From Desulfuromonas sp. (lineage in GTDB: Bacteria > Desulfobacterota > Desulfuromonadia > Desulfuromonadales > Geothermobacteraceae): a stretch of DNA of 40,727 nucleotides. The position numbers and the translations under genes are program-made. Positions 1-40,727 of the stretch are shown here, piece after piece. The stretch is taken from the NCBI GenBank assembly GCA_002868905.1, contig PKUA01000081.1, positions 1 to 40,727 of the forward strand, written 5' to 3'. How positions within the stretch are numbered: position 1 is the stretch's first letter; each line of letters begins with the position of its first letter. Below the pieces are notes generated by a model. It had not been told where the DNA came from. It searched no databases and was given only the letters and a program-made list of their open reading frames with translations.

Positions 1-920
1 AATTCGATCACCGGCTGACCGTTTGGATAGACGATGTCACCGAAGGTAATGGGATCCGCGTTCGTCAGGTAGTCGAGATCCATCATCCAGTCTTTTTGCA
101 ACGGGTTTTGGTTGGAGGCCCCGGTCGAGAAGACGAAGGCGACCGGCGAATTGGGGTAGACCACCTGGTTCCCCTGCCCGTCGTTGAAGGCAGTCATCGG
201 AATCTGGAACTCGATCACCCAGTCACCCGAGGTATCGGTTGGATCGAGGGTGCTGACCGCCATGGCCCGGGTGTGGGACTCACCGGCATCGGCACAGGTC
301 GCATCCGGGTTTGCAGCGGAATTGGCGGAGAAGGCGTCGATGCGAGCCGCGTCCGGATCAGAGATGTCCTGCCGGTTGCTGTTGTCGTAAAGGATATTGA
401 GCCGATCCGTTGTACTGCTGCCGCTTTGTTGGTACGAACCCTCGAGGTCGATCCAATACTCCTTGTAACCGTCCGCGTCGACATCCAGCAGGATGTTCCA
501 GTGGTAGGAATCGAAGGCCCCTTTGAAGGTCGGGTCGCCGCGCAAGCGCATGCGGAAAAACAGGACATCGTCCTCCATGGTGGAGGGGTCGTCCGGGTCG
601 TAGGTGGTCCCGCCGTTGTAGTATCCGAAAAACGGGGTCGTCTCGGGACCGGGGTTGGTCGCGTCGACGCCGGAGGCAAGATCTGTTGCCGCAGGTGGGA
701 CATTAGCGTTGCCGTGAGTGTCATCCCCACCAGTCCCGTCGCTCTCCGTATCCTTGATCGGGGTCCCCTTGTAGGTATAAGCGGCAATAAAACCGGGGTT
801 ATTGGCGAAGGAGTCCCAACTGATGGCGCAATCAGTGAAGGCGGCTAAGCCAGATCCTGGCAAGACCAGGCAGGTCAGGAGCAGAATGAGAACCGATGAT
901 TTCATGTGCCGTCGTATCAT
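1..920 (-). CDS. Secreted protein, C-terminus beyond window edge
   Basis: The frame is open from an ATG at 920 to the left edge (306 codons, then two bases), so the C-terminus is missing. I chose 920 because a GGGG stretch lies just upstream; a second in-frame ATG is at 905. The N-terminus has two arginines and then a hydrophobic stretch ending in LPGSGLAA, a plausible Sec signal peptide. The mature part is rich in Asp, Gly, Ser and Thr. It has a segment with spaced acidic residues (LLDVDADGYKEYWIDLEG) like the beta-sandwich edge of CBM9/DOMON-like extracellular proteins; that likeness is from memory and weak. It follows a GEMM-I riboswitch and terminator, so expression is probably set by a cyclic dinucleotide. 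The function is not recognised; a surface or extracellular role is inferred. Confidence 0.75.
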   Translation of the reverse strand, partial: MIRRHMKSSVLILLLTCLVLPGSGLAAFTDCAISWDSFANNPGFIAAYTYKGTPIKDTESDGTGGDDTHGNANVPPAATDLASGVDATNPGPETTPFFGYYNGGTTYDPDDPSTMEDDVLFFRMRLRGDPTFKGAFDSYHWNILLDVDADGYKEYWIDLEGSYQQSGSSTTDRLNILYDNSNRQDISDPDAARIDAFSANSAANPDATCADAGESHTRAMAVSTLDPTDTSGDWVIEFQIPMTAFNDGQGNQVVYPNSPVAFVFSTGASNQNPLQKDWMMDLDYLTNADPITFGDIVYPNGQPVIE

Positions 921-960
921 GCCAACCCCAAAAAAACTCTCGACGCTCCCTTTCTCAAAC

Positions 961-994
961 GAAAAACACCCCTCTTCATTCCAAAGATGGGTGT
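961..994 (-). terminator. Riboswitch-linked intrinsic terminator
   Basis: On the minus strand, ACACCC and GGGGTGT arms with an inner TCTT/AAGA pairing form a hairpin at 966-994, followed by a run of T (965-961). It lies between the GEMM-I aptamer and the start of the secreted-protein gene, where a riboswitch expression platform is expected. Confidence 0.8.
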
Positions 995-1033
995 CAACAT
1001 TCCCCGAACGTAAATATCGGAGGACATCGTCAA

Positions 1034-1120
1034 CCCTCTCTTCGAAGGCCCGGTTGCCTGCGGGAGGTCCGTTGCTCTGCGTCAGTGAATTACTTCACCT
1101 TTGCTCTTGTCGGAGAGACT
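1034..1120 (-). ncRNA. GEMM-I riboswitch, A20 (cGAMP-type) variant
   Basis: Read on the minus strand, the hallmark segments occur in order: AGAGCAAAGG, a short stem closed by a GTAA tetraloop (GTGAA/TTCAC), GACGCAGAGC, a P3 helix region with CAACCGGGCC, and TTCGAAG closing the outer helix (CTCTC/GAGAG). The base aligned with G20 of the Vibrio Vc2 aptamer is A (AAGAGCAAA instead of AGGGCAAA). In Geobacter-type GEMM-Ib riboswitches this change goes with preference for cyclic AMP-GMP over cyclic di-GMP. A TATGTC -10-like element lies directly upstream, without a convincing -35. The second copy at 29325-29414 is very similar. Confidence 0.85.
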
Positions 1121-1506
1121 TGACATAGCGGTACCAAACCAAACAAAATCCCAATCTGCCTCTCTTGACCTCCTAATCAAAAGCCTGGAACACGCAAACT
1201 TTTGTACCACAATTTCAGCACTTAGCCCATTCAGGACACAATGAGTCATATTTACACAAAGAACATGCAAAAAGCAACCCAAAATAATTCACTTATGTAA
1301 AATTAGCGAATTCCTGCGGATACTACCTCAAAATATTGCCGAAAATGACACGGGACACTTACTCATACCACAAAATATAATGGCTTTTTGGCGGAAACCA
1401 GTTGAAAATATTGCGAATTAACGTATCAAAGATGGGATTCAAAAAATCTTCAGGTATTTGTCAAAACGAAAATTCAGAAACAGGAACCAACCAACGATCA
1501 GTTTTT
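1121..1506. other. AT-rich intergenic stretch
   Basis: This stretch lies between the cbiO stop and the riboswitch. It is clearly more AT-rich than its surroundings and must hold the promoter for the riboswitch transcript. A direct repeat AAAATATTGC occurs at 1330-1339 and 1405-1414. No ORF here looks like a gene, and no clear terminator for the cbi operon was seen. Confidence 0.5.
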
Positions 1507-2343
1507 TCAGCTGCAGCCCGATATCGCTCGCAACAACTCAGCAAGAGACCGTGGCATTTCATCTGAGCTGACGCGACCATCCAGGCTTTCCCATACCTGG
1601 ACTACCCACGGCACGCTCAGTCCGAGACGTGGCAGCTCTTCATTCATCTCAGCGAGCAGGCTCACCGATCCTGAACGGACCAACTCACCCCGATCCAGGA
1701 TACGCACATGATCGGCCCAGGCATAAGCGAAATCGAGGTCGTGGGTCGCGGAAATCAGCGTCACCCCCCGTTCCCGTAACCGCTCCAACAGCCCAAGGAG
1801 CTCCTCGGCCATGGCAGGGTCGAGCCCCGCAGTCGGCTCGTCGAGAATCAGGACCTCCGGCTCCATGGCCAGAACCCCGGCCAGGCAGACCCGCTTCTTC
1901 TGTCCGAAACTGAGAGCATGCACCGGACGGTCGATAGAGTCCCTCATCCCGACCTCTTCCAGGGCGGTTTCGACCCTGTGCAGAACGTCTCTCCGGCTGA
2001 GACCGAGGTTGATCGGCCCGAAAGAGACGTCCTCCCGGACCGAGGCGGAAACCAGCTGGCTGTCCGGGTTCTGAAACAGCAGGCCAATCCTTTTTCGCGC
2101 CTCGCGCAACGCTTTCCGACTTGTCCCGAGCGGTTCACCGTCCAACCAGACGCGGCCACTCTCCGGCAGGAACAGGCCGTTGCAGAGAGAAAACAGGGTC
2201 GACTTGCCGGCGCCGTTACGTCCCAACACAACGGTCTTCTCACCCTTGGGAAAGTCGAGGGAGAGATGGCGCAACACCGGCTCGCCGCCGGGATAGCGGA
2301 AGAAGACATTTTCCAGGCGCAGAATAGCCGGTGGCGGGGTCAT
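1507..2343 (-). CDS. cbiO: Cobalt ECF transporter ATPase CbiO
   Basis: ATP-binding subunit of the energy-coupling-factor cobalt importer CbiMNQO, acting on the cytoplasmic face of the inner membrane. The 278-residue protein has a Walker A (GRNGAGKST), a Q-loop (LLFQNPDSQL), an LSFGQKKR signature, a Walker B (VLILDEPTAGLDP) and a switch histidine (SATHDLD), in the usual order for an ECF A-component. The ATG at 2343 overlaps the cbiQ stop in an ATGA; an in-frame ATG at 2349 is the alternative. The open frame extends further upstream, but that part lies inside cbiQ. The C-terminal 60 residues after the core are less conserved. It is the last gene of the operon. Confidence 0.95.
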   Translation of the reverse strand: MTPPPAILRLENVFFRYPGGEPVLRHLSLDFPKGEKTVVLGRNGAGKSTLFSLCNGLFLPESGRVWLDGEPLGTSRKALREARKRIGLLFQNPDSQLVSASVREDVSFGPINLGLSRRDVLHRVETALEEVGMRDSIDRPVHALSFGQKKRVCLAGVLAMEPEVLILDEPTAGLDPAMAEELLGLLERLRERGVTLISATHDLDFAYAWADHVRILDRGELVRSGSVSLLAEMNEELPRLGLSVPWVVQVWESLDGRVSSDEMPRSLAELLRAISGCS

Positions 2344-3092
2344 GGCCATGCAGGCGCGATGAGAGCGAGCACGATCAGCGACAGGCCGGCCCCTCCCCCG
2401 GCGGCAAGCGCCCACAGGGAGAACGTGAACTCGGGTGAAAGGACACGGATATCATCCCGATAGCCACGAGACTGCAAGGCGAGGTGGAGCTGCCGGGATT
2501 GTTGGAAGGTCTGCCGCAGCAAAGCCGCGCCAAGCAGGCCGAAGGATCGCAATCCACCGAACCAGGAAAGGTAACCGAGCCGCGCTTCCTGAGCCTGCCG
2601 GATCCGGGCTGCGGTATCCAGCAGGAGAAAAATCTGCCGATACGCCAACAGCATCAGCTCAAGCAACAACGCCGGAAAACCGCAGCGACGCAACAATGTA
2701 AGGATATCGGTCATCGGGGTTGTGAGGGCGAGAAACAGCAGGGAACAGACCGCCCCGAATGAACGTGACACGAGCAGAGCCGCTACCGGGACGTTGCCGG
2801 TGGCCAGGCGGATTTCCCGAATGTCGAAACCGTTTGCGGGCAGGTCGATCAGGATCGCAAGAGAGCCGAACAGCAGGAAACCGAGCGGCACCAGCAGCAG
2901 ACGCCAATACGTTCGCCAGGGGATGCGAGCGCCGACAACGGTCAGCAGACCCATGAAAAAAGCGGCCAGGAGCGGCACCATGACGGAACGGGACAACAGG
3001 CACGCCAGCAGGCAGAGGATGGCGATCCCCGCTTTCTCAGCCGGATGACGGCGGCGCCAACGGTTGAGATAGGCGAAGCGATCGATCTGCAT
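2340..3092 (-). CDS. cbiQ: Cobalt ECF transporter transmembrane subunit CbiQ
   Basis: Integral T-component coupling ATP hydrolysis by CbiO to the CbiM/CbiN substrate module. The 250-residue protein has several hydrophobic segments. In its C-terminal half are the conserved cytoplasmic coupling helices with alanine/arginine motifs (QEARLGY, LALQSRGYR) that contact the ATPase. It starts two bases after the cbiN stop and overlaps cbiO by four, so the four genes are probably translated as a unit. Confidence 0.95.
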   Translation of the reverse strand: MQIDRFAYLNRWRRRHPAEKAGIAILCLLACLLSRSVMVPLLAAFFMGLLTVVGARIPWRTYWRLLLVPLGFLLFGSLAILIDLPANGFDIREIRLATGNVPVAALLVSRSFGAVCSLLFLALTTPMTDILTLLRRCGFPALLLELMLLAYRQIFLLLDTAARIRQAQEARLGYLSWFGGLRSFGLLGAALLRQTFQQSRQLHLALQSRGYRDDIRVLSPEFTFSLWALAAGGGAGLSLIVLALIAPAWP

Positions 3093-3094
3093 TT

Positions 3095-3388
3095 TTACTC
3101 GTTTCCGCCGGAACGGCGAGATCGATGCAGACAGTAGAAAAGGGCCGCCGTTCCGAGTCCCCCCTGCAACAGGAACAACAGCCCTTCCATTTCGCCTTCG
3201 GGGACAGGCAGAATGTTTCCGATCCAGGGTCGGTAATCGGACGCCAACTGGCCGATAGCGTCGGTGGCCTGGCTATCGGTACCGACAAATTGGAGCCCGG
3301 CATCGGACAGGAGATGCAGCAGCTGCGGAATCGCCAGCAACAACAGAAAGAGGCCGAGCAGGGACCAGGTACGGACTCGTGGACTCAT
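3095..3388 (-). CDS. cbiN: Cobalt transport protein CbiN
   Basis: Small auxiliary membrane subunit (97 residues) that works with CbiM in cobalt capture. It has two transmembrane segments, one at each end, around an extracytoplasmic loop with the family pattern GTDSQATDAIG, YRPW and EGEMEGLLFLLQGGLG. The ATG at 3388 overlaps the cbiM stop (ATGA). Its length is normal for the family. Confidence 0.95.
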   Translation of the reverse strand: MSPRVRTWSLLGLFLLLLAIPQLLHLLSDAGLQFVGTDSQATDAIGQLASDYRPWIGNILPVPEGEMEGLLFLLQGGLGTAALFYCLHRSRRSGGNE

Positions 3389-4065
3389 GACGCCACCTCC
3401 CCGGACTTGAGCGACCGCCCCGGTTTCGTCAAATCCCCCAACGAGTGTTTCGCCAGGGCGCGGAAGACCAACACGGCGACAATCCCTTCACCGACGGCAA
3501 GCGGCAGCTGGGTCAGGGAAAAGACCCCGAGAAACTTCACCAGGGCCGCGAGGAAGCCTCCCTGGGGTTCAGGAAAGGCAAGGGCAAGCTGGCAGGCAGT
3601 CACAAGATAGGTGGCAAGGTCGGCCACGGCAACCGCCAGAAACAGCGATAACCCACCCGGGAGACACAGCATCCGCCCAAGCCGAAACAGGGCATAGCCG
3701 GCAAGGGGACCGGCCACCCCGAGAGAAATCACGTTGGCACCGAGGGTGGTCAATCCGCCATGGGCCAGCAAAAGGGCCTGGAACAACAGGACCATGAAAG
3801 CGATGGGGGCCATGGCGAGCGGCCCGAACAACACCGCGCCGAAACCGGTGCCGGTCGGGTGGGAGCTGCTGCCGGTCACCGAAGGGAGCTTGAGCGCGGT
3901 GAGCACGAAAGTAAACGCGGTCGCCAATCCGAGCAGCAGTTTTGCTTCAGGGTCGCGGCGGACGCTTTTCCGGATTGAATTCAAGCCGACCGCAACGCAA
4001 GGGACGGCGGCCACGCTCCAGGCGAGGGCATGCTCCACCGGCAGAAATCCTTCCATGATATGCAC
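3385..4065 (-). CDS. cbiM: Cobalt transport protein CbiM (S-component)
   Basis: Substrate-binding membrane subunit of the cobalt importer. I place the start at a GTG at 4065 because translation from there gives M-H-I-M-E-G-F-L-P, and the N-terminal His-2 of this motif is a known metal ligand in CbiM/NikM. A GGAGA Shine-Dalgarno lies ten bases upstream. The frame extends to about 4221, but that part lies in the riboswitch leader. The 226-residue protein has six or seven hydrophobic segments and the conserved SSHPTGTGFG loop, which also carries metal-site histidine. The gene is first in the operon and under tandem cobalamin riboswitches, as expected for B12-repressed cobalt uptake. Confidence 0.95.
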   Translation of the reverse strand: MHIMEGFLPVEHALAWSVAAVPCVAVGLNSIRKSVRRDPEAKLLLGLATAFTFVLTALKLPSVTGSSSHPTGTGFGAVLFGPLAMAPIAFMVLLFQALLLAHGGLTTLGANVISLGVAGPLAGYALFRLGRMLCLPGGLSLFLAVAVADLATYLVTACQLALAFPEPQGGFLAALVKFLGVFSLTQLPLAVGEGIVAVLVFRALAKHSLGDLTKPGRSLKSGEVAS

Positions 4066-4106
4066 GCTGCTTGGTCTCCTTCTTCCGTGGCCTGAATGCA
4101 GCACCA

Positions 4107-4143
4107 ATAAAAAGTCCCCGGCCGCAACATCGGTCGGGGACTT
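4107..4143 (-). terminator. Terminator of cbiM-proximal cobalamin riboswitch
   Basis: Minus-strand stem AAGTCCCCG/CGGGGACTT (4135-4143 with 4112-4120) followed by TTTTTATT. It sits between the proximal cobalamin aptamer and the cbiM Shine-Dalgarno, so it is the likely expression platform. Confidence 0.85.
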
Positions 4144-4194
4144 GACACGCCAAGCCCTCCAACCCCCTTTGCCATCAGCGGTCGGCTCAATTTC

Positions 4195-4350
4195 AGGCAG
4201 GCTTTCTGACTCCGGGATCACACCTCATCCTCCCCTTCCCCCAGGGCTTGATGACCCTGAAGTGGGTGCGCGCTTGGCGCTCGAGGATTCAGTCCCCCGT
4301 CACAGCGGCGGGTCCGTGGGAGAATTTCACTCCCTTTCCTGCACCTGAAA
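4195..4350 (-). ncRNA. Cobalamin riboswitch, cbiM-proximal copy
   Basis: On the minus strand the conserved blocks appear in order: GGGAGTGAAATTCTCC, CACGGACCCGCCGCTGTGA, then GAGTCAGAAAGCCTGCC near the 3' end. These match the cobalamin (B12) aptamer. A terminator hairpin follows at 4112-4143. It is the second of two B12 aptamers on the same leader, upstream of cbiMNQO. Confidence 0.93.
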
Positions 4351-4353
4351 CTG

Positions 4354-4392
4354 AAAAAGCCCGCATCGCCATTCTCAGGCAACGCGGGCTTT
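4354..4392 (-). terminator. Terminator of distal cobalamin riboswitch
   Basis: Minus-strand stem AAAGCCCGC/GCGGGCTTT (4384-4392 with 4356-4364) followed by TTTTTC. It separates the two B12 aptamers, so each aptamer appears to have its own terminator. Confidence 0.85.
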
Positions 4393-4455
4393 CCGTATTT
4401 AATAAGCCCGAGGACTCGACCTCCCGAAAACCCGGGGAGTTACTCGAATCATATC

Positions 4456-4612
4456 CGCAACGGCAGGTCTTCTGGCTCACACCTTAATCTCGGGATCGCC
4501 TTCCCGGCAATAGCCAGTGGCATCAGATCCCTCGTCGGCGTTTACAGCGGCGGGTCCGCGGGGGAGTTGCACCCCTCTTCCCTTTTCAGCCCAAACGGGC
4601 GCCAGCGGTCTT
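4456..4612 (-). ncRNA. Cobalamin riboswitch, promoter-proximal copy
   Basis: Minus-strand blocks GGGTGCAACTCCCCCGCGG, ACCCGCCGCTGTAA, GATGCCACTGGC and GAGCCAGAAGACCTGCC are textbook cobalamin aptamer elements. It is the first aptamer on the cbi transcript, about 20 bases after the predicted promoter. A terminator and a second aptamer follow. Confidence 0.95.
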
Positions 4613-4628
4613 TAATTCTATGCAAAAC

Positions 4629-4657
4629 ATCAGAGCAGAAAGGGGGAAACCTGTCAA
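4629..4657 (-). promoter_or_regulatory. Sigma-70 promoter of the cbi leader
   Basis: On the minus strand a TTGACA (4652-4657) is followed after 17 bases by TCTGAT (4629-4634). The predicted start is a few bases before the first cobalamin aptamer. Confidence 0.6.
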
Positions 4658-4659
4658 CC

Positions 4660-5075
4660 TGAATTCGACAACACTGCAACGATATCATGGCATCAAAATA
4701 TCAAAAAGCGGTGTCTACCATGTCCTTCTACGAATCAAACAGAATAGACTTCCAGAAAACATCAAAAACGCGATCCAGAACAAGAATGAACTGCCCCGCA
4801 GCAAGCTACGGGGTATCGAAAACCTTTGCTTTCACCCGCGAGTATAACTCGACACTTTCAGAAACATTCTCATCGAAGCAAGCTTCGGGGAATTAGACCC
4901 CCATGAGATTCAAAAGTTATGAGAAAAAGGGTCCAGGCCACCATATCCAAGTAGACGTTAAGTTCTTGGTCTTTAAGGATGAGAAGAGGGGAAAGATAAA
5001 GATGTATCACCTCGATGGACAAACACGACCAACAAAAAAGGCTGCTCATCGAGCGTCCCAATATAATACGAATAA
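4660..5075. other. AT-rich gene-free stretch with paired palindromes
   Basis: No ORF here has recognisable features. Two short palindromes of related design lie 60 bases apart: CCCCGCAGC-AA-GCTACGGGG at 4794-4813 and CGAAGC-AA-GCTTCGGGG at 4874-4890. Both keep a GC-AA-GC core and GGGG at one end, like REP-type intergenic elements. Base composition is more AT-rich than the neighbouring operons. Confidence 0.5.
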
Positions 5076-6089
5076 TCAGCAGATACGCGGCAGCTGCTCC
5101 CCAGCTAACATCTCGATGGCCCGGCGACCGCCGATGGCGGTCCGCATGTAAAGTTTGCCGGCCTCTTCACCTGTCACCTCACCGATAATCGCCGCAGCGG
5201 CCCCGGCGGGATGGCCCTGCATCACTTGAAGCGCCTGACCCGCCACCTCGGGCGCGACGATGGCGAGCAACTTCCCCTCGTTGGCAACGAACATCGGGTC
5301 AAGTCCAAGAATGTTGCAGGCGCCACGCACTGTCGGCAGGACAGGAATCGCCGCTTCCTCCAGGCTGATATCGACCGCCGACTGCTGGACGATCTCCTTC
5401 AGGGTCGTCGCCACCCCGCCACGGGTCGGGTCGCGCAGGGCATGCACCGAATCACCGAGCGCATCGAGCAGGGCTGCGATCAGGCCATTTAACGGGGCGC
5501 TGTCGCTCTGGATATCGCTGCTCAACTCGAGGCCTTCCCGGCTGGCGAGAACCGCCATGCCGTGATCGCCGATCGTGCCATTGAGCAGGACCTTGTCCCC
5601 GACCCGGGCTCCGCTGCCGGAGATTTCATACGCCCGTTCGACCACGCCGATCCCGGCGGTGTTGATGAAGATCTTGTCGGCTTTTCCGCGCGGGACAACT
5701 TTGGTATCCCCGGTCACAATCTGTACGCCGGCCGCATCAGCGGCACGGTTCATCGACTGCAGGATCCGTTGCAGGTCGGCCACCGGCAAACCCTCTTCCA
5801 GGATCAAACCGACACTGATGGCAACCGGGCGCGCGCCGCTCATGGCGAGGTCGTTGACCGTCCCGTTAATGGCAAGATCGCCGATGTCCCCGCCCGGAAA
5901 GAAAATCGGATCGACCACGTAGGAATCGGTGGTGAACGCCAGGCGCGCGCCACCGACCGACAACAGGGCGGCATCGTTCTGTTCTTGCGGCGTGACACCG
6001 GAGAGAGTCGGGATAATCAGGTCATCGAGCAACTGGTGGCTCAAGCGCCCACCGCTGCCGTGCCCGAGGAGAATAACATCGGATTTCAT
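5076..6089 (-). CDS. hypE: Hydrogenase maturation carbamoyl dehydratase HypE
   Basis: HypE dehydrates a carbamoyl group carried on its C-terminal cysteine to a thiocyanate, giving the cyanide ligands of the [NiFe]-hydrogenase iron. The 337-residue protein has the PurM-like ATP-binding fold: an N-terminal GHGSGG loop, the NDAALLS segment, a central GDTKVV motif, and a C-terminus ending PRIC with the required terminal Cys. It is the last gene of the hyp operon. A 186-base gap with three palindromic repeats separates it from hypD. Confidence 0.97.
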   Translation of the reverse strand: MKSDVILLGHGSGGRLSHQLLDDLIIPTLSGVTPQEQNDAALLSVGGARLAFTTDSYVVDPIFFPGGDIGDLAINGTVNDLAMSGARPVAISVGLILEEGLPVADLQRILQSMNRAADAAGVQIVTGDTKVVPRGKADKIFINTAGIGVVERAYEISGSGARVGDKVLLNGTIGDHGMAVLASREGLELSSDIQSDSAPLNGLIAALLDALGDSVHALRDPTRGGVATTLKEIVQQSAVDISLEEAAIPVLPTVRGACNILGLDPMFVANEGKLLAIVAPEVAGQALQVMQGHPAGAAAAIIGEVTGEEAGKLYMRTAIGGRRAIEMLAGEQLPRIC

Positions 6090-6128
6090 GTGAACATACC
6101 TAACCCCCGTTACAGGCTGGGATTACCT

Positions 6129-6155
6129 TGTAGAGACGCCTTGGTAAGGCGTCTC
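6129..6155. repeat. GTAGAGACG-type palindromic repeat, copy 1
   Basis: GAGACGCCTT and AAGGCGTCTC arms around a GGT loop, in the hypD-hypE gap. The outer GAGACG/CGTCTC is shared with copies near 13.4 and 21.1 kb, while the inner stem bases differ but still pair. Confidence 0.75.
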
Positions 6156-6184
6156 ATATAGAATCAGAACAAGTTTTCACACTT

Positions 6185-6212
6185 GGAGACGCCCCACCGG
6201 GGTGTCTCTACA
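6185..6212. repeat. GTAGAGACG-type palindromic repeat, copy 2
   Basis: GAGACGCCCC and GGGGTGTCTC arms around ACC, followed by TAC. It is about 30 bases from copy 1 with its flanking TAC in the opposite orientation. Confidence 0.75.
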
Positions 6213-6237
6213 TTAAATCATGGCGATACGTTAACCC

Positions 6238-6265
6238 GTGAGACGTCCCGACGGGAGGTCTCTAC
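6238..6265. repeat. GTAGAGACG-type palindromic repeat, copy 3
   Basis: GAGACGTCCC and GGGAGGTCTCTAC arms around GAC, just after the hypD stop (6276 side). It is less perfect than the other copies. Confidence 0.65.
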
Positions 6266-6275
6266 CTTGGAATCA

Positions 6276-7367
6276 TTACCCGCCGTACTTATACTCGGCG
6301 GCGCAGGTTCCTTCGCTCGAGACCATGCAGGCGCCGACCGGGTCCTCGGGGGTGCAGACGGTTCGGAACAGGGGACAGTCCCCCGGGCGGACCTTGCCCT
6401 TGAGAATCTCGCCACAGAGGCACCCCTGGTGCTCGATCGGCTCCTCGACCTCGACCTCGATCGCCCTGGCGGCGTCGAAACCGGCAAATTCGCTCCGAAT
6501 CGACAACCCGCTGCCGGGAATCACGCCGATCCCGCGCCAACGGGCATCGGCCGGCTCGAACACGGTGTAGAGCAGCTCGCGCGCCTTCGGGTTCCCTTGC
6601 GGCTTGACCACCCGGCTGTACTCGTTCTCCACCTCGGCCCGCCCTTCGACCACCTGGGTGGCGAGCATTTGAATCCCCTTGAGCATATCGAGCGGTTCGA
6701 AGCCGGTGACGACGCAAGGGACCCGACACTGCTCCACCACCGGTCGGTAGGCGTCCGAACCGATAATCGCCGAGACATGGGCCGGGCAGATGTAGCCATC
6801 CACCTGCAGCTCCGGGTCGGCGGTCAGGGCCGCCATCGGCGCAGGCATGGTCTTGTGAGAAGCGAGCACGAAAAAGTTATCGAGACCCTGCTTTTGGGCC
6901 TGCACCACGGCTCCGGCAATGGTCGGGGTGGTGGTTTCGAACCCGACGCCGAGAAAGACCACCTTGCGCCCGGGATTGCGGGCGGCGACCGCCACCGCGT
7001 CGAGAGGGGAATAGACGATGCGGACATCGGCCCCGAGGGCCTGCTCCCGCATCAAGCTGCTGCTCGAACCGGGAACCCGAACCATGTCGCCAAACGTGGT
7101 GATGATGACGGCCGGCAACCGGGCCAGGGCGACCGCGTGATCGACGTAATCGACCGGCGTGACGCAGACCGGGCAGCCGGGCCCGGAAATCAGGCGGATC
7201 TGCGGCGGCAGCAGGGTCCGGATGCCGTGCTGGTAGATCGCCATGGTGTGCGTACCGCAGACCTCCATCAGGGTGATGCGCCCCTGGTAGTCCGCCACGG
7301 TCCGTGCGATGGCCTCCAGGGCTCCTGCCGCAAGCTGCGGGTCACGAAACGCGCTGGTGAGGTTCAT
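6276..7367 (-). CDS. hypD: Hydrogenase maturation Fe-S protein HypD
   Basis: HypD is the scaffold on which the Fe(CN)2CO group is assembled together with HypC, before transfer to hydrogenase. The 363-residue protein shows the conserved MEVCGTHTMA and GPGCPVCVT motifs, GVGFETTTPT, and a C-terminal cysteine cluster (CLCG, GDCPLF, TVC) for the [4Fe-4S] centre. Its ATG at 7367 overlaps the hypC stop (ATGA), so the two partner proteins are translationally coupled. The length is normal. Confidence 0.97.
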   Translation of the reverse strand: MNLTSAFRDPQLAAGALEAIARTVADYQGRITLMEVCGTHTMAIYQHGIRTLLPPQIRLISGPGCPVCVTPVDYVDHAVALARLPAVIITTFGDMVRVPGSSSSLMREQALGADVRIVYSPLDAVAVAARNPGRKVVFLGVGFETTTPTIAGAVVQAQKQGLDNFFVLASHKTMPAPMAALTADPELQVDGYICPAHVSAIIGSDAYRPVVEQCRVPCVVTGFEPLDMLKGIQMLATQVVEGRAEVENEYSRVVKPQGNPKARELLYTVFEPADARWRGIGVIPGSGLSIRSEFAGFDAARAIEVEVEEPIEHQGCLCGEILKGKVRPGDCPLFRTVCTPEDPVGACMVSSEGTCAAEYKYGG

Positions 7368-7594
7368 TCCGGCGCCAGCCCCAGATCGAGGGCCTCGCGC
7401 AACGCCTGCAGGGTCAGCTCCGCCTCTTCGGGATCGATCTTCTCGATGGCGAAACCGGCGTGGATCAGGACGAAGTCACCGACCTTCACGTCTTCAACCA
7501 TCATCAGGCTCGCTTCGCGTTGCACACCGTCGATCTCGCAAACCGCCATCTCATGTTCGATGCTCTTTACCAGCATCGGTACGCCAAGACACAT
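7364..7594 (-). CDS. hypC: Hydrogenase maturation chaperone HypC
   Basis: A 76-residue chaperone that binds the hydrogenase large-subunit precursor and HypD. The start at 7594 gives MCLGVPM, where Cys-2 is the essential iron-binding residue exposed after Met removal. The open frame extends upstream, but that part overlaps the hypB end. It also has the family's DVKVGDFVLIHAGFA segment, a small beta-barrel. Confidence 0.97.
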   Translation of the reverse strand: MCLGVPMLVKSIEHEMAVCEIDGVQREASLMMVEDVKVGDFVLIHAGFAIEKIDPEEAELTLQALREALDLGLAPE

Positions 7595-7605
7595 TGTCGC
7601 CTCCC

Positions 7606-8337
7606 TCAGGCCTGTTTCCGTTTGCCGTCGACACCCGCACGCAGCCATGCATACCAGGCATCCATCCCCTCGCCGCTCTTGCACGAAAGTTCGAGAATTT
7701 TCGCGTCCGGATTAACATGGCGCGCCATGTCGCGGCACTTTTCCAGGTCGAAATCGAGATAGGGCAGCAGGTCGATCTTGTTGATCAGAACCAGGTCGGC
7801 GGCCCGGAACATGTGCGGATATTTGAGCGGCTTGTCCTCCCCCTCGGTCACCGAGAGGACCGCGACCTTGTGATCTTCGCCGAGGTCGAACGAGGCCGGG
7901 CAGACCAGGTTGCCGACATTCTCGATCATCAGAATATCGAGCGGAGCCAGGTCGAAGTGGTCGACGCCATGGCCGACCATGTGCGCGTCGAGATGGCAGC
8001 CGGCCCCGGTGTTGATCTGGTGCGCCGGCACCCCGGTAGCAGCGATGCGGTCGGCGTCGTTGGCGGTCTGCTGATCCCCTTCCAGCACCGCGAAACCGAA
8101 CTCGCCGCTCAGGTCGCGCAGACTCCGCTCCAGGATCGACGTCTTGCCGGACCCCGGAGAGCTGACCAGGTTCAGCACCAGGAGACGATGCGCGGCGAAT
8201 CGTGCACGGTTCCCGGCCGCCAGGCGGTCGTTCTTCGCCAGCAGGTCCTCTTCGACGCGGATGGTCCGCGTGTCGTGGTCATGGTCATGATGGTGATGAT
8301 GTTCTGTTCGTTCGGCACAGCCACAGTCGAGACACAT
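7606..8337 (-). CDS. hypB: Hydrogenase nickel-incorporation GTPase HypB
   Basis: GTP-dependent nickel insertase working with HypA. The start at 8337 gives MCLDCGC, the high-affinity N-terminal metal site, followed by a histidine-rich run ([10 protein letters not shown]), a nickel store seen in many HypB. A P-loop (SSPGSGKT, about residues 59-66), a switch/metal region (CHLDAHM) and the NKIDLL base-recognition motif complete the SIMIBI GTPase. Total 243 residues. It lies two bases downstream of hypA. Confidence 0.97.
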
Positions 8338-8339
8338 AT

Positions 8340-8681
8340 TCAGTCGACCTCCAATTCCTTGATACGCAGCTCCTCGCCCTGCAGCCGCTCGAGCCCGAGG
8401 GCGCCGCAGGCAGGGCAACTGAAGCTGTAAGCGTCGATGTCATTTTCGGCCCCGCATTCCGGGCAACGTCCGCGCCCCGGGATCTGTTCGATCAGCAGGC
8501 GGCTCCCTTCCAGCAAGGTTCCCTGGCTGCACGCCTCGAAACAGAACTCCACTGCGTCCGGGATGACGCCGGAGAGCGATCCGATCTCGACCGTCACCGA
8601 AACAATCCGCTCCGCTCCCTGGTCGCGGGCGGTGCGGGCGGCGATGTCGACAATGCTTTGGGTGATGCCGAGTTCGTGCAT
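8340..8681 (-). CDS. hypA: Hydrogenase nickel chaperone HypA
   Basis: Nickel/zinc chaperone partner of HypB. The start at 8681 gives MHELGITQS; His-2 and Glu-3 form the nickel site. A zinc finger of two CxxC pairs (CPEC and CPAC) lies in the C-terminal half, with normal spacing. 113 residues. It is the first gene of the hypABCDE operon, about 95 bases after the predicted promoter. Confidence 0.97.
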
Positions 8682-8775
8682 GGTGGTTAAGCTCTTATCG
8701 CAAGAGAGGGAAACCGTCGGAGAGGGGCGAAGGGCCGTCAGGTTCCGCGCTGGCTCCATATTGCATTCTGTATTG

Positions 8776-8805
8776 ACTATACGAGGGGCCGCCCCGAAAA
8801 ATCAA
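8776..8805 (-). promoter_or_regulatory. Sigma-70 promoter of the hyp operon
   Basis: On the minus strand TTGATT (8800-8805) and TATAGT (8776-8781) are separated by 18 bases. The spacer carries a GGGG-CGG-CCCC dyad, which could be an operator or a structural feature. Confidence 0.65.
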
Positions 8806-8881
8806 GCAATCGGACGCACCAGGCGCGTATACGTTGTACCGATGGGGCAATCAGAGAAAAGTTGTCCTGACGATGGTACAG

Positions 8882-9376
8882 CTACCTTCCGACCGCAGGA
8901 AAAGACCCTGTGTCTCCCTGGCTCGGACCGGCTGTCGGGTGAGCGCGCCCCCGCTTGGTCAGGACATAGCGGACCCGCAGCGGCATCCGCACAACAACAG
9001 CAACCAACCCCTGTTGCTGCAGCGTCTCCAAAACCTCCCTGACGGCCGCCGTCTCGACATGAAGGGCATCCCGAATCTGTCGAAAGGAGAGCCCCGTCCT
9101 CCCACCCTGGGCGATTTGCCTGAAAGCGAACCATGCGTAGCCGTCAAGCGGGGGATGGCGATCGTGCATCACGTTCGAAGCTGGCAACACGGGATCATCA
9201 TCGTGGTATTCCCCGTCGTGGCGTTCCTCATCGGACTGCGCTTCAACCTCGGCCACCACTTCACCGAGCATCCGACGCAAGCGTCCGGCAAATCTCTGCA
9301 AGGTCGGGTACATCCCCATCAGGACAAAACCCGCCAGGAAAACAACAAACAGGACTGTCATAACCGGATCACGCAT
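8882..9376 (-). CDS. Membrane-anchored winged-helix protein
   Basis: A 164-residue protein I do not recognise as a named family. The start at 9376 (eight-base overlap with the upstream gene) gives a hydrophobic N-terminal segment (about residues 6-24: VMTVLFVVFLAGFVLMGMY). An acidic linker rich in Glu, Asp and His follows, then a C-terminal winged-helix-like region (FRQIRDALHV, REVLETLQQQGLV, RYVLTKRGR) with the recognition-helix and wing pattern of MarR/PadR-like domains. An ATG at 9361 is an alternative. It overlaps the metallo-beta-lactamase gene, which suggests a shared function. Confidence 0.7.
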   Translation of the reverse strand: MRDPVMTVLFVVFLAGFVLMGMYPTLQRFAGRLRRMLGEVVAEVEAQSDEERHDGEYHDDDPVLPASNVMHDRHPPLDGYAWFAFRQIAQGGRTGLSFRQIRDALHVETAAVREVLETLQQQGLVAVVVRMPLRVRYVLTKRGRAHPTAGPSQGDTGSFPAVGR

Positions 9377-10478
9377 CGGCACACCTATGGTGAGCAAACC
9401 GGAACGGGAGTTCGCGCGGCAGCAGCGGTCGGGAGCTGACATAATCCGGCAGCCGAAGCAGCGTCGTCCCGGCGGGCGGCTCAAGCTCCTCGTAAAGCCT
9501 CGCACCCTGATTCAGGTAATTTTTGGACAAGTGCATCGGCAAAACGTAGCCCGGACGCAACCTTTCCAGGAGTCGATTCAGATCGTCGCTGCAGAGGTGA
9601 CAGGAGCGGCGTGCCTGCCCGACATCCGCGGCGAGAAAGGAGCATTCGCAGATCAGCAGGTCAACCCCCGAGAAAAGCGCAATCGCCTGCTGCAGGTTCG
9701 CTTCATCAAACCCGACATCAGTCAGGTAACCGATCGACGGCGGTGAGCAGCGCAGGCGGATATCTTCGTAAAGCTTGTTGCCATCGACCTCTTTCGATTC
9801 CCCGCTCACGGTGTCGACCCGGATGTCACCCTCAAGGAGTCCTTGCGCCCAGCGCCGGTTGAGTTCCTCCAGCCACCGTCCCGGAAGGAGCTGGCAGGCA
9901 GCGATCCGCTGCGGGTCGACCCTGAAACCGGGGCGTTCCTCGATCCGGAAACCGAGCACCGGGATCTTATGATCAAACAGAGCGGCCGACACCTTGAGGT
10001 AGCTGTTCTGCCAGAGTAATCCGACGACCTGCTTCAGCTGTTCCGACGTTTCAGGAACAAATCCGGCCGGGCCGGGGAAAAGTGTCACCTGCCGCTGCAC
10101 GGTATCGACTTCATGAATCCGCCAGTTCCCCCACCACTCTTCCGTCAGGTTCCAGTCATACCCCAGCAGTTTATGCTCCACCTTGGCCGTGATTCCGGGC
10201 GGACCATACAGGTCGACTGTTTTTGGAGTCACGTGCATCGATCGGGTCAATGCCTCGAATCCCATGAAATGGTCCATGTGGGCATGGCTGACAAAGACGG
10301 CGTCGATGGATTTCAGGACCCTTTTGGCGACATGGTGCAGCTTGCCACAGTCGAACAGCAGGCCACGGCCGGTCGGTCGAATCTTCACGTAGAGAACCGG
10401 ATCATCGAATTGACCGGCAAAAAAAGTCGGATCAAGATAACGAAACGGCAACCGGGGTCGCTTATCAGGAGCCGCCAT
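9369..10478 (-). CDS. RNase Z-like metallo-beta-lactamase fold protein
   Basis: A 369-residue hydrolase of the metallo-beta-lactamase superfamily. It has the signature SHAHMDHFMG (HxHxDH, zinc ligands), an early LLFDCG strand, a YLTDVGF motif and a late LPMHLSKNY histidine, in the order seen in RNase Z/ElaC-like enzymes. It is longer than tRNase Z (about 300), with an insert around residues 100-230, so tRNA 3' processing is not certain. It starts 12 bases after the upstream thioredoxin-fusion gene and overlaps the winged-helix gene downstream. Confidence 0.8.
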   Translation of the reverse strand: MAAPDKRPRLPFRYLDPTFFAGQFDDPVLYVKIRPTGRGLLFDCGKLHHVAKRVLKSIDAVFVSHAHMDHFMGFEALTRSMHVTPKTVDLYGPPGITAKVEHKLLGYDWNLTEEWWGNWRIHEVDTVQRQVTLFPGPAGFVPETSEQLKQVVGLLWQNSYLKVSAALFDHKIPVLGFRIEERPGFRVDPQRIAACQLLPGRWLEELNRRWAQGLLEGDIRVDTVSGESKEVDGNKLYEDIRLRCSPPSIGYLTDVGFDEANLQQAIALFSGVDLLICECSFLAADVGQARRSCHLCSDDLNRLLERLRPGYVLPMHLSKNYLNQGARLYEELEPPAGTTLLRLPDYVSSRPLLPRELPFRFAHHRCADA

Positions 10479-10490
10479 GCCGCAGGCACC

Positions 10491-11576
10491 TCAACGAAGC
10501 CCGAGCTCGTGCAGCTCGTCGAGCAGTTGCCGGCCCTGGTCGAGGGAATCGTATATAATCGCCGTGGTCATGGTGGCGCTGCTGATGGCGTCGATCTCCG
10601 GGTTAAATTCCCAACCTCCCGCCAGGGACCGGCCAACGGCCTGCTGTCGAAGTTTCGCCAGGTCTTGCGGCGACCAGTGCTGGTTGCCGTACTTGGTCAG
10701 GTGCAGTGGCTCGATGCCAACGACCTTCCCGTTCCGGTCGAAAATGCAGAAAAAATGGACATTGTGGCAGAGAGTACAGACCGCCGAGCGGCTGACCGCC
10801 TCAACGAACAGCCTCCTGCCACCCACCACGGCGGTAAAGACATTGCGCCTGCTCGGCAGGTCCAGCGCCTCGAATTCCTCGACGGTTCCGAACTGCTCCA
10901 AAACCCTTGCCGCCCGCCGGCCGAGACGATCCGGCGGCAGAAAGGGTTCAATCCAGCCGCCGTCCTGCTCTTCGCTGCCATTCCAGAGGTAATCGGCGGG
11001 GACCATGGTCAACAGGTCCTTCAGGTACTGGAACAACATCACCAGGTCGTCCTGCAGACCGCGATGGTAATTGGCGACAATCCCGCCCGGGTACTGCCGG
11101 TCCTTCAGCACGAAAAAGGTCAACGGGGTCACATCGGCACCGAGGGCGCGGTAGGCGGCAAAGCGGGGATCTGAAACCGCCGGGTACAGCAGGCCGAAAC
11201 GCTCCTTGAACGCCACGATATCCTTGTCGGTGTTGGCGATGGCGATCCCCAGCATCTTGACCCGCCCACGGGTCACCGGGTCGCCCTCAATCAACCGGTA
11301 CAGCAGGTTGAAAGTCGCCGCCTGGCGTTGGCAATCGATACAGAGGGTATTGAACAACTCGACCAGGACCAGATCCCCTTTAACCCGATCCAGGGTGAAA
11401 GTTGCTCCCTCCTCCAGACCGAGATAGGTTCGAGCCTCGATTGAGGCCGGGGCGGGAAGGCTGATGGCCGGGAACGGCTGTCCAGCGGACAATGGGGTCG
11501 CCGTCGCCTGGCCACCCGGCCAGAGCAGGCACCCTGCCGTCAATAACAGCACCGTTCGTATCAGGCGAAAAACCAT
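10491..11576 (-). CDS. Exported thioredoxin / CxxCH / FMN-binding-like fusion
   Basis: A 361-residue protein with an N-terminal signal peptide (hydrophobic core, then GGQATA). Residues 30-195 look like a TlpA/redoxin domain with a CIDC active site (C79, C82) and cis-proline loop (DVTPLTFFV). Near residue 267 is a single CTLCH motif, which would bind a c-type heme if the protein is exported. The end (about 320-345) has FNPEIDAISSATMTTAI, close to the (S/G)AT motif that carries covalent FMN in FMN_bind domains, although the preceding residue is Ser instead of Gly. A periplasmic electron-transfer or thiol-redox role is inferred. It heads a three-gene unit with the metallo-beta-lactamase gene. 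Confidence 0.75.
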   Translation of the reverse strand: MVFRLIRTVLLLTAGCLLWPGGQATATPLSAGQPFPAISLPAPASIEARTYLGLEEGATFTLDRVKGDLVLVELFNTLCIDCQRQAATFNLLYRLIEGDPVTRGRVKMLGIAIANTDKDIVAFKERFGLLYPAVSDPRFAAYRALGADVTPLTFFVLKDRQYPGGIVANYHRGLQDDLVMLFQYLKDLLTMVPADYLWNGSEEQDGGWIEPFLPPDRLGRRAARVLEQFGTVEEFEALDLPSRRNVFTAVVGGRRLFVEAVSRSAVCTLCHNVHFFCIFDRNGKVVGIEPLHLTKYGNQHWSPQDLAKLRQQAVGRSLAGGWEFNPEIDAISSATMTTAIIYDSLDQGRQLLDELHELGLR

Positions 11577-11682
11577 AAGCGGTGTCCCTTTGCAACCCGA
11601 CTTGCCTTTACAACTCGACTGGACAGTAACGGACCTCTTGTCTTATGTTAAGCGGCAAATTCCATCACTGCAAGGAGTCCCC

Positions 11683-11973
11683 ATGCTTAAACATGTCGTA
11701 TTGTTCAAATTCAAGGAAGAAACCGACGCCGCCGCCATCGAGGAACTCGCATCCGGTCTCGGCGCTCTCCCCGCGATTATCGATGAAATCAAGGAGTTCG
11801 TCTTCGGCAAAGACATCATCGGATCGGAGCGTTCCTACGATTTCGGCCTGGTCTCGTTGTTCGACGACCTCGCAGCGATGCAGCGCTACCAGGTCCACCC
11901 GGAGCACCAGAAGGTCATTGCCCACGTCAAAAACATCTGTTCCAGCGTCGTCGCCGTCGATTTCGAGTGCTGA
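11683..11973 (+). CDS. Dabb (stress-response A/B barrel) domain protein
   Basis: A 96-residue protein starting MLKHVVLFKFKEE, the typical Dabb opening, with the family's later HPEHQKV segment. Such proteins form small dimeric alpha-beta barrels; their substrates are mostly unknown. A good Shine-Dalgarno (AAGGAG) precedes the ATG. A possible promoter, TGGACA-18-TATGTT, lies at about 11621-11650. The stop overlaps the start of the exonuclease gene. Confidence 0.85.
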   Translation: MLKHVVLFKFKEETDAAAIEELASGLGALPAIIDEIKEFVFGKDIIGSERSYDFGLVSLFDDLAAMQRYQVHPEHQKVIAHVKNICSSVVAVDFEC

Positions 11974-13406
11974 ACCAGCCGGGGCTGTTTGACCCGCCTC
12001 CGACATCATTGCTGGACGGCCGCCTCGCTCTGCTCGACCTCGAAACAACCGGGACCAGCCCGACCCGTGACCGGATCATCGAAATCGGGCTGGTTCTGTT
12101 CAACCAGGGGGAACCGGTTGAAGAGTGGTCGACCCTGGTCAACCCGGAGACCGGACTCTCCCCCTTCATCGAGGGATATACCGGCATCAGCACTAGCATG
12201 GTCGCCGAAGCCCCGATCTTCGCCCGGGTGGCCAGGGAGCTGCTACAGAAACTGCGCGGCACGACCCTGATCGCGCACAACGCCCGCTTCGACTACGGCT
12301 TTCTCAAAGCCGAATTCGGCCGGCTCGGCTATACCCTGCAGCTCCCGATGCTCTGCACGGTCCGCCTCTCCCGCAAACTATTCCCGCGCGAGAGGAAACA
12401 CGGCCTCGATGCCATTATCGCCCGGCACGGGCTGGAGTGTTCCAACCGTCACCGTGCGCTGGACGACGCACGCGTCCTCGGCGATTTTCTCGCCGACGTC
12501 CGCCGAGAGCTCCAGCCTGAGGACGTGGAGAAAGCCGTCCGACTGCAGTTGAAGAGACCGAGCCTGCCGAGCGGCCTTTCGGAGGGGACGATCGAGACGA
12601 TCCCGGAAGGACCCGGCGTCTATCGGTTCTATGATTCCCAGGACCGACTGCTTTACGTCGGCAAGAGCGTCAACCTCAAGCAGCGGGTGATGTCACACTT
12701 TTCCGGAGATCACCGTTCACCGAAAGGGTTGCGCATTTCCCAGCAGCTGCAACGAATCGACTGGGATGAAACGGCCGGCGAACTCGGCGCCCTGCTGCTT
12801 GAAGCCGAACAGGTGAAGCGATTGAACCCGATCCATAACCGTCAGCTTCGACGCCACAACAACCTCTCATCACTCCGGATCCCGGAGGTCGACGGGGGCT
12901 TCGCCCGACCGGAAATCGTCACCCTGCGTCGCCTCGAAGAGACGCCACTGGCGGACCTCTACGGCCTCTACCGCACACGGAACGCTGCCGGGAAGGCCCT
13001 GCGCGCGCTCATGGACGAACACGCTCTCTGCGCCAAAGCGCTCGGCCTGGAAAAAGGGAAAGGAGCCTGCTTCGGCTATCAGTTGAAGAAATGTCGCGGC
13101 GCCTGCATCGGCGAGGAGCCGCCCGCAGAACACAACGCCCGATTGCTTTCCGCTCTGGCAGGAGAAAAAGTTCGGGACTGGCCGTATCCGGGGCCGATCG
13201 GCATTCGCGAACGGCATCCGGCCAGGAACCAGGAAGATATTCTGCTGATTGATCGCTGGTGCCACCTCGGCACGGCCCATGACGATGAAGGGGTCATCGA
13301 CCTGCTGGACGACCCGCCCCCACTCGATTTCGACCTCGACCGTTACAAGACCCTGGTGCGATTCATGCGGGAGAAGAAAGACGTGTTGGAGATTGTTCAG
13401 CTATGA
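11967..13406 (+). CDS. DnaQ-type exonuclease fused to GIY-YIG (UvrC-like) domain
   Basis: A 479-residue two-domain nuclease. Residues 20-175 are a DEDDh 3'-5' exonuclease like the Pol III epsilon subunit: LALLDLETTG (Exo I), IAHNARFDYGF (Exo II), and NRHRALDDARVLGDF (Exo III with His and Asp). Residues 205-300 are a GIY-YIG domain with GVYRFYDSQDRLLYVGKS, as in the UvrC N-terminus and Cho. A cysteine-bearing stretch (CFGYQLKKCRGAC) follows, also seen in UvrC relatives. The GTG start at 11967 overlaps the Dabb stop and has no clear Shine-Dalgarno, so coupled translation is likely. A role in DNA repair is inferred. Confidence 0.9.
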   Translation: MLNQPGLFDPPPTSLLDGRLALLDLETTGTSPTRDRIIEIGLVLFNQGEPVEEWSTLVNPETGLSPFIEGYTGISTSMVAEAPIFARVARELLQKLRGTTLIAHNARFDYGFLKAEFGRLGYTLQLPMLCTVRLSRKLFPRERKHGLDAIIARHGLECSNRHRALDDARVLGDFLADVRRELQPEDVEKAVRLQLKRPSLPSGLSEGTIETIPEGPGVYRFYDSQDRLLYVGKSVNLKQRVMSHFSGDHRSPKGLRISQQLQRIDWDETAGELGALLLEAEQVKRLNPIHNRQLRRHNNLSSLRIPEVDGGFARPEIVTLRRLEETPLADLYGLYRTRNAAGKALRALMDEHALCAKALGLEKGKGACFGYQLKKCRGACIGEEPPAEHNARLLSALAGEKVRDWPYPGPIGIRERHPARNQEDILLIDRWCHLGTAHDDEGVIDLLDDPPPLDFDLDRYKTLVRFMREKKDVLEIVQL

Positions 13407-13448
13407 CCGCGTGCCGGCTGTGAACCTTACATGGATATTCGGATATTC

Positions 13449-13476
13449 GTAGAGACGTTGCATGCAACGTCTCTAC
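13449..13476. repeat. GTAGAGACG-type palindromic repeat, copy 4
   Basis: A perfect 28-base palindrome: GTAGAGACGTTGCA followed by its exact reverse complement. It lies between the convergent exonuclease and trxA genes, so it may also end transcription. Confidence 0.8.
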
Positions 13477-13497
13477 CCTTGGATTGAATGCCATCCA

Positions 13498-13532
13498 AAA
13501 AGAAACGGCCGGGTCATATGCCCCGGCCGTTT
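13498..13532 (-). terminator. trxA terminator
   Basis: Minus-strand stem AAACGGCCGGG/CCCGGCCGTTT (13522-13532 with 13503-13513), followed by CTTTTT. It lies just downstream of the trxA stop. Confidence 0.85.
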
Positions 13533-13564
13533 CCCATCTTGAATCAAAAGGATTGCTTCAAAAA

Positions 13565-13894
13565 TTACAATGCCTTCTTGATCAACCCTTCCAGCTGGTT
13601 CTTCGGCACGGCCCCGACCACCTGGTCGACGACCTTGCCATCCTTGAACAGGATCAGGGTCGGGATGCCGCGAACACCGTATTGACCCGGAGTCGCCGGG
13701 TTCTCATCGACGTTCAGCTTGCCGATCTTGACCTGGCCGTCAAATTCTTCCGCGAGACCGTCAACCACCGGGGCGATCGCCTTGCACGGCGCACACCACG
13801 AGGCCCAGAAATCGACCAGAACCGGAATCCCGGACTGCAGGACATCACCGTCAAACGAATCATCAGTGAAATTGACCACTTTATCACTTGCCAT
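13565..13894 (-). CDS. trxA: Thioredoxin
   Basis: A 109-residue cytosolic thioredoxin. It has FWASWCAPCK (C34 and C37, with APC instead of the usual GPC between them), the buried Asp in LVDFW, and a cis-proline loop (VRGIPTLILFKDG). Length and order are normal for TrxA. AAGGAG lies eight bases before the ATG. It is monocistronic, with its own promoter and terminator, and diverges from the heme operon. Confidence 0.95.
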   Translation of the reverse strand: MASDKVVNFTDDSFDGDVLQSGIPVLVDFWASWCAPCKAIAPVVDGLAEEFDGQVKIGKLNVDENPATPGQYGVRGIPTLILFKDGKVVDQVVGAVPKNQLEGLIKKAL

Positions 13895-13975
13895 AACTTC
13901 AATCTCCTTTTGTCTGGCCCGACTTTTTTCAGGGACAACCGAGCCGGAATGAAAACATAATAGTCAACTTGTTCC

Positions 13976-14003
13976 ATCATAAATCAGACGTTGGAAAAAT
14001 CAA
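13976..14003 (-). promoter_or_regulatory. Probable trxA promoter
   Basis: Minus-strand TTGATT (13998-14003) and TATGAT (13976-13981) with a 16-base spacer, in the trxA/heme-operon divergent region. Confidence 0.5.
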
Positions 14004-14039
14004 CCCTTAACCTCGAGATGGCTACAAGAAAGCGACCGC

Positions 14040-14068
14040 TTGACACTCCGACCATCCCTCCCTATAGT
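14040..14068 (+). promoter_or_regulatory. Sigma-70 promoter of the heme operon
   Basis: TTGACA (14040-14045), 17-base spacer, TATAGT (14063-14068). This is close to the sigma-70 consensus and would start transcription about 20 bases before the first gene's ATG. Confidence 0.85.
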
Positions 14069-14094
14069 CCAGCAAGAAACGGCGGGAGGAGACA

Positions 14095-14670
14095 ATGCCC
14101 CAAGACAAAGTGAAGGACCTGCTGCAGCAGCACCAGGCAGCCCTCGATCTGCTGGTCAGCCAACAATTCGACGATCTCGAACGAATCGGTCAGAAACTCA
14201 CCGGTGCCTTTAATGAAGGGAACAAGCTGTTGATTGCCGGCAGCGGCCTGCTCAGTCCGGTCGGAGGCATTATAGCCAGCATGTTCCAACACCGACTTCA
14301 CCTGGAACGCCCACCGCTTCCGGCTTTCGCCCTCGGCAATGACCTCGCCCTTGCCCCCTCCCTGCAACGCGACCGTCTGGAGGAACTCCTGCTCGCGCGG
14401 CAGTTCGACTTCATCGGGCAAAACGGGGACATGGTGCTACTCCTCGCCGACGGGAAACATGATCCCTGCATACTCAACCTTGCCGAGCAGTTACAGCAGC
14501 AGAACGCCCCATTCTTTCTGATCAAACCGAACTCTCAGGAGTGGACCGGACCGACGCCGGACACCACGATCGGCCTCATCGGTGAAACCGGTGGCGAGAT
14601 AGCGGCGACCACCCTGTTCTGCGGCCAGACGCTCTGCTCTTTGGTGGAACATGCCCTGTTCGGAATCTAG
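14095..14670 (+). CDS. SIS-domain, GmhA-like protein
   Basis: A 191-residue protein with the overall plan of phosphoheptose isomerase GmhA: an N-terminal helix pair, LLIAGSG after the first strand, LERPPLPAFALGNDLALAP, and a C-terminal LCSLVEHALF. The GNGGS phosphate loop is replaced by GSGLL, and the TSGNS-type serine-rich motif by LADGKHD, so key sugar-phosphate-binding residues appear lost. Classical isomerase activity is therefore doubtful. It is the first gene of the heme operon (GGAGGAG before the ATG, 20-base overlap with the next gene). Its job there is unknown; a regulatory or ligand-binding role is an inference. Confidence 0.8.
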   Translation: MPQDKVKDLLQQHQAALDLLVSQQFDDLERIGQKLTGAFNEGNKLLIAGSGLLSPVGGIIASMFQHRLHLERPPLPAFALGNDLALAPSLQRDRLEELLLARQFDFIGQNGDMVLLLADGKHDPCILNLAEQLQQQNAPFFLIKPNSQEWTGPTPDTTIGLIGETGGEIAATTLFCGQTLCSLVEHALFGI

Positions 14671-15331
14671 CCGACTCCCTCTGCTGCTCCAGTTCGACGG
14701 GCGCAAGATCGTCGTGGTCGGCGGCGGCCGTGCCGGTCAAAGAAAGCTCGAAACCCTGCTCGCTGCCGGCGCGAACGTCCAGGTCATTGCCGGCCGGACC
14801 GAACGGAACGAGTTTCCACCCGAGGTCGAAGTTGTTCGACGCGATTTCGTCCCGTCGGATCTCGACGGGGTTCAACTCGCTTTTGCCGCGACGGACGATA
14901 CCGAACTCAATGCGTTCGTCGTCGCCGAGGCGCACAAACGGGGAATACTCTGCTCACGAGCCGACCAGCCGACCGAAGGCGACTTCATCCTGCCGGCCAT
15001 TCGCAGACAGGGAGAGCTCACGATCGCCGTCTCGACCGGCGGTGCCAGCCCGAGCCTCGCCGCCCTGCTGGCTGACGAAATTTTCGAGAATTTTGGCCCG
15101 GAATGGAAGACTTTGCTGCAGATTACCGCGGCGCTGCGGCGGCAAGGATTGACATCCGAGGATGAAATTCCCTATAATCGGGAGGTTTTGCGTCAACTAT
15201 TGACGCATGGCTTGGTCGATCAGCTTAAAGCTGGCGACCTTGAGGCTGCAGAGCGAACTTTAGGTCGAATTTGCGGATCCCGTTGCACCTTCAATAATCT
15301 CGGCATCCGATTGCCAGAGGCGAAACAATGA
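14651..15331 (+). CDS. Precorrin-2 dehydrogenase / siroheme ferrochelatase
   Basis: A 226-residue protein like yeast Met8p or the N-terminal half of CysG, turning precorrin-2 into sirohydrochlorin with NAD and possibly chelating iron to siroheme. It has an N-terminal Rossmann motif (VVVGGGRAGQRKLETLL), the ATDD segment and the dimerisation signature STGGASPSLAALLADEIF. The C-terminal methyltransferase of CysG is missing; the methyltransferase is supplied by the CobA-HemD fusion downstream. It overlaps the SIS-like gene and is coupled by ATGA to ccsB. Confidence 0.93.
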   Translation: MPCSESSRLPLLLQFDGRKIVVVGGGRAGQRKLETLLAAGANVQVIAGRTERNEFPPEVEVVRRDFVPSDLDGVQLAFAATDDTELNAFVVAEAHKRGILCSRADQPTEGDFILPAIRRQGELTIAVSTGGASPSLAALLADEIFENFGPEWKTLLQITAALRRQGLTSEDEIPYNREVLRQLLTHGLVDQLKAGDLEAAERTLGRICGSRCTFNNLGIRLPEAKQ

Positions 15332-16164
15332 GCACCAATATCCTGCTCTACAAAATCACCCTGTTGCTCTATTTTGCCAGCACCGTTCTTTACCTGATCG
15401 ATGTCATCGGACGTCGTACCGAGACAGGGAAAATCGGCCGCTGGATTCTTGTGGGCGGCCTGGTCACCCACTGTGCCACGGTCGCCACCCGCTACGTCGC
15501 GACCGGCCATACTCCGGTGGTCAACCTGCACGAATCCCTGTCTTTTTTTGCGCTGGCCATCGTCGCTATTTTTCTGATCTTCGATTTCCGCTACCGACTG
15601 ACCATCCTCGGTGCTTTCAGCTGCCCGCTCGCCCTGATCATGATGATCATCGGCGCCGCGGCCACCACCCCGTCGCCGACCATCAATCCGGCCCTGGAGA
15701 GCTGGTGGTTTCCGGTTCATGTTCTTCTCGCCTTTACCGGCGACGCGGTCTTCGCCGTCGCTGCCATTGCCGGGGTCATGTACCTGATGCAGGAGAGAAT
15801 GCTGAAAAGCAAGCGGTTTTCAGCCCTTTATTACCGTATGCCTTCGCTTGACATCCTCGACAGCATCAACTACAAGTGCCTGACCTTCGGCTTTCCGTTG
15901 ATGACAATGGGGATCATCTCGGGCGCCATCTGGGCTCACTCTGCCTGGGGCGGTTACTGGCGTTGGGATCCGAAAGAGACCTGGGCGCTGATAACCTGGT
16001 TCATTTATGCCGCCCTGCTGCACGCCCGCCTCTCAGTCGGCTGGCGCGGCCGCCGCGCGGCGATCCTCGCCATCGTCGGGTTCCTCTGCGTGCTGTTCAC
16101 CTTCCTCGGCGTCAACTTCCTGTTGTCGGACCTGCACAGTTTCCGCACCATGCAGGGCGGGTAG
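15328..16164 (+). CDS. ccsB: Cytochrome c assembly protein, CcsA/CcsB (HemX-like) family
   Basis: A 278-residue polytopic membrane protein with about eight hydrophobic segments and the tryptophan-rich WWD-type heme-handling motif [13 protein letters not shown] near residue 215, typical of CcsA/ResC/CcmC-like proteins. It handles or exports heme for cytochrome c maturation (system II) or acts as a HemX-like modulator of glutamyl-tRNA reductase; hemA follows directly. The start ATG overlaps the upstream stop. Naming varies in this family: orthologues here are called ccsB, ccsA or hemX. Confidence 0.88.
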
Positions 16165-16177
16165 GAGGAAGACAGCG

Positions 16178-17494
16178 ATGAATATCATTGTCGTCGGCCT
16201 CAGTCACAAGACCGCGCCGGTGGAGATCCGTGAGCGGGTCGCTTTCGCACCGACCGCCATGGAGGAACCGCTGCAACAGCTGCTCGGTCTCTCCGCGATT
16301 GCCGAGGGGATCATTGTCTCCACCTGCAACCGGGTCGAGTTTTACGCCACCAGTCGGGATCCGGACGCCGCGATCTCGCAGCTCAAGCGGTTCATGGCGA
16401 GCTACCACCAGCTGACCCCGGAAGAACTGGAAACCCACCTCTACGACTACCAGGGGGAAGAAGCGATCCGCCACGTATTCCGGGTTTCCGCCAGCCTCGA
16501 CTCGATGGTGATCGGTGAACCGCAGATTCTCGGCCAGATCAAGACCGCCTACGGCTATGCCACAGAGTTCAAGACTGTCGGGCTGATCCTCAACCGCTTC
16601 CTGCACAAGGCATTCTCCGTCGCCAAGCGGGTCCGGACCGAAACCAACATCGCCGGCAACGCCGTCTCGGTCTCGTTCGCCGCCGTCGAACTGGCGCGCA
16701 AGATCTTCGGACAACTCGAAGGGAAGACCGTCATGCTGATCGGCGCAGGCGAGATGTGCGAACTCGCCGCCCGGCACTTCGTCAACAACGGCATCTCCCA
16801 GGTGCTGGTCACCAACCGCACCTTTGCTCGCGCAGAGAAGCTGGCCAATGAATTTACCGGGTTGCCGATCCCGTTCGAGGACTACATCGAACAGCTCTAC
16901 CGCGCCGACATCGTGCTCGCCTCGACCGGCGCCCCGAATTTCATCCTCGACCGACCCCAGGTTGAGGGGATTATCAAGCGCCGCAAGCACAAGCCGATGT
17001 TCTTCATCGACATTGCCGTGCCGCGCGACATCGATCCGAAAGTCAATGACGTTGACAACGTCTACCTTTACGATGTCGACGACCTGCAGGGCGTGGTGCA
17101 GGCCAACCTGAAGGAGCGCCAGAAGGAATCGCGCAAAGCCGAGGCGATCATCGATCAGGAAATTGGTACGTTCCACTCCTGGCTGGCGACCCTCGAAGTC
17201 AAGCCGACCATCGTCTCCCTGCGCCAGAAGTTCGAACAGATCCGCCGCGGCGAGGTGGAGAAATCACTGAAAAACCTCAAGGATCTCGATGCCAAACAGC
17301 TCAAAAGCATCGAGTCGTTGACCAGTGCCATCATCAACAAGATCCTCCACCAGCCGATTTCGGCCCTGAAACAGACCAACAACAGTGAAGAAGGCGGCAA
17401 TGACAACTATGTCGACGCCGTCCGAACCCTTTTCAACCTTGAACCGCCCCGTGCCGAGGACGAGTTGATCGATCTCGACGACGGGGACGCATAA
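16178..17494 (+). CDS. hemA: Glutamyl-tRNA reductase
   Basis: First committed step of C5-pathway tetrapyrrole synthesis: NADPH-dependent reduction of glutamyl-tRNA to glutamate-1-semialdehyde. The 438-residue protein shows [17 protein letters not shown], the catalytic cysteine C50 in [24 protein letters not shown], and an NADPH-binding [11 protein letters not shown] set the start at 16178, after GGAGGAAGACAGCG; the open frame extends upstream into ccsB. The C-terminal dimerisation helix region is present. Confidence 0.97.
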
Positions 17495-17513
17495 ATTCGA
17501 AGGAGCCCCATCC

Positions 17514-18476
17514 ATGGTTAAAAAGACCCTGCGCATCGGCACCCGTGCAAGCCAACTCGCCCTCTGGCAGGCTAATTGGGTAAAAAGCGAACTCGAGAAA
17601 CGTTATCCCGACCTCGAAGTCACCCTGACAAAAATCAAGACCCAGGGGGACAAGATCCTCGATGTCCCGCTCGCCATGGTCGGCGGCAAAGGACTGTTCG
17701 TCAAAGAGATTGAAGAGGCGATGTTGCGGAGAGAAGTCGATATCGCCGTCCATTCCATGAAGGACGTTCCGACCATCTTTCCGCCCGGCCTTGATCTGCG
17801 CTGCATCACCGAGCGTGAAGACGTCAGGGACATCCTCATCCTCAACCCGGGCGTCAAAAGCTTCCGCGACCTGCGCCAGGGGGCACGGATCGGCACCTCT
17901 TCCCTGCGCCGCAAAGCACAACTTCTCCACCTGCGTCCCGACTTCCAGATGGTCGATATCCGCGGCAACGTGGAGACCCGCATGCGCAAGTTGACCGAGG
18001 ACGATCTCGACGCCGTGGTGCTGGCAGCCGCCGGCATGAATCGCCTTGGGTTCGGCAAGCAGATCAGCGAGTATCTTCCGGCCGACATCTCGCTTCCGGC
18101 CATCGGCCAGGGGGCCCTCGGCCTGGAGAGCCGTGTCGACGATGAAGAGATCAACAACCTGATCGACTTCTTCAACCACCCCGACACCGCTCATGCGGTC
18201 ATCGCCGAACGAGCCCTGCTCGCCCGCCTGGAAGGGGGCTGCCAGGTGCCGATCGCCGCCTACGGCACAGTCTCGGGAGACGAGTTGACCCTGACCGGTC
18301 TGGTTGCCAGCTGCGACGGCAAAGAGTTTCTGAAAGAGACGGTCAAAGGTCACATCGACGAGGCGAAACAGCTCGGCACCTCCCTCGCCGACTCCCTGAT
18401 TATCCGCGGCGCCGGCAAGATCCTCAACGAAGTCTACGGGACCGAGACGTTCAACGCGAACAAGGAAGACGTCTGA
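17514..18476 (+). CDS. hemC: Hydroxymethylbilane synthase (porphobilinogen deaminase)
   Basis: Polymerises four porphobilinogen units to hydroxymethylbilane. The 320-residue protein has the N-terminal RIGTRASQLALWQA motif, HSMKDVP, TSSLRR, and the dipyrromethane-cofactor cysteine C243 in EGGCQVPIAAYG. GAAGGAG lies upstream of the ATG. It sits between hemA and the cobA-hemD fusion, with tight spacing on both sides. Confidence 0.97.
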   Translation: MVKKTLRIGTRASQLALWQANWVKSELEKRYPDLEVTLTKIKTQGDKILDVPLAMVGGKGLFVKEIEEAMLRREVDIAVHSMKDVPTIFPPGLDLRCITEREDVRDILILNPGVKSFRDLRQGARIGTSSLRRKAQLLHLRPDFQMVDIRGNVETRMRKLTEDDLDAVVLAAAGMNRLGFGKQISEYLPADISLPAIGQGALGLESRVDDEEINNLIDFFNHPDTAHAVIAERALLARLEGGCQVPIAAYGTVSGDELTLTGLVASCDGKEFLKETVKGHIDEAKQLGTSLADSLIIRGAGKILNEVYGTETFNANKEDV

Positions 18477-18482
18477 CACCAC

Positions 18483-20063
18483 GTGACAACTGCTGAACAA
18501 AAGCCCGGCATGGTTTACCTGGTCGGTGCCGGGCCAGGCGACCCGGGCCTGCTGACGGTCAAGGGGATGGAGTGTCTGCGACACGCCGATGTCGTGGTCT
18601 ACGACTACCTGGCCAACCCGGTCTTCCTCGACGAAGCGCCCGAGATGGCTGAAAAGATCTACGTCGGCAAGACGGTCGGCTGCCATCACACCCCGCAGGA
18701 AAACATCAACGCCCTGCTGGTTGAAAAAGCCTTGGCCGGGCAGACCGTGGTCCGTCTGAAGGGGGGCGACCCGTTCATCTTCGGCCGCGGCGGCGAAGAA
18801 GCACAGTTCCTGCACGAACACGGCATCCCGTTCGAGGTGGTGCCGGGAATCACTTCAGGTCTGGCCGCAGCCGCCTACGCCGGCATCCCGTTGACGCACC
18901 GCGACTACACCACCAGCCTCGCCATGTTCACCGGTCATGAGAAACCGGAAAAACAGCTCTCATCCCTTGACTGGGAAAAGCTCGCCACCGGCATCGGCAC
19001 GCTGGTGTTCTACATGGGGATGGCCAACCTCGAGGTCATCAGCTCCCGTCTGATCCAGCATGGCAGGTCACCGCAAACCCCGGTGGCGGTCATTCGCTGG
19101 GCGACCACACCCCGGCAACAGATCGTCGAAGGGCAGCTCGATGACATCGTGCAACGGGTGGCAGACGCAAACCTGAAGCCTCCGGCAATCATCATTGTCG
19201 GTGAGGTGGTCGGCCTGCGCCAGCAGTTACGCTGGTTTGAAGACCGGCCACTGCTCGGGCGCCGCATCCTGGTAACCCGCGCCGCCGATCAGGCCGGCAT
19301 CTTCACCCGCCTGCTCGAGCAGCAGGGGGCGGATGCGCTCCCCTGCCCGGTCATCGAATTCGCCGACCCCGACACGTTCACCGAGCTCGACCAGGTCCTG
19401 CAGGACATGACCCGGGTCGACACCGTGATCCTGACCTCGGCAAACGCGGTCAATCGTTTCTTTGCCCGCCTCCACACCCTCGGCCGGGATCTCCGCTCCC
19501 TCGGCCAGACCCAAGTGGTGGCCGTCGGGCCGAAAACGGCCCGCGCCCTTGAGGAGCATGGCATCATCCCCGACCTGGTCCCGACCGACAACAGGGCCGA
19601 AGGGGTGGTCGCCGAACTGCTCGCTGCGGGGGTGGCCGGGCAGCGGATTCTCTACCCACGGGCCGAAATCGCCCGGCGGGTCATCCCGGAACAGCTCAAC
19701 GCCGCCGGCGCCACGGTTCTCGACCCGGTCCTTTACCGGACCCTGCCGACCCGTGAAGGTGCCGCGCGCCTGCAGCAGGCCCTGGCCGGCGGCCTAGACG
19801 CCATCACCTTCACCTCGTCGTCCACCGTCACCAACCTGCTGGAACTGGCTGATCCCGACCAACGTCGGGCCATCGCCAGGATCCCCCTGATTTCCATAGG
19901 CCCGGAAACTAGCAAAACGATCCGCGCCAACGGTTTGCATGTTGCCATCGAAGCCCAGAACTCGACCCTTGAAGGAATGGTGGCTGGAATTGTAGAATTT
20001 TTCAGTCAGAGTTATCATCAAACCGGGGAGACGGAAACGGAAGCCGTCACCCTCGACCCATAA
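18483..20063 (+). CDS. cobA-hemD: Uroporphyrinogen-III methyltransferase / synthase fusion (CobA-HemD)
   Basis: A 526-residue bifunctional enzyme. Residues 1-250 are SUMT (CobA): [35 protein letters not shown], a GITSG motif and YMGM. They methylate uroporphyrinogen III to precorrin-2 for siroheme and B12. Residues 260-515 are HemD, which closes hydroxymethylbilane to uroporphyrinogen III ([19 protein letters not shown], a late TFTSSSTV). The start is a GTG at 18483, six bases after hemC; an ATG at 18510 is possible. The fusion places both branch-point activities in one protein, as in many Firmicutes and Desulfuromonadales. Confidence 0.96.
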
Positions 20064-20076
20064 CCCGGAGGTTTTC

Positions 20077-21051
20077 ATGTTTTTCCCCGAGTACCGCGGC
20101 CGCCGCCTGCGCCGCAATGACACCGTGCGACGGATGGTGCGCGAAACCCATCTGCGCGTCGACGATCTGATCTACCCGATGTTTTCCGCTTTCGGCGAGA
20201 ACATCAAGAGCGAGATCCCCTCCATGCCGGGGATTTATCAGCAGTCCATCGAACATATCGTCGCCGAAGCCAAGGAGGTCCACGCTCTCGGCATTCCGGC
20301 CGTCATCCTGTTCGGCATTCCGGAAGAGAAGGACCCCCTCGGACAGGACGCCTACAACGACGAAGGGATCATCCAGCGGACCATCCGCGCGATCAAGGAT
20401 GCCGTTCCGGAGTTGCTGGTCATTACCGACGTCTGCATGTGCGAATACACCGACCACGGCCATTGCGGAGTGATCAAGGATGGCGACGTCGACAATGACG
20501 CCACCCTGCAGTTGCTCGCAGCCGAAGCCCTCTCCCACGCGCGGGCCGGCGCCGACATCGTCGCCCCCTCCGACATGATGGACGGCCGGGTGGCTGCGAT
20601 CCGCGAACTGCTCGACGCCAACGGTTTCAACCAGATCCCGGTGATGAGCTACGCGGTCAAGTACGCCAGCGCCTACTACGGCCCATTCCGCGACGCGGCC
20701 GACTCCACCCCGCAGTTCGGCGACCGGCGCTCCTACCAGATGGACCCGGCCAACCGGATCGAAGCGTTCCGCGAGGCGACCCTCGACGTCCAGGAGAGCG
20801 CCGACTTCCTGATGGTTAAACCGGCCCTCGCCTACCTCGACATCCTGCGCGACATCAAGGAGCGGTTTGATCTCCCGTTGGTCGCCTACAATGTTTCGGG
20901 TGAGTATTCCATGATCAAGGCCGCCGCCGAAAAAGACTGGATCGACGGAGACCGGGTGATGATGGAGACACTGCTCGGCATGAAGCGCGCCGGCGCCGAC
21001 CTGATCATCACTTACCACGCCAAGGAAGCGGCTCGACTGCTCAACGGCTGA
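20077..21051 (+). CDS. hemB: Delta-aminolevulinic acid dehydratase (porphobilinogen synthase)
   Basis: Condenses two aminolevulinate molecules to porphobilinogen. The 324-residue protein carries the zinc-type cysteine cluster [14 protein letters not shown] (C120, C122, C130), Schiff-base lysines K195 ([13 protein letters not shown]) and K247 ([10 protein letters not shown]), and the [13 protein letters not shown]-terminal arm. CGGAGG precedes the ATG. It ends the heme operon ahead of a strong terminator. Confidence 0.97.
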
Positions 21052-21075
21052 AACATCCTTGTTACCGGAAAACAA

Positions 21076-21105
21076 AACGGGGTGCCTGCTTGGCACCCCG
21101 TTTTT
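21076..21105 (+). terminator. Heme operon terminator
   Basis: Stem AACGGGGTGCC (21076-21086) and GGCACCCCGTT (21092-21102) with a TGCTT loop, followed by a T tract, just after the hemB stop. Confidence 0.93.
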
Positions 21106-21114
21106 CGTTGTTTT

Positions 21115-21142
21115 GTAGAGACGCGCCGTCGGGGCGTCTCCA
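21115..21142. repeat. GTAGAGACG-type palindromic repeat, copy 5
   Basis: GTAGAGACGCGCC/GGGGCGTCTC arms between hemB and the lipoprotein gene. It is paired with copy 6, 15 bases away, in the opposite orientation. Confidence 0.7.
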
Positions 21143-21157
21143 ACCTCAATTATGACC

Positions 21158-21185
21158 TGGAGACGCCTCACCGAGGCGTCTCTAC
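21158..21185. repeat. GTAGAGACG-type palindromic repeat, copy 6
   Basis: GGAGACGCCTC/GAGGCGTCTC arms around ACC, followed by TAC. Same family as copy 5. Confidence 0.75.
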
Positions 21186-21198
21186 ATGAACCGCATTG

Positions 21199-21546
21199 TC
21201 ACCTCCAGCATTCCTCGCCGAGCCAGAACGCATCGGTCACCACACCCACAGAATTCACCCTGAAGATCCCCCGGCAATTGTTATCATAGGGAGTTTTCAC
21301 CGCGAACCGGGTCGGGTCGAGATTGGCCGGGGTGGACCTGGCATCGAAGTGGCTGGCCATGTAGACATGTCGCTCAGTTTCGCCGCACACTTCACTGCGC
21401 GACGGTGGTCCCCAGGAGTTGAGAACCTGACGCATCGGATGGCCGATCCACCGCTCGATGGCGCGATCGGACGACCCCAATTCAAGACTGGGGAGACAGG
21501 CTGCCGATAGCAACGTCAGGCTGATTATGGATAACAACCGCAGCAT
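21199..21546 (-). CDS. Putative lipoprotein
   Basis: A 115-residue protein starting MLRLLSIISLTLLSAAC, a clear lipoprotein signal with an LSAAC lipobox, so it should be lipidated and membrane-attached. The mature part has RWIGHPMRQVLNSWGPPSR, resembling small outer-membrane lipoproteins of the SmpA/OmlA type, but the match is only suggestive. The ATG is at 21546, 28 bases after sixA. The frame extends upstream to 21627, inside sixA. Function unknown. Confidence 0.75.
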   Translation of the reverse strand: MLRLLSIISLTLLSAACLPSLELGSSDRAIERWIGHPMRQVLNSWGPPSRSEVCGETERHVYMASHFDARSTPANLDPTRFAVKTPYDNNCRGIFRVNSVGVVTDAFWLGEECWR

Positions 21547-21574
21547 AAATTTACATTGTCGCACGTTTCGGTGT

Positions 21575-22072
21575 TCAGGCTTCCAAAGGGGCCTTTGGTG
21601 TGTCCCGTAACACCTCGACCCCACCACCTTCTTCGATCAGACGCCATGAACCAACGGAAAAATTAGTAGATACCATACCACAGGTCGGGAGATTTTCATA
21701 CGGTGTGCCGAGCAATACTGCCGCCAATTCGCTGATGCCGGGGTTGTGGCCGACCAGCAGAACGATACCATCCCCATCATCGAAATTGCTGATGACTTTA
21801 AGCAGTTCATCTAGCGAGGCCTCATAGATCTCTGCGGCATATTCGATCAGTTCCTCGCAGCCAAGCTCGGCGGCGACCAGGGTTGCGGTCTGCCTGGAGC
21901 GCTGTGCCGGACTGACCACAATCCGATCCGGTTGAAAACCACGCGCTGCAAGGCGCTGCCCCAAGACCGATGCGTCGCGCAACCCCCGTGGGTTGAGCTG
22001 CCGCTCGAAATCGGGCAAACCGGGGTCGTCCCAACTCGATTTGGCGTGTCTGAGAAGGACCAAGGTTTTCAT
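21575..22072 (-). CDS. sixA: Phosphohistidine phosphatase SixA
   Basis: A 165-residue histidine-phosphatase superfamily member. It has LLRHAKSSW (nucleophile His-9 in RHA), NPRGLRDA, a VVSPAQRSRQTA arginine motif, and a late VGHNPGISEL with the second catalytic His. SixA dephosphorylates phosphohistidine on signalling or PTS proteins. Its ATG overlaps the CYTH-Nudix stop (ATGA), linking it to a phosphate-hydrolase cluster. Confidence 0.93.
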   Translation of the reverse strand: MKTLVLLRHAKSSWDDPGLPDFERQLNPRGLRDASVLGQRLAARGFQPDRIVVSPAQRSRQTATLVAAELGCEELIEYAAEIYEASLDELLKVISNFDDGDGIVLLVGHNPGISELAAVLLGTPYENLPTCGMVSTNFSVGSWRLIEEGGGVEVLRDTPKAPLEA

Positions 22073-22971
22073 CCCATCGCTCCCTTCAAAAACGGGCCGA
22101 TCCGGGCAAACAGGTCACGCAGTTCCCGGTCCTCCAACAACGGAAGAACCTCGGCGGGCTTCAACCACTGGCGGCTGCGGCAATCAACCTCCGGCCATTG
22201 GTTTGCCAGCTCTGTCACCTCCATCGTGAACACCTCGACGTGGCAGAGCCTCCCCTCCTTGGCATAATGGTAACTGCCGATCAGCTCAACGGACGACTCC
22301 CCACGAATGCCTGCTTCCTCCCAGGACTCGCGCATTGCGGCAGTCCGGGCATCCTCACCCTCCTCGACTCCTCCCTTCGGTATCGTCCACCGCCGCTGGC
22401 GGCGGGTCGTAATCAACAGCAGCTCAACCCCTTTGCCCGTTCGACGCCACGGGATGGTTCCGGCCTGCGGATGTGGCTGGTGCAGAATTCCGCCACTCTG
22501 GTCGCGACGCCAACTGTTGAACGGGTGCCGGCAGAGGTAGACATTGAAATAGCGCGGGTCGCCGGTGACCTCCCGTTCCACCCAGCCAGGGAGTTCCACC
22601 GCCTGGTCCTCACGCACCAATTCCACCTCTGCCAGGACCATGCCCTGATTCTCGGCCAGGAATTCGTCGACCTCCCAGATCAGTCCGGCATGCGGAATAC
22701 GATGTCGGATTTTTTCGACCACGGGCCGCAGGGCCTGCCGCTCCAGCATCTGCTTGGCATCCGCTTCAGGGATGGTGTACTCGTATTCGCTCCTCGCCGC
22801 CCCCCGGCTCTCCCCTTTAACGGTCAATTTCCCCCGTCCTCCGGCCACCCGGACCCGGACGGAGCGGGCCGGGTCGAGGCTGAGATAACCCTGTCGGACA
22901 TGTTGCGCCTCGGGGTCGCGTGGCCAGCTTCCCTGCTTGACCAGAAACTTCCGTTCGATTTCAACTCCCAT
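22069..22971 (-). CDS. CYTH triphosphatase / Nudix hydrolase fusion
   Basis: A 300-residue two-domain protein. Residues 1-145 are a CYTH triphosphate-tunnel domain, with the GVEIERKFLV signature (ExExK), RVRV, KGES and late acidic residues (WEVDEF, AEVELV). Residues 165-300 are a Nudix domain with the box starting at G200: GGVEEGEDARTAAM then RESWEEAGI, with metal-binding Glu residues present. The CYTH domain points to inorganic triphosphate or polyphosphate, and this Nudix type to nucleoside or inositol polyphosphates; the actual substrates are inferred. The ATG at 22971 follows AGGTGA. It sits between ppk1 and sixA. Confidence 0.88.
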   Translation of the reverse strand: MGVEIERKFLVKQGSWPRDPEAQHVRQGYLSLDPARSVRVRVAGGRGKLTVKGESRGAARSEYEYTIPEADAKQMLERQALRPVVEKIRHRIPHAGLIWEVDEFLAENQGMVLAEVELVREDQAVELPGWVEREVTGDPRYFNVYLCRHPFNSWRRDQSGGILHQPHPQAGTIPWRRTGKGVELLLITTRRQRRWTIPKGGVEEGEDARTAAMRESWEEAGIRGESSVELIGSYHYAKEGRLCHVEVFTMEVTELANQWPEVDCRSRQWLKPAEVLPLLEDRELRDLFARIGPFLKGAMG

Positions 22972-22994
22972 CAAATCACCTCATATCATCCATA

Positions 22995-25139
22995 TCAATC
23001 GAGAGTTCGCAGTGGCACCGGACTTACCTTGCGACGACGCAGGCGGTTCGCTTCCTGATAACGACGCGACGCCCCCGCCACCAGCTGCTCCTGGGCCGAT
23101 TCCTCCAGGGGAGCTGCTTCGTCGATGCGCCGGTAATTGCCGTCTGCCTGCAACTCCCAGGCATTGGCCCGGTCGGTCCAGTGGGTGTCGAAAATCCGAC
23201 CCAACTCCTCGCACAATTGTTGATTCTCGACCGGAACCAAAACCTCAACCCGGTTCTCCAGGTTGCGTTTCATGGCGTCCGCCGATCCGATAAAATATTC
23301 CTCGTCCCCACCGTTGGCGAAATAGTAGATGCGCGCATGCTCGAGGAAGCGCCCGACGATCGACACCACCCGGATATTTTCCGACAACCCCGGCACCCCC
23401 GGACGCAACCGGCTGATGTCCCTGACCAGCAGCTCGATCTTGACGCCTTCCTGCGAAGCACGGTAGAGCGCCTGGATCACTTCAGCATCTTCCAAGGCGT
23501 TGATCTTGAACCGGATCAGACCGGGGCGGTCTTCACTTCCAGCCCGAATCTCACGCTCGATTTTCTCCAGCAGTGCCTTTTTCAGCAGTTTCGGAGCGAC
23601 CAGCAACTTGCGGTATTTTCGTTTCGGGGTAAACCCGGTGGTCAGGTAGTTGAACAGTTCGGTGATGTCCTGGCCAATATCCTTGTCGTAAACAAGCAGC
23701 CCAAGGTCGCTGTAAATCCGGGATGTGTCAGGGTGGTAATTGCCGGTTCCGACGTGAACGTAGCGTCGCAGGCCCTTGTAGTCCTGGCGAACGACCAGGA
23801 TGATCTTGGCGTGGGTCTTGAGGCCAACCACCCCGTAGGTGACATGAATGCCCGCCTCCTCCATCCGTTCGGCCAGCCGGATGTTCGACGCCTCGTCGAA
23901 GCTCGCCTTCAATTCGACGACAGCCGCAACCTGCTTACCGTTATTGGCCGCCTGGATCAGGTAGTTGATAACCTCGCTGTCCGGCGCGGTCCGGTAAAGG
24001 GTCATCTTGATGCCACGGACTTTCGGGTCACTCGCCGCTTCACGCAGGAACCGCTCAACCGAGGTCGAAAAAGCCTCGTAGGGATGCTGCAGCAGCACCG
24101 TCCGCACCTCCCGAATCGCATGAAAGATCGGCCTTTCGGCCGGCAGGCCCGGATGGTCGACAGGGTGGTGGGCCGGAAGTTTCAGTCCAGGGATATCAAG
24201 GGACACCAGTTCCCAGAGGTCACACAGCCCCATCAGATCGTCAGCATCGAACACGTCGGTTCCGGCATCGAGACCGAGCTCCGCCGCCAGCCGCCCCCGG
24301 TGCAACGGGTCGAGGGTCGAGCGCACCTGCAAGCGGACGATGGGTGCGAACTTCCGCTCTCGCAGGGCCGACTCGATTTGCGCCAGCAGGTCGTCCGCGT
24401 GCTCCATGTTCGCCTCGGTGTTGGCGTTGCGCGTCACACGGAACAGCTCGCAGTCGAGAACCTCCATCCCCGGGAACAGCAGGTCGAGGTTCTGGGCCAT
24501 CACCTCTTCCAGCAGGACGAAACGCAGCTCGTTGCCAATCTGCATGAAGCGCGGCGCTCCGGCACTGATCGGCACCTTGACCCGCGCGAGACTGCTCTCA
24601 TCGTCCCCCGTATACCGCAGGGTCACCAACAGGTTAAGAGAAAGGCTGGAAATAAACGGGAACGGGTGGGCCGGGTCAATCGACTGCGGCGTCACCAAAG
24701 GGAACACGGTGTCAAAATAGGCCTGCCGGGCCTCCTCCTGTTCGACCTTGTCGAGTTCGGCATAGCGCAGGATGCTGATCCCTTCCTGCTGCAAAGCCTG
24801 CCAGATTTGGGCGATGATCGGTTCTTTCTCCCGCTGGAACTCGGCAATCGCCTGGTAGCATTCGGTGATCTGCTGTCGCGCCGTAAGGCCATCATCGGCC
24901 GGCTCGTCGACCCCGGCGGCGATCTGCTGCTTGAGTCCGCCGATCCGCTTCATAAAAAATTCGTCGAGGTTCGAACCGGCGATAGCGAGAAACTTGACCC
25001 GTTCCAGCAACGGCAATCTCTCGTCGGCGGCCTGGGCCAGTACCCGTTGATTGAACTGCAGCCAGGAGAGCTCCCGGTTGAAATACAGGTCCGGACCGCC
25101 GGACTCAATCCGTTCAATAATTTTGACCGGTTTGGCCAT
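22995..25139 (-). CDS. ppk1: Polyphosphate kinase 1
   Basis: A 714-residue enzyme making polyphosphate from ATP reversibly. I start at 25139 (MAKPVKIIERIE); the frame extends upstream through the microprotein gene. N-terminal YFNRELSWLQFNQRVL, PYEAFSTSVERFL, the KTHAK histidine region and the HVGTGNYHPDTSRIY motif (catalytic His) are all present, as is the C-terminal YFANGGDEEYFIGSADAMKRNLENRVEV. The length is typical. It is the second gene of the polyphosphate cluster, two bases after the microprotein gene. Confidence 0.97.
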   Translation of the reverse strand: MAKPVKIIERIESGGPDLYFNRELSWLQFNQRVLAQAADERLPLLERVKFLAIAGSNLDEFFMKRIGGLKQQIAAGVDEPADDGLTARQQITECYQAIAEFQREKEPIIAQIWQALQQEGISILRYAELDKVEQEEARQAYFDTVFPLVTPQSIDPAHPFPFISSLSLNLLVTLRYTGDDESSLARVKVPISAGAPRFMQIGNELRFVLLEEVMAQNLDLLFPGMEVLDCELFRVTRNANTEANMEHADDLLAQIESALRERKFAPIVRLQVRSTLDPLHRGRLAAELGLDAGTDVFDADDLMGLCDLWELVSLDIPGLKLPAHHPVDHPGLPAERPIFHAIREVRTVLLQHPYEAFSTSVERFLREAASDPKVRGIKMTLYRTAPDSEVINYLIQAANNGKQVAAVVELKASFDEASNIRLAERMEEAGIHVTYGVVGLKTHAKIILVVRQDYKGLRRYVHVGTGNYHPDTSRIYSDLGLLVYDKDIGQDITELFNYLTTGFTPKRKYRKLLVAPKLLKKALLEKIEREIRAGSEDRPGLIRFKINALEDAEVIQALYRASQEGVKIELLVRDISRLRPGVPGLSENIRVVSIVGRFLEHARIYYFANGGDEEYFIGSADAMKRNLENRVEVLVPVENQQLCEELGRIFDTHWTDRANAWELQADGNYRRIDEAAPLEESAQEQLVAGASRRYQEANRLRRRKVSPVPLRTLD

Positions 25140-25141
25140 AG

Positions 25142-25315
25142 CTAACTTTTCCCCTTCTTCTTTTTGCCGGCATCCTTCCCCTTCTTGTCTTTTTCCTTGA
25201 GCTTGACCGGCTGGCAAACGTGGCTCTTCTTCTCGGCGAAGGCCCCGCACTTGCCACAACTCACCTTCGATTTTTTTTCCTTGGATTCCGACTTTCCCTT
25301 CAGGCAACTCCCCAT
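25142..25315 (-). CDS. Lysine-rich zinc-ribbon microprotein (57 aa)
   Basis: A small gene that escapes normal length cutoffs. The ATG at 25315 has GGAG four bases upstream, and the TAG ends two bases before the ppk1 ATG. The product is highly basic (about 21 Lys), with CGKCG and a downstream H-x-C (SHVCQP), a pattern that could bind zinc. Flanking Lys-rich runs (KEKKSK, KEKDKKGKDAGKKKKGKS) suggest binding to a polyanion. A role with polyphosphate or polyphosphate kinase is inferred only from position and charge. A possible promoter TTGACC-17-TCATAG lies upstream. Confidence 0.72.
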   Translation of the reverse strand: MGSCLKGKSESKEKKSKVSCGKCGAFAEKKSHVCQPVKLKEKDKKGKDAGKKKKGKS

Positions 25316-25519
25316 GGCTCCAACCCCCTATGAACGATTCGACCTTCCTTGGTCAAGTTTAACTGATTTTTGTCTCACTGGCATTCTTCACCGCTCCTCC
25401 CCACGAAATGAGCCATGACACTGCGACCCTGAAGGATGTCCAGGGCGGCATGTACAGCGGGAAGCGGTATAATATGGAAACAGAACAACGAACAACCTAT
25501 TCACGGCAGGAGGAACATC

Positions 25520-25995
25520 ATGCTTAGGAGAAATGATCTTTCGAAAATCCCGGTCGTTGCCCTCCTGGTTGCCTCCGCCATGCTGGCTGGCACCACTCTC
25601 TCCCTGGCCGCGGAACCCGCGGAAAAATCCCTCTATGACCGGCTCGGTGGAATCTATCCGATCGCATCCGTCGTCGACTCGTTCACCGATATCCTGCTGG
25701 TGAACGATGCCCTCAATGCCAACCCTGCCATTGATGCCGCCCGGAAGCGAGTCCCGACCCCGGGCCTGAAATTTCGCGTCACCGCGCTCGTCTGTCAGGC
25801 GACCGGTGGCCCGTGTAATTACTCAGGCCGTTCGATGAAAATGCCCATGCTCACCTGAACATCACCGAGCAGGAGTGGCAGGCGATGCTCTCCGACTTCC
25901 GCCGCGTGCTCAACAACTACCGGGTTCCGGCCAAGGAGCAGGTCGCCATTGTCGAGAGCACCAAGAAGGACATTGTCATAAACGGGCCGCGCTGA
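25520..25995 (+). pseudogene. Exported group-1 truncated globin, frameshifted
   Basis: The ATG at 25520 follows GGCAGGAGG. A signal-like N-terminus (VVALLVASAMLAG..LSLAAE) leads into a truncated-hemoglobin domain: SLYDRLGGIYPI, LVCQATGGPCNYSGRSMK. The frame then runs into a stop. In the next frame the family continues as AHAHLNITEQEW and on to KKDIVINGPR, ending at 25995. One missing base near 25838 (ATGAAA-ATGCC where ATGAAA-GATGCC would give MKDAHAHL) explains it. Repaired, the protein is about 158 residues. It is either a recent inactivation or a sequencing error. Confidence 0.85.
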
Positions 25996-26050
25996 CAGGG
26001 CAGATCGGTAAAATCCGGTCATGCCCATTAAAATTGACTTCTAAACGACG

Positions 26051-26160
26051 AGTCGGTATTTTCAACCGGACGCCATGCGGCTGGATCAGTCTGTAAATCG
26101 TTTCAGACCGCAAAGGTACGGAACTTATGGGATAGCCGGACAACCACAAAGAGGTGGATG
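26051..26160 (+). ncRNA. Candidate structured leader RNA, family unknown
   Basis: Between the globin and a STAS-like gene there are several pairings: CGGT-ATTTTCA-ACCG, GCGGCT with AGCCGG enclosing GTCTG/CAGAC, and CCAC-AAAGAG-GTGG. The segment GCAAAGGTACGG followed by GATAGCCGG and ACAACC resembles the 3' half of a GEMM-I aptamer, but the diagnostic 5' half (GGCAAACC and tetraloop) is missing. A terminator follows at once, so it looks like a regulatory leader. Confidence 0.45.
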
Positions 26161-26172
26161 CGACGGAAGGAA

Positions 26173-26210
26173 AAAAACGCCTGTCTTCGCCCATGAAGAG
26201 CGGCGTTTTT
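26173..26210 (+). terminator. Leader terminator upstream of STAS-like gene
   Basis: AAAAACGCC (26173-26181) pairs with GGCGTTTTT (26202-26210), with an inner TCTTC/GAAGA stem. The T tract is part of the 3' arm, and ATGTTTTCC follows. It lies 65 bases before the gene start. Confidence 0.75.
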
Positions 26211-26275
26211 ATGTTTTCCGGTTTCCGGTGTCTCGCAAACAACCGAGGGGGGGCATTTCGCTGGGGGTAACGACC

Positions 26276-26710
26276 ATGCCTGCCGAACACCGCATCGATG
26301 ATACAGCCGGGCTTATCATTACAACCTGGGAAGGTGCTGCTGTTGACATCGAACTGATCGAGGCCATTCAAAAGTATCAGGACGAGATCCAACTTAACCC
26401 CGCCTACATCGATTACAACGAAGTGGTCGATTTCAGGGCGGCAACCAGCATCAAACTCACGCCACGCGGCATTCAGAGCCTCGGGACCGTCGCGGTCAAA
26501 ACCGACAAGCACAAAAGGCAGAGCAGACTTGCCATCGTAGTCGGTTCGAATTTGGCGTTCAATCTGGCCAGACTTTATGTCACCTACCGGAACCTCGGGA
26601 AAAATTCCAACAAGGAAATACGGATTTTCAAAAACGGTCAGGAGGCCCAGGAGTGGGCTGAGTCAGCCTCGATCAGGACAAGCGGGAACGAGCATGCGAA
26701 GAGTCGATGA
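26276..26710 (+). CDS. STAS/SpoIIAA-like small protein
   Basis: A 144-residue cytosolic protein starting MPAEHRIDDTAGLIITTWEG. The pattern of an N-terminal beta hairpin, a central YNEVVDFRAA strand, a later SRLAIVVGSNLAFNLARLY, and a final IFKNGQEAQEWAES helix resembles the SpoIIAA-like/STAS-related alpha-beta fold. Other parts could be read as a protein of the same general type as 29542-29919. The start was chosen at 26276 because the upstream frame runs through the leader and terminator. Function unknown; signalling is a guess from context. Confidence 0.75.
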   Translation: MPAEHRIDDTAGLIITTWEGAAVDIELIEAIQKYQDEIQLNPAYIDYNEVVDFRAATSIKLTPRGIQSLGTVAVKTDKHKRQSRLAIVVGSNLAFNLARLYVTYRNLGKNSNKEIRIFKNGQEAQEWAESASIRTSGNEHAKSR

Positions 26711-26864
26711 GCGGTTTTACGACCGCGGCGATGCCCACATCCGTTTGGCCAACGCCAAAGAGGAAACCATCAGCTATTTCGTGACCGAATATCGCAAAAG
26801 GCTGGAAGAGAACCCGGATGATTACGTCCTGAATTTCGATCAGCACATGGGAACAAAAGAATAG
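26694..26864 (+). CDS. DUF3144-like protein, apparently shortened
   Basis: A 56-residue product starting at 26694 (17-base overlap with the STAS-like gene). The N-terminus (DERFYDRGDAHIRLAN) and C-terminus (EYRKRLEENPDDYVLNFD) resemble the two ends of DUF3144 proteins, which are about 90 residues as I remember them. The conserved middle part is missing, so this may be an in-frame deletion. The Shine-Dalgarno is weak. The function of the family is unknown. Confidence 0.55.
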   Translation: MRRVDERFYDRGDAHIRLANAKEETISYFVTEYRKRLEENPDDYVLNFDQHMGTKE

Positions 26865-26873
26865 ATGCACTCC

Positions 26874-27086
26874 CTAGGGGAGGATCGCAGCAAGCCGGAC
26901 TGTCAATCTCCGTCTTTCGCTTTCCGACAAGTCCTTGATCGCCGCCCAAACCTGAGGGCAGATTTTCCCCGGAGACAGATTTAAAACCTGGCGTATGGCG
27001 GCGTCAACCACCTGGCGATTCGCTTTGTCATATTCCAGACCGAGCGCAACGAACAGATCTTTCAGATGTCGCAGGTAACAGCTCAT
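26874..27086 (-). CDS. Conserved small hypothetical protein (70 aa)
   Basis: Starts MSCYLRHLKDLFVALGLEYDK, an opening I recall from a family of short uncharacterised bacterial and archaeal proteins. Later CPQVWAAIK is also consistent. It is helical by composition, without signal or membrane segment. A good GGGGAGAAAG lies before the ATG. It is convergent with the DUF3144-like gene, and downstream of the immunity gene on the same strand. No function known. Confidence 0.7.
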   Translation of the reverse strand: MSCYLRHLKDLFVALGLEYDKANRQVVDAAIRQVLNLSPGKICPQVWAAIKDLSESERRRLTVRLAAILP

Positions 27087-27113
27087 TCTTTCTCCCCACT
27101 CGAACAGATCATA

Positions 27114-27437
27114 TCAACCGGAAAACTTTAAATTCGCCTGCGCCCACTCGAGAAAAACCGTGATCAACTCATTCAGTTTTTCGGGCCCACCATAGCCACG
27201 GAACTTGCTCCCTTCAACTTTGCAATCGAGCCAGTTTCGGCCAACCGGATGGCCGTTGTCCCCGATGCCATATCTTCGACCGGTGAAAGGGATACCGTCC
27301 AGGTCGGTCCCTGCCAAATCGACCTCGATGAGCCAGCCCGGGTTATCGAGGGTGCCGATCGATATTCCGCGGGAATGCTCCCACTCTTCATTACATTGAG
27401 AGAGATACCACTGCTGTAACGTTGTCAAAACATCCAT
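27114..27437 (-). CDS. Imm53 family immunity protein (orphan)
   Basis: A 107-residue protein whose N-terminal LQQWYLSQCNEEWEHSRGI followed by GTLDNPGWLIEVDLAGTDL is characteristic of Imm53, an immunity family in polymorphic toxin loci. Later CKVEGSKFRGYGGPEKLNELI also fits. The start at 27437 was chosen because the family begins close to the LxxWY motif; the frame extends to 27476. No toxin gene is adjacent, so it is an orphan immunity gene or a general protective protein. Confidence 0.85.
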   Translation of the reverse strand: MDVLTTLQQWYLSQCNEEWEHSRGISIGTLDNPGWLIEVDLAGTDLDGIPFTGRRYGIGDNGHPVGRNWLDCKVEGSKFRGYGGPEKLNELITVFLEWAQANLKFSG

Positions 27438-27508
27438 TCGGCGCCATCCATTTCCCGACTTGAGAGGAACGACCAATCCCTCCCTGTTTCATTTTCAGGA
27501 TCAGTGCA

Positions 27509-28123
27509 TCAAGGTTTTGCCAAAGCAAGCCGAACCCCGAGACCGGCAAATGCGGCAGCAATCCCCCTGCGCAGGTACCCCTGCGCCGTGGGAGAATCGA
27601 TGACGGCCTTGCGAAACGCGTGCGCAAGCAAACCATAAACGATAAATATCCCGAGGGTCATCCCCATGAACAGACCACTCAGCAGAAAAAGCTGGGAGAG
27701 GAGAGATGATTCGCCCGGAACAACAAACTGGGGAAGAAACGCAAGAAAGAAGAGGGTGAGTTTAGGGTTGAGCAGGTTCAGCAGAATGGCTTTGCCCACC
27801 AGCGACAACGCTCCTTGTCGGGAGAAAGCATCCTCAAACGTTATTCTCGAATGATCTTTCCAGGTCGCATAGGCCAGATAGAGGAGGTAGCAGACTCCTG
27901 AATACTTGAGGGTTTGAAAAGCGACTGCGCTGGTGTGCATGACCGCCGCAAGACCGAGAATGGTCGCCGCAAGATGGGGCACAATACCTGCCGTGCACCC
28001 CAAAGCAGCATAAAAACTCGCACGGCGCCCTTTGGTCAATCCGGTCGAGACGGTGAAAATCACCCCGGTTCCGGGGATAAGAACGATGATCAGGGAAGTG
28101 ACCAGAAATTCAACTGTGATCAT
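27509..28123 (-). CDS. LysE/RhtB family amino-acid exporter
   Basis: A 204-residue inner-membrane protein with about six hydrophobic segments. It shows the family pattern at the N-terminus (LIIVLIPGTGVIFTVSTGLTKGRRAS) and the NLLNPKLTLFFLAFLPQF motif in the middle. These exporters move amino acids or homoserine derivatives outward. The ATG at 28123 is preceded by CGAAAGAAAAAGTA, a weak ribosome site; the frame extends upstream to 28186. Substrate unknown. Confidence 0.9.
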   Translation of the reverse strand: MITVEFLVTSLIIVLIPGTGVIFTVSTGLTKGRRASFYAALGCTAGIVPHLAATILGLAAVMHTSAVAFQTLKYSGVCYLLYLAYATWKDHSRITFEDAFSRQGALSLVGKAILLNLLNPKLTLFFLAFLPQFVVPGESSLLSQLFLLSGLFMGMTLGIFIVYGLLAHAFRKAVIDSPTAQGYLRRGIAAAFAGLGVRLALAKP

Positions 28124-28401
28124 TACTTTTTCTTTCGACAGGGGGAAGGAGAATCGCTTCAATTGCTGGCGTAAACTTAATTCCAAAGTGGCAGCGATAC
28201 GCTCGCCTCAAGTTTCCCTTATAGCATTTCACAAATCGAGATGTAAAATTCTCATCAATTGGACATGCTGTAACTGGACCACCCAATGCCGATGGATGCG
28301 CCTCTTCAACTTGCTCTCCTATGGTCTGATATCGACTTTTTCTTCAAACATGTTAAGTTGTCAGGGTGTTGCCCCGTTCAACTTCAGCAACCGGAGATAT
28401 C
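28124..28401. other. Divergent intergenic region
   Basis: This 278-base region separates the LysE-type gene (minus) from the receiver-PilZ gene (plus) and must carry both promoters. I see no confident -35/-10 pair, no aptamer and no strong hairpin. Confidence 0.4.
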
Positions 28402-29121
28402 ATGTCGAGTCGAAAAACAGTCCTGCTTGCCGATGATGTCAATCTGTTCCTCGAGTTGGAAAAGACCTTTCTGAGACGAACCGACATCGACATCGTCACC
28501 GCTGCAAATGGCAAAATTGCCCTGGAGCAAGCGAAAAAGCACAAGCCAGCCCTCGCTTTCATCGACCTTAACATGCCTGAAATGAATGGTGATGCCTGTT
28601 GCCGAGCTATCAAACAGGACGAAGAGTTGCGCCATATGGTCGTCTACATCGTAACCACCGTCAGCAATATTGAAGATTTGGCGCGTTGCGAACAAGCCGG
28701 CTGCGACGGAATCATTAACAAACCGATTAACCGGACGGAATTTCTCCAGGTCGCCCACTCCAACCTGGCAATCGAGATCCGCCGGGAACCACGCCACTAC
28801 GCCCAGGTTCGGGTCAGCTACGGGACCGAGCCGCAAAACCTCTTGACCGGCTACTCCATCAATATGAGCAGTGGCGGCCTCTTCATCGAGACAGGCACCC
28901 TTCTGGCAGAAGATGAACACCTGACCCTGGTGTTCCGCTTGCCGGAACGTGATAAACCGATCATCTGCCAGGGTCGGGTCGCCTGGACCAACCCACCGGA
29001 CAAGAAGAAAAAAAAGACTCTCCCGCCAGGGGTCGGAGTCCAATTTTTCGACCTCCGCCTCGACGACATGCAGTCCATCAGAACTTACCTGAATGAAAAC
29101 GACCTGAAGCCGTCCTGGTAA
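28402..29121 (+). CDS. Response regulator with receiver and PilZ domains
   Basis: A 239-residue regulator. Residues 1-120 are a receiver domain (LLADD at the acidic pocket, phospho-acceptor D55 in AFIDLNMPE, a Thr/Val strand, and KP near 108). Residues 125-235 are a PilZ domain with the RxxxR motif (R127 to R131) and N-M-S-S-G-G (N154 to G159), the c-di-GMP-binding signature. It has a KKKKK run before the last strand. The start ATG at 28402 follows CCGGAGAT. It is of the TIGR02266 type seen in myxobacteria and related delta-proteobacteria, and probably reads c-di-GMP under kinase control. Confidence 0.92.
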   Translation: MSSRKTVLLADDVNLFLELEKTFLRRTDIDIVTAANGKIALEQAKKHKPALAFIDLNMPEMNGDACCRAIKQDEELRHMVVYIVTTVSNIEDLARCEQAGCDGIINKPINRTEFLQVAHSNLAIEIRREPRHYAQVRVSYGTEPQNLLTGYSINMSSGGLFIETGTLLAEDEHLTLVFRLPERDKPIICQGRVAWTNPPDKKKKKTLPPGVGVQFFDLRLDDMQSIRTYLNENDLKPSW

Positions 29122-29284
29122 TCGCCGAACCCGGCCCCCCGACCCTGTTGTCTGAACGGCAAGAACGAACCACCTCAAGTCACCGGAAAATGATGATTCC
29201 GACCGCGGAATTCAATTGTTGAATGAAAGCCTCGGGGCTATTTTGACCTTGGGAAAATATAATTTCGCCAGCTCGAAAAGCACC

Positions 29285-29313
29285 TTGACTCCGTGACGGC
29301 CATCTCTTATCCT
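29285..29313 (+). promoter_or_regulatory. Sigma-70 promoter of second GEMM-I leader
   Basis: TTGACT (29285-29290), 17-base spacer, TATCCT (29308-29313). Transcription would start a few bases before the riboswitch outer helix. The stretch 29122-29284 before it holds nothing I can identify. Confidence 0.7.
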
Positions 29314-29324
29314 GCAGTGAATAC

Positions 29325-29414
29325 TTAACTCACCGATAAGAGCAAAGGTGGAGCGATCCACTGACGCAAAGCCACGGGCCTCATTGAGGCAGCCGAGCTG
29401 CCGAAGAGAGTTGT
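29325..29414 (+). ncRNA. GEMM-I riboswitch, A20 (cGAMP-type) variant
   Basis: AACTC/GAGTT outer helix, AAGAGCAAAGG, stem GTGGA-GCGA-TCCAC with GNRA loop, GACGCAAAGCCACGGGCCT, then GGCAGCCGAGCTGCCGAAG: a full GEMM-I aptamer. As in the copy at 1034-1120, the base aligned with Vc2 G20 is A, the signature of cyclic AMP-GMP-selective GEMM-Ib. A terminator follows at 29449-29479 before a small STAS-like gene. Confidence 0.92.
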
Positions 29415-29448
29415 GATCCGTTTGCCTGAAATCCGGGGAAACTGAGAG

Positions 29449-29479
29449 AGCCTGTCTTCTACGATAAGACAGGCTTTTT
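29449..29479 (+). terminator. Riboswitch-linked terminator
   Basis: AGCCTGTCTT (29449-29458) and AAGACAGGCT (29466-29475) with a CTACGAT loop and T run. It is the expression platform of the second GEMM-I riboswitch. Confidence 0.9.
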
Positions 29480-29541
29480 CCGTTTGCAGGGTTTCAAGGC
29501 CGGCGAAAAGCAACTTCGGTAGAGATTCTACTGGAGAGACC

Positions 29542-29919
29542 ATGGGACAAATTGAAGAAATCTATCAACACAAAAAATTCGTGGGGCAAAAGGTCACGGG
29601 AATCCTTGATCCCGATGACGCGAATTCGATTGCCCGGCAAATCATCAATCTTGCCTACCTGTTTCCAGACAAAAACATCCTGGTTGACCTGAGAGAGACA
29701 ACTGTTTCGCTCGACTTTCTCCAACAGATGAACCTGGCCATGGAGATCGGCGAAATTCTTCCGGTCTTCAAAAACAAGGTCGCCCACCTGGTTCCGGACG
29801 ACGAAAAACGGCTATCCTTTGCCAGGCAATTTGAATCCTGCATGATTCTCAAAGGTTATTCCTACAAGGTCTTCAACAACTTCGACCAGGCGACTGAGTG
29901 GTTGTCCGAACCTTTTTAA
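29542..29919 (+). CDS. STAS-like small protein under GEMM-I riboswitch
   Basis: A 125-residue protein without signal or membrane segment. An alternating strand-helix pattern (GQKVTGILDPDDANSIARQI, NILVDLRET, RLSFARQFESCMILKGYSYKVFNNFDQATEWL) resembles SpoIIAA-like/STAS-type small proteins. It shares with 26276-26710 the ending F-N-x-x-x-x-A-x-E-W. ATG 29542 follows GGAGAGACC. Family not securely identified. The leader strongly suggests cyclic-dinucleotide-controlled expression. Confidence 0.8.
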   Translation: MGQIEEIYQHKKFVGQKVTGILDPDDANSIARQIINLAYLFPDKNILVDLRETTVSLDFLQQMNLAMEIGEILPVFKNKVAHLVPDDEKRLSFARQFESCMILKGYSYKVFNNFDQATEWLSEPF

Positions 29920-29983
29920 CCAACCAACTGCATCCACCTTGCAACACCGCTTCACCCGACGATTCAGCGCAGCTTCAACCAGA

Positions 29984-30030
29984 AAACAGTTTCAGGGCAG
30001 ATGCCGCCGGCACCTGCCCTGAAACTGTTC
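29984..30030 (-). terminator. Terminator between convergent genes
   Basis: Perfect 16-base inverted repeat (AACAGTTTCAGGGCAG at 29985-30000 with its complement at 30014-30029). On the minus strand it is followed by TTTTCT, so it likely ends the TRAP/GlcDF transcription unit, and may work in both directions. Confidence 0.8.
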
Positions 30031-30057
30031 ACTCTTCTCTGACCAGCCCCGACCAAA

Positions 30058-31362
30058 TCAGTCCGGAGTCGCCCGCCCCAAAAGTTCCATCAGGTGAATA
30101 ACCGGTTGAGGCATGTCCGCCTGTTTCAATCCCCAGGCGAGCTGCAGATGGCAACCGGGATTGGTTGTCACCAGGTAGTCGGCGTCGGTGGCGGCAACAT
30201 TGGCGAGTTTGCGATCGAGCACCTGCTGGCTCTCTTCGGAAAACTTCAGACCCCAGGTTGCGGCCGAGCCGCAACACCAGCTTGACTCCTTCATCTCCCG
30301 GAATTCGACACCGGGAATGGAACGGATCAGCTGCCGCGGCTGGGCGCTGACATTCTGAGCATGGCAGAGATGACACGGCTCGTGATAGGTGACGCTCACC
30401 TTGACCTCTTGCAACTCTTCGGTTCGCAAGCCGACCTCGGAGAGAAATTCATTGACGTCCCGCACCTTGCTGCGGAACAGCTCGAGCCGGGCGTGATCCT
30501 CTTCTTCGGCCAGCAACTCCTCGTACTCTTTGAGTGACGCACCGCAACCGGCGCAGTCGGTCACGATATAATCGACATCCTGGGAGAGGAACAGATCGAT
30601 ATTGAACTTCGCCAGCTCTCGTGTCGTCTCCCGGTCCCCTTCCGACATATGCGGAGCACCACAGCATTTTGCCTGGGCCGGAGTCACCACGTCGAATCCC
30701 TGACCGGCCAGCACCCGGACCGTCTGCCGCGACACGTCGGGATAGAGCAGGGTCATGACGCAGCCAAGGAAGAAGGCAACCCGGCCGCGTTTCTCACCCT
30801 TAGCCGGTGTCATCTCCGGCAACTGCCCCCGGAGCGGGGCGTCGAGTTTTGGCAGCATCCCTTCGGCTTTGTCCATCCAGTCGGGGCCGAGTTTGAGGAT
30901 ATGAGAATGCCGCACCAGCCACTGGATACCGAGCCGCTGGTAAAGTCGCGCCGGGAGCATCCCCGCTTCCAGCAAATCCGGATCAGGCAGCATCCGCTTC
31001 AGGATGAAATTGCGAAAACTTTTCGACAGGTGACCACCCGGGAAGACCTGGTGGGACTGGCTGCGGCAGACTTCCATCACCTCGCCGGCCTTGACGCCCG
31101 AAGGGCAGGCGGTGGTACAGGCGCGGCAATCGAGACAAAAGAAACTCTCCTGTTTCAGCGCCTCGGTGAAATCGAGATTCTCTTCGTGAACCGCACGCGC
31201 CAAGGCGACCCGGCCGCGCGGACTGCTCCGTTCCCGCCCGGTGAGGACAAAGGTCGGGCAGGTCGGCAGGCAAAAACCGCAGCGCATGCACTGCAGGACC
31301 GATTCGTAGGTCGGGGCATCCCCGGGGGCGAAATTCCCCTGTTTTTTTGTTTTGTCAGCCAT
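30058..31362 (-). CDS. GlcF-type (Fe-S) oxidoreductase, CCG domains
   Basis: A 434-residue iron-sulfur subunit of a membrane-associated 2-hydroxyacid dehydrogenase. It has two [4Fe-4S] ferredoxin motifs (C25-x2-C28-x2-C31-x3-C35 and CLDCRACTTACP) and two cysteine-rich CCG domains (AKCCGAPHMSEG with CAGCG; YHEPCHLC with SWCCGSAATWG and NPGCHLQL). It passes electrons from the FAD subunit to quinone or other carriers. Partner glcD-type gene lies upstream. Glycolate or lactate as substrate is an inference. Confidence 0.92.
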   Translation of the reverse strand: MADKTKKQGNFAPGDAPTYESVLQCMRCGFCLPTCPTFVLTGRERSSPRGRVALARAVHEENLDFTEALKQESFFCLDCRACTTACPSGVKAGEVMEVCRSQSHQVFPGGHLSKSFRNFILKRMLPDPDLLEAGMLPARLYQRLGIQWLVRHSHILKLGPDWMDKAEGMLPKLDAPLRGQLPEMTPAKGEKRGRVAFFLGCVMTLLYPDVSRQTVRVLAGQGFDVVTPAQAKCCGAPHMSEGDRETTRELAKFNIDLFLSQDVDYIVTDCAGCGASLKEYEELLAEEEDHARLELFRSKVRDVNEFLSEVGLRTEELQEVKVSVTYHEPCHLCHAQNVSAQPRQLIRSIPGVEFREMKESSWCCGSAATWGLKFSEESQQVLDRKLANVAATDADYLVTTNPGCHLQLAWGLKQADMPQPVIHLMELLGRATPD

Positions 31363-31430
31363 TCAATCAACCTTAGCACCGGGTACAGAAAGCAATTCTG
31401 TCCCCATGTTCATTGTGTCTATAGCTGTTC

Positions 31431-31520
31431 TCCCCTCCCCTGGTGGGAGGGGAGCGAGGGGAGGGGGCTGCTGATATTCACCCACACCCTGTCCCTCCCC
31501 CATCAAGGGAGAGGGTCTCC
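31431..31520. repeat. G/C-skewed inverted repeat in glcD-glcF gap
   Basis: Two imperfect inverted repeats made of CTCCC/GGGAG blocks (CTCCCCTCCCC-TGGT-GGGAGGGGAG and TCCCTCCCCCATCAAGGGAGAGGG), about 35 bases apart. Such elements are dispersed in many proteobacterial genomes. The gap of about 190 bases in an otherwise tight operon points to an insertion. Confidence 0.65.
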
Positions 31521-31555
31521 TTTGGTGGCAAAATTCAATCCTCCCTCCGAGGTGG

Positions 31556-32938
31556 TCAATCAGCAATGATCTTGCCCGGATTGAGCAGCCCCTGGGGATC
31601 GAAACTCTGCTTGATACGACGCATGACAGCAACGCCGGCCGGGCCGATCTGTTTCGCCAGGTAATCCTTTTTGGCGATGCCGATGCCGTGTTCGCCGGAA
31701 ACCGTCCCGCCCCAGGCGAGCACTTTCTCGTAGAGTTCATGATAGAAGGCGTGTGCCCGTTCCATCTCATCCGCATCCCGTTCGTCGCAAAGGACGGTCG
31801 GGTGGATGTTGCCGTCCCCGGCATGACCGAAGGTGCCGACCTTGAGTCGAAACTTCTCGCCGAGGCGCTCGATCTCAGCGAAGGTATCGGCCAGCCGCGA
31901 CCGGGGGACCGTCGCGTCCTCGAGCAGGGTAGTCGGCGAAACCCGCGCCAAAGCGGACAATGCAGTCCTGCGTGCCGCCGCCAGGCTGGCTGCCTCGTCG
32001 GCATCTCTTGCGACCTTGAACTCGGCGGCACCGACGGAGCGAAGAACTTTTTCCACCGCCGCGGCTTCCTCGGCAACCACGGCCGGGTGTCCATCAACTT
32101 CGATCAGCAACAATGCTGCCATCTGCCGCGGCAGACCAATCCCGGCGTAGTCCTCGACACAGTTGATGGTGGCGTTGTCCATGATCTCCAGGGTCGAGGG
32201 GATGATCTTGTCGGCGATGATTTTCGCCACCGCCTCGCCGGCACGAGGCATGGCGTCAAAATAGGCAAGCATAGTCGTCTTGGTCTGCGGCGGCGGAATC
32301 AGCTTGAGGGTGATCCCGGTGATGATGCCGAGAGTCCCCTCGGAGCCGCAGAGCAAATCCTTGAAGGCATAACCGGCCACATCCTTGACGCTCTTGCCAC
32401 CGGTCTGCACCACCGACCCGTCGATCAGCACCGCCTCCAACGCCATGACGTAATCACGCGTCACTCCGTACTTCAGGCCACGCAGGCCGCCGGCGTTCTC
32501 CATGACGTTACCCGCCAGGGTCGAGATCTTCTGGGAACCGGGATCGGGCGGATAGAATAAACCCTTGTCAGCGACCGCCTCGAACAGATCGAGGGTGATC
32601 ACCCCCGGCTCGCAGGTCGCCGTCAGGTTTTCCTCGTCGATCTCCAGAATCCGGTTCATCCGGTTCAGGCAGAGCACAACCCCTCCCTGGTGGGGAACCG
32701 AGCCGCCGGACAACCCCGTTCCGCTGCCGCGCGGCACTACCGGCATCCCCTCGTCACGGGCGATTCCGAGAACCGTCTGCACATCGGCAACCGTCGTCGG
32801 GTAAACGGCGACCTCCGGCAGATGCAACAGCCCGGGCGTGGAGTCGTAGCCGAGGGTGAGCAAATCTTCCTTTTCGGCAACCACTTTTTCGGCGCCGAGC
32901 TTGTCAATCAACTGTTTAATGGCAGCTATGGAAGCCAT
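31556..32938 (-). CDS. GlcD-type FAD-linked oxidase
   Basis: A 460-residue FAD-dependent dehydrogenase of the GlcD/D-lactate dehydrogenase family. The PCMH-type FAD fold has VVPRGSGTGLSGGSVP, PPDPGSQKISTLAGNVMENAGGLR and KDLLCGSEGTLGIIT; the C-terminal FAD_oxidase domain has TFGHAGDGNIHPT and SGEHGIG. It oxidises a 2-hydroxy acid such as glycolate or lactate and passes electrons to the Fe-S subunit downstream. The start has GAGGTAAAAT upstream. It follows uspA and the TRAP genes, so the transported substrate is probably its substrate. Confidence 0.93.
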   Translation of the reverse strand: MASIAAIKQLIDKLGAEKVVAEKEDLLTLGYDSTPGLLHLPEVAVYPTTVADVQTVLGIARDEGMPVVPRGSGTGLSGGSVPHQGGVVLCLNRMNRILEIDEENLTATCEPGVITLDLFEAVADKGLFYPPDPGSQKISTLAGNVMENAGGLRGLKYGVTRDYVMALEAVLIDGSVVQTGGKSVKDVAGYAFKDLLCGSEGTLGIITGITLKLIPPPQTKTTMLAYFDAMPRAGEAVAKIIADKIIPSTLEIMDNATINCVEDYAGIGLPRQMAALLLIEVDGHPAVVAEEAAAVEKVLRSVGAAEFKVARDADEAASLAAARRTALSALARVSPTTLLEDATVPRSRLADTFAEIERLGEKFRLKVGTFGHAGDGNIHPTVLCDERDADEMERAHAFYHELYEKVLAWGGTVSGEHGIGIAKKDYLAKQIGPAGVAVMRRIKQSFDPQGLLNPGKIIAD

Positions 32939-33005
32939 ATTTTACCTCACCGCGAGAATCGGATTGTGCTGTCCGGATGATCCGGCAGCCGACCCGGTTT
33001 CATCT

Positions 33006-33506
33006 TCAAACTCCGGGATATCCATCCGGAATCGGTGCCAGCAGGACCGGGATTTTACTGCGATGCGTCACCTTGCTGGCGGTATGCCCGAGCAGGGCGT
33101 CACCGATGGCAGAATGGCGATGACTTCCGACAATAATCAGGTCCGCCCCCGCCTTTTCGGCTCCGAGCAAAATTTGCTCGGCCGGCTGCCCTTCGACCAC
33201 CTTGACCCCTTCGATGAGCCGGTCATACTCGCCCTCGACCGTCTCCTGGCGAATCAGCTCGTGCAGCTCTTGTTCGAGATTGATTTTCACCTGGGACCGC
33301 GCCTCGGCATGTTGGGCCTCGGAGTCGGCGTGGGAAATATGCAACTCGACCAGGCTCTGGCCAAACGTACTGAGCGGCTCGATGACATGCAGCACCGTCA
33401 CCCTTGCCTGGCATTGACGGGCGACGCTCAGAGCGTAGCGACAGACGCACGGAGCACCGGCGCCGAGTGCGCTCGCATAAAGAATTTTTTCAATTTTCGG
33501 TAACAT
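33006..33506 (-). CDS. Universal stress protein (UspA family)
   Basis: A 166-residue protein with the UspA fold. It has an N-terminal KILYASALG strand and the ATP-binding pattern GSHRHSAIGDALLGHTASKVTHRSKIPVLL (G2xG9xGS/T type). Fifteen bases separate it from dctM. Usp proteins next to TRAP transporters, such as TeaD in Halomonas, regulate transport; such a role here is inferred. Confidence 0.9.
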   Translation of the reverse strand: MLPKIEKILYASALGAGAPCVCRYALSVARQCQARVTVLHVIEPLSTFGQSLVELHISHADSEAQHAEARSQVKINLEQELHELIRQETVEGEYDRLIEGVKVVEGQPAEQILLGAEKAGADLIIVGSHRHSAIGDALLGHTASKVTHRSKIPVLLAPIPDGYPGV

Positions 33507-33521
33507 ATCGTGCCTCTTTTC

Positions 33522-34862
33522 CTATCCGGCGAAAAACACCGACGGCAGCCATGTGATGATCTGCGGGAACGTAATCAGCAAGGCGAGACCGATGACCTGG
33601 ATGATGACAAACGGGATAATCCCTCGATAGATGTCCCCCATGGTGTACTCCGGCGGCGCGACCCCCTTGAAGTAGAACAGGGCGTAACCGAACGGAGGAG
33701 TCAGGAACGAGGTCTGCAAGTTGACGCAGACCAACATGGCGAACCAGAGCGGGTTGAAATCGAGGTCCATGGCGATCGGCGTGAAAATCGGGACGACCAC
33801 CAGCAGGATCGCCGCCCAGTCGATGAACATCCCCATGATGAACACGACCGCCATCATGATAGCGAGAACCACGTATTCGTTAACGTCCATGCCAAGCAGC
33901 AGGTCGGCAACCACGTCCCCCCCGCCCATGCTGAGGAAGACCACGCTGAACAGCTTGCCGCCGACGAACAGGATCATGATCATCGCCGTGGTCCTGAGGG
34001 TCGAATCACATGCCTTGGAGAGGACCTCCCAGTTCAGTTTCCTGTTGAACAGGGCCAGCACCATGGCGCCGAGGCAACCGAGAGCCGCCGCCTCGGTCGG
34101 GGTCGCCACTCCGGCGAGGATCGTCCCCATGACCGTCAGAATCAGTGCGAACGGCGGCACGAAACTCTTCAGGGTCATGGCTACCTTCTGTCCGGTCGAA
34201 TAGGTCCGTTCTTCGGCGGGGATCGGCGGACCGAGCTTAGGGTTGATCGCACAACGAATCCCGACGTAAGCAAGGTAAAGACCCGAGAGCACAATTCCGG
34301 GGAGGATCGCACCGGCGAACAGGTTGCCGACCGAGGTCTCTTTGAGACCGGTCAGACCGCCGTAAACCACCAGCATGATCGAGGGGGGGATCAGGATGCC
34401 GAGAGTCCCCGACGAACAGATGATCCCGGCGGCCAGACCGCGATCGTAACCGCGCCGCAGCAAGGCTGGACCGGCCATCAACCCCATGGCGACGACCGAG
34501 GCCCCGATAATCCCGGTAGTAGCGGCGAACACGGTCGAGACCACGATGACGGCCAGACCGAGACCACCGCGCAAACCGCCGAGGACGACATAGAGGGCGT
34601 CGAACAGTCCCTCCGACACCTTGGACCGGTCGAGGACCTGCGCCATGAAAATGAACAGTGGGATCGCCACCAGCACATAGTTCTGAAAGATGCCCCAGGA
34701 ATTATTGACGAACAGGTCAAGCAGGGCCGGCACATTGCCACCGTTATCGATCAACCCGAACAGGGTGGCGACCGCCGCCAGGGTCACCGCGAGGGGGTGG
34801 CCGAGGGCGATCGACAGCATCAGGGTTGCAAACATCAAAATTGTCAGCAGTTCCGCACTCAT
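33522..34862 (-). CDS. dctM: TRAP transporter large permease DctM
   Basis: A 446-residue large membrane subunit of a TRAP transporter with about twelve hydrophobic segments. It belongs to the ion-transporter superfamily and uses the sodium gradient. Typical are the N-terminal LAVTLAAVATLFGL, IPLFIFMAQVLDRS, and GIICSSGTLGILIPPSIMLVVYGGLT (conserved LGILIPPSI). The ATG at 34862 follows GGAGATAAATTG. The short gap to dctQ supports a single transcript. Confidence 0.95.
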   Translation of the reverse strand: MSAELLTILMFATLMLSIALGHPLAVTLAAVATLFGLIDNGGNVPALLDLFVNNSWGIFQNYVLVAIPLFIFMAQVLDRSKVSEGLFDALYVVLGGLRGGLGLAVIVVSTVFAATTGIIGASVVAMGLMAGPALLRRGYDRGLAAGIICSSGTLGILIPPSIMLVVYGGLTGLKETSVGNLFAGAILPGIVLSGLYLAYVGIRCAINPKLGPPIPAEERTYSTGQKVAMTLKSFVPPFALILTVMGTILAGVATPTEAAALGCLGAMVLALFNRKLNWEVLSKACDSTLRTTAMIMILFVGGKLFSVVFLSMGGGDVVADLLLGMDVNEYVVLAIMMAVVFIMGMFIDWAAILLVVVPIFTPIAMDLDFNPLWFAMLVCVNLQTSFLTPPFGYALFYFKGVAPPEYTMGDIYRGIIPFVIIQVIGLALLITFPQIITWLPSVFFAG

Positions 34863-34882
34863 CAATTTATCTCCAGATCAAG

Positions 34883-35383
34883 CTACTGATCTTTTTGGCT
34901 AAGGGAACGAAAATCTTCGATCAGCTTGGCGACTCCCTGCAGAAACAGCAGGATGAAGCCGATCGCCATCACCGTTTTGAATGGATAGATGGGGGGCGCC
35001 CACGAAGTCGAGGCGAGTTCCTGGTTTTTCCAGGAGGTCGCCGCGTAGATAACCGACCAGACCGAAAGCATGCCGATCGTCGGCATAAACACCACAAGGT
35101 TGACGATGACCCGCAACCAGGTGCGCGGCTTGGCCGGCAACCTCGCCTCGAACACGTCGATAGCGACATGACCGCCAAATTTGTGGGTATAGCCAAAGCC
35201 GAGGATGAAATGGCTACCGTAGATCAGCGTAGTCGCCTCGAACGCCCAGATGGTCGGGGAGTTGAAGAGGTAGCGCATCATGACCTCGTAGACCACCACG
35301 ATGATCAGCGGCAGCACCATATATGACGTTAGCCATCCGACTTTCTGATTCAATCCGTTGATTCCATTTGCCACGATTTGCAT
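34883..35383 (-). CDS. dctQ: TRAP transporter small permease DctQ
   Basis: A 166-residue small membrane subunit with four hydrophobic segments and the family's EVMMRYLFNSPTIWAFE and HVAIDVF patterns. I start at 35383 (MQIVANG) after GAGGTCAACG; a TTG at 35401 is less likely. It joins DctM to form the permease. It follows a strong hairpin in the dctP-dctQ gap. Confidence 0.93.
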   Translation of the reverse strand: MQIVANGINGLNQKVGWLTSYMVLPLIIVVVYEVMMRYLFNSPTIWAFEATTLIYGSHFILGFGYTHKFGGHVAIDVFEARLPAKPRTWLRVIVNLVVFMPTIGMLSVWSVIYAATSWKNQELASTSWAPPIYPFKTVMAIGFILLFLQGVAKLIEDFRSLSQKDQ

Positions 35384-35430
35384 CGTTGACCTCACTTGCA
35401 CGGGTGCCGTTCAGCATCCGATGTAACAGC

Positions 35431-35457
35431 GGGCGGGGACCGCAAGAGTCCCCGCCC
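35431..35457 (-). other. Intercistronic hairpin between dctP and dctQ
   Basis: GGGCGGGGA (35431-35439) pairs with TCCCCGCCC (35449-35457). There is no T tract. Such hairpins after binding-protein genes usually protect the upstream mRNA so that more binding protein than permease is made. Confidence 0.7.
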
Positions 35458-35474
35458 GATCGGGTTATGGCTTC

Positions 35475-36632
35475 TTACTGCATGTGCTTGCCGGCGATGT
35501 AATCATCGATCGGCCAGGGGGCGACGCCGCTGCGCTGCTCACGCCAGGTGGCGAAATCCTCTTTGAACTTCTCCTGGGAATCGAGCGCTTTTTTCACGTC
35601 GGGGTACTTCTTCTTGAGGCCTTCGAGGTACTTCTTGGCGACCTTGGCGAATTCGATCCGGGTCTCCTTGTCCATGGTGACGAACTCGATCTTCTCCTTG
35701 AACTTGTTGATCGCCTCGACGTTGAGATTCTCGATCCAGGCGTTGGACCAGGCCTGGGTCTCGCGAGCGGCGATCTCGACGATATACTTCAGATCGGCCG
35801 GCAGCTCGTTCCAAGCGTCCTTGTTGAAGAAGAGGCCGCACTGGATACCAGGCTGATGCACACCCGGCTCGATCACGTACTTGGTGATTTCGTCGAAACC
35901 CATCGGGTAGTTGATGGCGGGGGAGGAGAATTCGGCGGCATCGATCACGCCACGCTCCAGGGCGAGGTAAACTTCGCCACCCGGCAGCGGGGAGACGGAG
36001 GCGCCGAGGTCGTTCATGATGTCCATGAACCAGCCCGGGGTGCGGAGGCGCATCCCTTTGAAGTCGGTCATCTTGGTCGCCTTCTTGTTGGAGAACAGTC
36101 CCATCTCCTGGCCACCCTGCCCGCCGGGAAGGACATGCAGGTTGTACCTGCCGTAGAGGTCCTGCATCTGCTTCAAGCCGTCCCGCTCGTAAAGCCAAAC
36201 GTTGTAACCTTCAGCGTCAAGACCGAAAGGAACCGACGCGAAGGCGACGAATGCCTCGTTCTTACCCTTCCAGTAGCCAGGCCAGTCGTGTCCAACCTGG
36301 GCGGAGCCTTTGCTGACGGCATCAAAGCTCTCCATGGCACCGACGAGCTCACCGGCCGAGAAAACCTTGATGTCAAGACGGCCACCGGAAGCAAGTTTGA
36401 CCGAATCGGCGAAATGCTGGGCAAAATCGTAAAACAGAAGGCCTTTGCTCCACGGCATAACCATCTTCCACTTGAATGTTTTGTCGGAAGTCTTGATTGT
36501 GCGCAGCTCGCGCTTCACTTCTTCGTGCCGCTTGTCGGTACCGAACTTCTCGCGCTTGGCGGCAAAAGCGTTGGGTGCCAGGACCAGGCTCAGGGCGATG
36601 AGCAGGCCGACGGCCAATTTCAGATGACGCAT
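35475..36632 (-). CDS. dctP: TRAP transporter substrate-binding protein DctP
   Basis: A 385-residue periplasmic binding protein with a Sec signal peptide (LAVGLLIALSLVLAPNAFAA). The core shows the DctP pattern: KGMRLRTPGWFMDIMNDLGASVSPLPGGEVYLALERGVIDAAEF, with the conserved arginine and Glu/Asp that bind a carboxylate. It resembles the TakP and lactate-binding TTHA0766 subgroup, which fits a 2-oxo or 2-hydroxy acid. GAAGGAGGAAACC precedes the ATG. Together with GlcDF this suggests uptake and oxidation of lactate or glycolate. Confidence 0.94.
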   Translation of the reverse strand: MRHLKLAVGLLIALSLVLAPNAFAAKREKFGTDKRHEEVKRELRTIKTSDKTFKWKMVMPWSKGLLFYDFAQHFADSVKLASGGRLDIKVFSAGELVGAMESFDAVSKGSAQVGHDWPGYWKGKNEAFVAFASVPFGLDAEGYNVWLYERDGLKQMQDLYGRYNLHVLPGGQGGQEMGLFSNKKATKMTDFKGMRLRTPGWFMDIMNDLGASVSPLPGGEVYLALERGVIDAAEFSSPAINYPMGFDEITKYVIEPGVHQPGIQCGLFFNKDAWNELPADLKYIVEIAARETQAWSNAWIENLNVEAINKFKEKIEFVTMDKETRIEFAKVAKKYLEGLKKKYPDVKKALDSQEKFKEDFATWREQRSGVAPWPIDDYIAGKHMQ

Positions 36633-36715
36633 GGTTTCCTCCTTCTTCTCTGTTGGGGTGTGTGTGATCCGGCCAGAAACACCGGGATAACCACTTTACC
36701 AATATGACCTTTATT

Positions 36716-36726
36716 TGGTCTGACCA
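36716..36726. promoter_or_regulatory. GntR/FadR-type operator upstream of dctP
   Basis: TGGTC-T-GACCA perfect palindrome, the core of FadR-subfamily operators (as in PdhR, LldR, GlcC). On the minus strand a TTTACA lies just upstream, so the operator could sit between -35 and -10 of the TRAP promoter. An alternative TTGACC-17-TAGCCT lies further upstream. Confidence 0.6.
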
Positions 36727-36813
36727 CTTTTTTTGTAAAAGGCTAGACGAGATAGCCAGCAAGGTCAAGAAAAAAATAAAACAGCGTTACCCGTTGTCGA
36801 ATAGCGTCCTGAT

Positions 36814-37572
36814 TCAGGCCGCCGTCCAGCCGCAGTCAATGGTCAGGTCGCTGCCGGTCATGCAGGCGGCGGCATCCGAGCAGAGGAACAGAACCGCGGC
36901 ACCGATTTCTCCCGGCTCGATCAGACGCTTGATCGCCGCTTTCTTCAACATGATGTCACTGATAACCGCCTCACGCGGAATCCCATGGGTCTGCGCCTGG
37001 GATTCAATCTGGTTATCGACCAGCGGTGTGCGAACATAAGCCGGACAGATTGCATTGACCGTAATCCCGTGCGCCCCCCCTTCCAATGCGGTGGTCTTGG
37101 TCAACCCCATCATGCCGTGCTTGGCCGAGATGTATGCCGACTTGAACTCGCTGGCCCGCAAACCGTGGACCGAGCTGATGTTGACGATCCGCCCCCAGCC
37201 GTTCTGCTTCATATACGGCCAGGCATAGCGGGTCAGCAGAAACGGCGCGGTCAGCATCAGGGAGATCATGAAGTCCCACTTCTCCTCAGGAAACTCCTCG
37301 ACCGGGCAGACATGCTGAACACCCGCATTGTTCACCAGGATATCGACCGAGCCGTATTCGGCAGCGGCCGCAACGATCAGCTCGCGGCAAGCCTCTCTTT
37401 TTGACAAGTCCGATTTGACAAACAGCCCGCCGAGCCGACCGGCATGTTCCCGACCGGCCTCCTCGCTAACATCGGCCAGCACCACCCTGTGCCCTTGACC
37501 GGCCAGGGCCTCGGCGACCGCGAGACCGATTCCGCTTGCTGCTCCGGTGACGACTGCAACTTTCCCTGCCAT
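36814..37572 (-). CDS. bdhA: D-3-hydroxybutyrate dehydrogenase (SDR)
   Basis: A 252-residue short-chain dehydrogenase. It has TGAASGIG (9-16, NAD binding), NNAGVQHVCPVEEFPEEKWD, NISSVHGL (catalytic Ser about 133-134), and Y147-x3-K151. The VQHV...EFPxEKWD segment and GITVNAICPAYVRTPLV plus a terminal CGWTA are typical for 3-hydroxybutyrate dehydrogenase. It interconverts 3-hydroxybutyrate and acetoacetate. Preceded by AAGGGAGAG. Third gene of the ketone-body operon. Confidence 0.92.
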   Translation of the reverse strand: MAGKVAVVTGAASGIGLAVAEALAGQGHRVVLADVSEEAGREHAGRLGGLFVKSDLSKREACRELIVAAAAEYGSVDILVNNAGVQHVCPVEEFPEEKWDFMISLMLTAPFLLTRYAWPYMKQNGWGRIVNISSVHGLRASEFKSAYISAKHGMMGLTKTTALEGGAHGITVNAICPAYVRTPLVDNQIESQAQTHGIPREAVISDIMLKKAAIKRLIEPGEIGAAVLFLCSDAAACMTGSDLTIDCGWTAA

Positions 37573-37621
37573 AAACTCTCCCTTATTTGTTTTTTTCTAA
37601 ACCTGTTTTATGGACTAAAGC

Positions 37622-38977
37622 TTATGCCTTGATCGCAACCTTATATTCGCAACCTGTGCTCGCCTTGATCTCGTCCAGACTACTGAACGGCGAGACTTCG
37701 ACCAGGGTCAATCCGGTGTCATCGACCGCGAACACCCCCTTGTCGGTTACCAGCATATCGACCACCTGCTTGCCTGTGATCGGCAGCTCACACTGCTCAA
37801 GAATCTTCGGCGTACCGTCCTTGGCGCAATGCTCCATCATCACCACTACTTTTTTCACTCCAGAGACCAGATCCATTGCTCCACCGGGGCCTTTGACCAT
37901 TTTGCCCGGGATCATCCAGTTGGCCAGATCACCGGTCCGGCTGACCTGCATACCGCCGAGCACCGAGAGGTCGACATGACCGCCCCGGATCATGGCGAAC
38001 GATTCTGAGGAATCGAAGAAACTCGCGCCGGGGATGGCAGTGATGGTCTGCTTGCCGGCATTGATCAGATCGGCGTCGATGGCGTCCTCGGTCGGAAAAG
38101 GCCCGATCCCGAGCAGGCCGTTCTCAGACTGCAGGGTGATCGAAATCCCGTCGGGGATAAAGTTGGCGACCAGGGTAGGCATCCCGATGCCGAGATTGAC
38201 GTAGGCGCCATCCTCGAGTTCCTGAGCGATTCTTTTCGCCATCCATTCACGCTTTTCGTTAAACCCCTTGGCCGAAATCCCGGCGCCGGAGACTGTCCGC
38301 TGCTCAATCGGTTTCTCGTAGTTGCCGCCGAGGACCAGTCGGTCGATATAGATTCCCGGAACATGTACGTGATGGGGATCAATCTCGCCGATTTCGACAA
38401 TCTCCTCGACCTCGGCCACGGTGATGCGACCCGCCTTGGCGCAGGCGACATTGAAATTGTTGGCGGTCTGCCGCATGATCAGGTTCCCCGCCCTGTCGGC
38501 CTTCCATCCTTTAACGATAGCGAGGTCGGTGACGATGCTCTCCTCCATGACGTAGTCGTGTTCACCGAAACGTTCGGTCCGCTTTCCCTCGGCGAGGGGG
38601 GTACCGTAGGCGGTCCGGGTGAAAAACGCGGGAATCCCGGCCCCGCCGGCACGCAGTTTCTCAGCCAACGTTCCCTGGGGGGTCAGCTCCAGCTCCAACT
38701 CACCATTGAGAAACTGCTTCTCGAACAGGGCGTTCTCCCCGACGTAAGAGGAAATCATCTTCTTGATCTGCCGGGTCTGCAGCAGCAGGCCGAGACCGAA
38801 GTCATCCACGCCGGCGTTGTTGCTGACGACGGTCAGTCCGCTGGCGCCGCTGTCACGCAAGGCGGTGATCAATGTCTCCGGAATACCGCAAAGGCCGAAG
38901 CCGCCCGCCGCGACCGTCATTCCATCCTGAACCAGCCCCTGCAGGGCCTGGCCGGCATCTTCATAAATCGGTTTCAT
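37622..38977 (-). CDS. Succinyl-CoA:3-ketoacid CoA-transferase, fused A and B subunits
   Basis: A 451-residue one-chain CoA-transferase. Residues 1-230 match the A subunit ([38 protein letters not shown]). Residues 240-451 match the B subunit ([17 protein letters not shown], the catalytic Glu E285 in [20 protein letters not shown]). It activates acetoacetate with succinyl-CoA (or acetyl-CoA). Bacteria usually encode two separate chains; the fusion resembles the eukaryotic SCOT architecture. AAGGAG seven bases before the ATG at 38977 decided the start; the frame extends upstream into the thiolase gene. Confidence 0.94.
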
Positions 38978-38993
38978 ACACAGCTCCTTGAAT

Positions 38994-40169
38994 TCAGATT
39001 TTCTCAAACAGACACGCAACCGCCTCGCCGCCGCCAATGCAGAGACTGGCCAGCCCGTAACGGAGATCGCGTGCGTGCAGTTCATGTATCAGGGTGGTCG
39101 CCAACCGTGCCCCACTGGCGCCGATCGGATGACCAATGGCACAGGCGCCGCCGTTGACGTTGACCTTTTCCGGATCGAGTCGGAGTTGGCGGATCGCCAC
39201 CAGCGGTACTGCGGCAAACGCCTCGTTGATCTCAAACAGGTCGATATCCGCCAGGGCGACCCCACTCTTGGCAACACAGCGTTCAATCGCTCCGACCGGT
39301 GCCTCGGCGAACTGGTCCGGGTGGATGCTGTTGGTCGAATGGGCCACGATGCGTGCCAGCGGTTTTAATTGCCTATGCTTGACAGCCTCTTCGGAGGCAA
39401 CCAGCAGAGCCGCGGCACCGTCGTTGATGGTCGAAGCGTTGCCAGCGGTGATGCTGCCGTCCTTGCGGAAAACGGTGCGCAGCTTGGGCAACATCTCCAC
39501 GTCGCCTCGAAACGGCTCCTCATCCCGCTCGACCCTCTCCTCACCCTTGCGGGAGGCCTTGACCACCGGCACGATTTCACCGGCAAAGCGACCCGAATCG
39601 ACCGCAGCGATCGCCCGCCGATAAGAGCGGGCGGCCCACTCATCCTGGTCGGTACGGCTTACACCGTGTTTCGCAATCCAGTCCTCGGTCATATCCCCCA
39701 TGTGCCGGCCCGAATAGGGATCGAGCAGTCCGTCATGCAACATCAAGTCGAGCAGGGTTGCGTTCCCCATCCTCTGCCCGTTGCGTAGCGCCGGAAGGGC
39801 ATGTGGCGCGCCCGACATGCTCTCCATCCCCCCCGCCAGGGAAATCTCGGCATCACCGAGGCGAATCGCATCGGCTGCGAGCATGACTGCCTTGAGACCG
39901 CTGCCGCAGACCTTGTTGATGGTCATGGCGTGAACGATATCGGGCAAGCCCGCCGTGCGCATCGCCTGCCGTGCCGGGGCCTGGCCACTTCCTCCCTGCA
40001 GCACCTGACCGAGGATGACCTCACTGATCGCCTCGCCCGGCAGTCCGGACTGCTCCAGCAAAGGACCAAGAACGGCTGCCCCCAGATCGGGTACAGGGAC
40101 TGAAGCGAGTTGACCGCCGAACGATCCGAACGGGGTGCGCAGGGCATTAACAACGAAGACGTCTTTCAT
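38994..40169 (-). CDS. atoB: Acetyl-CoA C-acetyltransferase (thiolase)
   Basis: A 391-residue thiolase II. The nucleophile is C88 in [46 protein letters not shown] (His) and [10 protein letters not shown] (second Cys) are all in place. It splits acetoacetyl-CoA to two acetyl-CoA. The ATG at 40169 has AGGAG nine bases upstream. It is the first gene of the ketone-body operon, behind a sigma-54 promoter and a leader hairpin. Confidence 0.95.
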
Positions 40170-40201
40170 CTGGTTACTCCTGGTAAAAAAAAGTCGTTTC
40201 A

Positions 40202-40221
40202 CGCCTGAGAGAGATCAGGCG
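40202..40221 (-). other. Leader hairpin of the ketone-body operon
   Basis: CGCCTGA (40202-40208) pairs with TCAGGCG (40215-40221) around a six-base loop. It lies in the predicted 5' leader, about 33 bases before the thiolase ATG. Confidence 0.55.
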
Positions 40222-40250
40222 AACAGCTCTTGAGATCATCCTCTATAAAT

Positions 40251-40266
40251 GGCAAGGGGCATGCCA
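40251..40266 (-). promoter_or_regulatory. Sigma-54 promoter of the ketone-body operon
   Basis: On the minus strand TGGCATG-CCCC-TTGCC matches the -24/-12 consensus TGGCAYG-N4-TTGC exactly, with correct spacing. Transcription would start near 40240, giving a leader of about 70 bases. Known bacterial ato operons are often sigma-54-dependent. Confidence 0.8.
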
Positions 40267-40598
40267 GCATCCCTCTTATCCAAGTCTCACCACTCTAAGC
40301 AATTGATTTATCATCTTTTAACACCTCATCAAACATTAGCAACCGAGCAATGTCAGAAGAGCGCAAACCCTCGACCGTTCTCTTCTCATGAAATATGTAG
40401 CGAAACAGAGACACTGAAAAATGAGCGGCATGGGATGAAAAATCAAATGGTGTTTAAAATTGGCGAAATAGCATTCCGCCGGAGAGTTTGGTGAAGAAAA
40501 GTGGATCTGCCGCTAACCGCCATATCAAGCCGGCTGCCGCCACGGATTGGCTTCCCGGAACGAATAAACTGCTGGTGAACACGACGGAATGTAGTATG
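40267..40598. other. Intergenic region, AT-rich
   Basis: The region between the sigma-54 promoter and the last gene should hold the enhancer site for the sigma-54 activator. I see no clear enhancer palindrome. The short ORFs here lack recognisable features. Confidence 0.4.
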
Positions 40599-40616
40599 TT
40601 TGATACATGTATCAAA
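40599..40616. promoter_or_regulatory. Perfect 18-bp palindromic operator candidate
   Basis: TTTGATACA followed by its exact complement TGTATCAAA, 27 bases before the ATG at 40643. Its size and symmetry fit a TetR-type or similar dimeric repressor site at the promoter of the edge gene. Confidence 0.6.
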
Positions 40617-40642
40617 TCAGCGACATGCTTATGGAGTAAAAA

Positions 40643-40727
40643 ATGAGTCCATATCCGCAGGACCCTGCGACCCCGCAACCGATGCCGGCAAAGAACCTGC
40701 CAGAGCTGATTCAGGGCCTTACCAAGC
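40643..40727 (+). CDS. N-terminus of an unidentified protein, cut by window edge
   Basis: Starts ATG at 40643 with GGAG eight bases upstream. Only 28 codons are in the window; the product begins MSPYPQDPATPQPMPAKN followed by LPELIQGLTK. The LPELI segment could be the start of an AMP-forming acyl-CoA synthetase or a fatty-acid-related protein, but this is a guess. Confidence 0.55.
   Translation, partial: MSPYPQDPATPQPMPAKNLPELIQGLTK

Follow-up and report, generated by a model that had tools for sequence, protein, structure and literature searches.

The closest described counterparts of the element studied here are the GEMM-Ib riboswitches of Geobacter, such as those found before pgcA/GSU1761 and pilM, with which it shares the GEMM-I fold, an adenine at position 20 (A20), the use of a terminator and the presence of Hypr GGDEF genes. 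The contacts of the Geobacter cGAMP aptamer are reported to include U13-A14-C15 (PMC7288161), where the present leader has G-A-G, and a G20A GEMM-I aptamer has been described as binding cGAMP (PMC6274999, PMC7288161). Hypr enzymes are reported to have a serine as their signature and to require GGDEF, the combination of Ser and GGEEF being inactive, and the Geobacter cGAMP switches are reported to act ON in vivo (PMC6456294). In the pilM element, described as an ON switch, aptamer and terminator are mutually exclusive; in Cd1, the c-di-GMP OFF switch of Clostridioides difficile, the two coexist and compete with an antiterminator (PMC9262584).

The leader described here differs from the Geobacter elements in that its terminator is separate from the aptamer and its target is a soluble STAS protein. 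It also differs from Cd1, which has G20 and flagellar genes as targets, whereas the STAS leader has A20 and its direction is a prediction. As reported for Cd1, the terminator lies downstream and is compatible with the aptamer, and an antiterminator would use the aptamer 3′ strand (PMC9262584). Among described proteins, the predicted product shares its fold over the whole length of about 125 aa with the PF11964 / DUF3478 structures 2q3l and 2ook, although it scored below the family cut-off and identity was at most 20% in the structural alignments listed. With SpoIIAA, RsbV and RsbS it shares the STAS fold (Z 8 to 11), but it has neither the conserved serine before helix 2 nor an adjoining partner kinase gene.

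Results

The STAS leader and its neighbours

The window, meaning the whole stretch of 40,727 nucleotides that was analysed (Desulfuromonas sp., contig PKUA01000081.1), contains a GEMM-I (c-di-GMP-I) aptamer core at 29331-29405 (+), which matched RF01051 in full length over all 87 model positions (60.8 bits, E 1.3e-9; gathering score 35 bits). An outer P1 helix read from the sequence, AACUC/GAGUU (29327-29331/29408-29412, +), extends the aptamer to 29327-29412. The covariance-model alignment placed the A of model position 11 (Vc2 position 20) at 29341, G21-C22 at 29342-29343, A47 at 29368 and a C in the C92 position at 29401 (+). The c-di-GMP-I-UAU model (RF03168) gave 61.0 bits, under its cut-off of 65.9, and the element carries A20/C92 instead of U20/U92. 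By this covariance-model evidence the element at 29331-29405 is confirmed as a GEMM-I / c-di-GMP-I riboswitch aptamer, a predicted cyclic dinucleotide sensor.

A promoter-like site of the sigma-70 type, TTGACT-17-TATCCT (29285-29313, +), identified by consensus match only (9/12 positions), ends 18 bases 5′ of the aptamer core; two such sites occurred in the 961 scanned bases, against a shuffle mean of 0.3 (sd 0.6). On the other side of the aptamer, sequence and folding indicate an intrinsic terminator (29450-29479, +) with a 9-bp stem (29450-29458/29466-29474), a loop at 29459-29465 and TTTTT at 29475-29479. The leader 29318-29480 folded better than 200/200 dinucleotide shuffles (z −3.82), much of which is supplied by the terminator; the hairpin at 29450-29479 was absent from the pattern-scan output over the 961 scanned bases. 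A Shine-Dalgarno-like GGAGAG (29533-29538, +) then precedes the ATG at 29542 of the ORF P0001 (29542-29919, +), for which a STAS-fold protein of 125 aa is predicted. Promoter, full aptamer with A20 and terminator had all been named in the first-pass annotation as lying before this gene, and all three stand.

The promoter-like site and the aptamer fall between the STAS gene and a gene encoding a receiver + PilZ protein (28366-29121, +; Pfam Response_reg 1.7e-22, PilZ 1.2e-15), the PilZ domain being of the c-di-GMP-effector type. The next gene downstream in the flanking-gene scan, encoding a 4Fe-4S/CCG protein (30058-31362), runs in the opposite direction to the STAS gene. The STAS gene thus appears to be its own, monocistronic transcription unit and the receiver-PilZ gene upstream a separate one. 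The sequence CUUCGGUAG is intact at 29514-29522 (+), eleven bases 5′ of the Shine-Dalgarno sequence. It could form 9 bp, one of them G-U, with CUGCCGAAG of the aptamer at 29398-29406, and a shorter match, CUUCGGU, was listed in the aptamer-tail duplex search; this complementarity is possibly a second, translational decision point, or chance.

Ligand specificity

A20 by itself is insufficient to name cGAMP as the ligand, and cGAMP, c-di-GMP or both are possible for this element. Two marks of the cGAMP-selective GEMM-Ib elements of Geobacter are present, namely A20 and, in the genome, Hypr GGDEF proteins with Ser for Asp. Absent from the leader are the flanking U and C of the selecting A (U13-A14-C15 in 4YAZ), which pair with GG and where the leader has G-A-G-C with GACGC, and a terminator sharing the aptamer 3′ strand (the ON layout). 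With G before and GC after A20, of the c-di-GMP type, the element resembles the cGAMP-binding G20A GEMM-I aptamer.

Fifteen GGDEF loci were found in the genome, and at the ten where the residue was readable it was Ser in two and Asp in eight; five were unreadable. Both Hypr-serine proteins, L049 and L050, have GGDEF, not GGEEF. L050 is a protein of 456 aa with a receiver-like N-terminal sequence and a GGDEF domain scoring 140 bits. The description of the riboswitch as cGAMP-type in the first-pass annotation is therefore supported in part, because A20 occurs together with these two proteins, and weakened because the other Geobacter cGAMP sequence marks and the terminator layout are missing. We regard cGAMP as probably the principal ligand.

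In the class comparison outside the family of this genome, 20 lower-scoring stretches were read, two of which were not alignable, and in the 13 with A20 the next bases were CT in 11, CC in 1 and GC in 1. The first 30 loci of other class families held no clear A20 element. Compared elements were labelled Geobacter-like on the basis of family, aptamer sequence and published contacts.

Direction of switching

In the STAS leader the whole terminator stands 3′ of the aptamer. The candidate antiterminator strand, GAAGA at 29403-29407 (+), may pair with UCUUC at 29455-29459, a suggestion that is weak alone; this pairing was part of the unconstrained MFE structure when transcripts stopped near 29464, before the terminator 3′ arm, and comprised 5 bp plus 2 after a bulge. 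The terminator loop is CUACGAU, so the CUUCGG of the relatives is missing. UCUUCGG, the complement of the aptamer end CCGAAGA, is a recurrent downstream motif of sister elements. In this terminator it is cut to UCUUC, and the case for an antiterminator is therefore weakest here.

For comparison, 133 elements were read, the best-scoring of the matches listed, a selection that favours G20 and in which 19 elements with a low orientation score were retained. Among them, CUUCGG was found downstream in 20/30 A20, 48/92 G20 and 0/10 CC-sort elements, and the aptamer-tail duplex was better than 95% of 60 simple shuffles in 5/30 A20 and 34/92 G20 elements. The corresponding duplex of the STAS leader came only to the 10% level of the shuffles, and the antiterminator was not upheld statistically for this element (5% level not reached). 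Automatic typing of the terminators of the 30 A20 elements with GC, again among the best-scoring matches listed, gave 23 separate, 5 overlapping and 2 mixed, some of the overlapping calls (L012, L155) having been cut short by an early run of U. In the Geobacter-like elements (A20 with CT or CC, n = 12), the terminator used the aptamer 3′ strand in 10/10 folded. The evidence as a whole leans slightly towards OFF for the STAS leader.

GEMM-I elements of the genome and their outputs

The genome (3.3 Mb) contained 16 RF01051 matches, 15 of them above the cut-off, with A20 in eleven and G20 in five, and the STAS-leader aptamer was among the six best-scoring. A CC/GG swap next to position 20 was seen in 3/5 of the G20 elements, L001, which precedes a di-haem cytochrome c peroxidase, and L008 and L013, which precede other large proteins. 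G20 with CC occurred in 9/133 elements (best-scoring matches listed), and the sequence downstream of L001, L008 and L013 repeats the aptamer P1/P3 strand.

Several A20 elements have other arrangements. L004 and L007 form a tandem pair before a ShlB-type two-partner secretion gene (G000:C56:3377-3720, −), and L005 (G000:C24:30196-30272, −) precedes the gene for a solitary 135-aa PilZ protein, which shares 44% identity across 110 aa with the PilZ half of the window's receiver-PilZ protein. L012 and L016 precede large proteins with no Pfam match. The scan of products covered the A20 elements other than L011 and L010, the latter being cut off by the end of its contig. A run of three GEMM-I elements (L009, L014 and L015; G000:C17:11616-12549, +), with an altered P2 edge GCACAGG..GTCGCAGAG, lies before a 198-aa protein with no Pfam match.

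The STAS-leader element had been called the second GEMM of the window in the first-pass annotation; another one, L016, is indeed present at 1041-1115 (−), but its 34.9 bits fall just under the cut-off of 35. It has A20 and a U at the C92 position and is the only A20/U92 element among the 133 (best-scoring matches listed). A Vc2 aptamer engineered to carry both changes, G20A/C92U, is reported to bind c-di-AMP (PMC7288161, PMC9049102), and L016 is a natural candidate for altered specificity, or may be a decaying copy. Two cobalamin riboswitch aptamers stand in a row at 4179-4363 and 4443-4621 (−), with 81.2 and 98.9 bits.

In relatives of the order, L080, L087, L093, L079, L078 and similar elements are high-scoring, have G20 and end in GCCAGA/ACCAGA, not GCCGAA. 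No CUUCGG-type terminator was found nearby in their printed stretches, and this set is perhaps of the translational type.

The outputs of A20 elements in other genomes of the order were represented by 19 of 21 elements, two having been dropped with no convincing ORF; 20 of 90 G20 elements, drawn at random from the best-scoring matches listed, served for comparison. First ORFs were assigned mechanically, some perhaps wrongly, and genes were mostly cut at about 700 bases. Behind the A20 elements we found REC-PilZ (L143), REC-GGDEF (L181), EAL (L158) and REC (L183), with weaker domain matches to PAS (L134) and dCache (L172); behind the G20 elements were REC (L095), GGDEF (L099) and many exported Ig/fn3 proteins. 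At E ≤ 0.001, 6/19 A20 proteins had a signalling Pfam domain, against 2/20 G20 proteins (Fisher p 0.13), and above the Pfam cut-off the figures were 4/19 against 2/20 (Fisher p 0.41); an enrichment of signalling targets behind A20 was not established.

The STAS-fold protein

The 125-residue soluble STAS-like product suggested earlier was borne out by structure prediction. An initial model made with no alignment was poor (pLDDT 64.2) and was replaced by an AlphaFold2 model with six homologues (pLDDT 82.4, pTM 0.77). Foldseek matched 2q3l_A with E 1.4e-5 and 17 PDB chains at E ≤ 0.001, and in structural alignment the best match was 4qtp_B (Z 11.5, rmsd 2.4, 107 aligned), with 2q3l_B at Z 9.6. 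From this model, the product is predicted to have a STAS fold over its whole length. In sequence, PF11964 (SpoIIAA-like) scored 17.7 bits (E 0.0059), under the Pfam cut-off of 25, and matched 6/7 members of the homologue alignment A4 at E ≤ 1 (best 1.8e-5); a PDB sequence search gave no match.

Thirteen columns were invariant in nine homologues; D49, R51 and T53, which lie in the strand leading up to helix 2, are among them. A conserved phospho-serine at the start of helix 2 was not found, Ser standing at position 56 in 4/14 distinct homologues by a reading of the alignment with gaps nearby. No partner serine kinase gene was present among the flanking genes scanned, and the highest PF13581 score in the genome, 93.6 bits, belongs to a different contig, C64. 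With Ser at the SpoIIAA phospho-site in 4/14, the protein is not filed as an anti-sigma-factor antagonist; on the predicted structure it would act as an interaction module of the STAS type. The weaker Foldseek hits include SiaC (7e6g_F, E 0.036), which is STAS-like and activates a diguanylate cyclase; this is a lead only. In the open-access literature searched, no description of the function of this small STAS-fold family was found, nor was a c-di-GMP or cGAMP riboswitch paired with a STAS protein or anti-sigma factor antagonist found there.

Conservation of the pairing

A single-sequence search of 136 genomes of the order and 58 relatives found one relative besides the gene itself, and the profile matched 11/277 class genomes and 8/395 phylum genomes, the genome studied being counted in each. 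Six further named STAS loci came from genome contigs and none from viral contigs. RNA families were scanned at 24 homologue loci (1 + 17 + 6), 23 of them distinct since L034 = L076, with 0.7 to 3 kb upstream covered; eight (L025-L032) were weak profile matches, and L037, L038, L039 and L041 and the duplicates L019 and L020 were left out.

A GEMM element stood directly before the STAS homologue at 0/24 scanned loci (23 distinct). A GEMM element does occur at L032, but it stands before other genes, 1.26 kb upstream of the homologue, and the intervening ORFs include one in the opposite orientation. The STAS gene was not found in four other genomes of the same family, and RF01051 was not found near the closest receiver-PilZ relatives in them (G001-G004), the nearest on the same contig in G004 being about 17 and 41 kb away. 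With 0/24, the homologue search behind GEMM elements proposed in the first-pass annotation went against a conserved pairing, and a conserved GEMM-STAS regulon was rejected on the loci scanned. The same annotation had called a small STAS-like protein an unusual output for such a riboswitch. This holds for the STAS protein, with 0/24 homologue loci directly behind GEMM, but less so for signalling proteins, which are recurrent A20 outputs in this order: a signalling output behind A20 elements is not exceptional, the STAS output is unusual.

Discussion

The element is a known kind of switch; new are the STAS output and the combination of A20 with a c-di-GMP scaffold and a Cd1-type terminator, so that specificity and direction are both testable. 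In the explanation we prefer, to which as a whole we give about an even chance (roughly 0.5), an A20 GEMM-I riboswitch would control the monocistronic STAS-fold gene by transcription termination and in the OFF direction. The ligand would predominantly be 3′,3′-cGAMP made by the Hypr-type GGDEF enzymes of the cell, with c-di-GMP cross-talk possible because the remaining binding site is of the c-di-GMP type. Ligand binding would keep the aptamer 3′ strand engaged in P1 and so prevent its pairing with the terminator 5′ arm; the terminator, which has no overlap with the aptamer, might then form and shut the STAS gene off, this step being the weaker one. The STAS protein would take part in a signalling pathway by binding another protein rather than as a classical phospho-switch.

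The natural ligand could instead be c-di-GMP, or c-di-GMP and cGAMP alike, sensed promiscuously by A20 in a c-di-GMP-type scaffold. The GC after A20 and the GC in the GACGC strand match c-di-GMP aptamers, a Geobacter riboswitch answering both ligands is mentioned in PMC6456294, and cGAMP riboswitches are said in PMC9262584 to bind c-di-GMP via a protonated adenine. Against this, A20 in 11/16 elements of the genome would be hard to explain if both nucleotides were equal for c-di-GMP, and the genome has Hypr-type GGDEF genes; we consider a promiscuous sensor plausible but short of even odds. It is somewhat more doubtful that the same riboswitch acts as an ON switch in the Geobacter manner, cGAMP preventing termination and turning the STAS gene on. 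The A20 cGAMP riboswitches of Geobacter are reported to raise expression with cGAMP (PMC6456294, PMC8835794) and the folding prediction for the STAS leader is ambiguous, but its terminator does not use the aptamer strand, unlike those of the 10 folded Geobacter-like elements and unlike that of L003, a G20 element of the same genome.

Improbable in our view is a relic, in which duplication or shuffling within the genome brought the aptamer to a STAS gene with which it has no selected functional link. No scanned STAS relative lies directly behind a GEMM element, the four relatives of the family lack the STAS gene and have no RF01051 near their closest REC-PilZ genes, and the antiterminator is degraded compared with sister elements; yet promoter-like site, full-scoring aptamer, terminator, Shine-Dalgarno sequence and ORF are in the correct order with no disrupting change, and the aptamer ranks among the six best of 16. 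The OFF switch answering mainly to cGAMP remains our preferred reading. It might be extended, as a long shot, to a second, separately built A20 set in the order, OFF on cGAMP and aimed partly at cyclic-dinucleotide signalling (PilZ, REC-PilZ, REC-GGDEF, EAL, STAS), the STAS protein being a partner-switch protein present only at low cGAMP.

If the ligand is cGAMP, its control would reach beyond exported cytochromes and surface proteins and include soluble signalling proteins. The locus would then also allow a simple test of two points: whether A20 suffices for a natural cGAMP switch when the other Geobacter changes are absent, and whether switches of this sort can act OFF. For the small STAS-fold family, the riboswitch offers a first functional handle in the form of a signal that sets expression.
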